From: a virus
Reading direction: 5' to 3' (one strand)
Length of the DNA stretch: 43,092 nucleotides
Virus record (IMG/VR): IMGVR_UViG_3300003322_000685
Coordinates: 1 to 43,092 of that record
The stretch's first letter is position 1. Every line of letters begins with the position of its first letter. The translations under genes and the position numbers were made by a program. The notes beneath the pieces are model-generated. The model did no database searches. It was given only the letters and a program-made list of their open reading frames with translations, and had not been told where the DNA came from. This document shows positions 1 through 43,092 of this stretch, in pieces.

Positions 1-2721
1 GTCGTGGCGGAAGGCGGCCAGGCCGGCCACGTCCGGATCACCCTGGCCTACACCGACCCCGACCCCACGACAGGCCACCGCACCACCACCCTCACGACCG
101 CCGCCGGACACACCACCCGCCACGTCTTCGGCCCCGGCTGCCGCCTCCTCGCCACCACCGACCCCCTCGGCCACACCACCCGCTTCACCCACGACACCCG
201 CGGCAACCTCCGCACCCGCACCGACCCGCTGGGCCACACCACCGCGTTCACCCACGACGAGGACGGCCGACTGGTCTCCGTCACCCGCCCCGACGGCAGG
301 GAACTCCGCGTCGTCCGCGGCGCGTTCGGTCTGCCGGTGGAGGTCGTCGGCCCGGACGGCACCCGCGTCGTCCACGCGTACGACGAGCGCGGCAACCGCA
401 CGGCGACGACCGACCAGGCCGGTGCCACCACCCGCTACACCTACGACGACGCCGGCCGGCTCACCTCGCTCACCGACGCCCTCGGAGCCACCACGCGCGT
501 GGTGTGCGACGCGGCAGGGCTCCCCGTCGAGGTGACCGGCCCCGGCGGCGCCGTCACCCGCACCGAGCGCGACGCCCTCGGCCGGCCGGTCCGCGTCACC
601 GATCCCGCGGGCGGCATCACGCGTTTCGAGTGGCACGCGGACGGTCAGCTCGCCCGGCGCACCGGCCCGGACGGCACCGCCGAGTCATGGACCTACGACG
701 GCGAGGGCAACTGCCTCACCCACACCGACCCGTCCGGCGGCGTCTCCCGCTTCGAATACACCCACTTCGACCTGCCGTCCGCCCGCACCCGCCCCGACGG
801 CGCCCGCTACACGTTCGAACACGACGCCGAACTCCGCCTGACCCGCGTCACCAACCCCCAGGGACTGGCCTGGACCTACGCGTACGACGCCGTCGGCAAC
901 ATCGTCTCCGAGACCGACTTCGACGGCCGCACCCTCACCTACCGCACGGACGCCGCAGGCCGCCTCGCCGCCCGCACCGACGCGCTCGGCGGGACCGTCT
1001 CCTTCGAGCGCGACCGGCTCGGCCAGGTCGTCCGCAAGGACGTCGACGGCCGGACGACGGCCTACGCCTACGACAGAGCGGGACGCCTGCTGGAGGCCGC
1101 CGGGCCGGACGGCGAACTGCGCTACCAGTACGACAGACGAGGGAACGTCAAGACGGAGCTGGTGGACGGCCGTCCCGTCTCCTACTCCTACGACACCCTG
1201 GGCCGCCGCACCCGCCGCACCACCCCCACCGGCCACGTCACCTCCTACGCCTACGGCCCCGACGGACGCCCCCAGCGCCTCACCACCGGCACCCACCACA
1301 TCGACTTCACCCACGACGACGCCGGCCGCGAACTCACCCGCGTCGTCGACGGCACGATCACCATGGCCTCCGCCTGGGACGAGGCCGGACGGCTCACCGG
1401 ACACCACGTCACCGCCGGAGCCCGAACCGTCAACAGCCGCGCCTACACCTACCGCGCCGACGGCCACCTGACCTCGATCACCGACCAGTTGTCGGGCACC
1501 CGCACCTTCGACCTCGACCCCGTGGGCCGCGTCACCGCCGTCCACGCCCGGAACTGGACGGAGCGGTACGCCTACGACGACGCCGGCAACCAGACGTCCG
1601 CCTCCTGGCCCCCGCACCACCCCGGCGGCGAGGCCACCGGCCCGCGCGCCTACACCGGCACCACCCTCACGCGTGCCGGAGACGTCCGTTTCGAACACGA
1701 CGCCCTCGGCCGGGTCGTCCTGCGCCAGAAGACCCGCCTCTCCCGCAAGCCCGACACCTGGCGCTACCAGTGGGACACGGAGAACCGCCTCACGTCCGTG
1801 ACCACGCCCGACGGAACCCGGTGGAGATACCGCTACGACCCGCTCGGCCGCCGCACCGCGAAACAACGCCTGACACCCGACGGCGAACACGTGGCGGAGG
1901 AGATCCGCTTCACCTGGGACGGCCTCACTCTGTGCGAACAGACCAGCCACCAGCCGGACACCCCGAACACGGTCGCCCTCACCTGGGACCACCGCGACGT
2001 CGTCCCCCTGGCCCAGACCGAACGCATCCTCACGGCCGACGCCCGCCAGGCCGAGATCGACCGCCGCTTCTTCGCCATCACCACCGACCTCATCGGCACA
2101 CCCACCGAACTCATCGACGAGACGGGCGAGATCGCCTGGCACACCCGCACCACGTTGTGGGGCACCACAGCCTGGTCCCGCGACAGCAGCGCCTACACCC
2201 CCCTGCGCTTCCCCGGCCAGTACTACGACCCCGAAACAACCCTCCACTACAACCACTTCCGCCACTACGACCCCGAAACCGCCCGCTACACCTCCCCCGA
2301 CCCTCTCGGCCTGGCCCCGGCCCCGAACCCCGTCGCCTATGTCGACAACCCCTACTCCTGGACGGACTCGCTGGGGCTCGCCCCATGCGCTCGAGGCGGA
2401 TGGGCCGACAAGGCCGACTTCTCCAGCCAGAAAGTGATGAGCAAGAAGTTCCACGCCCACGCAGAAGTTTTCCTCGACAATCCTGGCAACCTGAACAGAG
2501 CCAACCTCCAGCGGTTCGAAGAGGCCATGCGTGAGCACATGACAGCAGACGGAACGAAGATCTACCGTTTCGACTACAGACATCAGGAACCAGCAGTCGG
2601 GTTCATCGATCCGACATCCCGAAAAATGGTCATGCTGCACGCCGATGGTAGATTCTGGTCGGCCTGGAAACTGGAGGAAAAGCAGTTCCAGAGAATCATC
2701 GACCAAGGGTTTCTGTGGTGA
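1..2721 (+). CDS. Rhs/YD-repeat polymorphic toxin, 3' part, with colicin D-like tRNase tip
   Basis: The frame is open from the first base, so the gene starts upstream and only about 906 residues are visible. Most of it is tandem YD repeats (motifs such as YDDAGR, YDPLGR, TDPLG), which build the Rhs shell that encloses a toxin. The Rhs core ends near residue 790 with the conserved RYTSPDPLGL and DNPYSWTDSLGL segments. The last ~110 residues are a variable tip: KKFHAHAEVF, an Asn/Ala-rich helix, then a C-terminal GRFWSAWKLEEKQ segment. This order matches the colicin D catalytic domain, an RNase that cuts the anticodon loop of tRNA-Arg; H820 in the HAHAE motif would be the catalytic histidine. 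The tip is lower in GC than the shell, as usual for exchanged tips. The tRNA target is inferred from the family. The immunity gene overlaps the 3' end. Confidence 0.85.
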   Translation, partial: VVAEGGQAGHVRITLAYTDPDPTTGHRTTTLTTAAGHTTRHVFGPGCRLLATTDPLGHTTRFTHDTRGNLRTRTDPLGHTTAFTHDEDGRLVSVTRPDGRELRVVRGAFGLPVEVVGPDGTRVVHAYDERGNRTATTDQAGATTRYTYDDAGRLTSLTDALGATTRVVCDAAGLPVEVTGPGGAVTRTERDALGRPVRVTDPAGGITRFEWHADGQLARRTGPDGTAESWTYDGEGNCLTHTDPSGGVSRFEYTHFDLPSARTRPDGARYTFEHDAELRLTRVTNPQGLAWTYAYDAVGNIVSETDFDGRTLTYRTDAAGRLAARTDALGGTVSFERDRLGQVVRKDVDGRTTAYAYDRAGRLLEAAGPDGELRYQYDRRGNVKTELVDGRPVSYSYDTLGRRTRRTTPTGHVTSYAYGPDGRPQRLTTGTHHIDFTHDDAGRELTRVVDGTITMASAWDEAGRLTGHHVTAGARTVNSRAYTYRADGHLTSITDQLSGTRTFDLDPVGRVTAVHARNWTERYAYDDAGNQTSASWPPHHPGGEATGPRAYTGTTLTRAGDVRFEHDALGRVVLRQKTRLSRKPDTWRYQWDTENRLTSVTTPDGTRWRYRYDPLGRRTAKQRLTPDGEHVAEEIRFTWDGLTLCEQTSHQPDTPNTVALTWDHRDVVPLAQTERILTADARQAEIDRRFFAITTDLIGTPTELIDETGEIAWHTRTTLWGTTAWSRDSSAYTPLRFPGQYYDPETTLHYNHFRHYDPETARYTSPDPLGLAPAPNPVAYVDNPYSWTDSLGLAPCARGGWADKADFSSQKVMSKKFHAHAEVFLDNPGNLNRANLQRFEEAMREHMTADGTKIYRFDYRHQEPAVGFIDPTSRKMVMLHADGRFWSAWKLEEKQFQRIIDQGFLW

Positions 2722-3515
2722 CCGGTTCAGAACACGAAATGCCATCGGACCTGAGAACCGTCCTTGATACGGACGGCTCCTTCACCTCGACCTGGCTACG
2801 AGACAAATCGGTGGTCCCGGTGCCTGCGGGCGCACAGATCGACTCGGCGCTGGCCCGTCGGATCAGGGCCGGCTACCGCGCTGTCGGAGCATCACACGTC
2901 CTCGGCACGAGCCTCACCGACGCCCTCGGTACGACGTACGCGCTCCCCGGCTCCGGAGAGTGGGCGGATATCCATCCACCCGTCCTGCTTCGCACTCCCG
3001 ACCTGCAGGGGGCCGCCCTCTTCCCGGAATCGGGCTACGCACTGATCGCGGGAACCGCTGCCTTCATGGCTGCGGCGGTCAGCGAGGGGCTCGACACCGC
3101 GCGCGCACGCTTCGCCCGCTACGCCCGCGCCCTCTCAGAACGTCACCCCTCACTGCTGACCGTGGCAGCCGCACACCAACCCGAGTACAGGGCCTGGTCA
3201 CACCTTGACGACATCGACCCGACCAGTGCGGCGGCGCGGCTCGTGGCACTGCTGCACGCGTTCACCGACGGAACGTGCAGCGCACCGGACTTCGCCCATG
3301 GATGGTGGAAGACCCAACGCGTTTTCCAGGCGAACGGAGAACGAGCACAAGGCGCACTCGCCGATCTCTTCGACCGGGTGTTCATGATCCTTGAGGACTA
3401 CTCCGTCGATCCTGACCTGGCGGAACCAGGTGACCTTGACGATGCCGAACTCCAGACCTCCGTGCGCACGGCGTGGGACACCTATCGGCATTACGAAACC
3501 GATAGAAATCGGTAG
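2715..3515 (+). CDS. Probable colicin D-type immunity protein with extra N-terminal domain
   Basis: The gene overlaps the toxin stop codon by a few bases, with start GTG at 2715 or 2718 and an AAGGGT just upstream, so it is translationally coupled to the Rhs gene. The protein is about 266 residues. The C-terminal ~100 residues (ARLVALLHAFTDG, SAPDFAHGWW, LADLFDRVFMILEDYSVDP, DLDDAEL) read like the small helical colicin D immunity fold, which blocks the tRNase active site with acidic residues. The first ~155 residues are not part of that fold and I do not recognise them; they include a hydrophobic, alanine-rich stretch around residues 110-125 but no clear membrane span. Position and C-terminal pattern together make the immunity role likely; the N-terminal domain is of unknown purpose. 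Confidence 0.7.
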   Translation: MVTGSEHEMPSDLRTVLDTDGSFTSTWLRDKSVVPVPAGAQIDSALARRIRAGYRAVGASHVLGTSLTDALGTTYALPGSGEWADIHPPVLLRTPDLQGAALFPESGYALIAGTAAFMAAAVSEGLDTARARFARYARALSERHPSLLTVAAAHQPEYRAWSHLDDIDPTSAAARLVALLHAFTDGTCSAPDFAHGWWKTQRVFQANGERAQGALADLFDRVFMILEDYSVDPDLAEPGDLDDAELQTSVRTAWDTYRHYETDRNR

Positions 3516-3748
3516 TGCCCCACCGGAGTCCGGCACATCCCTCGTGAAAAGCGCAGCACAATCTCTTCAGGGCGTCACGGTCGCAGTGGCCCCCGGGCAC
3601 TCGGAGGCTCCGCCAGAGTCTCGGAACTCGGCGGGCAACCGACGGCCCTCGGTGGGCCGACAACTCACGAAGCCATCGTGAACGGCACGATTCCCGACGG
3701 GGACAGCCGTTTCCAGACTCCGACGATACAGATCCAGATGAGGCCGCG
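3516..3748. other. Gap between immunity-like genes; possible gene remnant
   Basis: No normal gene is visible. A 24-codon frame at 3678-3752 (starting V-N-G-T-I-P-D-G-D-S) overlaps the next start as ATGA and could be the 3' remnant of a lost toxin tip. This is weak and based only on its position in front of another immunity-like gene. Confidence 0.25.
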
Positions 3749-4507
3749 ATGACGACGCGCGTAAGATTCGACGGCGGCTGGGGGGCGACGGTGACCGCCG
3801 AACCCCTCCGCCTCACTCCCCGGCTCGCGGACACCTTCATGATCGTTTCCCCCTGCACGGACAGGACGGAGCGGGAGGAATTCCTCGCGGACACGTTCGG
3901 CAGCCAGGACCGGCTGTGGGACCTCCCTGACGTCTTGCGCTTCGACCCGAGCGGCCGACGACTGGTCGGGGTCGAGTTCCGCATTCCGGAGGAGTCGGCC
4001 CCGGCCGAGGACGCGGCCCGTCTTCCTGCCACGCCCGCAGTACGCCCGGGCGGGCTCCAGGCGGACGAGATCACAGACTTCCGGCACGAGGTGTGCACAG
4101 TGCTGTGCCGCACGCCCGGAGACACCGTACTGACCTGCCTGCGCGACCTCGACGTCCTCGACGAACCCCTCGACGCCCGCATCGGCATCGCCCCCGACGT
4201 GGCGCTCCTCGTCCAGCACACCACCGTCGTCGGCTGGAGCCTGACCGACCCCGCGCGGTACCTGACCACCGGCTTCGCCGCCCCCGCCCCTGCCCCACCG
4301 ACACCGGCCACCCGTCGACTGCTCACCGAATGCCTGGACCTGATCACCACGCCGGTGATCGACGACCTGGTGGACGGCGAACCGGCCGCCCTCGCACGCC
4401 TCCGCGCTGCGGACAACTCCCTGCGCACCCAGCAAGAGGACCGCCACCGCGCCGAGGCACTCCTCTCACTGATCGCCACCTACGTCGAGGACTACGGAAA
4501 CGGGTGA
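3749..4507 (+). CDS. Unrecognised protein, possible orphan immunity protein
   Basis: This encodes 252 residues from ATG 3749. Codon use is normal for the chromosome, with strong G/C third positions. I do not recognise the family. The N-terminus has VRFDGGWGATVTAEPLRL, the middle is acidic (ADEITDFRHEVCTVL), a proline-rich linker (APAPAPPTPATR) lies around residues 175-190, and the C-terminus is helical with many Arg/Asp (DNSLRTQQEDRHRAEALL). There is no signal peptide or membrane span. It follows an Rhs toxin/immunity pair in the same direction and precedes decayed sequence, which is the usual place for an orphan immunity gene left after tip replacement. That role is inferred from context only. 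Confidence 0.6.
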   Translation: MTTRVRFDGGWGATVTAEPLRLTPRLADTFMIVSPCTDRTEREEFLADTFGSQDRLWDLPDVLRFDPSGRRLVGVEFRIPEESAPAEDAARLPATPAVRPGGLQADEITDFRHEVCTVLCRTPGDTVLTCLRDLDVLDEPLDARIGIAPDVALLVQHTTVVGWSLTDPARYLTTGFAAPAPAPPTPATRRLLTECLDLITTPVIDDLVDGEPAALARLRAADNSLRTQQEDRHRAEALLSLIATYVEDYGNG

Positions 4508-5053
4508 AGCCCAGTGGAGAAACCGACGGCGGCGACGAAGAGTCCGGGGCGACGTCTCTTCAAGACCGGCCAAGACATCGACTGGAACGCGGACACAGAG
4601 AAGTGACGTGAGATCCGCAACTACACCACCGGCGGGCGGGAGGGCTCTGACACGTTCCCGACGAGCTCCGTATCATCCCGGCCCCCAGAAACTGATCAAC
4701 GCCGGATTCGACCTCCACAAGGCCGTCAAACCGCCCCTCAGCGCGTCCCCACGCACCGCCGAGCCCGGACCCACCAAGTTCCGGGGGAGCCGCACTCCCG
4801 TAAACCTCCCGCGATTCAAGGGCTCCCTCAGTTCCAGAGGGCATCGACGCGCCCACCCATGGGCACGAAAAATGCCCTCCGAACCGCGTTTCCGTAGCTC
4901 AGAGGGCATTTACAGTATGGAACCCAGGAGAGTCGAACCCGAGACGGGCAGGGCGCTGGCCCGCGACTTCACTAATGATCCAGGACAAAATATCCGCTTC
5001 AATCCCGCTCGCGGCCCACTCGGTCCAGCTCGGCCCTGAAGGCGTGCCCACCA
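4508..5053. other. Decayed coding sequence without an intact gene
   Basis: Short coding-like pieces lie in different frames: a 30-codon frame 4514-4606 ending in DIDWNADTEK, then a readable DELRIIPAP stretch near 4660-4690 that stops and resumes one frame away as QKLINAGFDLHKAVKPP. This suggests frameshifted remnants of one or more former genes, plausibly toxin tips. A hairpin (4870-4911) lies near the end. Nothing here can be assigned a function. Confidence 0.4.
4870..4911. terminator. Inverted repeat, terminator-like
   Basis: AAATGCCCTC (4870-4879) pairs with GAGGGCATTT (4902-4911), a 10-bp perfect stem around a 22-nt loop. It is flanked by an A-run on the left, which reads as a T-run on the minus strand. 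It fits a terminator for minus-strand transcription, or for both strands. Confidence 0.45.
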
Positions 5054-5583
5054 GTGAGCACACCCCAAATAGCGTTCACACTCGCTAATAACGCGCGCCA
5101 GATCACCTCCGACACCTACCCCAGCGTGCTGCCCGAGATGATGCGCGCCGAGGCCGAGTCGGTCATGTCCGTCGTCCCGCGTACGGTCGACTTCACCGTC
5201 ATGACCCCGCTGGACCTCTCCGACGCGCCCTGGCAGAAGAGCCTCGCCGTCTTCTTCGCCCACGGTGCACGACAGAAGGACAACACCTGGGCCATCGGAG
5301 CCCAGGACCAGCCGAACTCCGACCTCTTCGGTCCGGTCTCGCTCGACGGCCGCGGCCAGGACGACGCGGCCACTGCGCCGAGAACGACCTCGAACTGGTC
5401 CGGGTGGAGAACCTCAACGACCGCTACCCGCAGGAGCAGCGGTCGGACTTCTCCCTCACCCGCTTCACCGTCGTCCGCAACGACGACCCGGAACCGGACG
5501 ACTGGGAATGCCGACGGGCCTGCCCAAGGAAGCGGTACGCGCCGCCCGGCGGGCGCGGAACCGGCGGCCAGAAGGCCGCCTGA
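5054..5583 (+). pseudogene. Frameshifted hypothetical gene
   Basis: From GTG 5054 a good coding frame gives MSTPQIAFTLANNARQ and continues to about SLDGRGQDDAA near 5370. The same protein quality then resumes in another frame (ENDLELVRVENLNDRYPQEQ, then FTVVRNDDPEPDDWECRR) to a TGA at 5581-5583. The join lies around 5365-5385. The first frame continues past the join as low-complexity Ser/Thr/Arg sequence, as expected after a shift. I do not recognise the family; it has no membrane span. It is probably a disrupted host or old-element gene next to the tRNA integration site, though a sequencing error could give the same picture. Confidence 0.6.
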
Positions 5584-5635
5584 CGGGCTCTCGTGTCCAC
5601 TGTGTGTCCACTAGATCTTGATCCGCCCGGACGAG

Positions 5636-5667
5636 CGATGGCCGTCACTTTCGGGTGACGGCCATCG
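5636..5667. terminator. Strong hairpin near attL
   Basis: A perfect 13-bp stem (5636-5648 with 5655-5667, CGATGGCCGTCAC) has a 6-nt TTTCGG loop and is followed by TTGT. It lies between the pseudogene and attL. In the unoccupied chromosome it would sit about 50 bp past the 3' end of the CAU tRNA, so it may be that tRNA's terminator. Confidence 0.55.
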
Positions 5668-5713
5668 TTGTAACGTTTACGCAGCTCAGAAGGTTTCTTC
5701 CCGCGTAGCGAGT

Positions 5714-5759
5714 GGTGGGGCGGGTGGGACTCGAACCCACGGCCGACGGATTATGAGTC
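5714..5759. repeat. attL core
   Basis: This 46-bp stretch equals 40212-40257 and corresponds to the tRNA 3' end up to the anticodon loop. It diverges at 5760, where the tRNA copy continues with the D-arm. The lone fragment cannot form a tRNA. The integrase gene reads towards it, the usual layout. Confidence 0.93.
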
Positions 5760-5786
5760 TCCGGTAGTATCGATACGCCCAACTCT

Positions 5787-5890
5787 GCCTTATGCCGCCT
5801 TGTGCCGGACGGCATTGATACGTGCTGGTCACCAAGAGGTGTGGGCCACCCCCGGCCCTTTCCTTGTGCCGCCTTATGTCGCCCTGTATC
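5787..5890. repeat. Phased 10-bp direct repeats, probable integrase arm sites
   Basis: GCCTTATGCC (5787-5796) and GCCTTGTGCC (5797-5806) are head to tail. A second cluster has TCCTTGTGCC (5861-5870), GCCTTATGTC (5871-5880) and GCCCTGTATC (5881-5890). The exact 10-bp period puts the sites on one face of the helix. They lie between attL and the integrase gene, where tyrosine integrases bind arm-type sites with their N-terminal domain. Function is inferred from position and spacing. Confidence 0.6.
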
Positions 5891-5906
5891 GGCTACTTCC
5901 AGAGCG

Positions 5907-5928
5907 TTCGGCCGAGCAATGGCCGAGC
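5907..5928. repeat. 22-bp repeat shared with the right end (left copy)
   Basis: The stretch contains GGCCGAGC twice, 11 bp apart, preceded by TTC. It matches 40100-40121 at 21 of 22 positions in the same orientation. Each copy lies 90-150 bp inside its att core, so it may be a recombination or Xis/Int accessory site. Confidence 0.5.
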
Positions 5929-5987
5929 AGAAAGGGCCCCCGACCCGCAGGTCAGGAGCCCCATGAACACCTCGTCCAGGATACCGC

Positions 5988-7571
5988 TCACACGTCCGCA
6001 GAAGCACTCTCCTCGCGATGCTTCCGCGCCCGGGGCACAACCAGAGCCGCCTTCTCCGCAATCTCCAGATCGACCTCCTTCAACAGACTCGTGTACGTGT
6101 TGGACGTCAGCCTGATGTCGTCGTGCCGCAGCGTCTCCTTGATCGCATGCAGGTCTCCCCCGCCCGCATGGATCAGCGTGGCCGCGCAGTGACGGAGGTC
6201 CCGCAGATTGATCGGCGGCAGATCCGCACGCCGGCAGATCCGGCGGAACTCGTCCGACACCTTCTCCGGGTGCAGCCAGGCCCCGTCGGCATCGACGAAC
6301 ACCTTGCCCGTGTCCGTCCAGTCCGCCACCTCCTTGCCCTTGGCCCGCTCTTTCGCCGCGTGCGCGTTCCACGCTTCCCGCTCCGCCGACTGCCGCTCCC
6401 GATGCGCTCGCAGCACCGCCACATTTAGCGAATCAAGAGCGATCGTGGCCGCACTGCTGTCCGTCTTCGGCGTGCCCTCCTCAGGCGTCCACTTCCGCAC
6501 CACAATGTTCTTGGCGATGGTGATGGACTGCCCGTCGAGATCGACGTCCCGCCAATCCTGCCCAACCGCCTCGCCGCGGCGCAGGCCCCGGAAGGCGATC
6601 AGGTGGAACAGCGCGTACAGCCGGTTCTCCTCGGCCTCATCGAGGAACGCGCCGATCTGTACCGGCGTCCACACCATGACCCCGGACGGCTTCTCCCCCG
6701 TCGCCCTCCAGTGCGCCACATGCTGGTCGGTCCACAGGACGGCCTTCGGCCGTTTGCCCGAGGCGAGTTCCAGATGAGAAGCCGGGTTGAACGTGATGAG
6801 CTGCCGCTTGATCGCGGCGTTGAGCGCCGTACGGAGCGTGGCCCGGACACGCTGCTGCGTCGCCGGTCCGGTGATCGTGCGGTACGGCGGCATCGCGGCC
6901 AGCTTCTCCCGCTCGACAGCGAGCCGCAGAGACTCGGCAGCCGGCGGCCGGGAGTTCTTGCCCCACTTCGCCCGCGCTTCCTGCTCCCGGCGTGCGGCGT
7001 TCTCGGCGGCGACGGTCTCGTTGGTCTCATCGATACCGTCGAAGAACTCCTGGACGTGGGCGACGCTCAGCTTGTCGAGCCGGTGGTGCCCGAGTCCGGG
7101 CGTGAGGTGGACGCGGATGTGGGATCGGTAGCCGTCGGTGGTGGTGCCTTTGGTCTTTTTCGTCGCGACCCACTGGTTGAGCCACTCGCCGACGGTCATC
7201 TTCCCGTCGAGGGGCACGCCGACGCCGAGCTTGCGGGACACCTCGCCCGGGTCGGGGATGGGGCCTCGCGTCTTCATCAGGCCCTGAAGGAGGTCACCGA
7301 CGCGGCGCTGTCCGTCCTCGTCGTCTCCCGGCAGGTCGAGGATGGCGCGGATGCGGTCGAGGTCGGCCTGGGCTTCCTTGACTCCCGCGTAGCCGGTACG
7401 CCGGAACCGTCGGCGCTTAGCTTCGGCGTCGACGGGCAGTTCCTGGTGCAGTTCGTGGTTGCCGTGACTGCGCTTCGACAGCTGTGGGCACTTGGTGCCG
7501 AGCCGTTTGCCGTCCGCGCTGCGGCACTCGCAGCGTTTGGTGATGCCGCCAGCGCGGCGAGACGTGGGCAT
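5988..7571 (-). CDS. int: Tyrosine site-specific recombinase (integrase)
   Basis: This enzyme cuts and joins attP and attB for integration. It has 527 residues. ATG 7571 is preferred over the longer frame because GGGAGGGG lies just upstream of it. The N-terminus has a Cys pair region (CECRSADGKRLGTKCPQL) typical of AICE and actinophage integrases. A SAM-like core-binding domain follows (MTVGEWLNQWVATKK to about residue 290, with an insertion). The catalytic domain has GLRRGE (first Arg), NLRDLRHCAATLI (second Arg; the usual first His of the HxxR box is Arg here) and the nucleophile Tyr in SNTYTSLL near the C-terminus. It reads towards attL from about 230 bp away. The HxxR change is worth noting, but related enzymes tolerate variation there. 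Confidence 0.93.
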   Translation of the reverse strand: MPTSRRAGGITKRCECRSADGKRLGTKCPQLSKRSHGNHELHQELPVDAEAKRRRFRRTGYAGVKEAQADLDRIRAILDLPGDDEDGQRRVGDLLQGLMKTRGPIPDPGEVSRKLGVGVPLDGKMTVGEWLNQWVATKKTKGTTTDGYRSHIRVHLTPGLGHHRLDKLSVAHVQEFFDGIDETNETVAAENAARREQEARAKWGKNSRPPAAESLRLAVEREKLAAMPPYRTITGPATQQRVRATLRTALNAAIKRQLITFNPASHLELASGKRPKAVLWTDQHVAHWRATGEKPSGVMVWTPVQIGAFLDEAEENRLYALFHLIAFRGLRRGEAVGQDWRDVDLDGQSITIAKNIVVRKWTPEEGTPKTDSSAATIALDSLNVAVLRAHRERQSAEREAWNAHAAKERAKGKEVADWTDTGKVFVDADGAWLHPEKVSDEFRRICRRADLPPINLRDLRHCAATLIHAGGGDLHAIKETLRHDDIRLTSNTYTSLLKEVDLEIAEKAALVVPRARKHREESASADV

Positions 7572-7700
7572 TTTTACCCCTCCCTGTACATGTTCCAGCA
7601 CATGCAGTGGCGGCGGAGAGCGTCCGACCCGCCGGACGCTTGACCCGTGCCGACCGGTGCCGCATAATCCGGTGCCAGCGGTACATCTGCGCCCATACTC

Positions 7701-7724
7701 AGCCCCTCGGTCGAACCGGGGGGC
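7701..7724. terminator. Hairpin between repressor and integrase genes
   Basis: AGCCCC and GGGGCT arms with an inner CGGT/ACCG pairing form a stem-loop followed by TCGTC on the plus strand. It lies 55 bp past the repressor stop and 130 bp before the integrase start, so it may separate the two minus-strand units. Confidence 0.5.
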
Positions 7725-7778
7725 TTCGTCGTTTCAAGGCGGCCCGGACATGGGGGCGGCGCGCCCGAGTCGCGAGGG

Positions 7779-8483
7779 TCACGTCTCCTTCTTCTTCGCC
7801 TCTTCGGCGACAAGCCTCTCCCACTCCTGCTTGGCAAAATTAGCCCTCTCCGATTTCCTTTCCTCGAAACCTTCCCAGTCGATTTTAATTTCCTCATTTT
7901 CGACTTTCTTTACGTAGCCTTGATGCGCTCGCCTCATCTCAAGCGCCAGCTCCACTTTCCAGTCGTAGACTCCATGCCTTGCGGCCAGCCGCAAGAATTC
8001 CTCCTGAGCCTCGTACTGCTTGCGAGCCGCCTCACGCCACGCCTCCCTGGCTTCTTCCTCCAGGCTGCCCGCCTGCTCGTAACGCAGGCGGGCAGCCTCC
8101 ACGTCCAGCAGGGAGTGATCATCCTCGGGGCGAACCCGGAAGAACTCACCCCAGTGGATGCCCAGAGCCGCAGCAATGGCACTCATCTCATTGACTCGCC
8201 AGGGACGCTCCCCCCTCTCGATTTTCGCAATCACAGTCTGAGACAGCTTCACCCCTGCACGGGGGTCGGAATTAACACGGTCAGCGATCTGCTGTTGAGA
8301 AAAACCGAGCTCCTTGCGGATTTGCCGCAAATTGAAGCTGGCGAGCGATTCACTGTCCAGCCCTTCGAGCGGATACCTGATCTGGCCGTGCTTGTGATCT
8401 AGCTCCGCATCACCGCTCATGGCAACGCGCAGCCGAGCTTCCTCTGCATCCAACCTGGCGGACAGCTCGTCATGGTTCGTCAT
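7779..8483 (-). CDS. XRE-family transcriptional regulator, probable prophage repressor
   Basis: The protein has 234 residues. A helix-turn-helix of the Cro/C1 type lies at about residues 50-112 (LRQIRKELGFSQQQIADRV, then KLSQTVIAKIERGERPWRV). The remainder is a long charged helical segment rich in Glu, Ala and Lys, suggesting a coiled-coil oligomerisation domain rather than a LexA-like autocleavage domain. The C-terminal coding sequence is AT-richer than its neighbours. It is divergent from the HTH gene at 8644 across an intergenic region with opposed promoters and ACAG-containing inverted repeats, the classical lysogeny-switch layout. It probably keeps the early operon off and regulates itself. 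The role is inferred from position. Confidence 0.8.
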   Translation of the reverse strand: MTNHDELSARLDAEEARLRVAMSGDAELDHKHGQIRYPLEGLDSESLASFNLRQIRKELGFSQQQIADRVNSDPRAGVKLSQTVIAKIERGERPWRVNEMSAIAAALGIHWGEFFRVRPEDDHSLLDVEAARLRYEQAGSLEEEAREAWREAARKQYEAQEEFLRLAARHGVYDWKVELALEMRRAHQGYVKKVENEEIKIDWEGFEERKSERANFAKQEWERLVAEEAKKKET

Positions 8484-8643
8484 GGACTGAAGATATCAGG
8501 CTGTTACAGACTTGACAGCCCCGGCCGCTGATGTACTGTCGTCCCACCAAGCCAAAACGACCCAATAAGAACAGTCCGAAACAGACTGACACTGGGTGGC
8601 ATGGAGAGACGCCAGAACCCTGAGCACCCATGAGAGCGGATCC
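8484..8643. promoter_or_regulatory. Divergent lysogeny control region
   Basis: On the plus strand TTGACA (8512-8517), a 16-nt spacer and TACTGT (8534-8539) form a good sigma-70-type promoter towards the HTH gene. On the minus strand TGATAT (8493-8498) lies about 9 nt from the repressor ATG, with no clear Shine-Dalgarno. An inverted repeat, GGCTGT at 8499-8504 with ACAGCC at 8515-8520, overlaps both promoters. A second (CAGTC 8572-8576 with GACTG 8584-8588) lies downstream. These are candidate operators of the XRE protein. Confidence 0.6.
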
Positions 8644-8952
8644 ATGACCGAAGCAAGTACTGAGATGAAGAGGCGAGGTCCCGTGCGGGGCATGTGCCTG
8701 TCCGAACTGCTCGCGCTCCCCGTTGCGTTCGACCTGAACACCTCGAACCGCGCTCTCAGCCTGGGGCGCACGAAAGGCTTTGAGCTCGCGAAGCAGGGCG
8801 AATACCCCTGCCGCGTTATGCGCGTAGGGCGCACCTACCGCGTCTCGCGCGCCGATCTGCTGCGCACTCTGGGGATCGACCCCCACAACGACGTCGCCGG
8901 GGTTGCAGCCCCGGCGACGTCCAACGAGAACACCTCTCACCACCAGCGCTAA
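8644..8952 (+). CDS. Small helix-turn-helix protein, excisionase-like
   Basis: The protein has 102 residues from ATG 8644; the frame stays open further upstream, but 8644 leaves room for the promoter. The central part (LALPVAFDLNTSNRALSLGR to YRVSRADLLRTLGI) looks like the winged HTH of AlpA/Xis-type proteins: a helix naming the reader (RTKGFELAKQ), a basic turn and a final helix. The tail is Asn/Ser-rich and probably disordered. It is the first rightward gene after the repressor, so it could direct excision (with the integrase) or act as a Cro-like switch. A perfect 13-bp inverted repeat lies inside its 3' end. Confidence 0.65.
   Translation: MTEASTEMKRRGPVRGMCLSELLALPVAFDLNTSNRALSLGRTKGFELAKQGEYPCRVMRVGRTYRVSRADLLRTLGIDPHNDVAGVAAPATSNENTSHHQR
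8890..8921. terminator. Intragenic perfect 13-bp hairpin
   Basis: GACGTCGCCGGGG (8890-8902) pairs perfectly with 8909-8921 around the loop TTGCAG. It lies inside the end of the HTH coding sequence, about 100 bp before the next gene. It has no T-run, so it may attenuate or stabilise the transcript rather than terminate it. Confidence 0.45.
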
Positions 8953-9021
8953 CCAGCAAGACGGCGACACCCAGGGCCTTGCCCGCCCCATCAGTGCCGC
9001 CGCCGGAAAGAGAACGTCCTC

Positions 9022-9714
9022 ATGTCGATGATGGCACAGAGCCGCGTCCCGTCAACGGTGACACCGGACAACACCACCCCGACCGCCGATACCCCGGACA
9101 CCGGGCTCGGCCACCCCCGGCCCTACAACCTCGGCCTCGACGAGGTCATCGCGGCCCTGCCGGACGCCGTGAAGGAGGCGATGCAGAAGGCGATCCCCGA
9201 GAAGTACACCCCGGAGTTCGCCGAGAAGTTCGCCGCCACGATGATCGCCATCTTCTGCGCGGAAGAGCAGAACGCGGACGGCCCGCGCAGGTTCACCTTC
9301 ACCAACCGCCTCACCGGCGAGGAAGTGACCGTCCGCTGCATGGACGGATGCACCCTCGACCACAACGCGGACACCGAGACCCCCTCCTACCCGGCGGACG
9401 TCTACTGCCACATCTTCGGCGACGACGCCACCCTCCCCGTGGACGGCCCGCTGTGCGAGGGCAACGGACCGGAGGAGTTCCGGGTGCTGGGGTGGCACAT
9501 CGACGTCACCCCCTTCTCCAGCCAGATCGTCCAGCGCCAGCCCGTCGTGACCGTCGAAGTCCTCGACGACCACTGCATCGAGGACCTCGATCCCGACGGC
9601 CTGACCGACGTCATCGACGTGTTGCAGGCCCGCGTCGACTCCCTCCGCAACGCGCACACCCAGCTCGTCGAGCTGCGCGCCGCCTACCAGGCGGCCACCG
9701 GGACCAGCGCGTGA
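9022..9714 (+). CDS. Hypothetical protein, DUF6907-like C-terminal part
   Basis: The protein has 230 residues from ATG 9022. The first half is unrecognised (an Asp/Glu-rich segment, VIAALPDAVKEAMQKAIPEKY). The second half has a Cys/His pattern (CMDGCTLDH) followed by a beta-rich region and a final helix (DLDPDGLTDVIDVLQARVDSLRNAH). The same order, CxxxC/WCxxxH then a DxxxLxxLxxxxxxL helix, recurs in the proteins encoded at 16101-16472 and 17299-17745, so the three appear related. Such proteins are common in Streptomyces phages and AICEs and have no known role. The next start overlaps its stop. Confidence 0.7.
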   Translation: MSMMAQSRVPSTVTPDNTTPTADTPDTGLGHPRPYNLGLDEVIAALPDAVKEAMQKAIPEKYTPEFAEKFAATMIAIFCAEEQNADGPRRFTFTNRLTGEEVTVRCMDGCTLDHNADTETPSYPADVYCHIFGDDATLPVDGPLCEGNGPEEFRVLGWHIDVTPFSSQIVQRQPVVTVEVLDDHCIEDLDPDGLTDVIDVLQARVDSLRNAHTQLVELRAAYQAATGTSA

Positions 9715-9923
9715 CGGCATCGGCCGTTGAGACGGCCGGGGGTGTGCAGCTCGTGGACACCCCCGGCCGCCCGGCCCGCCCCGTCCGCTTCACCGACCCC
9801 GCCCGCAACGCCGCCTACTGGGCCCGCATCGACGCCAACGTCGACTCCGCGCCGCCCCTCAGCGACGAGCAACGCGCCGTGATTCGCACGGCTTTCGCGA
9901 CCAGCCACCGGGAGGCAGCGTGA
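9711..9923 (+). CDS. Small hypothetical protein
   Basis: A 70-residue frame starts at GTG 9711, overlapping the previous stop (GTGA), and ends overlapping the next gene start. It reads VTASAVETAGG then VRFTDPARNAAYWARIDANV. I do not recognise it. The tight stop-start coupling on both sides supports it as a real member of the early operon. No membrane span or metal-binding cysteines are present. Confidence 0.6.
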   Translation: MTASAVETAGGVQLVDTPGRPARPVRFTDPARNAAYWARIDANVDSAPPLSDEQRAVIRTAFATSHREAA

Positions 9924-10354
9924 CCGAGTTCAATGAGATCGCCTCGGCAATCACCAACAGCCGGGACTGGTACGCCGCGATCCAGCAATCCCGCACCCTC
10001 CTCCACCGCGAGAACCCGAACGGCGTGGACTGCTCCACCATCGGGCACCACGCCTGGCGCCAGCTCACCCCGATCCAGCAGGCGAAAGCACTGCCCGACC
10101 TGTTCACCGCGTACGTCGTACGGCTGCACGAGGAAGAGCGAGCGGCCAAGCTCCAAGCCACCGCGTCGGTGAAGACGTACCTCGACGGCGACGACGAGTA
10201 CATCCTCCAGGACGCACTCACGTCGGTCCGCCCGATCAGCGAGGACACCACCATCGACGGGGTATGCGCCTCGGCCCTCGCGAACGTCCTCGACGAGCTG
10301 GACCTGCTCCGCCACCGTCTCGCCATGCGCGACCAGAAGGGGGGAGGCCAGTGA
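9920..10354 (+). CDS. Hypothetical early protein
   Basis: The protein has 144 residues from GTG 9920, overlapping the previous stop by 4 bp. It is mainly helical, with a charged middle (LHEEERAAKLQATASVKTYLDGDDEY) and a helical C-terminus (ANVLDELDLLRHRLAMRD). I recognise no domain. It belongs to the early operon between the HTH gene and the primase-polymerase and is translationally coupled to both neighbours. Confidence 0.65.
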   Translation: MTEFNEIASAITNSRDWYAAIQQSRTLLHRENPNGVDCSTIGHHAWRQLTPIQQAKALPDLFTAYVVRLHEEERAAKLQATASVKTYLDGDDEYILQDALTSVRPISEDTTIDGVCASALANVLDELDLLRHRLAMRDQKGGGQ

Positions 10355-10737
10355 CCGGGAACTGCCCCGACTCGGCATCCACCAGCACGACGGCCGCGCC
10401 CGAGGTGTACGTGCCGGAGGTCCGCCTCGTCGCCGTCGTCGACCTCACCAGCCGCTACGACAGCAGCAACGAGGTGCTCGCCCACCTGCGCGAGCAGACC
10501 CGCGGATCGACCGACTGTCACACGGCCGTCGTCCGGCTCGGCGCGGACGCCCTGCGGCACTCCCTCGGACTCGGACACGCCATCGCCGGGAACTTCTTCC
10601 TCACCGCACGGCGCATCGAGATCGAGGTCCCCGCCGGAACCCGGCACGCGTACCTCGCGGACGAGGTCCGGCGGAACGTCCGGCACATGTGCGCTGACCA
10701 CACCCGGATGATCAGCAAGCTCCGAACTCCCGGCTGA
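10351..10737 (+). CDS. Hypothetical early protein
   Basis: GTG 10351 overlaps the previous stop by 4 bp, with GGGGAGG just upstream, giving 128 residues. The sequence is beta/alpha mixed: VPEVRLVAVVDLTSRYDSSN, then DALRHSLGLGHAIAGNFFLTARRIEIEVP, then a basic C-terminus (RRNVRHMCADHTRMISKL). I do not recognise the family. A hairpin follows the stop, so it is probably the last gene of a transcript segment before the primase-polymerase. Confidence 0.6.
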   Translation: MTGNCPDSASTSTTAAPEVYVPEVRLVAVVDLTSRYDSSNEVLAHLREQTRGSTDCHTAVVRLGADALRHSLGLGHAIAGNFFLTARRIEIEVPAGTRHAYLADEVRRNVRHMCADHTRMISKLRTPG

Positions 10738-10750
10738 GCCAGGGAGCGCA

Positions 10751-10787
10751 ACGGCCCCAGGCCATCCCCCCCCTGGTCTGGGGCCGT
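10751..10787. terminator. Hairpin before the primase-polymerase gene
   Basis: ACGGCCCCAG (10751-10760) pairs with 10778-10787. The stem extends four more pairs, one a G-T wobble, with a C-rich loop. It lies in the 100-bp gap of an otherwise overlapping operon, so it probably ends or attenuates the upstream transcript. Confidence 0.6.
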
Positions 10788-10837
10788 ACGCGCACTCACG
10801 AACACCACTGGCCCCGCTCGTAGAAGAGAGCACGTTC

Positions 10838-11605
10838 GTGAACACCCGTACCACCCTCCCGCTCTTCGGGGAGAACACCGAGCAGCCCGAGGCGGAGACC
10901 CAGCCGCCCAAGCAGCCCGGTATGGCCGCCGCTGCGGCCCGCCTCGTCCCGCACAGGGACGCCCGGCACAGAGGCGACGAGCCCCGCGCCCTCCTCGCCG
11001 TGCCCGTGGATCTCCCGGGCGCGGCCGTGGCCTACGCCGCCGCGGGTATTCGGGTCTTCCGCGTCCGGCCGGACAAAGCTCCGTTCGCGAACTGCGCCCG
11101 GTGCAGGCCGCCTTCGCAGCAGCGACCCAATCCGCTCTACATCGAGCACCGCCCCGAGGAATGCCGGTGCAGCGCACGCACCTGCCACGGGTTTCATGCG
11201 GCCACCACAGACGTGGGCCTGGTGAGGGAGTGGTGGGCCGAGCAGCCGGACGCCAACATCGGGGCGCCCTGCGCCCTGAACGACTGGGCAGTCCTCGACA
11301 TCGACCCCCGGCACCAGGGCGACAAGTCCCTTGCGGTCCTGGAAGAGCGCGTCGGCGTCCTCCCCGGCTCCCTCATGCAGGTCACGGGCGGCGGCGGACT
11401 GCACATCGTGTACCGCACGCCAGGCGTCCCACTGCCAGGGACGCTCGGCCCCGGACTCGACGTCAAGCACAACGGCTACATCCTGCTCGCTCCGTCCGTC
11501 CACAGCAGCGGCAAGAAGTACCGGTGGTCCGGCCACGGCAAGTTCCTGAAGCCCGAGACGCCTTGGCCAGCAGCCCTCACGCCACGAGTTCGGAGGGCCG
11601 CGTGA
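10838..11605 (+). CDS. Bifunctional DNA primase/polymerase (prim-pol) N-terminal-type protein
   Basis: The protein has 255 residues from GTG 10838. Archaeo-eukaryotic primase-like fold: AAAGIRVFRVRPDKAPF (nucleotide-end strand), a Cys-rich insertion (CARCRPP, then CRCSARTCHGFH, residues ~87-127) likely to bind zinc, then WAVLDIDPRHQGD with catalytic D154 and D156, and GGGLHIVY with H189. It would make primers or synthesise short DNA during phage replication. It overlaps the P-loop protein gene by 4 bp. In other actinobacterial elements the two are often fused or adjacent, forming a primase-helicase replication unit. Confidence 0.85.
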   Translation: MNTRTTLPLFGENTEQPEAETQPPKQPGMAAAAARLVPHRDARHRGDEPRALLAVPVDLPGAAVAYAAAGIRVFRVRPDKAPFANCARCRPPSQQRPNPLYIEHRPEECRCSARTCHGFHAATTDVGLVREWWAEQPDANIGAPCALNDWAVLDIDPRHQGDKSLAVLEERVGVLPGSLMQVTGGGGLHIVYRTPGVPLPGTLGPGLDVKHNGYILLAPSVHSSGKKYRWSGHGKFLKPETPWPAALTPRVRRAA

Positions 11606-13473
11606 CCACATCCGAGACGATCCAGCAGGGCGTCGACGCTGCCCTCGCCAAGCTCCAGGGCGGCGGCCAGCCCCAGGGTGCCGGGTCGTTCACGGTGCAG
11701 TCCGAACGGCTCGACGCGTACACGCGCAAGGCCCTCCAGGAGGAATGCGACCTGATCGTCCAGGCCCCGGACGGCGACCAGAACAACACGATCAACAAGG
11801 CGGCGTTCAACGTCGGCACGCTGGTCGGCGCGGGCGCACTCAGCGAGGCAGAGGCCCGGCAGGAGCTGTTGTCGGCGGCGCTGGCAGGCAACCACCCAGA
11901 GGTCAGGGCGCGCGCCAGCATCGACTCCGGGCTGCGCGCCGGGGAGCAGAATCCCCGAAACCCGTGGCCGCCCGTCTCCCGTGCCGACGGCATGCCCGAC
12001 CTCCGCGAGGTGCTGGGCGAGCAGGCGATCGACTGGAGCGACCTGGAGCACGAGTACCCGGAGTCCGGCGGCGAGCCGGCCGACAGCCCCGTCGACGAAC
12101 ACGAGGAGGAGCAGACCGGACCGGCCCCCGTGCCCGGCCTGATCCCCGAGGAGTTCTATGCCGCGCGCCCCGAGCTCGACCACATCCGGCGAGCCGGGCA
12201 CTCGCGCAGCCGGTCGGGTGACGTCGCCCTGCTGTCCACGCTCACGCGGCTCTCCTCTCTCGTGTCGCACCGCATCCGCGCGGACACCGGAATCGCCGGA
12301 TACGCCTCGCTGAACCTGTTCGGCGGGATCATCGGGCCGTCCGGCATCGGCAAGTCCACCGGGGTCGAGGTGGCTGACCGTCTCATGCCCGCGCCTCCCG
12401 AGCTGGACTTCCGTGACGGCCTCCCGCTCGGCTCCGGCGAGGGCCTGGCCGAGGTCTTCATGGGCGTCGTCGAGGAGGAGACGGGCGAGGTCCGCCGAGG
12501 CCGTGGCGGCACCGAGACGCCCGTGACCGTGAACGTCCGCAAGCAGGTCCGCCACAACGCGTTCTTCTACGTCGACGAGGGCGCCACCATTACCCGGCTC
12601 ATGAAGGAACGGTCCGGCTCAACCCTCGGCGAGACCCTCCGCAGCGCCGCCGTCGGACAGACCCTCGGTCAGACCAACGCGTCGAAGGACACCAGCCGGT
12701 ACATCCCCGGCGGGTCGTACAGCCTCGGGCTGCTCGTCGGCTTCCAGCCGGAGACGGTCGCCCCGCTGTTCGAGGAGGTCGCCGAGGGGACCCCGCAGCG
12801 GTTCGTGTGGGTGCAGGTCATCGACCCGGCCATCCCCGACGTACCGCCACCCTGGCCCGGAGAACTGCACGCGTGGAAGAACGCGGCCGAAGCCCCGCCC
12901 GTAGACGAGGCGAGCCGCTTCGTCCTCGTCACCTTCGACGAGTCCATCAAGGCCGAGCTCCGCGCCGCCGACCTCGCCAAAGTTCGCGGCCTGGTCGACC
13001 CCTCGGAGCTGAACCCGTTCGACTCCCAGGCCCCGGTCATGAAGGTGAAGTTGGCCTCGCTGCTGGCCGTCCTCGCCGGGCGGCGGCACGTGAACCCCGA
13101 GGACTGGCGTCTGGCCATGTTGCTCTGGGAGGCGTCGTGCGCAACACGGGATGCGGTCCTGGCGTACAGCGCGGCACAGCGACGTTCCGAGCAGGAGAGG
13201 CGGACGGTCGCACGCATCGAGGAGGAAGTGCGCGTCGACCACGCGAAGCAGCTTGCGGAAGACGCACGCGCGGATCGGGCAGTCGAGCGGCTGGCCAAGC
13301 GCATCGCGCTGATGGCTCGCGATCAGGGGCCGCAGACCCGTAAGTCGGTGCGCGCCAAGGTGGCGGGCCGGGACAAGAAGCACGTGAACGACGCACTCGC
13401 CTACGCGGTCCTGCGGGAGTGGGTCCTTGATGAGTCCGGCCGATATCCACCCGGTCCCGTCCCCCCGTCCTGA
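11602..13473 (+). CDS. P-loop ATPase, DUF3987-like replicative primase/helicase
   Basis: The protein has 623 residues from GTG 11602, overlapping the prim-pol gene. Residues ~35-125 (LDAYTRKALQEECDLIVQAP, GALSEAEARQELL) resemble the primase-associated helical domain found next to prim-pol domains. The Walker A motif is GPSGIGKST at 245-253. A Walker B-like FFYVDEGATI lies at about 321-330, followed by an arginine-finger region (RFVWVQVIDP). The C-terminus is a charged helix with a winged-helix-like end (KVAGRDKKHVNDALAYAVLREW). It probably unwinds DNA at the phage origin with the upstream primase. A repeat-rich candidate origin directly follows the stop codon. Confidence 0.8.
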   Translation: MTTSETIQQGVDAALAKLQGGGQPQGAGSFTVQSERLDAYTRKALQEECDLIVQAPDGDQNNTINKAAFNVGTLVGAGALSEAEARQELLSAALAGNHPEVRARASIDSGLRAGEQNPRNPWPPVSRADGMPDLREVLGEQAIDWSDLEHEYPESGGEPADSPVDEHEEEQTGPAPVPGLIPEEFYAARPELDHIRRAGHSRSRSGDVALLSTLTRLSSLVSHRIRADTGIAGYASLNLFGGIIGPSGIGKSTGVEVADRLMPAPPELDFRDGLPLGSGEGLAEVFMGVVEEETGEVRRGRGGTETPVTVNVRKQVRHNAFFYVDEGATITRLMKERSGSTLGETLRSAAVGQTLGQTNASKDTSRYIPGGSYSLGLLVGFQPETVAPLFEEVAEGTPQRFVWVQVIDPAIPDVPPPWPGELHAWKNAAEAPPVDEASRFVLVTFDESIKAELRAADLAKVRGLVDPSELNPFDSQAPVMKVKLASLLAVLAGRRHVNPEDWRLAMLLWEASCATRDAVLAYSAAQRRSEQERRTVARIEEEVRVDHAKQLAEDARADRAVERLAKRIALMARDQGPQTRKSVRAKVAGRDKKHVNDALAYAVLREWVLDESGRYPPGPVPPS

Positions 13474-13701
13474 GGGGGGGACAGGGGGGCGGGGGGACAG
13501 CGTTTGTCCCCCCTTTCTCTCCCGGGTAACCACCCAACTGGTTTCTCTTCGGAACTATTGCAAGCGCAACCAAGCCTCCTACCTGCACAAACAAAAGATC
13601 AAGATCAACTAAATACCGACTCACATAGCGCGCGAAGGAGGGGGGGACAAACAGCGTCCCCCCTGTCCCCCCTGTCCCCCCCTTGTCCCCCGTGGAGAGC
13701 C
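13474..13701. repeat. Iteron-like 9-bp G/C-run repeats, candidate replication origin
   Basis: On the left, GGGGGGACA occurs at 13475-13483 and 13491-13499, the latter facing TGTCCCCCC at 13505-13513 to form a 9-bp hairpin. On the right, GGGGGGACA at 13641-13649 faces three head-to-tail 9-mers (CGTCCCCCC 13655-13663, TGTCCCCCC 13664-13672 and 13673-13681) and a partial copy at 13685-13691. Between them lies a markedly AT-richer stretch (about 13514-13630). No gene is visible. Iterons flanking an AT-richer segment directly after replication genes suggest an origin; transcript termination is the alternative. Confidence 0.5.
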
Positions 13702-13896
13702 ATGAACGTCGACGACGTCGTAGCCGAGAAGATCGCCGCCGCCCGCGCCCGAGCCGAAGCCACCAAACGCCGACGCGCAGCCCTCACCGCCGCACGACAA
13801 TGCGGCCTCGCCTTCCGGCACGCCGCCAAGCTCCGCAACCAGAACCGCACAGAGGTCCCCCAAGGACCCCAGTCCCAGCAAAAGGAGAACCCCTGA
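13702..13896 (+). CDS. Small basic helical protein
   Basis: A 64-residue frame starts at ATG 13702 with GTGGAGAG just upstream and ends overlapping the SSB start by 1 bp. The sequence is one long basic helix ([25 protein letters not shown]) with a polar tail. It could bind DNA, but I recognise no family. Its place between the candidate origin and SSB suggests a replication-associated role. Confidence 0.6.
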
Positions 13897-14405
13897 TGGC
13901 AGGCGAGACCGTCATCACCGTCGTCGGCAACCTCGTCGACGACCCCGAGCTGCGCTTCACCCCGGCCGGCGCCGCCGTCGCGAAGTTCCGCATCGCGTCC
14001 ACCCCGCGCCGCTTCAACAAGACGACCAACGAGTGGGAAGACGGCGACGCCCTGTTCCTCACCTGCTCGGTCTGGCGGCAGGCCGCCGAGAACGTCGCCG
14101 AGTCCCTCGCCCGCGGCGTCCGCGTCATCGTCCAAGGACGCCTGAAGCAGCGGTCGTACGAGGACGGCCAAGGCGTGAAGCGCACCGTGTACGAACTCGA
14201 CGTCGACGAGGTCGGCCCGACCCTCGCCCGCGCGACCGCGAAGGTCACCAAGAACCCCAGCGGCGGCAACCGTGGGGAAACACCCGCAGGTGACCCGTGG
14301 GCCGGAGGAAAGCCGCCCGCCAGCCAGCAGGGCGGCGGCTGGGGCGCCCCGCCCGCCGGCCAGCAGCCCGCGCAGGGCGGCCACTCCGACGAACCCCCCT
14401 TCTGA
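13896..14405 (+). CDS. ssb: Single-stranded DNA-binding protein
   Basis: The protein has 169 residues. The OB-fold is clear over residues 1-110: [48 protein letters not shown] and [14 protein letters not shown] Gly/Pro/Gln-rich disordered linker leads to the C-terminal tip DEPPF, which matches the conserved acidic tail by which SSBs recruit replication and repair proteins. It coats single-stranded DNA during phage replication. Length is typical for actinobacterial SSB. The start overlaps the previous stop, and AAAGGAG lies upstream. Confidence 0.95.
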
Positions 14406-14419
14406 GCAGGGAGACTCTG

Positions 14420-15046
14420 ATGCTGCTGTGCGGCTTGTGCGAGCGGGAGATCGAAGCCGGCTACCTGTGTGAGCGGGACCGTGTTGCGCTCGCCGCCCGG
14501 CTCACCGAACTCCCCCAGCTGTACGCCGAGGTCGCCGAGTGCCTGGTTCCGCGCGGGCACGGGCTCGGCGAGATCGTCGCCACGAAGGCCGCGGCGGGGC
14601 CGAGGGCGCCGTTGAACGAGGACGTCATCGACACGGTCAACGCCGTCCGTGCGGCCGAGCTGACCCACCTGTGGCGTGTCGATGTTCAGCGGGTGAGGTG
14701 GCCGCAGCACTCCGCCCCGCCCCCGGCCTCCCTCGCGGCTGACTGCCGGTGGCTCGGTATGGAGCTGGAGTGGATCGCCGAGCAGTACCCGGGGGCGGGT
14801 GACCTCGCGCGGGAGATGCGGGAGCTGGAGGGGCAGGCCCGTTCGATCGTCGGGGACCCGGTGCCGCGCCGTCAGCGCATCGGCTACTGCGTGATGGTGA
14901 ACGGCCCTCAGGGCGGCACGTGCGGGGCGGTGCTGTGGCATCGGGCCGGTGAGCGCAAGGTGCGCTGCCTGTGGTGCGGGACGGTGTACGCATCCGAGCA
15001 GGACTTCCTGCTGCTGAAGCACTATCAGCCGGCGGAATCGGTGTGA
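14420..15046 (+). CDS. Hypothetical zinc-ribbon protein
   Basis: The protein has 208 residues from ATG 14420 with GGGAG upstream. An N-terminal CGLCEREIEAGYLCERD motif and a C-terminal pair of Cys motifs (CGAVLW, then CLWCGTVY) suggest two zinc-binding ends around a helical middle. This architecture is common in Streptomyces phages and elements, often beside SSB. No function is known. It may be a DNA- or protein-binding adaptor. Confidence 0.7.
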   Translation: MLLCGLCEREIEAGYLCERDRVALAARLTELPQLYAEVAECLVPRGHGLGEIVATKAAAGPRAPLNEDVIDTVNAVRAAELTHLWRVDVQRVRWPQHSAPPPASLAADCRWLGMELEWIAEQYPGAGDLAREMRELEGQARSIVGDPVPRRQRIGYCVMVNGPQGGTCGAVLWHRAGERKVRCLWCGTVYASEQDFLLLKHYQPAESV

Positions 15047-15051
15047 CCCCC

Positions 15052-15087
15052 TTGAATCTAACCCCGGGGTTGGATACGATCCTTTCA
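15052..15087 (+). promoter_or_regulatory. Promoter with embedded 12-bp palindromic operator
   Basis: TTGAAT (15052-15057) and TACGAT (15075-15080) are spaced by exactly 17 nt. A perfect palindrome, AACCCCGGGGTT (15060-15071), fills the spacer. The ATG at 15088 lies 7 nt after the -10 box and lacks a Shine-Dalgarno, so the transcript is probably leaderless. A protein bound to the palindrome would block RNA polymerase. Confidence 0.7.
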
Positions 15088-15330
15088 ATGGACGCCAAGC
15101 CCTGGCGGGCACGGATAGCCGAGGAAGAAGAGCTGTTGGAGCGGCTTCGAAACCTCGCCTCCGAATCCGCCACACGACGCGCTGAGGCCCTTCGCGACGG
15201 CGTGAAGGAGCTCGGCTCCGTCGCCGAAGTCGCCCGCGACCTCGGACGAAGCTGGAACGCCGTCGATAAAGCGCTCAAGAAGCAGGACCGCAAAACCGCG
15301 TCCCCTGCGGACGCCACCACAACCGAATAG
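15088..15330 (+). CDS. Small HTH protein, probably leaderless
   Basis: An 80-residue protein. The N-terminal half is a charged helix (RARIAEEEELLERLRNLASE). A helix-turn-helix follows (SVAEVARDLGRSWNAVDKALKK, residues ~44-65), of the kind that reads DNA as a dimer. The tail is polar. It has its own promoter with a palindrome inside, so autoregulation is likely. It could be a mid-operon regulator of the genes up to 18077. I infer the role from the fold and position only. Confidence 0.7.
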   Translation: MDAKPWRARIAEEEELLERLRNLASESATRRAEALRDGVKELGSVAEVARDLGRSWNAVDKALKKQDRKTASPADATTTE

Positions 15331-15433
15331 CCAGCGAGGGCCGGACGACAGCTCTCCACGGTGTTGGAGCACCGAGGAGGCGCGCGCGTCGCCCGACCCT
15401 CAACCGAACATCCTGACCTAACCAGGAGTCGGC

Positions 15434-15892
15434 ATGACCGATCTTTCCGCGCGCCCCGGTGCGCCCGCAAGTTCCCCGTCCCGTCGCCCCGTCGCCGTCG
15501 GCTTCATCCGCCGCCTTGCGGGCCGCACCCTCACCGTGCGCGTCACCCAGGCCGGCGTCACCGGCACCATCACCCGCGCCGACCAGGCCGAGGCCAAGGA
15601 CGCCGAGCAGGCCGCCGCCGAGCGCGAGACCACTCACTGCCGCCGCTGCCGCAAGCCGTTCGAGGCCGACAGCGACTGGGACGGCCGCGCCCGCTACAAG
15701 AGCACGCCCTGGTGCCGCTCCTGCGTCGACACCTGCCACGACGGGAGCGCCGAGCACGTCTGCGTGATCTGCAAGCCCTTCCGCTACAGCCAGCCGCCCG
15801 TCCTCAGGGGCGACACCATCGAGCGGTCCGTCCGCGCTGCTTTCCCGGTCATCGCCGCGTTCCTCGACGACGAGGAGGGCGAGACCCGGTGA
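15434..15892 (+). CDS. Hypothetical zinc-finger protein
   Basis: The protein has 152 residues from ATG 15434 with CAGGAG upstream. The middle carries CRRCRKPFEADSDWDGR, then CRSCVDTCH and CVICKPF: three Cys pairs that probably hold one or two zincs. The N-terminus has a Thr/Val-rich stretch (RTLTVRVTQAGVTGTITRAD). I do not recognise the family. The gene overlaps the next by 4 bp. Confidence 0.6.
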   Translation: MTDLSARPGAPASSPSRRPVAVGFIRRLAGRTLTVRVTQAGVTGTITRADQAEAKDAEQAAAERETTHCRRCRKPFEADSDWDGRARYKSTPWCRSCVDTCHDGSAEHVCVICKPFRYSQPPVLRGDTIERSVRAAFPVIAAFLDDEEGETR

Positions 15893-16104
15893 CCGCCTAC
15901 CACCCCCTCTTCCCGGACGGCGAGGTCGAGTCCGCGTTCGTCTCCGTGGACAGCACCCGCATCGTCGCCCGACAGATCCTCGGCGAGTACGCGGCCACCA
16001 ACATCCACGACCACACCGCGACCCTCCAGGCCGCCACCGCCTTCGGCACCATCCTCCGCGCCCTTCTCGACGCCCTCGACGCCGAACGGGGTGAGACCCC
16101 GTGA
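15889..16104 (+). CDS. Small hypothetical protein
   Basis: A 71-residue frame from GTG 15889, overlapping both neighbours by 4 bp. The C-terminus is an alanine/leucine-rich helix (TLQAATAFGTILRALLDALD). There are no recognisable motifs. Tight coupling on both sides supports it. Confidence 0.55.
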   Translation: MTAYHPLFPDGEVESAFVSVDSTRIVARQILGEYAATNIHDHTATLQAATAFGTILRALLDALDAERGETP

Positions 16105-16472
16105 ACGAACACCGCACGGTCACCCTGGCCACCGTCGACCACGGCGACGTCACCCTGCCCGAACCGTCCTGGTGCCGCGGCCACGCCGACCACCACCCCG
16201 GCAGCTACCTCTGCGACATCACCCACTACAGCGCCGAGACCGTCCTCAGCTTTCAGGGCATCGAACTGTTCCGGGTCATGGTCACCCAGTCCCCGCACGC
16301 CACCCACGCCGATCACCAGGCCGTCACCGCGTTTGTCGAGGAGCAGGGATACACCGGCGGCCTCGACCCCGTGGGTCTCTACGACCTCGCCGCGACCCTC
16401 GAAGCGCACGCCGACCGCCTCCGCGAGTACGCCGACCGCCTGACCGCGATCCGCGACGGGGGCGCCCGGTGA
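16101..16472 (+). CDS. DUF6907-like small protein
   Basis: The protein has 123 residues from GTG 16101. It has the W-C...H pattern (PSWCRGHADHHPGSYLC), a beta-rich core and a C-terminal helix (LDPVGLYDLAATLEAHADRL). It is similar in layout to the proteins encoded at 9022 and 17299. Members occur in Streptomyces accessory DNA and have no known function; a metal site formed by Cys and His is likely. It is coupled to the membrane protein gene. Confidence 0.65.
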   Translation: MNEHRTVTLATVDHGDVTLPEPSWCRGHADHHPGSYLCDITHYSAETVLSFQGIELFRVMVTQSPHATHADHQAVTAFVEEQGYTGGLDPVGLYDLAATLEAHADRLREYADRLTAIRDGGAR

Positions 16473-17302
16473 AGCGTGACCCGCTGCTGTGGGCCGCGCT
16501 CGCCGCGGTCCTCGTGGTCCTGGCGTCCGCCGAGTACCAGCTGGCGGTGGCGTGCGGCTTCGGCCGCTACGTCGCCGCCGGCGTCCCGGCCGCCCTGGAC
16601 GTGTACGCCGTCGCCGCCCTGCGCGCCCGCCGCGACGTCCTCGCGGTCGTCGCCACCCTCATCGCCGTGAACGCCGCCAGCCACCTCGTCGAGGTCGGCC
16701 TCCTGCCCGTCTCGGTGCCGCTCGTCGTCGCCGTCTCGGCGGTCGCCCCGCTCGTCCTATGGCGCGTCCACGGACTCTCCGAGGGGAAGGCGTTTGCGAC
16801 TCCCCCGCAAGGAGTCGCAAACGAACCCGAAACGGAACCGGCGCCGGAACCGGGTTCCGCCCTGGCGGAACCGGCACCGGAACCGGCGGAACAGATCACC
16901 CTGGAACGCGCCCCCGAACCCGTCGACGCCACCCCGGTCGCCCCCGTCCTCGGCCCGTGGACGCCCCTCGCGGAACTCACACGCGGAACCAGCGGAACCA
17001 GCAGCGGAACCGGCCCTGACTTGCTCGCCGATCACTTCCGTACCGCTGCGGAGGCGATCGGCGACCCGGCGGCGGAACACGCACCGGAACCGGTTCCGCC
17101 CACGGTTCCGTTGAGCGGAACCAGCGCCGACGACATCGACACCGTCGACAGCACCAACACCACCTTTGCCACCCGCGTCGCCACCGTCCGGAACTGGCTG
17201 AAGACCGAACCGGAACTCACCGGAACCGAGATCGGAACCCGCCTCGGCGTCTCTGACGGATACGGCCGCCGCCTCCTCCGCACCGCACGGGAGGACACAT
17301 GA
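16469..17302 (+). CDS. SpdB/DUF2637-like membrane protein with C-terminal HTH
   Basis: The protein has 277 residues from GTG 16469. Four hydrophobic segments lie at about residues 6-22, 34-50, 56-75 and 80-99. A long Pro/Glu/Gly/Thr-rich linker (about 105-225) follows, then a C-terminal HTH (VRNWLKTEPELTGTEIGTRL, ending RRLLRTARE). This architecture matches membrane proteins linked to plasmid spread (Spd proteins) in Streptomyces conjugative elements, so finding it in a phage is unusual. The linker DNA carries a dense cluster of GGAACC hexamers. One reading is a membrane anchor that grips DNA, perhaps its own gene, through the HTH. This is inference. Confidence 0.65.
   Translation: MKRDPLLWAALAAVLVVLASAEYQLAVACGFGRYVAAGVPAALDVYAVAALRARRDVLAVVATLIAVNAASHLVEVGLLPVSVPLVVAVSAVAPLVLWRVHGLSEGKAFATPPQGVANEPETEPAPEPGSALAEPAPEPAEQITLERAPEPVDATPVAPVLGPWTPLAELTRGTSGTSSGTGPDLLADHFRTAAEAIGDPAAEHAPEPVPPTVPLSGTSADDIDTVDSTNTTFATRVATVRNWLKTEPELTGTEIGTRLGVSDGYGRRLLRTAREDT
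16834..17239. repeat. Cluster of 14 GGAACC/GGTTCC hexamers
   Basis: GGAACC starts at 16834, 16846, 16867, 16879, 16985, 16994, 17006, 17086, 17117, 17222 and 17234; GGTTCC at 16853, 17092 and 17104. Most lie in CGGAACC. They occur in two reading frames, giving Glu-Pro or Val-Pro in one and Gly-Thr or Gly-Ser in the other, and in both orientations. The repeat therefore seems held at DNA level rather than protein level. Confidence 0.75.
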
Positions 17303-17745
17303 CCACCCCGCCCGCGCACCCCAGGAAGGACAGCACCGTGCCCGATGACCGACTGTTCACCATGCCCCGGCGCACCGGGGGAACCCTGGCCGTGCAGTGC
17401 CCGCCCTGGTGCTCCCAGCGGCACAGCCCCAAGGACTACGTGGAGTGGGCCTGGCACGAGGGACCGGCCATCGAGTTCACCGGCCCGGGTGACTACTACG
17501 AGCACTTCGACGGCGGCGAGCCGTACGAGGTGATGTGGGCGTGCATCGCCGCCGAGCCCGACCACACGACCGGCACCTACGGGCGCCCCTACATCTACTT
17601 CGACACCCTCAGCGCCGGCCAGGGCGGACGCCTGGACGTCGAGCAGGCCGACGCGCTCATCGCGGACCTGCGGACCTACACGGACCGGTTGCAGCAACTG
17701 CGCGACCACCTCGCGCAGATCACCGACACCCAGGGGGAGCAGTGA
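17299..17745 (+). CDS. DUF6907-like protein
   Basis: The protein has 148 residues from ATG 17299, overlapping the previous stop as ATGA; an internal GTG at 17338 is possible. It carries CPPWCSQRHSPKDYVEWAWHEG, a Cys/His metal-binding-like motif, a beta-rich middle, and the helical end (VEQADALIADLRTYTDRLQQL). It is the best match of the three DUF6907-like proteins in this operon. Function is unknown. Confidence 0.7.
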   Translation: MTTPPAHPRKDSTVPDDRLFTMPRRTGGTLAVQCPPWCSQRHSPKDYVEWAWHEGPAIEFTGPGDYYEHFDGGEPYEVMWACIAAEPDHTTGTYGRPYIYFDTLSAGQGGRLDVEQADALIADLRTYTDRLQQLRDHLAQITDTQGEQ

Positions 17746-18077
17746 CCACCGAGACCAGCAGCAGGATCACCGAGGGCTGCATCGGCGGCTCCGTCGACAT
17801 GCTCGCCTTCGCGGTCCTCGAAACCCTCTGCGGCGAGCAGCCGTTCACCGAGGTCTACGACGACGAACTCGACTGCGGCACCATGCGCGTCCGCATCCGC
17901 ATCGAGGTCGAACCGACCGGCCTCACCCCCGAACAGGCGGGCGCGGCCGTCGTCGCGGGCGACTCGGCGGAACCCGAGCACGTGCGCGCCGCCGCCCGCC
18001 AGGTGATGGCCGGCGGCCCCGGCCTGGAGGACGCCCGCGCCCTCCTCTCCGGCACCGGCCCCTGGCCCTTCCCGTAA
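17742..18077 (+). CDS. Hypothetical protein, last gene of early operon
   Basis: The protein has 111 residues from GTG 17742, overlapping the previous stop; GGGGGAG is upstream. It is acidic and mixed alpha/beta (CIGGSVDMLAFAVLETLCGEQ, then VRIRIEVEPTGLTPEQAG). I do not recognise it. The structured non-coding region begins directly after it. Confidence 0.55.
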   Translation: MTTETSSRITEGCIGGSVDMLAFAVLETLCGEQPFTEVYDDELDCGTMRVRIRIEVEPTGLTPEQAGAAVVAGDSAEPEHVRAAARQVMAGGPGLEDARALLSGTGPWPFP

Positions 18078-18255
18078 CCCTCCCGACCGGCGGCCCCGGA
18101 GTGCGTGTGACAGCGCTCCCCGGGGCCGCTCCCCTGCCCCCGCCCAGCCGCGACTAGTTCGGCTCTGAGCTGCGGGAACTAGCCCCCGGCTAGGCCCGAC
18201 TGGAAGCCGGCTAAGCCACTCCTCCCCCGAGGCGTAGCCGCCGCCCCTTCTGTCG

Positions 18256-18324
18256 GCTGTAGCTACAGCGTCTACGCAGGTCACAGGCAGGCCCGCTACA
18301 CCCGTCTACCGCTGTAGCTACAGC
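18256..18324. repeat. Two copies of palindrome GCTGTAGCTACAGC
   Basis: Perfect 14-bp palindromes lie at 18256-18269 and 18311-18324. GTCTAC half-sites lie between them (near 18270 and 18304). They are likely to bind a dimeric protein. Confidence 0.65.
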
Positions 18325-18355
18325 CTCCCGCCCCTCTCAGGCAACCCCTCCCCTA

Positions 18356-18447
18356 CCCCTTCCGGGCCCCTCTCGGGCTGTTGTCGGCGCAGGTCAGCGC
18401 GGCAACAACAACGACGACGACAGCCCGGGGGAGGGGCCCGGAAGGGG
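18356..18447. terminator. Long imperfect hairpin, about 30-bp stem
   Basis: The arm 18356-18386 pairs with about 18415-18447. The outer 17 bp (CCCCTTCCGGGCCCCTC with its complement) are perfect, then a 2-nt bulge, then CGGGCTG with CAGCCCG and a further few pairs. The loop is about 30 nt. It probably ends the early transcript or forms a structured RNA. Confidence 0.6.
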
Positions 18448-18541
18448 TTAGCTGCATGAGGCACGGACATGAACGCCTCCGAGCGCCTCAAGGGATCGCC
18501 TGAAAGCTCCCCGCCCCTCGCGGATCGACCACACTGGCCCC

Positions 18542-18739
18542 ATGAACGACCTCGCACCACCCGGCTACCTCACCGCCGCACAAACCCGCCAAGCCCTCGG
18601 CATCACCGCCGGCGCCCTCCGCAACCTCGTCTACCGAGACCAGCTCACCCGCGCAGGCGGCACCGAACGACGCCCCTGGTACAAGGCCACCGACGTCGCC
18701 GCCATCGCCGCCAAACGCGCAGAACGCACCGCCGCTTGA
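18542..18739 (+). CDS. Small helix-turn-helix DNA-binding protein
   Basis: The protein has 65 residues from ATG 18542. It is a MerR/AlpA-like HTH: GYLTAAQTRQALGITAGALR, a wing with GGTERRPWYKATDV, and a final helix. No Shine-Dalgarno is visible. CACACT (18530-18535) lies 6 nt before the ATG and could be the -10 box of a leaderless transcript. It follows the palindrome-rich region and precedes the late genes, so it may regulate late transcription or be an Xis-type factor. The role is inferred. Confidence 0.65.
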   Translation: MNDLAPPGYLTAAQTRQALGITAGALRNLVYRDQLTRAGGTERRPWYKATDVAAIAAKRAERTAA

Positions 18740-18807
18740 CCGCAGGTCAGGGCTGTGTGACGATCGCCGTGAACAACTGTGCCCGCACGCTGGCACCACA
18801 GACTTCC

Positions 18808-18835
18808 CGAAGCCCCGGCCCCGGTCGGGGCTTCG
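18808..18835. terminator. Rho-independent-like hairpin
   Basis: CGAAGCCCCG (18808-18817) pairs with CGGGGCTTCG (18826-18835) around an 8-nt loop. An outer inverted repeat, CAGGGCTGTG (18748-18757) with CACAGCCCTG (18842-18851), encloses it, so two alternative structures may form. It follows the 65-residue HTH gene. Confidence 0.65.
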
Positions 18836-18919
18836 TCATGTCACAGCCCTGTTGAAAGACACACCCCAGCACAGGTGTCCCGCCACACTGGACCCCACAC
18901 ACCACCCAAGGGGGACACC

Positions 18920-19180
18920 ATGGGGTTCATCAACGACGCCAAGGCGCAGACCGCAGGTGCCGAAGCACGCAAGGCCAGAGAACGCGGACAGGCCGTCCTC
19001 GTCTACAAGTTCATCGAGGCCAACACCAACAGCAAGGCCACCGCACCCATGACCGGCATCGCCGACCAGATCCAGGCCGTCGAACAACAGGGCTGGCGCC
19101 TCGACCAGATGGCCGCCGCCGAGGGCAAGGCTCTCACCGGCGAACGCGTCGCCCTCGTCTGCCTGTTCCGCGCCATCTAA
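18920..19180 (+). CDS. Small hypothetical protein
   Basis: The protein has 86 residues from ATG 18920 with AAGGGGG upstream. It has an N-terminal basic helix (AEARKARERGQAVLVYKFIE), then IADQIQAVEQQGWRLDQMAA and VALVCLFR. The QGWRL...VCLFR pattern is like the DUF4177 group of small phage and host proteins of unknown function. It probably belongs to the start of the late region. Confidence 0.65.
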   Translation: MGFINDAKAQTAGAEARKARERGQAVLVYKFIEANTNSKATAPMTGIADQIQAVEQQGWRLDQMAAAEGKALTGERVALVCLFRAI

Positions 19181-19244
19181 CTTCGGCGCCCACCGGCCCG
19201 GCCCTCACCGAGCGGCCGGGCCTCGCCATGTCCGGGAGGTGACC

Positions 19245-19538
19245 GTGGCCACCGACCGCAGCGAACTCACCTCCTACGAGTTCCGGCAGACACGCGCCCG
19301 CATCCTCGCCGCCTCCGACATCTGCATCGTCTGCGGCCACGGCCGGGCCGACGCCGTCGACCACATCCACCCCGTCTCCAAGGGTGGCGACCGCCGCGAC
19401 CCCGACAACCTCGCACCCATCCACGGCGTGGCCGGATGCCCCGTGTGCCTGCGGAAGTGCAACAGCGAGAAGGGCGACCGGCCCCTCGCCGACGTCGTCC
19501 AACTCGTGACCAGCGTCGACTGGTTCGCCGGACCGTAG
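19245..19538 (+). CDS. HNH endonuclease
   Basis: The protein has 97 residues. GTG 19245 is preferred because GGGAGG (19234-19239) is then well spaced; GTG 19239 overlaps that signal. HNH motif: CIVCGHGRADAVDHIHPVSKG (DH with the metal-binding His), DNLAPIH (the N), and CPVCLRKCNSEKGD; the Cys pairs hold a zinc. Phage HNH enzymes beside terminase genes help the terminase cut DNA at cos sites. Its place directly before the terminase genes fits that role. Confidence 0.88.
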   Translation: MATDRSELTSYEFRQTRARILAASDICIVCGHGRADAVDHIHPVSKGGDRRDPDNLAPIHGVAGCPVCLRKCNSEKGDRPLADVVQLVTSVDWFAGP

Positions 19539-19734
19539 AGACGCAGCACGCGAGGAACGAACGGCGACCCTCAAGGTCGAGCCGCCCACAAATGTGCAGG
19601 TCAAAGCCTCGAACTGATCCGGCAGGGCGGGGATCTCCCTCGGATTTTTAGAAATCGGACATATCGCAACCCCGCGCCCAGCTTTCATTTTTCTCCCCCC
19701 GGGCCGATGACACCGGATGATCAAGGAGGCCGGG
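19539..19734. other. Gap before terminase; candidate cos region
   Basis: About 195 bp without a gene, with a locally AT-rich core (about 19640-19700) containing GATTT and AAATC arms at 19643-19656, and a C-run at 19695-19700. In HNH-associated cos phages the cos site lies near the terminase small-subunit gene, so this is the best candidate. No cut site can be read from sequence alone. Confidence 0.35.
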
Positions 19735-19986
19735 GTGGCTGATCACACCCGTCCGCTGTCCGAGCTGCGCGACTCCGGCCTCCTGTGGCTGATCAACCGG
19801 ACCGTGTTCCACCCACGCGGCCTGGCCCTCGCGCTCGCGACCGACGACGTCGGCGCGATCGTCGGCTGGCACCTGATCGGGGACGGCAGCGAACCGATGT
19901 GGTTCGCGCCAGAAGACGAGGCGGACCTTTTCGCTCGCGCCACCGCCACCCTGCGCCAGGACGGAGGCCGCCATGGGATCGGTTGA
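19735..19986 (+). CDS. Small hypothetical protein before terminase
   Basis: The protein has 83 residues. GTG 19735 is chosen because AAGGAGG (19723-19729) lies 5 nt upstream; ATG 19717 would place this signal inside the gene. Sequence: LSELRDSGLLWLINRTVFHP, LALATDDVGAIVGWHLIGDG, EADLFARATATL. This pattern is seen in small Streptomyces phage proteins next to terminase. Function is unknown. It overlaps the terminase small subunit by 14 bp. Confidence 0.65.
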   Translation: MADHTRPLSELRDSGLLWLINRTVFHPRGLALALATDDVGAIVGWHLIGDGSEPMWFAPEDEADLFARATATLRQDGGRHGIG

Positions 19987-20248
19987 GGACGCTGTACGTG
20001 CTGACGTCGAGCAGCTCGGGGACCTCGTCGGTGTCGAGCCCTCACTGACTGAGCTGGCGTACGCGCTGGCCGGCCGGATCGACGCCGCGCGCACCGCCGA
20101 GTGCGAGCAGTGCGGCGAGCCGATCGCCCAGGACGACCGCCTCCTTCCTCAACTGGCCCGCGAGCTGCGGCAGACGCTCGCCCAGATCTTGGAGGGACGG
20201 GCGCCTGACGATGACGACGACCTCGGAGACCTGGGCTCCCCCGAGTAG
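19973..20248 (+). CDS. Terminase small subunit
   Basis: The protein has 91 residues from ATG 19973. It is helical (SVEDAVRADVEQLGDLVGVE, TELAYALAGRIDAA, LARELRQTLAQILEG) with one CEQCG zinc-like pair and an acidic tail. The layout matches small terminase subunits of actinobacterial siphoviruses. It would recognise the packaging site and load the large subunit. Overlap with the large subunit gene (38 bp, other frame) supports translational coupling. The assignment rests mainly on position and pattern. Confidence 0.75.
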   Translation: MGSVEDAVRADVEQLGDLVGVEPSLTELAYALAGRIDAARTAECEQCGEPIAQDDRLLPQLARELRQTLAQILEGRAPDDDDDLGDLGSPE

Positions 20249-21770
20249 CTTCGCCGAGGACTTGTACGAGCGGTACGGGCTCACGTGCCCGCCGCGTTGG
20301 GGGACGCCGCGGCATCCGGACCGGCCGTCGCTGGGGCCGAAGCTGTGGAAGGTCATGGCCAAGCTCGGCGCCCCGCCGATGCCCTGGCAGAAGTACGTGA
20401 GCGACGTCGCGCTGGAGATCGACCCGGACACCGGGCTGTTCGCGCACCGCGAGGTCGGCCTGTCGGTGTCCCGGCAGCAGGGCAAGACCGAGCTGACCCT
20501 GGGCGCGCAGGTGCACCGGGCGATGGCGTGGCCGCGGCAGAACATCGTCTACGCAGCGCAGACGAGGGGGATGGCCAGGCAGCGCTGGGAGGACGAGTTC
20601 TGGGAGAAGATCTCCGGCTCGGACCTGGCGAAGTACGCCCGTATCCGCAAGTCGAACGGCAACGAGGCGATCCTCTTCCCCGGCAAGCGGTCGAGGATGG
20701 GGATCACCGCGAACACCGAGAAAGCCGGGCACGGGCCTCCGCTGGACTTGGGCTTCATCGACGAAGCATTCGCTCACGAGGATGACCGGCTGGAGCAGGC
20801 TTTCAGCCCGGCGATGCTGACGCGGGCCATGGCTCAGCTGTGGTGGGCGTCGGCCGGCGGGACGACCAAGAGCGTGTGGCTGAACAAGAAGCGGGAGAAC
20901 GGCAGGGCCTTGATCGAGGCGCTGTTCGCGGCGCTCGCCGAGGACGTCCTCGCGGTCCGGCCGCGCTCGGCGTACTTCGAGTGGTTCGCCCCTGAGGAGA
21001 TGGACCGGTCGGACCCGGCGACGTGGCGGGCAACGCTGCCCGCGCTGGGGTACACGGTGACCGAGGAGATCATCGCGGCCGAGCTGGAGAAGATGGACCC
21101 AGCCGAGTTCGACCGGGCCTATCTGAACCGCACCCGGAAGCCAACGCCGCCGACCGACCCGAATGTGCCTAAAGGGAAGTGGCCCGGCCTCACCGACACG
21201 GCGAGTAGGCCGGTTGCGGAGTCGGTGGCGCTGGCGATCGATGTGTCGCAGGACCGGAAGCGGGCGGCGATCAGCGCGGCGTCGCTGCGGGCGGACGGGC
21301 GCGTGCACCTAGAGGTCGTCGCGCACCGGCCCGGCACCGACTGGGTGGTCCCGGCGGTCACGAAGCTCCACAGGCTGTGGAAACCCGTCGCGGTCGCGGT
21401 CGCTAGGGACTCGCCGGCGGCGTCGCTGATCGACGATCTGACCGCCGCCGGGATCGATGTGCCGAAGGACAAGGACTCACCTCTGCGGGGGGACTTGGCG
21501 GTAATGGGGTCCAGGGACGTCACCGAGGCGTGCGGGCAGTTCGCCGACGCTCTGAACCAGGGGACCGTGGCGCACTTGGATCAGGTGCCGCTGACGGCCG
21601 CCGTGAACGGGGCGCGGACCCGGCGGCAGGGCGACGCGTGGACGCTGGACCGTACGAACTCCCTGGTCGACATCAGCCCGTTGTGTGCTGCCGTGTTTGC
21701 CCGGTGGGCGCTGGTGATCCGGGGCCCGCACGTGCTGGACGACTACGACATCGCGGACTCGTTCGCGTGA
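20211..21770 (+). CDS. terL: Terminase large subunit
   Basis: The protein has 519 residues from ATG 20211, with GGAGGGA 13 nt upstream. ATPase domain: Walker A-like VSRQQGKTE around residue 88-96, motif with YAAQTRGMARQRW, Walker B LGFIDEAF near 180-188. The nuclease domain starts near residue 340 with AIDVSQDRKRAAI (metal-binding Asp) and includes VARDSPA and HVLDDYDIADSFA at the end. It pumps DNA into the prohead and cuts it. Full length for the family; adjacent to portal, as usual. Confidence 0.95.
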   Translation: MTTTSETWAPPSSFAEDLYERYGLTCPPRWGTPRHPDRPSLGPKLWKVMAKLGAPPMPWQKYVSDVALEIDPDTGLFAHREVGLSVSRQQGKTELTLGAQVHRAMAWPRQNIVYAAQTRGMARQRWEDEFWEKISGSDLAKYARIRKSNGNEAILFPGKRSRMGITANTEKAGHGPPLDLGFIDEAFAHEDDRLEQAFSPAMLTRAMAQLWWASAGGTTKSVWLNKKRENGRALIEALFAALAEDVLAVRPRSAYFEWFAPEEMDRSDPATWRATLPALGYTVTEEIIAAELEKMDPAEFDRAYLNRTRKPTPPTDPNVPKGKWPGLTDTASRPVAESVALAIDVSQDRKRAAISAASLRADGRVHLEVVAHRPGTDWVVPAVTKLHRLWKPVAVAVARDSPAASLIDDLTAAGIDVPKDKDSPLRGDLAVMGSRDVTEACGQFADALNQGTVAHLDQVPLTAAVNGARTRRQGDAWTLDRTNSLVDISPLCAAVFARWALVIRGPHVLDDYDIADSFA

Positions 21771-21783
21771 GAGGGGGCGGGGC

Positions 21784-22998
21784 GTGGGTGTCGGGTCGAG
21801 GCTGAAGCGGATGTTCACCCGGGACGCGCAGATCACCTCCCCGGAGGATCTGCTGACGCGGGCGAGGGAGCGGCGGTCGGGCCGGGTGCACGTCACCCAG
21901 GACACGGCGCTGCGGAACGCTGCGGTGTGGGCGTGCCTGCGGCTGCGGGCGGACCTGATGTCGACGTTCCCGATCGACGTCTACCGGTACGTGCAGGGCA
22001 TCCAGGTCGAGGTGGCCAAGCCGCCCGTGCTGGTCTCTCCGGGCGGGGCCGAGATGGGCATCAAGGAGTGGGTGTATTCCACCCAGTTCGACCTGGACCG
22101 GGCCGGGAACTGCTTCGGGATCATCACGGAGCGGACCGGGGTCGTCGGCCCGGACGGGCGGGGCCTGCCCGGACGGATCGAGCTGGTCGAACTGTCCACG
22201 GTGTCGGTGCGCGGGAACGGTCCGACGATCACGAAGTTCGTGATCGGGGGCAAGGAGTACGAGCCGTGGGAGGTGTGGCACGAGAAGCAGTACACCGTTG
22301 CGGGTACACCCCTTGGTTTGTCTCCGGTGGCGTACGCGGCGTGGACGATCGAGGAGACCTTGTCGGCGCAGCAGTTCGCGCGGGACTGGTTCGCCGCCGG
22401 AGCCGTGCCGCTGGCCGAGCTGAAGAACAACCAGAAGACCGTGGACAAGGCGGGCGCCCAGGTCGCCCGTGAGCAGTTCCGTGCGGCGGTCGACGAATCG
22501 GGCCTGTTCGTTCACGGCAACGACTGGGAGTACAAGCCCATCCAGGCGGTGGCTTCGCAGTCGGCGTTCCTGGAGGCCCGCCAGTACGGGGCCGGGGACA
22601 TCGCCCGGATGCTCGGCGTGCCCGGTGACCTGATCGACGTGGCCGTGTCGGGCAGCAGCATCACCTACGCGTCGATGACGCAGAGGAACTTGCAGTTCCT
22701 GATCATGAACCTGGGTCCTGCGGTCACCCGCCGGGAGGACGCGTTCAGCCGGAAGCTCGTGTCGGGGCCGAGGTTCGTGAAGCTGAACACCGACGCGCTG
22801 CTGCGCATGGACCCCGAGGCGCGTGCGCGGACGATCGGCGCGCGCATCACCAACCGGACGCTCGCCCCGTCCGAGGCCCGCGCACTGGACAACCTGCCGC
22901 CGTTCACCGAGGACCAGCTGGCCGAGTTCGACCGGCTGTTCGGCTCGCGGTCCGTGCCCGCCCAGCCCACCACTGCCGTACCGGGAGCACCGTCATGA
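21784..22998 (+). CDS. HK97-family portal protein
   Basis: The protein has 404 residues from GTG 21784, with AGAGGGGG upstream. Typical features are DTALRNAAVWACLRLRADLM, the wing region VRGNGPTITKFVIGG, WHEKQYTVAGTPLGLSPVAY, and the C-terminal GSSITYASMTQRNLQFLIM with the clip and stem helices. The portal forms the 12-subunit ring through which DNA enters and leaves the capsid. It overlaps the protease by 4 bp. Confidence 0.95.
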   Translation: MGVGSRLKRMFTRDAQITSPEDLLTRARERRSGRVHVTQDTALRNAAVWACLRLRADLMSTFPIDVYRYVQGIQVEVAKPPVLVSPGGAEMGIKEWVYSTQFDLDRAGNCFGIITERTGVVGPDGRGLPGRIELVELSTVSVRGNGPTITKFVIGGKEYEPWEVWHEKQYTVAGTPLGLSPVAYAAWTIEETLSAQQFARDWFAAGAVPLAELKNNQKTVDKAGAQVAREQFRAAVDESGLFVHGNDWEYKPIQAVASQSAFLEARQYGAGDIARMLGVPGDLIDVAVSGSSITYASMTQRNLQFLIMNLGPAVTRREDAFSRKLVSGPRFVKLNTDALLRMDPEARARTIGARITNRTLAPSEARALDNLPPFTEDQLAEFDRLFGSRSVPAQPTTAVPGAPS

Positions 22999-23675
22999 CC
23001 ACCCCTCTGCTCGCCGCCGCGGCGGCCGAACGTGCCCAGCACATCCGCCAGCGCGCCGACCGCCCCTCGCAGCGCAGGTGCGCCGAGCACGCCGGCGCCC
23101 GCGCCACCGTGCGGGCCGCACTGTCTGGCGTCCAGGTCCGTGAGGCGGGCGACGGCGGGACCCTGCTGGAGTTCGTCGGCCGCGCCTCGGTGTACGAGCA
23201 GGCGTACGAGATGTGGGACATGTTCGGCCCGTACACCGAGATCGTCACCGAAGGCGCCGGCTCCGACTCACTGGCTCGCGCCGACCTCGACGTCCCCCTC
23301 GTCCTCGGCCACGACCAGCTCCGCCGCATGGCCCGCACCACCACCGGCACCCTGTTCCTCACCGAGTCCGCCGACGGCCTCGACGTGCGTGCGCCCGCCC
23401 TGGACCCCGCCGACTACGACGTGGCGTACATCGCGCCGAAGCTCCGCGCGGGCCTGGTGGACGAGATGTCGTTCGCGTTCCGCATCGAGTCGGGGCAGTG
23501 GAGCCCGGACTACACCGAGTACCGGATCAACCGGTACGACATCCACCGCGGCGACGTCGCGATCGTCGGCTACGGCGCCAACCCCTACACCGGTGCGGCC
23601 GTGCGCCAGCCCGCCGCTACGCCGGCGAACAGCCGGGCCCGAGCGCTCCTCGAACTGAGCATCGCCAGGGCCTGA
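22995..23675 (+). CDS. HK97-type prohead protease
   Basis: The protein has 226 residues from ATG 22995. Herpesvirus-type serine protease fold: LVLGHD supplies H106 and DEMSFAFR supplies S159, the expected catalytic pair. The flanking strands (LEFVGRASVYEQ, GTLFLTESADGLDVRAP) fit. The Ala/Arg-rich first ~50 residues are typical. It matures the capsid protein by removing its N-terminal delta domain. It lies between portal and capsid, the canonical order. Confidence 0.93.
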   Translation: MTTPLLAAAAAERAQHIRQRADRPSQRRCAEHAGARATVRAALSGVQVREAGDGGTLLEFVGRASVYEQAYEMWDMFGPYTEIVTEGAGSDSLARADLDVPLVLGHDQLRRMARTTTGTLFLTESADGLDVRAPALDPADYDVAYIAPKLRAGLVDEMSFAFRIESGQWSPDYTEYRINRYDIHRGDVAIVGYGANPYTGAAVRQPAATPANSRARALLELSIARA

Positions 23676-23686
23676 CCCCTTGATCT

Positions 23687-23704
23687 TCCCGCCGATCGGC
23701 GGGA
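23687..23704. terminator. 18-bp perfect palindrome after the protease gene
   Basis: TCCCGCCGATCGGCGGGA is a perfect palindrome 12 bp past the protease stop. A second, shorter hairpin (CCGCCCG with CGGGCGG, about 23735-23760) follows before the capsid gene. They may separate the protease and capsid transcripts and allow high capsid expression. Confidence 0.6.
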
Positions 23705-23811
23705 GTTACTGCCCTGCGCTCGCGCGCACGAGTCCGCCCGGCGCCATGCCTCGGGCGGCCGTCTGACCTGGACATGGGGCGCCTGATGACGACACCGAAA
23801 GGACGGCCGAG

Positions 23812-25224
23812 ATGACTCTCGCCGAACTGATCGCCCAGGCGCGCACCGCGCTGGACACGGCGATCAGCACCCGCCGCCAGGAGCAGGACGCCCTCATGGC
23901 GCTGCGCTCCGAAGAGAATCTGACCGAAGAGCAGGTGGCCGCGCAGGTCGCCCGCCGCGACGCCGCCGACGCCGAGGTCACCCGCCGCCAGGAGGCCCTC
24001 GACGGCCTGGAGGCGGAGCAGGCCCGCGAGGACGAGGTGGCCGCGCTCCAGGCCCGTGCGGTCCCGGCCTCCAACCGGGCCCCGGCCTACGACCGGGTGC
24101 ACCGAGTCGGCCAGGACGAACGCACCTACCGGGAAGACACCGACCGGCGTGGAGCCGGGTTCGAGCGGGACGTGGCCGCCGCGTTCCTCGGCGACTACGA
24201 CGCCCAGGCCCGTCTCGCCCGGCACATGCAGGAGGAGCGCGTCGAGCGCGGCGACCAGCTCCGGACGCCGGGCCAGACCGAGCAGCGTGCGGTCGGCACG
24301 GGCGCGTTCACGGGCCTCGTCGTGCCGCAGTACCTGACCGACATGTACGCCCCGGCCACTGCCGCGATGCGCCCGTTCGCGGACGTCTGCCGCCCGCACG
24401 ACCTGCCCGCGCAGGGCATGACGGTCAACCTGTCGCGCATCACCACCTCCACCTCCGTCGACAACCAGGCGTCGGAGAACGCGAACGTCACCGAGCAGGA
24501 CATCGACGACACGCTCCTGACGATCCCCGTGCAGACGGCGGCGGGCCAGCAGACCATGTCGCGGCAGTCTATCGAGCGGGGTGCCGGTACCGAGGCGATC
24601 GTCCTGGACGACCTCTTCCGCCGGTACCACACCAACCTCGACGGCAAGCTCCTGAACCAGGCGTCGACCGGTCTGACGAACGTGGCCACCACCGTCGCCT
24701 ACACCGACGGCACGCCCACCGCGGCCGAGCTGTACCCGAAGGTCGTCGAGGGCCTGTCCGGTATCGAGGGCGCGATGCTCGACATGGCGTCCGGCGACAA
24801 CATCGCCGTCATGCACTCCCGGCGCTGGTACTGGATGCAGAACGCCATGGGCTCCACCTGGCCGCTCATCACCCAGCCTGGCGTCATCGCCCAGACCCTC
24901 GGCGCGAACTACGCCGAGACGTACGGGCGCGGTGTGCGCGGGGTCCTGCCCAACGGGACGCCGGTCATCGTGGACAACAACATCGCGACGAACCTGGGTG
25001 CGGGCACCAACGAGGACGAGATCTACCTCGTGGACCGGCAGGAGTGCCACCTGTGGGAGGACCCGGACGCCCCGATGTACATCCGGGCTGAGCAGACCAA
25101 GGCCGCGAGCCTCGGCGTCCTGCTCGTGGTCTACGGCTACTACGCCTACACCCACGCCCGCTACGCGCACTCCCGGAAGATCGCCGGTACGGGTCTGGTG
25201 GCCCCGGCGTTCACCGGCGTCTGA
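23812..25224 (+). CDS. HK97-fold major capsid protein
   Basis: The protein has 470 residues from ATG 23812 with GAAAGG upstream. Residues 1-100 are a charged coiled coil (TALDTAISTRRQEQDALMAL, EVTRRQEALDGLEAEQAR), the delta domain that scaffolds assembly and is removed by the protease. The capsid body follows with VPQYLTDMYAPATAAMRPFAD, VDNQASENANVTEQDIDD and the C-terminal YYAYTHARYAHSRKIAGTG. A GC-rich inverted repeat follows the stop. Length and order fit the family. Confidence 0.95.
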   Translation: MTLAELIAQARTALDTAISTRRQEQDALMALRSEENLTEEQVAAQVARRDAADAEVTRRQEALDGLEAEQAREDEVAALQARAVPASNRAPAYDRVHRVGQDERTYREDTDRRGAGFERDVAAAFLGDYDAQARLARHMQEERVERGDQLRTPGQTEQRAVGTGAFTGLVVPQYLTDMYAPATAAMRPFADVCRPHDLPAQGMTVNLSRITTSTSVDNQASENANVTEQDIDDTLLTIPVQTAAGQQTMSRQSIERGAGTEAIVLDDLFRRYHTNLDGKLLNQASTGLTNVATTVAYTDGTPTAAELYPKVVEGLSGIEGAMLDMASGDNIAVMHSRRWYWMQNAMGSTWPLITQPGVIAQTLGANYAETYGRGVRGVLPNGTPVIVDNNIATNLGAGTNEDEIYLVDRQECHLWEDPDAPMYIRAEQTKAASLGVLLVVYGYYAYTHARYAHSRKIAGTGLVAPAFTGV

Positions 25225-25232
25225 TCCCTGCT

Positions 25233-25270
25233 CCGGGCGGGACCGTCACGGCTCCGGCGATCCCGCCCGG
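25233..25270. terminator. Hairpin after the capsid gene
   Basis: CCGGGCGGGA (25233-25242) pairs perfectly with TCCCGCCCGG (25261-25270) and is followed by TTCATCCTTC. It probably reduces transcription into the connector genes. Confidence 0.7.
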
Positions 25271-25299
25271 TTCATCCTTCGATCTCCCTGGAGGGAACC

Positions 25300-25536
25300 A
25301 TGAACGAACCGCAGACCGAGGACCCGATGGTCGCTGCCCTGCTGCGCGAGCGTGCGGGCTACGTCGGCCGCAAGGGCAAGGAGGACCGCGTCGCCGCGGT
25401 CGACGAGCAGCTGGCGCTGCGCGGCTACTCGCCCGACGGCGAGCGGGTCGCCGCAGCCCCGGACGCCGACGCGGACACCGAGTTGCGCAGTACGCCGCCC
25501 AAGGGACGCCAGGCGCGCGCGGTCGACAAGGCGTGA
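25300..25536 (+). CDS. Small phage head-region protein
   Basis: The protein has 78 residues from ATG 25300 with GGAGGGAA upstream. It starts with an acidic helix (DPMVAALLRERAGYVGRKGK), followed by VDEQLALRGY and a charged disordered tail (SPPKGRQARAVDKA-like). Small proteins of this type often follow actinophage capsid genes. No function is established. Confidence 0.7.
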   Translation: MNEPQTEDPMVAALLRERAGYVGRKGKEDRVAAVDEQLALRGYSPDGERVAAAPDADADTELRSTPPKGRQARAVDKA

Positions 25537-25537
25537 C

Positions 25538-26131
25538 GTGGCCAACGAGTACGTCACCCTGGAGGAACTGAAAGGGCAGTTCCCCATCGAGTCAGACGAC
25601 GCCACCCGGGACGCCGCGCTGAACCGGGCGCGTGCGTCGGCCTCGCGGGGCATCGACCGTGTCACCGGGCGCCGCTTCTGGCTTGATGCGGACCCGGTGC
25701 AGCGGGTGTTCAACACGCGCGGCCGGATCGTCCGGGAGAGTGACGGGGACCTGTTCCTCGTCGACGACATCGGCAGCACCGCGGGGATCGTCGTCGAGAC
25801 AGGCTCGGGCACGTCGTGGACAGTCGTCACCGGCTACGAGACCAGCCCGGACAACGCCCTCGCCGACGGGCGGCCGATCACCGGTCTGCTGCGGGTGCTC
25901 GGCTCCTGGGGCAGCAGCACGACCCGCCTGCGGGTAACTGCCCGGTTCGGCTGGCCGTCCATCCCGGACGACATCCGCGAGGCCGCCCTGATCCAGGCCA
26001 CCCGGCTCTACAAGCGCAAGGACTCCCCCGAGGGCATCATCGGCTCCGCCGAGTGGGGAGTGCGCAACCTCAGCCGCCGGGACCCGGACGTCTGGAACCT
26101 GATCGAGCCGTACATCATCCCCGGGTTCTGA
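25538..26131 (+). CDS. Head-tail connector protein (HK97 gp6-like)
   Basis: The protein has 197 residues from GTG 25538. The N-terminus VTLEELKGQFPIESDDATRD and the C-terminal helices (DDIREAALIQATRLYKRKDS, SPEGIIGSAEWGVRNLSRRDP) match adaptor proteins that dock under the portal. A beta-rich insertion (residues ~65-130, DLFLVDDIGSTAGIVVETG) lies between them. It links the portal to the tail-joining proteins. Confidence 0.8.
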   Translation: MANEYVTLEELKGQFPIESDDATRDAALNRARASASRGIDRVTGRRFWLDADPVQRVFNTRGRIVRESDGDLFLVDDIGSTAGIVVETGSGTSWTVVTGYETSPDNALADGRPITGLLRVLGSWGSSTTRLRVTARFGWPSIPDDIREAALIQATRLYKRKDSPEGIIGSAEWGVRNLSRRDPDVWNLIEPYIIPGF

Positions 26132-26141
26132 AGGAGTCCCC

Positions 26142-26588
26142 ATGCAGATCTCCGCTGTGCGTAAGGCGATTGCCGAGGCAGCCCGCGCGGTCGTCCTTCC
26201 GGACGGCGTGCCGAAGCTCACCTGCTCCAGCTATGTTCCGGACGCCGCGAACGCCCCCCACTTCTTCGTCGCCGAGTGGGAGCAGGATTTCGACAAGGCG
26301 ATGGGGAGGGGACTGGACGAAGTCGTCTTCACAACCCGCGTGCTTGTTGCACGTGGGGATGACGAGTCGTCGCAGCGCATCCTGGACTCGATGCTGTCGG
26401 GCTCCGGCCCCGCCTCCCTCAAGGCTGCGATCGAGGCCGCGCGCGGAGGGCCCGGCGAGTTCGCGCTCGGGGGCCTTGCCCACGACCTCCAGGTGCAACG
26501 CGTGCAGGGATACCGCTGGTACGAGCACGCCGGCGCCACCTATGTCGGCGCCGAGCTGATGATCAAGGTGATCGGAGAGGGGGCCTGA
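26142..26588 (+). CDS. Probable tail terminator / head-tail joining protein
   Basis: The protein has 148 residues from ATG 26142 with AAGGAG upstream. The pattern is alpha-beta (AVRKAIAEAARAVVLPDG, VVFTTRVLVARGDDESSQR, ASLKAAIEAARGG, YVGAELMIKVIGEG), which fits the ring protein that ends the tail tube and joins it to the head. It lies in the expected place between connector and tail tube genes. Specific assignment is from position. Confidence 0.65.
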   Translation: MQISAVRKAIAEAARAVVLPDGVPKLTCSSYVPDAANAPHFFVAEWEQDFDKAMGRGLDEVVFTTRVLVARGDDESSQRILDSMLSGSGPASLKAAIEAARGGPGEFALGGLAHDLQVQRVQGYRWYEHAGATYVGAELMIKVIGEGA

Positions 26589-26809
26589 TGCTGATCCGCA
26601 TGCTGGTCCAGATGCCTGAGGGTGCCGCCCGCAACGGCCAGCGCTGGCCCGCCGAGGGCGAGACCGCTGACCTTCCGACGGCGGAGGCCGCGCACCTCGT
26701 CGCCTCCGGGATCGCCGAGGAGGCCGCAGTCGAGGACGACGTCCAGGTCCCGGCCGAGCCGCGCGCCCGCCGCCGCAAGCCGGCCGACCCGGAGGGAGAC
26801 CCGACGTGA
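26588..26809 (+). CDS. Small hypothetical protein of the connector region
   Basis: The protein has 73 residues from ATG 26588, overlapping the previous stop, and ends overlapping the next start. Sequence: LIRMLVQMPEGAARNGQRWP, TAEAAHLVASGIAEEAA, then an acidic segment and a basic RARRRKP tail. The first half resembles small phage proteins found before tail tube genes. Function is unknown. Confidence 0.7.
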   Translation: MLIRMLVQMPEGAARNGQRWPAEGETADLPTAEAAHLVASGIAEEAAVEDDVQVPAEPRARRRKPADPEGDPT

Positions 26810-27546
26810 GCAAGACGATCCTGTTGAACGTCCGCTGCTTCGCGGGCGGCGTCGACCTCACCAGCGCCTCCAACAAGATCGAGCTGTCGTCCGAGGTCGA
26901 GGACAAGGACGCGACGAACTACGGCAGTCAGGGGTGGAAGGAAGTCCTCGGCGGCCTCGGGTCCGCCGAACTGTCCGGCGAGGGCCAGTGGGAGGCGGGC
27001 GACCCGTCCAAGGTCGATGACGCGTCCTGGGCGCACGTGGGCTCGGTCGTCCCCTGGTCGGTCAGCGCCAACAACGGTGCGGCCGTCGGGGATCTGGCGT
27101 ACTTCATGACGGCGCTGCGCTCGGACTACACGCTCGGTGACGCGGTCGGCGAGGTCGCCCCCTGGTCCGGCACCGGCAAGAGCAGCTCGCCCCTGGTGCG
27201 CGGGCAGTTCGCGCACGCTCCCGGCGTCGCTCGTACCGCGACTGGCACGGGTACCGGGCTCCAGCTCGGCGCCGTTCCCGCCGGCCGCCGCCTGCACGCC
27301 GCGCTCCATGTCCTCTCGGCGGCCGGGACGACCCCGTCGCTCACCGTCCGCGTCGAGTCGGCCGTCGACAACACGTTCTCGGCGCCGACCACCCGCCTCA
27401 CGTTCAACGCGGCGACGGCCGTAGGCGGTCAGATCCTGCGTACCGACGGGAGTGCGATCACGGATACGTGGTGGCGGCTCGCGTGGACGATCACCGGCAC
27501 CACGCCGTCGTTCCTGTTCGTCGGCACCCTCGGCATCGGCCGATAG
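26806..27546 (+). CDS. Major tail protein-like, longer paralogue
   Basis: The protein has 246 residues from GTG 26806, overlapping the previous stop. The N-terminal ~110 residues resemble the next gene product: both have an ELS-EVEDKD...TNY...GWKEVLGGL...SAEL block. The second half (residues ~110-246) is an added beta-rich domain (LQLGAVPAGRRLHAALHVL, TPSLTVRVESAVDNTF, WWRLAWTITG), like a carbohydrate-binding or immunoglobulin-type decoration. It may form the tube together with the shorter paralogue, or a decorated version of it. Confidence 0.75.
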   Translation: MSKTILLNVRCFAGGVDLTSASNKIELSSEVEDKDATNYGSQGWKEVLGGLGSAELSGEGQWEAGDPSKVDDASWAHVGSVVPWSVSANNGAAVGDLAYFMTALRSDYTLGDAVGEVAPWSGTGKSSSPLVRGQFAHAPGVARTATGTGTGLQLGAVPAGRRLHAALHVLSAAGTTPSLTVRVESAVDNTFSAPTTRLTFNAATAVGGQILRTDGSAITDTWWRLAWTITGTTPSFLFVGTLGIGR

Positions 27547-27616
27547 CCCACTCCTCCCCACCATCCTGCCCGGCCCGCTCCAGGGCCGTCCTCACGCCCT
27601 GGAAAGGGGCCCTGTC

Positions 27617-28027
27617 ATGCCCAAGATGGTCCTGCTCGCCCAGTACCTCAGCATCAACGGAACCGTCCTGAACACCTTCACCAAGAAGGCCGAACTGTCG
27701 GTCGAGGTCGAGGATAAGGACATCACCAACTACAGCTCCGCCGGGTGGAAGGAAGTCCTCGGCGGCCTCAAGAGCGCAGAGCTGGCGTGCGAGTTCCTCC
27801 AGGACTTCGCCGTCACGCAGCTCGACGCGACCATGTGGCCTCTGCTGGGCACGGTCGTCCCCTTCGAAGTGAGGCCCGACCAGGGGGCCGTCAGCACCAC
27901 CAACCCGAAGTACACCGGGAACATCCTGATCAAGGGCTGGAACCCCATCGAGGGCAGCGTCGGCGACGAAGCCACCGTCGGCGTGTCCTTCCCGACGTCG
28001 GGAGCGGTGACGAGGGCGACGACCTGA
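27617..28027 (+). CDS. Major tail protein-like, shorter paralogue
   Basis: The protein has 136 residues from ATG 27617 with GAAAGGGG upstream. It is the size of a tail tube protein without extra domain. It shares the core EVEDKD and GWKEVLGGL blocks with the 26806 product. At DNA level 27 bases around the GWKEVLGGL codons are identical. A small inverted repeat (CCAGGGC 27580-27586 with GCCCTGG 27596-27602) precedes it. It is the most likely main tube subunit. Confidence 0.8.
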   Translation: MPKMVLLAQYLSINGTVLNTFTKKAELSVEVEDKDITNYSSAGWKEVLGGLKSAELACEFLQDFAVTQLDATMWPLLGTVVPFEVRPDQGAVSTTNPKYTGNILIKGWNPIEGSVGDEATVGVSFPTSGAVTRATT

Positions 28028-28536
28028 TGGCCGGCGGCCCGCCGTTCGCGCTCGGGGTCGAAACCCATGAGGGCCTGGCCGCACTCACCCGCGCGATCCG
28101 CGCCGAGGAGGACGGCAAGCAGCTCCGCAAGGAGCTGGCCCGCGACATGCGGGAGGCGCTCAAGCCGGCCGCCGCTGAGGCGAAGTCGTCGGTCATGTCG
28201 ATCGCGTCGGCGGGCCTGCCCGCCGCCCCCGCCCTGAGGTCGTCCGTCGCGAAGAAAATCCGCCCGGAAGTGAAGCTGGGCGGGCGCTGGTCCGGGGCCC
28301 GCGTGAAGGCGTTCAAGACGAAGAACGTGCGCGGCTTCCCCAACGCCCCCAAGCGCCTCAACCGCGCGGGGGGCTGGCGGCATCCGGTGTTCGGGAACCG
28401 TGAGGTGTGGGTGCAGCAGCACGGCAAGGTCGACTGGTTCGACCGCAGCTTCGAGGGCCGTGAGGGCCAGTACAAGGCGGCCGTGGAGGCCGCGATGGAG
28501 AGCATGGCTCGCCGCATCGCCGCGCGGGCCGGATAG
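28027..28536 (+). CDS. HK97 gp10-like head-tail joining protein
   Basis: The protein has 169 residues; ATG 28027 overlaps the previous stop. Basic and helical: KQLRKELARDMREALKPAAA, AKSSVMSIASAGLPAAPALR, then a beta part (KKIRPEVKLGGRW, VFGNREVWVQQHG) and a C-terminal helix (VEAAMESMARRIAARAG). This is the usual layout of gp10-type joining or neck proteins, though here it comes after the tail tube genes. Confidence 0.7.
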   Translation: MAGGPPFALGVETHEGLAALTRAIRAEEDGKQLRKELARDMREALKPAAAEAKSSVMSIASAGLPAAPALRSSVAKKIRPEVKLGGRWSGARVKAFKTKNVRGFPNAPKRLNRAGGWRHPVFGNREVWVQQHGKVDWFDRSFEGREGQYKAAVEAAMESMARRIAARAG

Positions 28537-28545
28537 GAGTCACGG

Positions 28546-28956
28546 ATGTTCCTGGTCTACAAGCCTGAGGGGCAGGCGGAGCCGAGTCGCTGGAAGTACG
28601 ACCCCCGCAAGATCATGAGCGTCGAGCGGGAGTGGATCGAGCGGCGCACCGAGCGCAACTGGTCGGAGTTCACGAAGGACGTCCTCCAGGGCAACAGCCT
28701 GTGCCGTCGCGCGCTGCTGTTCGTCTTCCTCAAGCGCGAGCACCCCACGGTGAAGTGGGACGACGTGGACTTCGCGTGGGACGAGCTGGAGCTGGAGTAC
28801 AGCAAGGGCGAACTGATCCAGATCCGGGCGTCCGTCTCCGAGTCGGCGACCGGCGAGGAGCGGGAGTCGGTCCTCGCCAAGCTCGACGAGGAGATCGGCA
28901 CGGCGTACGACGACCCGGCGGACGAGGGAAAAGCCCAGCTGCCCGTCGCAGGCTGA
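28546..28956 (+). CDS. Tail assembly chaperone G (0-frame product)
   Basis: The protein has 136 residues from ATG 28546 with AGGAG upstream. It has a basic, aromatic N-terminus (GQAEPSRWKYDPRKIMSVE), then a helical acidic C-terminus. It folds and guides the tape measure protein during tail assembly and is not in the virion. Near its end a slippery heptamer allows a minority of ribosomes to shift into the T frame. It sits directly before the tape measure gene, the canonical place. Confidence 0.85.
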   Translation: MFLVYKPEGQAEPSRWKYDPRKIMSVEREWIERRTERNWSEFTKDVLQGNSLCRRALLFVFLKREHPTVKWDDVDFAWDELELEYSKGELIQIRASVSESATGEERESVLAKLDEEIGTAYDDPADEGKAQLPVAG

Positions 28957-29102
28957 CCCGCCTCGGGGATGCCGCGCACCTGCTCGGGATGCGCCCACGC
29001 GACTGGGACACCTGCACGGTCGAGGAGGCCGACGCACTCCTGGACTGGATCGACGCCTACCAGGCGGCGCAGGAGAAGGCCACTGAAGAACTGAAGAGAT
29101 AG
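28546..29102 (+). CDS. Tail assembly chaperone GT fusion (programmed -1 frameshift)
   Basis: After codon AAA (28930-28932) a -1 shift continues as SPAARRRLTRLGDAAHLLGM and DWDTCTVEEADALLDWIDAY to the stop at 29102, giving a product of about 185 residues. The second frame has no good start of its own and clear coding character. The T part would bind the tape measure protein. Frameshift fusions here are the rule in long-tailed phages. Confidence 0.85.
28926..28932 (+). other. Slippery heptamer GGGAAAA
   Basis: In the 0 frame it reads G GGA AAA, the X XXY YYZ pattern, with near-perfect re-pairing in the -1 frame. The 0-frame stop follows 22 nt later (28954-28956). Downstream GC-rich sequence could form a stimulatory structure. 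Confidence 0.88.
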
Positions 29103-29130
29103 GGGCCGACGCCCCCGCCTGGAGAAGGGG

Positions 29131-32085
29131 GTGGCGTCGGTGTCGGACACGTCGCTGGTCTTCAACTTGGTCGCGAGGGACAGGACCGCGCAGGGCCTGT
29201 CGAGCGCGCGGGAGCGTTTCGACAAGGCGGCCACAGCAATCGGCGCCACTGCGGGTGTCGCGCTCGGCGCGAGCCTGATGCAGAGCCTGAGCGTCGACCA
29301 GGCCAACAGCAAGCTCGCTGCCCAGCTCGGCCTCACCCAGGCCGAGTCGGAGCGCATCGGGTCGGTGGCGGGCACCCTGTACGCGAACGCGTACGGCGAC
29401 TCGATGGAGCAGGTCAACACGGCCGTCGGGTCGGTCATGTCGTCCATCAAGGGCATGGCGGGCGCCTCCAGCGCCGACCTGGAAGGTGTCACCCAGAAGG
29501 CGCTGAACTTCGCGAGCACCTTCGATGTCGAGGTCGACCGGGCGGTGCAGTCGGTCGGCACGCTCATCAACTCCGGCCTCGCGACGGACGCGACGCAGGC
29601 GTTCGACCTGATCACCACCGCCTCGCAGAAGGTGCCCGCGTCCCTGCGTGAGAACGTCCTCGACGCGTCGGACGAGTACGCCCAGTTCTTCCGCACCCTC
29701 GGCTACGACGGACAGTCCGCGTTCTCGGTTCTCGTCCAGGCGTCCGCGAAGGGCCAGTTCGGGATCGACAAAGCCGGGGACGCGATCAAGGAGTTCACAC
29801 TCCGGTCGACGGACATGTCCACGTCCTCCCAGGCCGCGTACAAGACGATCGGGCTGGACGCGCACGCGATGGCGAACGCCATCCTCACGGGCGGCACCTC
29901 AGCGCAGGGCGCCACCCGGAAGATCATCGACGGCCTCCTCGGCATCAAGGACCCCGCGAAGCAGGCGAACACCGCCATCGCGCTGTTCGGTACGCCGCTG
30001 GAGGACATGAACGTCCAGGACATCCCCGCCTTCCTCACCAGTCTGAAGGGCGCGGGCGGGGCGATGGACGGCTTCGCGGGCGCCTCCAAGCGGTCGGGGG
30101 ACGCGCTGCGGGACAACGCGGGGACGGCGCTCGAGGAGTTCAAGCGCAAGGCCATGAGCCAGCTCACCGAAGTGACCGGCGGGTTCGTCCAGTTCGCCAT
30201 GGACAACCAGGGCGTCTTCGAACCGCTCGCCTACACCCTGGCAGGGCTCGCCGGGACGGTCCTGCTCGTCAAGGCCGCGATGGTCACCTACTCGGCGGTC
30301 TCCTCCGTCGTCGCGGGGGCACACGCCGTAATGACGGCCTCGACGTGGCGCGTCATCGGCGGCTGGCTGCGAATGAGCATGGTCGGCCTCGGCGTGTACG
30401 CAAGGATCGCGGCCGGAGCAGTCGTGTCGGGGGTGACGACCGCCGCCGCGTGGACCGGGTCGGCGCTCGTCTCAATCGGCACCTGGATCATGGCCATGCT
30501 CCGGGCCGGCGCTACCGCAGCTCTCCAGTTCACGATGATGGCTGCGCGGGCGGTCATCTGGGCCGCCACGATGGCCGCCCAGTGGCTGATCGCGATGGGC
30601 CCCATCGGCTGGATCACCGCCGCCGTGATCGCGATCGTGGCGCTGGTCATCGCGAACTGGGACACGATCAAGAAGGCCACGCTGGCGGCCTGGTCGTGGA
30701 TCGTCGGGAAGCTCGTGTGGGCCAAGGACTTCATGGTCCGGGCGTTCATGAACTGGACGCTCATCGGGCTGATCATCAAGCACTGGGACAGCATCAAGTC
30801 GGCGACCGTGACGCGGGCGATGGCGCTGGTGGCGTGGGTGCGGGGACTGCCCGGCCGGATCAGCGGCGCCCTCGGCAACCTCGGCTCCCTGCTCGTGGGC
30901 AAGGGCAAGGCAGTTGTTCAGGGCCTGTGGTCCGGGATCTCCAGCATGGGCGGCTGGATCTCGTCGAAGATCCTCGGCTGGGCGAAGAGCGTGATTCCCG
31001 GGCCAGTTGCCAAGGCCCTCGGCATCGCGAGCCCGTCGAAGGTGACGACCGCTCAGGGCCGGTGGATCGCGCGCGGCCTGGTCGACGGTCTCACCGGCTC
31101 GGCCAAGCAGGTCAGCGCGGCGTCCACCAAACTCGCGGACATCGTGCGGGACGCCCTCGCGCCGGGGAAGAAGCGGTCGAAGGCGCTCGGCACGGTCAAC
31201 GCCGGCACCTCGCAACTCGCGCGCCTCGCGAACCAGGAAGCCTCCCTCGCGACCCGCCTGAAGACCGCGTCGACCCGGCTGGCGGACCTGATCAAGGAAC
31301 GCGACAAGTTGGCCGCGGACGTGAAGAAGGGAGTGTTGGACGCGGCGAACATCACCCAGAACAGCGAGGGCGGGGTCACCACTGCCGACACCATCCTCAG
31401 TGGCTTGCAGAACAAGCTGGCCGCCGCGGCGTCGTTCGCGGCGAACCTGTCGAAGCTTCGCGCGAAGGGTGTCCGCTCCGACCTCATCGCGCAGATCGCG
31501 CAGGCCGGGGTCGAGGGCGGCACCGCCACGGCGGCGGCGCTCGCCATGGCGGACAAGGGAACGATCGCCCAGATCAACTCGACGCAAGGGCAGCTCGTCA
31601 ACGCGGCGACGTCCGCTGGGGCGGTCGCCGGGGACGCGATGTACGGGGCGGGGATCGACGCGGCCAACGGCCTGATCAAGGGCCTCAAGGCGAAGCAGGC
31701 GGCGATCGACGCCCAGATGCTCTCCATCGCCCGCTCGATGTCCGCCTCGATCAAGAAGGCCCTCGGGATCCGGTCGCCGTCGAAGCTGTTCGCGGACGAG
31801 GTCGGGCAGTACATCCCGCCCGGCGTGGTGGCCGGCATGGAGCGCACGACGCCTCAGCTCGACACCGCGCTGCGCACCCTCGTCCAGCCCCAGCTCGCCG
31901 CACCCCAACGCCCTCTGACGGCACCCGGGATGGCGCCGGTCCTGGGCGCCGGCGCGGCGGGCGGCACCACCCGCGTCGTCATCGACGTACGCGGCGCCGA
32001 CGAGGACCTGAAGAAGCTGTTCCGCAAGCTCGTCCGGACCGACGGGCGCGGCTCGGCGCAGACCCTGCTTGGCGGCCGAGGCTGA
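29131..32085 (+). CDS. Tail tape measure protein
   Basis: The protein has 984 residues, the second longest in the element; length sets tail length, so the tail is probably about 150 nm (family rule of thumb, about 0.15 nm per residue). Residues ~1-330 are a helical domain (ARERFDKAATAIGATAGVAL) with the phage TMP core. A strongly hydrophobic middle (about 365-520: TLAGLAGTVLLVKAAMV, AIVALVIANWD) holds several possible membrane spans for DNA ejection. SPSK motifs (GIASPSK, GIRSPSK) near residues 635 and 895 and coiled-coil stretches complete it. The start GTG 29131 follows a GGAGAAGGGG. Confidence 0.93.
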   Translation: MASVSDTSLVFNLVARDRTAQGLSSARERFDKAATAIGATAGVALGASLMQSLSVDQANSKLAAQLGLTQAESERIGSVAGTLYANAYGDSMEQVNTAVGSVMSSIKGMAGASSADLEGVTQKALNFASTFDVEVDRAVQSVGTLINSGLATDATQAFDLITTASQKVPASLRENVLDASDEYAQFFRTLGYDGQSAFSVLVQASAKGQFGIDKAGDAIKEFTLRSTDMSTSSQAAYKTIGLDAHAMANAILTGGTSAQGATRKIIDGLLGIKDPAKQANTAIALFGTPLEDMNVQDIPAFLTSLKGAGGAMDGFAGASKRSGDALRDNAGTALEEFKRKAMSQLTEVTGGFVQFAMDNQGVFEPLAYTLAGLAGTVLLVKAAMVTYSAVSSVVAGAHAVMTASTWRVIGGWLRMSMVGLGVYARIAAGAVVSGVTTAAAWTGSALVSIGTWIMAMLRAGATAALQFTMMAARAVIWAATMAAQWLIAMGPIGWITAAVIAIVALVIANWDTIKKATLAAWSWIVGKLVWAKDFMVRAFMNWTLIGLIIKHWDSIKSATVTRAMALVAWVRGLPGRISGALGNLGSLLVGKGKAVVQGLWSGISSMGGWISSKILGWAKSVIPGPVAKALGIASPSKVTTAQGRWIARGLVDGLTGSAKQVSAASTKLADIVRDALAPGKKRSKALGTVNAGTSQLARLANQEASLATRLKTASTRLADLIKERDKLAADVKKGVLDAANITQNSEGGVTTADTILSGLQNKLAAAASFAANLSKLRAKGVRSDLIAQIAQAGVEGGTATAAALAMADKGTIAQINSTQGQLVNAATSAGAVAGDAMYGAGIDAANGLIKGLKAKQAAIDAQMLSIARSMSASIKKALGIRSPSKLFADEVGQYIPPGVVAGMERTTPQLDTALRTLVQPQLAAPQRPLTAPGMAPVLGAGAAGGTTRVVIDVRGADEDLKKLFRKLVRTDGRGSAQTLLGGRG

Positions 32086-32098
32086 GAAAGGAGACGCC

Positions 32099-35000
32099 GT
32101 GACGTTCCCGGTGGCTGTGCTGGACGTGCGGATCGATCTGCTGGTGGGCGGGGTGTGGCAGGACGTCACCGCCGACGTCTACACCCGCAACCCGATGTCG
32201 ATCACGCGCGGGCGCCCCGACGAGGGCGCCCGCACCGACCCCGGGAAACTGTCCCTCACCTTCAACAATGGCCGCTCCAAGGCCAACCCGGCCGTCACCG
32301 GCCGCTACAGCTCGGGCAACCCGAACTCGGACCTGTTCGGGAAGATCGGCCGCAACACCCCCGTCCGCGTCCACGTGCCCGCCGCTATCGCGCACCTGGC
32401 GCTCGACGGCGACCCGACCGGGTACATGTCCACCCCGCACGCCGCCGCCCTCAACATCACGGGCGACATCGACGTGCGGGTCGAGTTCGACGCCGACATG
32501 ACCGACACCGCCCGCAACCAAGTCCTCATCGGCAAGTGGAGCTCCACCGCCACTGAGCGGGCCTGGTCCATCCGCTACTACCTGGGGTCCATCGAGCTCA
32601 GCTGGCGAGACGCCGGCGGCGCGACCGCCGGCTCGTTCATCAGCGCGGGACTGTACGGGGGCGGCGCACTGCGGGTCACGCTGGACGTCGACGACGGCGC
32701 CGGCGGCTGCGTCATCCGCTTCTACCAGGCCGCCACCCTCGACGGCCCGTGGACCCTGATCGCAGTGAACACCGCGACGGTCACCACCAGCATCCAGTCG
32801 ACGTCCACCAGCGACCTGCGGATCGGAGTCAGCGACCCCACCACCACACCGCCCCGGGTACCGGTCACCGGGACCGTAACCCGCGCCCAGGTCCGCTCCG
32901 GGATCGACGGGACCATCGTCGCCGACCTCGACGTCCGCGCCCTGGCCGACGGGGCGAGCGGCGTCACCGACAGCGTCGGCCGGGTATGGACCGTCAACGG
33001 CAGCGCCCGCATCCGTAAGCGGGCGGACCGGATCACCGCCGAGATCTCCTCCTGGCCGCCCCGCTGGGACGTCTCCGGAAAGGACCGGTGGGTGTCCGTC
33101 GAGGCCGCCGGGGTCCTGCGCCGCTACGGCCGCCCCGGCTCGCCCCTCGACTCCACCCTGCGCCGCCGCATCCCGAGCGGAAACCCGCTCGCCTACTGGC
33201 CGATGGAGGAGGGCGCCCTCGCGACGCAGGCGTACAGCCCCATCACCGGCGTCACCCCTATGCGCGTGACCGGGATGACGTTCGCCTCTGCGGACACGCT
33301 GCCCGGATCGTCGGCGCTGCCGGTCCTCGGACAGTCGGCAACCCTCCAGGCCACCGTGCCCTCCAGCAGCGCGACCGGCTGGCACGTCGAGATGGTGTAC
33401 AAGCTGGACACACTGCCCGCCACGCTCCAGCAGATCGCCCGCGTCCGCGTCACCGGCGCCGGCATGGCCTCCGCCGTCGCCCTCGCCTCCTCCAGCGGCA
33501 TCCGCATCGAGATCCGCGACGCCGACGACGCCGTCACCGCCGGGTTCACCTTCACCGACGCGTCCGCCATCGCCGCGTTCGCCGGAGTCTGGAACCGCCT
33601 CCAGATCTACACCAGCGTCAGCGGCGGCTCGACCTTCGTTCATGCGGCCTGGCGGCGCACCGACGGCGCCGCCCCCTACTGGTTCGCCCAGACCGTCTAC
33701 ACCGGAGTCCCCGGCCGCCCCACCCAGATCACCGGCTCCTGGGGGTCGGCGTTCCAGGGCATGGCGCTCGGGCACCTCGCCGTGTGGACCGGCGTCGCCG
33801 CCAGCCTCACCAGCCCCTACCGCCCCGCGATCACCACCTACGAGTCCGCCGACGACGGGTTCGCGGGCGAGGTCGCCGGGCGCCGCATGGTGCGCCTGGC
33901 GGGCGAGGAGAACATCCCGCTCAGCGTCCGGGGGATCGTCGCCGAGCAGGAGGAGATGGGCGCCCAGCGCCCGCTCCAGATGCTGGAGGTCCTGGAGCAG
34001 GGCGCCGACACCGACGGCGGCATCCTCATGGAGCACCGGGGCCGTCTCGCGCTGCGGTACCGGGGCCGGGGCACCCTCTACAACCAGGCCCCGGCCGTGA
34101 CCTTGCGCTACAGCACGGGCCGGGAGATCGCGCCGCCGCTGGAGCCGCTGACCGACGACGCGGACACCACCAACGACGTCACCGTGCAGCGCATCGACGG
34201 CAGCTCGGCGCGCGTCGTCCAGGAAACCGGGCCCCTCTCGGTCACGGCGATCGGCCGCTACGACACCAGCGTCCAGCTGTCCATGGCCACCGACGACCAG
34301 GCCGCGCCGATCGCGGGCTGGCGCCTGTACCTCGGCACACAGGACGCCCCCCGCTACCCGGTCGTGCACGTCGACCTGGCCGCCGCCCCACACCTCATCC
34401 CCCAGGTGCTCGGCATCGACCAGGGCGACGTCATCCGCCTGACCGGCCTGCCCGCCGACCTACCGCCGGGCGACGTCGACCTCATCGTCCAGGGCTACAG
34501 CGAGACCTTCGATCAGTACGCGTGGGACGTGTACTTCACGTGCACGCCGGCCGCGCCCTGGTCGTCGGTCGGCGCGCTGGCGGTCGACGAGAACTTCGAG
34601 GACACCACCTTCGAAGTCACGATCACGGGCGGCGGCAACCTGCCATGGCTGCGGACCAACGCGCAGGCGCACACCGGGTCCTGGTCGCTCAGGTCCGGGG
34701 CGATCACCCACAACCAGACCTCGGACGCCATCGTGGCCGTCCCGGCCGGGATGACGGAGATGCGCGTCTGGTACTGGACGTCGTCCGAGACGGCTGGCGC
34801 CGGGTTCCTCGGCGACCGGCTGATCGTGCTGGTCGACGGGGTGCAGGTCCTCACCGCGCAGGGCACCACCCCGTGGACCCAGGCGATCCTCGACGTCACC
34901 GGCAAAAGCACCGTGACCTTCCGCTACGCCAAGGACAACAGCACGTCCACCGGATCGGACATGGTCGCGATCGACAACCTCAGCTTCACCGGACCGCCGT

Positions 35001-35278
35001 GCCGCATCGACACCGACGGCAGCACCCTCGCCGCCGGCGTCACCGCGACCGCGACCACCCTGTCCGTCGCCGGACCCCTGTGGATCACCAGCGCCGCCTA
35101 CCCGCAGGAGTTCCCGATCGACGTCCGCCTCGGCGGCGAGGTCGTGCGGGTCACCGCCATCAGCGGCGCCTCCAGCCCCCAGACGTGGACGGTCGTCCGC
35201 AGCATCAACGGCATCGTCAAAGCCCAGGCGGCGGGCGAGGCCGTGAGTCTGGCCGCTCCCGCGTACGTCGCCCTGTAG
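32099..35278 (+). CDS. Large minor tail protein with LamG-like domains
   Basis: The protein has 1059 residues. GTG 32099 is preferred because AAAGGAG (32087-32093) precedes it. N-terminus: VAVLDVRIDLLVGGVWQDVT and SITRGRPDEGARTDPGKLSL, the start of distal-tail proteins in actinophages. Two LamG/concanavalin-like beta-sandwich regions can be seen, about residues 95-270 (IAHLALDGDPTGYMSTPHAA, WSIRYYLGSIELSWRD) and 360-590 (PLAYWPMEEGALATQAYSPI). A baseplate-like segment (TYESADDGFAGEVAGRR, LQMLEVLEQGADTDGG) and a further beta domain follow. It probably forms the tail tip and touches host surface sugars. Confidence 0.85.
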   Translation: MTFPVAVLDVRIDLLVGGVWQDVTADVYTRNPMSITRGRPDEGARTDPGKLSLTFNNGRSKANPAVTGRYSSGNPNSDLFGKIGRNTPVRVHVPAAIAHLALDGDPTGYMSTPHAAALNITGDIDVRVEFDADMTDTARNQVLIGKWSSTATERAWSIRYYLGSIELSWRDAGGATAGSFISAGLYGGGALRVTLDVDDGAGGCVIRFYQAATLDGPWTLIAVNTATVTTSIQSTSTSDLRIGVSDPTTTPPRVPVTGTVTRAQVRSGIDGTIVADLDVRALADGASGVTDSVGRVWTVNGSARIRKRADRITAEISSWPPRWDVSGKDRWVSVEAAGVLRRYGRPGSPLDSTLRRRIPSGNPLAYWPMEEGALATQAYSPITGVTPMRVTGMTFASADTLPGSSALPVLGQSATLQATVPSSSATGWHVEMVYKLDTLPATLQQIARVRVTGAGMASAVALASSSGIRIEIRDADDAVTAGFTFTDASAIAAFAGVWNRLQIYTSVSGGSTFVHAAWRRTDGAAPYWFAQTVYTGVPGRPTQITGSWGSAFQGMALGHLAVWTGVAASLTSPYRPAITTYESADDGFAGEVAGRRMVRLAGEENIPLSVRGIVAEQEEMGAQRPLQMLEVLEQGADTDGGILMEHRGRLALRYRGRGTLYNQAPAVTLRYSTGREIAPPLEPLTDDADTTNDVTVQRIDGSSARVVQETGPLSVTAIGRYDTSVQLSMATDDQAAPIAGWRLYLGTQDAPRYPVVHVDLAAAPHLIPQVLGIDQGDVIRLTGLPADLPPGDVDLIVQGYSETFDQYAWDVYFTCTPAAPWSSVGALAVDENFEDTTFEVTITGGGNLPWLRTNAQAHTGSWSLRSGAITHNQTSDAIVAVPAGMTEMRVWYWTSSETAGAGFLGDRLIVLVDGVQVLTAQGTTPWTQAILDVTGKSTVTFRYAKDNSTSTGSDMVAIDNLSFTGPPCRIDTDGSTLAAGVTATATTLSVAGPLWITSAAYPQEFPIDVRLGGEVVRVTAISGASSPQTWTVVRSINGIVKAQAAGEAVSLAAPAYVAL

Positions 35279-35287
35279 GAGGCACCC

Positions 35288-35740
35288 ATGCCCTGGCTCC
35301 CCGGGATGCGGATCACCGCCGACCGCATCAACGTCTACTCCGCCCAGGCCGAGGACACCACCACCGGCCGCACCACCGCCTCCACCACCTACACCGACGC
35401 GTCCGGCGGCGCCTTCAGCGCATCCGTCGTCGTCCCCCTGTCGGGCGTGGTCATGGTGTCCATCAGATCCACCCAGCGCAACAGCAGCGGCTCCACCAAC
35501 ACCGTCACCTCGTGGCAGGGCGTAGGCACCATCTCCGGCACGGTCTACAGCCCGAACGACAACGCCGCGCTGATCTGGTCCGGCAGCGGCACCGCCAACC
35601 TCAGCCTTTCCTTGCGCTACCGGCTGTCCGGGCTCGTCCCCGGCGAAACCCTCACCGTCACCACCAAACACCGCGTGTCCGGCGCCAGCACCGCGACGTT
35701 CGACCACCGGTCCATCCAACTCGAAGGCGCACCCGCCTGA
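35288..35740 (+). CDS. Minor tail / tail-tip protein
   Basis: The protein has 150 residues from ATG 35288 with AGGAGG upstream. It begins with PWLPGMRITADRINVY, a short N-terminus frequent in actinophage tail-tip proteins, followed by a beta-rich, Ser/Thr-rich domain (SASVVVPLSGVVMVSIRSTQ, LSLSLRYRLSGLVPGETLTV). It probably sits on the tail tip or forms a short fibre. It ends the tail module. Confidence 0.75.
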   Translation: MPWLPGMRITADRINVYSAQAEDTTTGRTTASTTYTDASGGAFSASVVVPLSGVVMVSIRSTQRNSSGSTNTVTSWQGVGTISGTVYSPNDNAALIWSGSGTANLSLSLRYRLSGLVPGETLTVTTKHRVSGASTATFDHRSIQLEGAPA

Positions 35741-35843
35741 CCCCGGGCCTGAAGCGCTACCCGCATGGGTCGCTGCCCCACGCAGATCCACGGCCCCGCG
35801 CTGGGGCCTGACAGAGGGACGGCCTGTCCCCCTGTGCAATCCC

Positions 35844-35868
35844 GCCCCGCGCCACCCTGCCGCGGGGC
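35844..35868. terminator. Terminator between tail and lysis genes
   Basis: GCCCCGCG (35844-35851) pairs with CGCGGGGC (35861-35868), followed by TTCGTCATG. The 14-bp tail GGGGCTTCGTCATG is the same as after the hairpin at 18808-18835. An upstream hairpin (GGCCCC/GGGGCC, about 35791-35807) also lies in this 150-bp gap. Confidence 0.65.
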
Positions 35869-35888
35869 TTCGTCATGAGGAGGCACCC

Positions 35889-36743
35889 TTGCCTGAGCTG
35901 TGGATGCCGGGTGCGACCCGGCTGGACATAGGCGACCACGCCCCGACCGACGGAGGCCCGGCGAAGGCGGTCGGCCACATCACCTGGGACCGCAACGCGT
36001 CGGCTGCGAAGCCGCTGCCGCTGGTGCCGTACGAGACGCTGGTCTCCTACTTCGGCCGGAACCCCGCGGGGAAGAAGGTGCCGCCGCACATCTTGTGGGA
36101 CCCGTTCGTCGGCCGGTTCACCCAGTTCGTCCCGGCGAACTCCCGCTCCAAGAGCCTCGCGGATGCGCCCGGCGGTACGCGGACGAACCGCGCGGGCTCG
36201 GTCGTGATCCAGATCGAGGCGCTCTTCTTCCCCTACTGCGTCGTCGACGGGAAGACGTACGCGCGCCTGGTCGACACCCCATGCGCGGGGTGGCCGGAGT
36301 TGCTGGCGTGGGTCCGGTCGTGGGGTGTCCCGGACGTGTGGCCCATGGGACGGCCGACGTCGTTCGCGTCGAACCGGTCGGCATCCACCTGGGCGAAGAG
36401 CGGCGGCTGGTACGGGCATTCGCAGGTCCCCGAGAATGACCACCAGGACCCCGGCTCGTGGCCCGCGTTCACGACGGGCATCCCGCCGTTCCCCGGCCGC
36501 CAGTACTTCGTGCTCGGCGCGCACAACGACTACGCGCTCCAGCTCCAGCAGTGGCTGGCCAGGGGCGGGTGGGGTCCGGCGTACAAGGTCGGCCCGTCCC
36601 GGACGATGACGCAGCTCGACCTCGACAAGGTCGCCGCACTCCAGCGGCACTACCTGTCCGCGCTCGGCCCCGCCGACGGCCTGACCGGACCCAAGACCTG
36701 GCAGTACGCCTACGAGGTCGCCAACGGCCTCAGAAAGAAGTGA
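35889..36743 (+). CDS. Endolysin: amidase with peptidoglycan-binding domain, TTG start
   Basis: The protein has 284 residues. TTG 35889 is chosen because GAGGAGG (35877-35883) lies 5 nt upstream; GTG 35901 would be too far. The catalytic domain (about 1-215) follows the N-acetylmuramoyl-L-alanine amidase type 2 pattern: H30 in VGHITWD, H67 in PPHILWDP, and GHSQVPENDHQDPG with H177 and D187 as zinc/catalytic residues. The C-terminal ~70 residues (KVAALQRHYLSALGPADGLT, GPKTWQYAYEV) form a peptidoglycan-binding domain. It cuts host cell walls at lysis. No signal peptide, so it depends on the holin that follows. Confidence 0.88.
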   Translation: MPELWMPGATRLDIGDHAPTDGGPAKAVGHITWDRNASAAKPLPLVPYETLVSYFGRNPAGKKVPPHILWDPFVGRFTQFVPANSRSKSLADAPGGTRTNRAGSVVIQIEALFFPYCVVDGKTYARLVDTPCAGWPELLAWVRSWGVPDVWPMGRPTSFASNRSASTWAKSGGWYGHSQVPENDHQDPGSWPAFTTGIPPFPGRQYFVLGAHNDYALQLQQWLARGGWGPAYKVGPSRTMTQLDLDKVAALQRHYLSALGPADGLTGPKTWQYAYEVANGLRKK

Positions 36744-36750
36744 GGACTCC

Positions 36751-37020
36751 ATGAGCAACGAGATCAACCTCCCGGACGTGGACACGGTCGTGAAGACCGC
36801 AGCGTCGTACGCGCGGGACCTGGCGGAGCGGACAGCGGCGACGTTCGTCGTCGCGGCCGGGGGTGTGGCGGTCGCGGCCGGGCCCGCCGACATGTTCCAC
36901 GCCTCGTTCTGGCAGACGATGGGCGCGGCCGGGATCGCGGCAGCCGGGTCGCTCCTGAAGGGGATGCTGGCGCGCGCGTTCGGGACGAAGAACTCGGCGT
37001 CGCTCGCCAAGGGCGTCTGA
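36751..37020 (+). CDS. Holin, r1t-like family
   Basis: The protein has 89 residues from ATG 36751, 7 bp after the endolysin stop, with GTGAGGA upstream. Two hydrophobic segments: about 28-47 (TAATFVVAAGGVAVAAGPAD) and 52-70 (FWQTMGAAGIAAAGSLLKGM), with a basic C-terminus. This matches small two-span holins of the r1t type in actinophages, which pierce the membrane and release endolysin. Confidence 0.88.
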   Translation: MSNEINLPDVDTVVKTAASYARDLAERTAATFVVAAGGVAVAAGPADMFHASFWQTMGAAGIAAAGSLLKGMLARAFGTKNSASLAKGV

Positions 37021-37054
37021 CCCTGCCCCGTGTGCGCGTCGGGGAGGAGGCACG

Positions 37055-37321
37055 GTGGACGCGGCCATGGTAACGGCGATCGGCGCGCTGATCGCAGGGC
37101 CCGTGGCCGCCGCAGCCGCCATGTACGGCAACCGAGGCGCGAACCGGGCAGCCCGGGAGGGCACCGCAGTGACGGGATTCAACAGCCTGACGAACGAACT
37201 CCAGGAAGAGCGCGCCGAGCTGAAGAAGGAGATCGCCACCGTGCGCGCCGAACTCGCGGCGGAACGGTTGGAGACGGCGCGCTTGCGGCTGCTGGTGACT
37301 CAGCTCGGGGGGACGCCATGA
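37055..37321 (+). CDS. Small membrane-anchored coiled-coil protein of the lysis cassette
   Basis: The protein has 88 residues from GTG 37055 with GGAGGAGG upstream; ATG 37067 is an alternative. One hydrophobic segment near the start ([20 protein letters not shown]) is followed by a coiled coil ([20 protein letters not shown]). It could be a second holin, a holin regulator or a spanin-like component. It overlaps the collagen-like gene by 4 bp. Confidence 0.7.
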
Positions 37322-38004
37322 CGCGTACCGAGTTGGTGCTGTACCAGAACCGTAGGCTGCTGTGGATGGTGGCGGTGCTGCTGATCCTGGGGGGCGGGGT
37401 GGCGTTGTCGCTGCTGCTGATCCACCGGGAGACGGAGGCGCGGCAGGAGCTGTCGCGGGAGGCGGACCTGCGGGGGACGGCGGTGGCGACGCTCGCGGGG
37501 GATGTGCGGGCGCTGCGCGAGCAAGTCAAGGCGGCAGGGCAGACGCCGGTGGCGCCGGATCCGACGAAGGCTGTGGATGATCTGCCTGCGCGGGCGGAGG
37601 TGCCGGTGCCGATTCCGGGGCCGCGCGGTCCGGCGGGAAGTCCTGGTCCGTCGGGTCCTCCGGGTCCGTCGGGGTCGCCGGGCCGTACGGGTGAGGCTGG
37701 CGTGGATGGGACCGCGGGGTCGGCGGGTGAACCCGGGGCGGCCGGCGCAACAGGTCCGCCGGGTCCGGCCGGGGAGCAGGGCCCGCAGGGGGCAGCCGGT
37801 CCAGCTGGCCCTCAGGGTCCGGCTGGTCCTGTGGGTGAGCGGGGGCCTGCGGGTCCTGCCTGTCCGGACGGCTACTCGCTCCAGGCTCCTGCGTATGATC
37901 CGGGCGCGCTGGTCTGCCGTCGGGATGGGGCGCCGGAGCCGTCGCCTGATCCGTCGGACGGGCGCCCGCAGGTGGCCCTCGATCCGCTCCGCCGCCAGTA
38001 CTGA
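37318..38004 (+). CDS. Membrane-anchored collagen-like protein
   Basis: The protein has 228 residues from ATG 37318. A single hydrophobic span (about 14-36, [20 protein letters not shown]) is followed by a short coiled coil ([17 protein letters not shown]), a linker and 27 uninterrupted Gly-X-Y triplets (residues 101-181: GPR-GPA-GSP ... GER-GPA-GPA). The end has two Cys ([10 protein letters not shown] and LVCRRDG). The coiled coil may start a collagen trimer. The gene overlaps the previous one, so it belongs to the lysis transcript. Proteins of this type occur in phages as fibres, but a membrane anchor suggests a cell-envelope role. Function unknown. Confidence 0.8.
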
Positions 38005-38008
38005 GCAT

Positions 38009-38032
38009 GGCCCTCCCCTCCGGGGGAGGGCC
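38009..38032. terminator. Terminator after the lysis cassette
   Basis: GGCCCTCCCC (38009-38018) pairs with GGGGAGGGCC (38023-38032) around a 4-nt loop, 5 bp past the stop codon. It ends the rightward late transcript. Confidence 0.75.
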
Positions 38033-38107
38033 GCTTTCGCGCGTTCAGGCGGCCCAGCCAGTGGTCAGCCTGACCAGTGGTGGACCCCGTATCCAGGAGC
38101 ACGACGG

Positions 38108-38160
38108 TTTGCGTCCATCATCCCGACGGACGCAAAGGGTCCGGACCAATCCGGACCCTT
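38108..38160. terminator. Two adjacent hairpins between converging genes
   Basis: TTTGCGTCC (38108-38116) pairs with GGACGCAAA (38128-38136). Overlapping it by two bases, AAGGGTCCGGA (38135-38145) pairs with TCCGGACCCTT (38150-38160) around CCAA. They lie between the lysis genes and the converging GntR gene and can stop transcription from both sides. Confidence 0.65.
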
Positions 38161-38254
38161 GCGGAAGACATCTTGTCCCCCATAAAGAGTGCGCTGGCCT
38201 GAGGTTGCCGACAGCAGCAAGATCATGGAGGGGGTTCGGTCGGGGCGAAACCCT

Positions 38255-39013
38255 TCAGCTCGACGCGGGCGGCTGCCCGTACACGGCCACCCACCGGTCA
38301 CCGCGCATCACGATGTCGGCCGTCTCGACCGCGCGGCCGGTGGCCTGGTCGTAGTACGTCCGCTCGACCGCCAGGACGGGCCCCGGCGGCGTCATCCCGA
38401 GCGCCTGCGCCTCCTGCCGGGTCGCCGTACGGGCACGCACCCTCTCCACGGGGTCGCCGACCTCGATGGAGATGACCCGCATCCGGGCGGCAACGCCGAC
38501 GCCGGCGTACGGGCCGACCTCGGGCAGCGCGATCAGCGACGTGCCAGTGAGGTCAAGGGGCTCCCACGACTCGGCAAGCTGCACGGGCTGTTCGTCGGCG
38601 AGGTACACGTACGAGGTGCGCATCACCGCAGCCCCCGGCTCGATGCCCAGGCGGACGGCGACCGTGTCGGTGGCGGCTGCGGTGGAGGATTCGTGCCGCC
38701 ACGTCCCCACCGCGCCCTGCTCGGCGACACCTTCCGCGAACGGGGAATCCTCGGAACGGCGGCGGTGACGGCGGACGAGCAGTTCGGGGGTGTCGGTGCC
38801 ACGGACGTAGTGACCGGCCCCGTGCCGGGAGACGACGAGGCCCTCATCGACGAGGAGCTTGTACGCGGCCGTCGCGATGCTGTTGCTGCCGCCGTACTGG
38901 GCGGAGATCTCGGCGACGGAGGGGAGGCGGGCGCCGGGTGACAGTTCGCCGGATTCGATGCGGGCTCGGAGGTCGTCGGCGACTTGCAGGTACCGGGGCG
39001 TTTCGGCCGTCAC
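38255..39013 (-). CDS. GntR-family (HutC type) transcriptional regulator
   Basis: The protein has 252 residues. GTG 39013 is chosen because GGGAGG lies just upstream, and the longer frame would run across the operators. The N-terminal winged HTH (YLQVADDLRARIESGELSPG, LPSVAEISAQYGGSNSIATA) is followed by a UTRA-type effector domain (AAVMRTSYVYLADEQPVQLA, VLAVERTYYDQATG). Such regulators (for example KorSA-like proteins) control AICE genes. Two operator-like palindromes lie in the divergent intergenic region, so it probably represses itself and the genes at 39112. Effector unknown. Confidence 0.88.
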   Translation of the reverse strand: MTAETPRYLQVADDLRARIESGELSPGARLPSVAEISAQYGGSNSIATAAYKLLVDEGLVVSRHGAGHYVRGTDTPELLVRRHRRRSEDSPFAEGVAEQGAVGTWRHESSTAAATDTVAVRLGIEPGAAVMRTSYVYLADEQPVQLAESWEPLDLTGTSLIALPEVGPYAGVGVAARMRVISIEVGDPVERVRARTATRQEAQALGMTPPGPVLAVERTYYDQATGRAVETADIVMRGDRWVAVYGQPPASS

Positions 39014-39065
39014 TCTACGCCTCCCTTCTCTGTGACTTGCGTGACACAGTAGCCACCCTCCCGCT

Positions 39066-39099
39066 ACTCTCGCACGAGAGTCATTCTCTCGCATGAGAG
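39066..39099. promoter_or_regulatory. Two operator palindromes for the GntR-type regulator
   Basis: ACTCTCG-CA-CGAGAGT (39066-39081) is perfect. CTCTCG-CA-TGAGAG (39086-39099) differs at one position. Their centres are 19 bp apart, about two helical turns, so two dimers could bind side by side between the divergent starts. Confidence 0.75.
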
Positions 39100-39111
39100 T
39101 GAGGGTCCGTC

Positions 39112-39348
39112 GTGCCCGTCAGCCTGCGCGTAGCAGCTTTACGCACTGCCCTTGAGCGCGCCACCGACCAGCCCGCGCGCCTGCTCGCCACCCCGCACGG
39201 CACACGCGTGTACGTCACCGCCCCCGCCGACCCGGACGCCTGGGAACGCACCATCACCGCCCTCAACTCGGCGGACGGCTGGGGCAGCACGGACTCATCC
39301 GGCCGGACCGAGGTCTGGGCGCAGATCGACGACGAGGTGATCGAGTGA
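39112..39348 (+). CDS. Small conserved protein next to GntR regulator
   Basis: The protein has 78 residues from GTG 39112 with GAGGG upstream. It reads LRVAALRTALERATDQPARL, then THGTRVYVTAPADP-like and a final WAQIDDEVIE. This type is frequently found beside GntR regulators in Streptomyces mobile elements. Function unknown. It overlaps the next gene by 4 bp and is probably expressed when the GntR protein is released. Confidence 0.75.
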   Translation: MPVSLRVAALRTALERATDQPARLLATPHGTRVYVTAPADPDAWERTITALNSADGWGSTDSSGRTEVWAQIDDEVIE

Positions 39349-39512
39349 ACCAGCAGGGCATCTACGGCTTCTGTGCCTGGCACAAGGCGTACGCCTACGG
39401 CGTGCGGGTGATCAGCCTCGTCAGGAAAGGCCGGGGTGTCACGTTCGTCCTGTACGCGTGCGGGAGCTGCCGGGACCTGTACGGCCTGACACCGCAGGCG
39501 GACCGGCCATGA
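39345..39512 (+). CDS. Small zinc-ribbon-like protein
   Basis: The protein has 55 residues from GTG 39345. It carries FCAWHKAYAYGV and YACGSCRDLYGLTPQADRP, so C10/H13 and the C-G-S-C pair could hold one zinc. It overlaps the genes on both sides by 4 bp. Similar short proteins accompany GntR regulators in Streptomyces accessory elements. Role unknown. Confidence 0.7.
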   Translation: MNQQGIYGFCAWHKAYAYGVRVISLVRKGRGVTFVLYACGSCRDLYGLTPQADRP

Positions 39513-39871
39513 TCTCCGAAGACGACCTGGAGTATCTGTCCTCAGCATGCGCGGTCGCCACCCGGTTCGGGCCAGTGTCCGGACATCGCGACTGCCGCCT
39601 CCTCAAGGACATCCCGATGCCTCACTCCAAGGGGCGGATCGTCCTGATACCCCGCTGCCGCTGCACATGCCACACCACCGAAAACCCTGAGGGAGACAAC
39701 CCCGTGGAGACCGAGACCACTTCACCGACCACCCCCGTCCACACCTGCGCCGAATGCGAGCAGTACGCCAAGGCCGCGAGGGAGGCGACCGCACGCGGCG
39801 ACCACTCGGCGGCCATCGACAACCGCGTCCGCATCGCCACCCACGACACCGGCCACAACGGCACCCCCTGA
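39509..39871 (+). CDS. Small Cys-rich protein
   Basis: The protein has 120 residues from ATG 39509, overlapping the previous stop. It has a helical start (EDDLEYLSSACAVATRFG), PRCRCTCHTTENPEGD in the middle, a Thr/Pro linker and a second motif (HTCAECEQYAKAAREATARG). It could be two domains joined by the linker; the internal ATG 39617 is a less likely start. It is the last gene before attR. Confidence 0.65.
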   Translation: MISEDDLEYLSSACAVATRFGPVSGHRDCRLLKDIPMPHSKGRIVLIPRCRCTCHTTENPEGDNPVETETTSPTTPVHTCAECEQYAKAAREATARGDHSAAIDNRVRIATHDTGHNGTP

Positions 39872-39967
39872 CCCCCGCGCTCTCCCGTGACGGCGGCGGC
39901 GCCGGGCGGTAGAGCGTGGACCCCGCCCGCCCCGCCCCCGTGTAGCCCTGAGGGCGGGCGGGATCTT

Positions 39968-40003
39968 GCGGCCCCGGCCAGTTACCCCACTGGCCGGGGC
40001 CGC
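39968..40003. terminator. Perfect 15-bp stem-loop
   Basis: GCGGCCCCGGCCAGT (39968-39982) pairs perfectly with 39989-40003 around TACCCC. It follows the last gene by 97 bp and is the strongest hairpin at this end. Confidence 0.75.
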
Positions 40004-40099
40004 TCCACGTCTGACATCTGAGAGCGCGGCGAGTCAACTCCCGCCAGCACGTCAGGCCGAGGGGTGTAGTAGAGGCGGTACCGTCATGATCGCCCACAC

Positions 40100-40121
40100 T
40101 TCGGCCGAGCAACGGCCGAGC
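40100..40121. repeat. 22-bp repeat shared with the left end (right copy)
   Basis: Same orientation as 5907-5928, one mismatch, and again GGCCGAGC twice with 11-bp spacing. It lies 90 bp inside the attR core and is a possible arm-type site of the right end. Confidence 0.5.
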
Positions 40122-40143
40122 TAACGATCTTCAGGGACGACGA

Positions 40144-40167
40144 AAGCCCCTCCAGCAAGAGGGGCTT
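40144..40167. terminator. Rho-independent-like terminator
   Basis: AAGCCCCTC (40144-40152) pairs with GAGGGGCTT (40159-40167), with flanking A on the left and TGAT on the right. It may stop transcripts leaving the tRNA gene or the prophage. Confidence 0.7.
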
Positions 40168-40211
40168 GATGCTGCCTCGCAGATGAGAACGTTTCTGCGT
40201 CAAGTCGAAAA

Positions 40212-40257
40212 GGTGGGGCGGGTGGGACTCGAACCCACGGCCGACGGATTATGAGTC
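40212..40257. repeat. attR core inside the tRNA gene
   Basis: The 46 bp identical to attL, forming the 3' part of the tRNA from the anticodon loop to just past the acceptor end. Because the crossover restores the gene, integration leaves a working tRNA. Confidence 0.93.
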
Positions 40258-40287
40258 CGCTGCTCTAACCGGCTGAGCTACCGCCCC
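40214..40287 (-). tRNA. tRNA with CAU anticodon (elongator Met or Ile2)
   Basis: This is a 74-nt cloverleaf on the minus strand: acceptor GGGGCGG pairs with CCGCCCC, D-arm AGCTCAGCCGGTTAGAGC, anticodon loop CTCATAA (CAU), T-loop GTTCGAGTC and discriminator A. An elongator Met tRNA and the lysidine-modified Ile2 tRNA both have CAU, and sequence by eye does not separate them. It is the integration site of the prophage. Confidence 0.92.
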
Positions 40288-40442
40288 ATAGCGGCGTGTC
40301 GCGTACATGTGTGCGCGCCGTCTGCCGCAGCATAGCCGGTCATACGATCTCCCGCTCCGGATGGTCGGCTTCGCACGGCTGCTGACCTCGCCTTCGTGTC
40401 CAGGAGGACCGCGCGGAGGGGCGCGTGGTTCCACCGGACATG

Positions 40443-40465
40443 AAAAAGGACCCCAACGGGGTCCT
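40443..40465 (-). terminator. Terminator of the tRNA-Asn genes
   Basis: AGGACCCC and GGGGTCCT (40447-40454, 40458-40465) form a perfect stem with a 3-nt loop. On the minus strand it is followed by a T-run, a textbook rho-independent terminator just past the two tRNA-Asn genes. Confidence 0.85.
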
Positions 40466-40476
40466 CGTTCAGCATG

Positions 40477-40549
40477 CTCCCCCGACTGGACTCGAACCAG
40501 TAACCTGCCGGTTAACAGCCGGCTGCTCTGCCAATTGAGCTACGGAGGA
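40477..40549 (-). tRNA. tRNA-Asn (GUU), copy nearer prophage
   Basis: A 73-nt cloverleaf on the minus strand: acceptor TCCTCCG with CGGGGGA, D-arm AGCTCAATTGGCAGAGC, anticodon loop CTGTTAA (GUU) and T-loop GTTCGAGTC. It appears identical to the next copy. Confidence 0.95.
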
Positions 40550-40554
40550 TCGAG

Positions 40555-40627
40555 CTCCCCCGACTGGACTCGAACCAGTAACCTGCCGGTTAACAGCCGG
40601 CTGCTCTGCCAATTGAGCTACGGAGGA
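40555..40627 (-). tRNA. tRNA-Asn (GUU), second tandem copy
   Basis: It has the same 73-nt sequence as 40477-40549, 78 bp apart with a 5-bp spacer. The pair is probably transcribed as one unit ending at 40443. Confidence 0.95.
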
Positions 40628-40774
40628 ATGCTCTCGATCGCATCGAACGCCGCCACCTGGGTACTTGCCAGGGGGCGCCCGCTCGCTGCGACACATACAT
40701 TAGCGCAAGCAGGGGGGTGCTTCGCCAATCGGTATCCCCACCGACAGGACCGACATCAGGGAAGGGCCGCCGTC

Positions 40775-41068
40775 ATGCGCTACCGGCTGACGTTCGCCGC
40801 CGGACTCGCCGTGGGTTACGTCCTCGGCACCCGTGCCGGACGCGAACGCTACGAGCAGCTGAAGAAATCCGCCCGCCGGGTCGCCCAGAACCCCGCGGTC
40901 CGCAACACGGCCGAGTCGGCGGCACAGCAGGGCCGCCAGTTCGCGGGCAAGGCATACGAGAAGGTCAGCACCCGCTTCCCCGACTCGGTCGCCACCCGAG
41001 TCCGCACGCTGCGCGAACGCACCACAGCGGGAGGCGAGGACGACGACTGGGGCACGAGCAACACGTAA
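40775..41068 (+). CDS. Small conserved protein with N-terminal membrane segment (YtxH-like)
   Basis: The protein has 97 residues from ATG 40775 with GAAGGG upstream. It starts YRLTFAAGLAVGYVLGTRAG, a short hydrophobic segment, followed by a basic helical part (RERYEQLKKSARRVAQNPAV, QQGRQFAGKAYEKVSTR). This is widely conserved in Streptomyces and similar to YtxH-type proteins. It may be membrane-attached. Function is not established. It is a host gene outside the prophage. Confidence 0.75.
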   Translation: MRYRLTFAAGLAVGYVLGTRAGRERYEQLKKSARRVAQNPAVRNTAESAAQQGRQFAGKAYEKVSTRFPDSVATRVRTLRERTTAGGEDDDWGTSNT

Positions 41069-41070
41069 CG

Positions 41071-41190
41071 AGGCGCCCCTTCCCAGCGCCGCACCACGCA
41101 AGCCACCCAAGGGGCGCGGGGCTGTGTTCGATTTGCGGCTGCCGCCGCGTGGGCGCGACCAGCCACAACGCGCCCCGTACCCGCAAGGCC
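41071..41190. repeat. Streptomyces-type intergenic GC-rich repeat
   Basis: GCGCCCCTT (41073-41081) faces AAGGGGCGC (41109-41117), followed by GGGGCTGTG and a GGCTGCCGCC segment. This pattern resembles a dispersed intergenic element seen after many Streptomyces genes (AAGGGGCGCGGGG core). It probably acts as a terminator. The family assignment is from memory of the pattern. Confidence 0.45.
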
Positions 41191-41251
41191 CCGCGAGCCC
41201 CCACCACCTCACCGGCCCGACCCGGCGCAGCGCTACGGCAGAATTTGCCCC

Positions 41252-42700
41252 ATGGGGATAGTCGCCGGGCTGGACAGTGCGCCCGATTTCACTCGCATCG
41301 TCGTCTGTGACACGGACACGGGCGCCGTACTCAGGCAGGGCTACGCCCCGCACCCGGTCGACAGCCCGGAGGGCGCCCGGCCGAGCGACGTCGACCCGCA
41401 GACGTGGCTGCTGTCCCTGGGCGAGGCGGCCGGCGGCGGGCTGCTGGAGGGCGTGCAGGCGATCGGCGTGAGCGCCCAGCAGAACGCGGTGATCCCTCTG
41501 GACGCCCAGGGCAACACGGTCCGCCCGGCGATGACCGGCGGCGACAAGCGGGCGCAGGTCGCCGCCGCCGACCTGGTGGACGCGCTGGGCGGGCGCGGCG
41601 CGTGGGCGCAGGCCGTCGGCGCCGTCCCGCAGGCCGCGCATCCGGTGACGAAGCTGCGGTGGCTCGCGAAGAGCGACCCGGAGGCCGCCGCGCGTACGGC
41701 CGTCCTCCTCCAGGCCCACGACTGGCTCGTCTGGCAGCTCCTCGGCCGCCCCGCGCGGCGGACGACGGACCGCGGCGGCGCGTCCGGGACGGGCTACTGG
41801 TCGGCCGCGTCCGGCGGTTACCGGCCCGACCTCGTGGAGCTGGCGCTCGGTCACCAGGTGATGCTCCCGGACGTCATCGGGCCCTCGGAGGCGGCGGGGA
41901 CGACGCCGGAGGGGCTGTTGATCTCGGCGGGCACCGGCGAGACGATGGCGGCGGCCTTCGGTCTGGGCCTGGGGCTCGGGGACGCGGTGGTGTCGCTGGG
42001 CGCCTCGGGCTCGGTGATGGCGGTGCACCGGGAGGCGCTGGTCGACAGCTCCGGGATGATCACGTCGCTGGCGGACGCGACCGGCATGCACCTTCCCGTC
42101 GTCACGACCCTGAACGCCGTCCGGACCCTGCGTGGGACGGCCGAGTTGCTCGGGGTGAAGGATCTGGAGGCGCTCTCCGAGCTGGCGATGCAGTCGACTC
42201 CGGGGTCGCACGGGCTGGTGATGCTGCCGTATCTGGAGGGTGAGCGGACGCCGAACCTGCCGCACACGGCGGGGACGATCACGGGGCTGCGCCGGGAGTC
42301 GATGAAGCCGGAGCACCTCGCGCGCGCGGCGTTCGAGGGGATGCTGTGCGGGCTCGCGGACGCGCTGGACGTGCTGCGGGGGCGTGGGGTGGACGTTCGG
42401 CGCATCTTCCTCCTCGGTGCGGCGGCGGAGCTGCCTGCCGTGCAGGCGGCGGCTCCCTCGCTGTTCGGGGCCCAGGTCGTCGTGCCGCAGCCGGCGGACT
42501 ACGCGGCGATCGGTGCGGCGCGGCAGGCGGCGTGGGCGCTCGGGGTGTCGCAGGGGACGCTGGATCCGAGGACGCCGCCGGCCTGGCAGGGAGCGGCGGC
42601 GCAGGTGCTCGACCCGGGCGAGGACCTCGCGGTGGGTCAGGCCGTGCGCCAGCAGTTCGTGTCGGTGCGGGAGCAGATCCATCCCGGGGCCCTGCACTGA
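41252..42700 (+). CDS. FGGY-family carbohydrate kinase, probable xylulokinase
   Basis: The protein has 482 residues from ATG 41252. The ASKHA fold is visible: GIVAGLDSAPDFTRIVVCD (phosphate loop 1), VSAQQNAVIPLDAQG, KLRWLAKSDPEAAAR, SLGASGSVMAVH, SHGLVMLPYLEGERTPNLP, LARAAFEGMLCGLADALDVL, FLLGAAAELPAVQ. It would phosphorylate a sugar such as D-xylulose with ATP. The usual substrate motif (QMHG) and the RPALLWNDTR-type block read here as AQQN and RPAMTGGDKR, so the substrate may differ. No Shine-Dalgarno is visible; CAGAAT (41239-41244) 7 nt before the ATG suggests a leaderless start. Confidence 0.85.
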   Translation: MGIVAGLDSAPDFTRIVVCDTDTGAVLRQGYAPHPVDSPEGARPSDVDPQTWLLSLGEAAGGGLLEGVQAIGVSAQQNAVIPLDAQGNTVRPAMTGGDKRAQVAAADLVDALGGRGAWAQAVGAVPQAAHPVTKLRWLAKSDPEAAARTAVLLQAHDWLVWQLLGRPARRTTDRGGASGTGYWSAASGGYRPDLVELALGHQVMLPDVIGPSEAAGTTPEGLLISAGTGETMAAAFGLGLGLGDAVVSLGASGSVMAVHREALVDSSGMITSLADATGMHLPVVTTLNAVRTLRGTAELLGVKDLEALSELAMQSTPGSHGLVMLPYLEGERTPNLPHTAGTITGLRRESMKPEHLARAAFEGMLCGLADALDVLRGRGVDVRRIFLLGAAAELPAVQAAAPSLFGAQVVVPQPADYAAIGAARQAAWALGVSQGTLDPRTPPAWQGAAAQVLDPGEDLAVGQAVRQQFVSVREQIHPGALH

Positions 42701-42932
42701 CGCTCCGCTGGAGGCGGGGCGCGCCGCCGGGCGAGTGCCCGGAGAAGCGCGTTCCCATAAGTTCAAACGCGTGGCGGAGCCCGTGAGTTCCCCGTTGCGC
42801 TGTCAGCCGAAGAAGGCCACCGGATGGGTTAATCGGTTGAGGTAACGCGGGTGGAGTGTCCGACGATAGGGGCCAGGGGCAACCAAAGGCCCCTCCGCCG
42901 GACCCCATCCGCCCTCTGCCGAGAGACGTAGC
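42701..42932. other. Gap between kinase and ABC transporter genes
   Basis: About 230 bp without a gene. A small GGGGCC/GGCCCC inverted repeat lies near 42868-42895. No promoter could be identified with confidence. Confidence 0.5.
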
Positions 42933-43092
42933 GTGCTCATACGACTTCTGCGGACCTATCTCAGGCCCTACCGAAAACCCATCGGTCTGCTGGTGCTGCT
43001 GCAACTGCTCCAGACCAGCGCGACCCTGTACCTGCCCACGCTGAACGCCGACATCATCGACCACGGTGTCGTCGAGGGCGACACCGGTCACA
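42933..43092 (+). CDS. ABC transporter, fused permease/ATPase, 5' part
   Basis: Only the first 53 codons from GTG 42933 are present; the gene runs past the window. The sequence LIRLLRTYLRPYRKPIGLLV, then LQLLQTSATLYLPTLNADII and DHGVVEGDTG, is the standard start of exporter-type ABC proteins: the first membrane helix and first cytoplasmic/periplasmic loop. The ATPase domain is not visible. Substrate unknown; the family includes multidrug exporters. Confidence 0.8.
   Translation, partial: MLIRLLRTYLRPYRKPIGLLVLLQLLQTSATLYLPTLNADIIDHGVVEGDTGH

Follow-up and report, generated by a model that had tools for sequence, protein, structure and literature searches.

What is the function of the short repeats that face each other immediately downstream of a helicase gene in a virus contig? 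The window analysed here, by which we mean the whole 43,092 nt stretch of the IMG/VR record IMGVR_UViG_3300003322_000685, carries genes for an integrase, a repressor, a Prim-Pol, a helicase, a single-stranded-DNA-binding-like protein, a large terminase and a portal protein. To our knowledge, the replication origins of most actinobacterial temperate phages are not annotated. Judged from sequence and its conservation, positions 13474–13691 are very probably the replication origin of a temperate Streptomyces phage. We assign a probability of roughly 0.87 to the joint reading in which the segment serves as the origin, the helicase binds it through a winged helix, the central core melts and the Prim-Pol lays down primers. 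Elsewhere in the window, an RHS-repeat gene at the left contig edge (4–2721, + strand) is polymorphic-toxin-like, with a weak C-terminal match to Colicin D (E 1.2e-4, below the Pfam cut-off). One tRNA-Met and two tRNA-Asn genes lie near the right end (40212–40627, − strand), and may be phage-borne or represent host sequence at an attachment site.

The 9-mer GGGGGGACA occurs six times in the window, always within 13475–13681 and nowhere else in the record, compared with an average of 1.07 copies in dinucleotide shuffles of the whole window. Exact copies and near-copies together are confined to 13475–13691, beginning 2 bp past the TGA stop codon of the helicase gene (13471–13473), and the 8-base core of the iteron is found at background level in the remainder of the window. 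The original prediction had located the repeats directly after a P-loop primase/helicase gene; the position was correct, with the first iteron at 13475, but the single gene proved to be two, a Prim-Pol gene and a helicase gene, and it is the helicase gene that the iterons follow. Within a 290 bp region that begins 40 bp before the stop codon, one 7-mer occurs nine times, a count reached by 0 of 100 shuffles of the region and by 1 of 436 other segments of the window.

The repeats form two clusters. On the left, two exact iterons on the + strand point inwards (13475–13483 and 13491–13499), followed by an inner exact copy on the − strand that points outwards (13505–13513), an arrangement that belongs to the conserved grammar described below. 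On the right, the inner exact iteron on the + strand points outwards (13641–13649) and is followed, on the − strand, by a copy with one mismatch (CGTCCCCCC, 13655–13663), two inward-pointing copies (TGTCCCCCC, exact GGGGGGACA on the − strand; 13664–13672 and 13673–13681) and a shortened iteron, TGTCCCCC (13684–13691). The head-to-tail trio previously noted at 13655–13681 therefore exists, with the qualification that its first unit, CGTCCCCCC, differs from the others at one base. Repeats facing each other across an AT-richer stretch, as had also been proposed, are real: the six exact 9-mers flank a core of 127 bp (13514–13640) with a GC content of 49% in a window of approximately 70% GC. This core, the proposed melting region, contains blocks that are invariant across relatives. 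Its motifs, all read on the + strand, include CTACCTGCA (13579–13587), the counterpart of TGACCTGCA in relatives and backed by the recurrence of GCAGGTCA in divergent cores, a GATCAAGATCAA tandem repeat (13597–13608) and GACTCACATAGCGCGCGA beside the right cluster (13618–13635). GC skew charted along the window showed no inflection at 13.5 kb and gave no support either way, a DNA-level search of phage and plasmid records using 13300–13900 returned no matches, and an Rfam scan of the window found tRNAs only.

Because the iterons are inverted, the segment can form hairpins, and this raises the question of whether its repeats are transcription terminators or attenuators, placed back to back where the replication operon ends. 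The pair at 13491–13513 forms a hairpin that is followed by TTTCTC, and the entire segment is much more stably folded than shuffled versions of itself (z −5.4). However, only one terminator-like site was found against 1.1 expected by chance, and a terminator needs neither an iteron common to both clusters nor mirror-image grammar, AT-rich core motifs or covariation with the helicase. We consider this explanation very unlikely as an account of the segment, whilst terminator activity may coexist with an origin.

The same segment was found at the same place in loci whose helicases are 71–86% identical to that of the window (L001, L002, L003, L006, L007, L013 and L015), and in L005, which was identified by DNA pattern; the host of L003, a close relative, is Streptomyces sp. 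378. The pattern GGGGACAAACN{0,4}GTCCCCC also matched the unrelated contigs L010–L012, L014 and L016–L020, which lacked the helicase and were set aside. In four aligned loci, the core blocks AACTAnTGC, GCGCAA, AAGATCAAGATCAA and GACTCnCnTAnCGCGCGA were constant, bar a base or two. The iteron copies of L001 had changed together, GGGGAACA replacing GGGGGACA, and the genes downstream of the segment varied between these loci while the site stayed. The primase had also changed without a change of iteron: the same iterons were present in loci with a separate Prim-Pol and helicase (the window, L001, L002, L007 and L015) and in L003 and L006, where a different N-terminal domain is fused to the helicase and no separate Prim-Pol is encoded. 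As loci that share their iterons can differ in primase type, the helicase is the likely reader of the iteron. Fusion of the helicase to another N-terminal domain with retention of the same iterons was seen in L003, L006 and L058–L060, and represents a natural exchange of primase.

The original prediction had named conservation in related elements as a check on the origin reading. We examined approximately 50 relatives, which came from viral contigs and actinobacterial genomes and included a Nonomuraea plasmid and named phages of Gordonia and Mycobacterium. A profile scan of viral contigs yielded 37 loci, and genome searches added a further set. In nearly all of the relatives the layout follows the homologous helicase, with an iteron that differs by lineage, and this conservation supports the identification of the segment as an origin. 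Where helicases are 30–50% identical, the layout recurs with other iterons, including GGTGGACA, TGTGGACG, GGTGTACA, ATGAGTACA, AGGTGGCGA, CCAGTGGCGG, GGTGTGGCG, GTTGGAAC and CTCTGTACC, amongst more. Named examples are the Gordonia phages Santhid and Reyja (CCTGGAA), Hibiscus (CGTGGAC) and Brylie (CCAGCAAAC), the Mycobacterium abscessus prophage prophiGD12-2 (GCCGACA), Dulem virus 32 (CGTGGCC) and plasmid III of Nonomuraea gerenzanensis (L004; ATGTGGACA). In L004, a phage terminase small subunit gene adjoins the replication module, and for this reason the plasmid may be a phage-plasmid. No such region was found near the helicase gene of L044, L069 and Mycobacterium phage Firecracker (L077), nor by the scan of several of the most distant new loci.

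The repeat count was unreached by any of 100 shuffles in 31 of the 36 regions tested, a figure counted by eye from the table of results; those of L034, L044, L050 and L052 were reached by some shuffles. Part of the region lies inside or before the end of a reading frame in L034 and L050, and the repeats of L052 fall within an over-long reading frame, as do those of L055 (not among the 36) and L067. The L067 site is also very compact, with clusters approximately 30 bp apart and GCAGGTCAGAG between them. The annotations of Santhid (L073, 3838–4068), Reyja (L074, 3772–4002) and Hibiscus (L075, 3574–3846) place a small ‘hypothetical protein’ across the iterons; it is probably not a gene.

The layout has a defined grammar, in which at least two iterons point inwards and one inner iteron points outwards, followed by a core of approximately 95–145 bp and then the mirror image. 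The full order (> .. < core > .. <) was present in 23 of 32 lineage representatives; when orientations were shuffled, 2.3 of 32 were expected, the highest value in 5000 trials was 9 and none of the 5000 was as high as 23. Distances between clusters gather near 103 and near 135 bp. The cores carry motifs of their own whatever the iteron: GCAGGTCA occurs in 9 of 38 divergent cores against 0.0 expected from shuffles, and CGCGAG-type boxes lie near an edge of cores. Lineages differ in whether a TGACC motif is read on the + or the − strand, which suggests that the core module is inserted in either direction. The distance of this motif from the left cluster is approximately 68 or 57 bp, one helical turn apart (L036, L037, L040, L045, L048, L064 and L065 versus L004, L032 and L062). 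Variation of the iteron by lineage within a constant layout is as expected for an initiator-specific site.

This variation also bears on the suggestion that the G-run iteron could form G-quadruplexes and, more strongly, on the idea that the segment is a G-quadruplex element that works through its G-runs. Runs of 6–7 G are present on both strands at the site of the window, but the layout is retained in relatives with the G-run-free iterons ATGAGTACA, GGTGTACA, CTCTGTACC and GTTGGAAC. Most lineages keep the layout using iterons that lack G-runs, so G-quadruplexes are not needed and the G-runs of the window appear incidental. A G-quadruplex element is thus an extremely unlikely explanation.

The Prim-Pol, a bifunctional primase/polymerase (10838–11605, + strand; PF09250, E 3e-30), is the likely primer maker, and the helicase (11602–13473, + strand) is the proposed origin-binding initiator. 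The latter matched a DNA polymerase/primase phrog (1.5e-31), and Pfam returned a sub-threshold DUF3987 match alone; DUF3987 proteins have earlier been predicted to be helicases of mobile elements, without an origin (PMC5862659). An AlphaFold2 model of the helicase (pLDDT 84.8) predicts an MCM-like AAA+ core at residues 187–522, a long helix and, at the C-terminus, a winged helix spanning residues 580–623 (13339–13470, + strand). Its best structural match is the archaeal MCM 6mii, with 267 residues aligned at an rmsd of 4.7 (Z 16.4). PDB sequence searches gave no informative relative, and no SaPI/PICI Rep chain was present among the PDB-sequence profile matches or among the structure matches listed.

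The winged helix, delimited from the modelled secondary structure, is the proposed reader of the iteron, and one of its residues covaries with the iteron class. Iteron similarity follows helicase similarity, with partial Mantel values of 0.22 for the C-terminal domain and 0.23 for the helicase core that do not separate the two parts. A comparison made column by column did separate them. Amongst 411–420 helicase columns, residue 592 (codon 13375–13377, + strand), which stands at the start of the recognition helix in the AlphaFold2 model, showed the strongest association with the GGGGA iteron class, a class that was defined after the alignment had been looked at. On representatives, its normalized mutual information was 0.58 and that of the next column 0.34. 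Lysine is present at this position, as in the window, in 14 of 15 GGGGA loci, L051 alone departing from this, whereas 36 of 36 others have arginine. On a tree of the helicase core, the iteron class needs six changes and residue 592 five. In independent pairs on supported branches the residue follows the iteron class in four of five cases and does the opposite in none, which is not significant by a sign test (p 0.125). The cores of L036 and L045 are 72% identical, yet these loci differ in both iteron class and residue 592, L036 pairing lysine with GGGGACA and L045 arginine with GGTGGACA.

A prediction linking lysine to GGGG iterons was written down before new loci were examined. All six new two-cluster GGGG loci of the nearer family carried lysine (L110, L112, L113, L140, L145 and L148), although these loci are not fully independent because they belong to clades already seen. 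The L140 iteron is GGGGGGCGA, and this locus also contains a G tract of approximately 100 bases between core and right cluster, which is either an assembly artefact or real. Most other new loci were without Lys592. In L082 and L094 lysine accompanies other iterons; L098 pairs arginine with a TGTGGGGA-type repeat, and L051 and a few distant loci break the lysine rule. It is possible, although we lean slightly against it, that a simple recognition-helix code, in which Lys592 goes with GGGG and Arg592 with GTGG and other iterons, largely determines which iteron is chosen. The code would operate within a modular origin class shared by actinobacterial phages that combines a symmetric iteron frame, a core in either orientation and an MCM-like self-loading helicase, and compatible and incompatible replicons could then be predicted from sequence.

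The covariation also helps to distinguish an origin from two kinds of site that a protein other than the helicase would read, the operator array of a phage regulator and a partition site. Repeated intergenic sites are typical of operators and partition sites alike, but the 9-mer is confined in the window to the single interval given above with its 8-base core at background elsewhere, the site persists while the downstream genes change between relatives, and the iteron class covaries with a residue in the winged helix of the helicase itself. An operator, moreover, would not need mirror-image grammar or a core. We regard an operator or partition site as highly unlikely.

Our data are consistent with a model in which the segment is an origin and the helicase uses its C-terminal winged helix to bind the iterons in both halves. 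One ring or double ring would thereby assemble to the left of the AT-richer core and another to its right. Powered by ATP, the two rings would melt the core, and the helicases would then load onto the single strands and move apart to give two-way replication, with primers made by the Prim-Pol. We infer these steps of binding, melting, priming and two-way replication from related systems. A sequence rule that finds such origins would yield candidate mini-replicons for Streptomyces, Gordonia and Mycobacterium. The natural series of iteron–helicase pairs would also provide a direct test bed for origin recognition by an MCM-like helicase. We found no paper on this origin class in actinophages in the open-access literature.

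Several known systems share part of this organization. The Cch2 helicase of the SCCmec element uses its C-terminal domain to bind short direct repeats immediately downstream of the helicase gene (PMC7581432); as here, the primase adjoins, whereas the Cch2/CCPol-MP system has three iterons in a single set and a D5-type helicase in place of two facing clusters and an MCM-like helicase. The Sulfolobus plasmid pRN1 has an essential origin 3′ of the gene encoding ORF904, a primase–helicase–winged-helix protein, where a large stem–loop is possible (PMC4234260). The likeness extends to the archaeo-eukaryotic (AEP) primase, the C-terminal winged helix, the position of the origin and the possible stem–loop, but pRN1 is without iterons and uses an SF3 helicase. 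Actinobacterial integrative elements (AICEs) such as SLP1 also have a Prim-Pol gene followed by a replication gene (SCO4617/SCO4618, Prim-Pol and RepPP; PMC3218068), whereas the window has terminase, portal, head and packaging genes.

The closest parallel is with the origins of SaPIs and other phage-inducible chromosomal islands (PICIs), which are phage satellites. In PICI origins proven to drive plasmid replication, an AT-rich region 3′ of rep lies between two sets of iterons; it is Pri-Rep-ori segments of SaPIs and PICIs that support such replication, and a 2018 description held that PICI origins resemble no other bacterial replicon known (PMC6092414). The C-terminal domain of SaPI Rep recognizes the origin (PMC7581432). 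The sites described here likewise place two iteron sets around an AT-rich region immediately 3′ of the initiator/helicase gene, with an iteron sequence that varies between elements. They differ in that some of their carriers are phages that encode a terminase and a portal protein of their own, that the putative initiator is an MCM-fold helicase of DUF3987-like type, with an archaeo-eukaryotic type primase either adjacent or fused to it, and that the core has its own motifs. The window itself, with its large terminase and portal genes, does not fit a satellite that relies on a helper phage for its particles. The PICI-type origin layout is present here together with a different helicase family, in actinobacterial phages and other elements, which suggests that this layout is not confined to satellites.

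Follow-up and report, generated by a model that had tools for sequence, protein, structure and literature searches.

A predicted membrane-anchored helix-turn-helix protein of a putative Streptomyces prophage and its relatives, with an array of short DNA words in its own gene that changes with the DNA-binding domain

SpdA2 of pIJ101, one of the described proteins closest to the one reported here, binds a palindrome located in its own gene and affects the segregational stability of the plasmid, but not its transfer (PMC4170104). AlpA of the Corynebacterium prophage CGP3 binds 24 alpS repeats and is thought to help bring the phage DNA to the membrane (PMC4446434). The phi29 protein p16.7 is a membrane-located organizer of phage DNA (PMC4974454), and Spd1 of SLP2 and ParABS have overlapping roles in the movement of plasmids within hyphae (PMC13245405).

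The DNA analysed in this study (the window) is the whole of the IMG/VR viral record IMGVR_UViG_3300003322_000685, 43,092 nucleotides long. One of its genes, referred to as the array gene, encodes a protein with predicted N-terminal membrane helices and a C-terminal helix-turn-helix (HTH) domain, and contains a dense array of short repeated words (Table 1). SpdA2 and its sps sites are similar in that a DNA-binding protein of a Streptomyces mobile element has repeated sites in its own coding sequence; however, SpdA2 is zinc-finger-like, its sites consist of a 12-bp palindrome, present two to three times and conserved among plasmids, and no membrane domain is described for it (PMC4170104). The sps palindrome CGTCACGTGACG had no matches in the window at up to two mismatches. 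AlpA/alpS shares with the window a prophage DNA-binding adaptor with about 24 short repeats close to its gene, tied to the positioning and replication of phage DNA, but its repeats are located upstream of the operon, and its partner is the actin-like filament AlpC rather than a membrane anchor in the same chain (PMC4446434). The role proposed below for the window protein resembles that of p16.7, an integral phage membrane protein with DNA-binding activity that brings the viral DNA to the membrane; p16.7, however, acts through single-stranded DNA and terminal protein, and has no cognate array in its own gene as described (PMC4974454). SpdB2/DUF2637-type and Spd1 proteins are spread proteins that are, like the window protein, encoded by Streptomyces elements, and no self-encoded arrays were reported for either type in the papers found (PMC4170104, PMC13245405). 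None of SpdA2, AlpA, p16.7 and Spd1, as described, unites a membrane anchor and an HTH with an array inside the gene that varies together with this HTH. Likewise, the rule that the array follows the HTH was not reported in the literature searched, which left most subscription journals outside, and an earlier report may exist.

Table 1. Location of the array gene, its domains and sites, and other features of the window. Numbers followed by (-) are sites on the minus strand.
Feature	Position	Strand	Basis or remark
Array gene, 277-aa protein with predicted membrane anchor and HTH, GTG start	16469..17302	+	ORF; full-length alignment with homologues L002-L014; AlphaFold2 model
Predicted membrane domain, residues 1-106, helices 5-28, 38-53, 57-75 and 83-105	16469..16786	+	AlphaFold2, pLDDT ~70-80
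Linker, residues 107-232, disordered, Pro/Glu/Gly/Thr-rich; most of the array in its DNA	16787..17164	+	AlphaFold2
C-terminal HTH, residues 233-275, LTGTEIGTRLGVSDGYGRRLL	17165..17293	+	Three-helix fold, pLDDT 87-93 (AlphaFold2)
Array, 19 CGGAAC (16 on +, 3 on -), 14 extended to GGAACC/GGTTCC	16833..17238	+	Codon nulls
Group 1, six sites	16833..16892		16833, 16845, 16854(-), 16866, 16878, 16887
Group 2, four sites	16971..17010		16971, 16984, 16993, 17005
Group 3, five sites	17073..17121		17073, 17085, 17093(-), 17105(-), 17116
Group 4, four sites, in HTH-coding end	17189..17238		17189, 17211, 17221, 17233
Origin-like region, after primase/helicase gene	13459-13692		Inverted TGTCCCCCC/GGGGGGACA repeats round AT-rich stretch, GC 0.44
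Integrase	5991-7601		
46-bp perfect direct repeat	5714-5759 and 40212-40257		Right copy within tRNA-Met gene

The window reads as an integrated Streptomyces prophage. In addition to the integrase, it encodes a Prim-Pol, a helicase-like protein, an SSB, a terminase, a portal and a tape measure protein, and the two copies of the 46-bp repeat are likely the attL and attR of the prophage, at tRNA-Met.

The array gene had been described, from the sequence alone, as SpdB-like. This turned out to be a matter of resemblance: in the AlphaFold2 model, a soluble tail does come after several membrane helices at the N-terminus, as in DUF2637/SpdB2-like proteins, but no match to PF10935 above the cut-off was obtained and, unlike SpdB2/DUF2637-type proteins, the window protein is not accompanied by a TraB partner in the window. 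DUF2637 is nonetheless the nearest named family, reached through the distant relative L110, which scored 18.9 bits against PF10935/DUF2637 (curated cut-off 22.8). The window protein itself matched no family in Pfam and PHROG, and a tblastn search of the INPHARED phages with it gave no matches. Its predicted membrane domain shows three hydropathy peaks, while the pLDDT of the linker falls below 50 at residues 107-186 and 198-228. The C-terminal domain adopted the same three-helix fold when modelled alone, and nearly all of its Foldseek matches were DNA-binding domains of the HTH type (FapR, Lrp, DeoR, CENP-B), none of them with E <= 0.001, as is expected for a domain of only about 45 residues.

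The sequence-only reading had counted 14 GGAACC or GGTTCC hexamers at 16834-17239, where by composition well under one would be expected. The count is exact (11 on the plus and 3 on the minus strand), and the dinucleotide expectation of 29.4 hexamers for the 43,092 bp does correspond to about 0.3 per 406 bp. Near misses containing CGGAAC had been mentioned as additional sites; the true core is CGGAAC with C or T as the next base, which describes the sites better than GGAACC and has 19 copies. The densest 400 bp of the array contain 17 CGGAAC, against 3 in the next densest window of the 43 kb. The sites start at codons 122-255, most of them within the disordered linker and the others at the start of the HTH, and they fall in four groups; a 12-bp palindrome, GGAACCGGTTCC, lies at 17086-17097 in the third. 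In the genes of the CGGAAC class, neighbouring sites on the same strand are most often spaced by 9, 10, 12, 13, 21 or 31 bp, and in nearly all homologous loci the cluster of words is restricted to the array gene. As for its origin, tandem duplication was rejected, in that TRF shows just short two-copy repeats here.

Because the linker of the window protein is rich in Glu-Pro and Gly-Thr, the array might simply reflect a repeated peptide written in a fixed codon style. When synonymous codons were drawn from the phage usage, the mean was 0.8 hexamers and the maximum 5 in 3000 draws; when the gene's own synonymous codons were shuffled, the mean was 4.4 and the maximum 10 in 5000 shuffles. Such codon-shuffled controls had been suggested as a check, and neither reproduced the 14 hexamers observed. 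In a scan for the most enriched of all hexamers, CGGAAC reached a z of 6.8, whereas the highest value under the null was 4.5. It should be noted that the codon nulls were built on the window codon table mixed half and half with that of each gene, and are therefore approximate for other hosts.

Codon choice also depends on context. In the 27 genes of the CGGAAC class, whose codon counts are not independent because the whole clade shares ancestry, the GAA:GAG ratio was 223:7 for Glu codons with CG before and C after them, against 50:234 for the remaining Glu codons; Gly codons in the Gly-Thr context were GGA in 144 cases and another codon in 14 (n = 158), against 0:24 in other genes of the window. 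The window gene alone gave 9:0 and 6:0, respectively, for the Glu and Gly-Thr contexts. In addition, the antisense word GTTCCG was found 52 times against 2.5 expected, an enrichment of about 20-fold, and over 25 homologues the sites use all six combinations of frame and strand (206/136/7 on the plus strand and 44/17/2 on the minus strand), with Glu-Pro/Glu-Leu and Gly-Thr as the main readings. The earlier argument that two orientations and more than one frame could not be explained by a protein repeat thus holds for the family, in which the DNA word itself is kept; the opposite outcome, an amino-acid repeat kept with other codons, was not what the homologues showed. With both strands and several frames enriched, the signal is at the DNA level, and the array is under DNA-level selection. 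The codon-style or protein-repeat explanation, which the codon nulls and the context test refute, is also at odds with homologues that have other HTHs and use other words (see below), and we give it practically no weight. A signal acting in the mRNA only is ruled out by the antisense enrichment, and no Rfam family matched in the region 13000-20000.

Across the 25 homologues, the sites occupy 63 alignment columns, 41 of which are used by three genes or fewer; therefore, sites are gained and lost singly, which also speaks against tandem duplication. In one array-bearing gene (L039:6001-6810), the frame shifts within the array from a Glu-Pro-rich to a Gly-Thr-rich reading while the word persists in both frames, and the HTH sits in a different frame; this may be a frameshift or a sequencing error.

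Viral contigs yielded sixteen relatives. All those with the same HTH have 9-14 GGAACC, and genes whose membrane domain has diverged but whose HTH is the same retain CGGAAC. Three relatives (L015, L016 and L017) have nearly the same membrane domain, another HTH and zero GGAACC; the first uses GGATAC, and the other two use words of the GCATCC/GCAGCC type. The comparison was extended to 109 non-redundant phage, plasmid and chromosomal genes of the Streptomyces group, from viral contigs, Streptomyces genomes, a wider sample of the order, genome contigs and plasmids. Arrays were significant (p <= 0.01) in 70 of the 109, against 1.1 expected by chance, with z >= 5 in 53. For the HTH GTEIGTRLGVSDGYGRR, the top word was CGGAAC or GGAACC in 21 of 22 genes, the odd one being the plasmid gene L110, with CCGGTA/CGGTAC. 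The HTH SIRALRDTYSIGQPRAQRIQ goes with GGATAC (4/4 genes) and SLRRLQSELRIGQKRAQRIQ with GCATCC, on nearly the same membrane domain as the GTEIGTRLGVSDGYGRR and SIRALRDTYSIGQPRAQRIQ genes. Similarly, DEAKDVLGVSRATAGRRLE is paired with GTCTCA, PSPTALATEFGGLDPEWVRNQI with CGGTA/ACCGGT, TRRAIRPHLRKHNIKVSNELF with GGACCA, and SRVRTTLSVNQDRAIRLL and its neighbours with GTAC-centred words, many of them on plasmids of about 60-330 kb. Related HTHs have related words: a distant plasmid relative whose HTH is 49% identical to that of the window class has 17 copies of CGGTAC, with one base changed, and the IGQxRA class of HTHs is found with GGATAC, GGGTAC or AGGTAC. Arrays are weak or missing in some HTH classes (L061-type, L097-type and the AICE-like L093-type), and L145, whose HTH is fairly similar, has no array.

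The same pattern was evident in pairwise comparisons of the 70 significant genes. For pairs with a membrane-domain identity of at least 0.7, array similarity was 0.67 when the HTH identity was at least 0.5 (n = 263 pairs) and 0.14 when it was below 0.3 (n = 101 pairs), the latter being the value also found for pairs unlike in both domains; pairs with an HTH identity of at least 0.5 and less similar membrane domains gave 0.48. The partial Mantel correlation of array with HTH, given the membrane domain, was 0.365 (rho, p 0.001) for the 51 significant genes of the first sample, and the same partial rank correlation was 0.337 in the larger one. Linker dipeptides track the word as well (ET with GTCTCA, RT with CGTACG, GT or RT with CCGTACC, DT with GGATAC, EP or GT with GGAACC), so that the linker looks like a translation of the array. 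The amino acids of the linker would then follow the DNA word because this low-complexity segment is largely a read-through of the array.

These natural domain swaps, in which the word changes with the C-terminal HTH on a nearly constant membrane domain, suggest that the HTH very probably binds the sites within the gene that encodes it. Binding by this domain had been one of the proposals of the sequence-only reading, and it is the part that the swaps support, at the level of sequence co-variation. Two other proposals were not supported. No sign of a recombination hotspot was found, and a recognition site for an FtsK-type TraB protein is very improbable. According to the latter idea, the array would be a clt-like site at which an FtsK/TraB-type translocase acts in transfer or spread, and the protein a helper of the Spd type. 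TraB/clt is indeed a cluster of short words read by a membrane-associated DNA-handling protein, and TraB binds short non-palindromic repeats (PMC5133688); the architecture of the window protein is like that of Streptomyces Spd membrane proteins, and most array sites point in one direction. However, TraB/clt requires an FtsK-like motor and uses a different word, GACCCGGA in pSVH1 (PMC5133688). A domain of the FtsK/SpoIIIE type (PF01580) is missing from the window and from 18 of 20 related phage records, and GACCCGGA does not occur in the array gene, its 9 copies being scattered over the window against 5.4 expected, even if another TraB may read other words. Moreover, the word follows the HTH of the protein itself.

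The position of the gene raises the question of replication, as the genes for the Prim-Pol, the helicase-like protein and the SSB are found a little upstream. The lambda gene O carries origin iterons inside itself, and the array could in the same way be part of the phage replication origin, with the protein as a membrane-bound initiator. One related locus is in favour of this: in L014, CGGAAC also forms inverted pairs around an AT-rich stretch after the primase/helicase gene. This non-coding cluster (L014:2860-3095, TGTCGGAAC...GTTCCGACA pairs) is the only strong second CGGAAC cluster found in related loci. The window, however, has a separate origin-like region, which makes the array unlikely as an origin; L003 shares this origin-like layout with another word, TGTTCCCCCC, and replication modules vary, with a Prim-Pol encoded in 8 of the 20 records, whereas the array gene is retained. 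We therefore regard the origin explanation as decidedly unlikely, though in L014 it may hold.

If the HTH binds its own gene, autoregulation has to be considered, with the bound array blocking or shaping how the operon is transcribed, while the membrane anchor just limits or senses this activity. The sites do lie within the gene of the protein, autoregulation is common among HTH proteins, and all the co-variation data are compatible with it. On the other hand, some 10-29 copies lie deep in the coding sequence, away from the promoter, no such arrays were found upstream of the gene, and the membrane anchoring would be left unexplained. Clusters of 10-29 sites fit better with a nucleoprotein patch than with an operator, and autoregulation as the main role appears unlikely.

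The reading that we prefer, with a probability of roughly 0.6, is that of a membrane-anchored, sequence-specific DNA-binding protein that has the DNA coding for its own linker as its site array. The four-helix N-terminal domain would lie in the membrane, where the protein is predicted to sit from its structural model, and the C-terminal HTH would recognize CGGAAC(C/T), so that about 19 sites in one gene could form a dense nucleoprotein patch fastening the phage DNA, or plasmid DNA in the relatives, to the membrane. Since the protein probably binds its own gene and its membrane location is predicted, the DNA of the element would be tied to the membrane at the array gene itself. Such a patch might serve to place the element in the cell, to assist in its replication, or to maintain and spread it along the hypha. 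Membrane-DNA tethering had already been proposed for this gene; the architecture and the co-variation of array and HTH are in line with it, the topology is a prediction, and as the purpose of the system we favour tethering slightly, possibly with autoregulation on the side.

A ParABS partition system is not supported for this prophage, in that no ParA-type Walker ATPase (PF13614) was present in 19 phage records, including the window; PF13614 was found on the three examined plasmids bearing related arrays. Integration of the prophage, with its likely att site at tRNA-Met, makes a partition role less obvious. A terminase is encoded in 15 of the 20 viral records. With FtsK nearly absent, ParA confined to the plasmids and replication modules that vary among these elements, the function is independent of TraB, of ParA and of any single replication system.

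We see even odds for a broader proposal, that these genes form a widespread class in Streptomyces phages and plasmids, in which the linker-coding array co-evolves with the HTH encoded by the same gene, gene and centromere-like site are one object, the DNA word dictates the amino acids of the linker, a swap of the HTH is accompanied by replacement of the array, and, in phages, a single gene provides a membrane tether without an NTPase. If this is true, many Streptomyces phages and plasmids would use a single, self-contained gene that supplies both the protein and its centromere, and the disordered linker would exist largely because the underlying DNA has to contain the binding sites. As each gene pairs its own word with its own HTH, the family amounts to dozens of pairs of an HTH and its putative target site, natural examples from which the match between HTH residues and the bases they read could be learned. 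A direct and inexpensive test would also become available of the way in which temperate phages and plasmids that lack TraB or ParA stay attached to the membrane of filamentous bacteria. DUF2637, the nearest named family, is mentioned in a single paper of the literature searched.

Some minor features of the window and of the relatives were also noted. The window contains three DUF6907 genes (9022-9714, 16101-16472 and 17299-17745), the latter two directly flanking the array gene, and two identical tandem tRNA-Asn genes at 40476-40627 (unit 78 bp, 100% match). After the operon, in the non-coding stretch 18255-18325, the palindrome GCTGTAGCTACAGC is present twice, 55 bp apart; a strong inverted repeat rich in G+C comes next (18355-18372/18431-18448). 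Two plasmid relatives (L111:6903-8996 and L112:6753-9023), with relatives on 62 PLSDB plasmids, encode proteins of about 700 aa, with a long coiled-coil-like N-terminal region before the membrane domain, and have 26 GTAC-centred words in their densest 400 bp.
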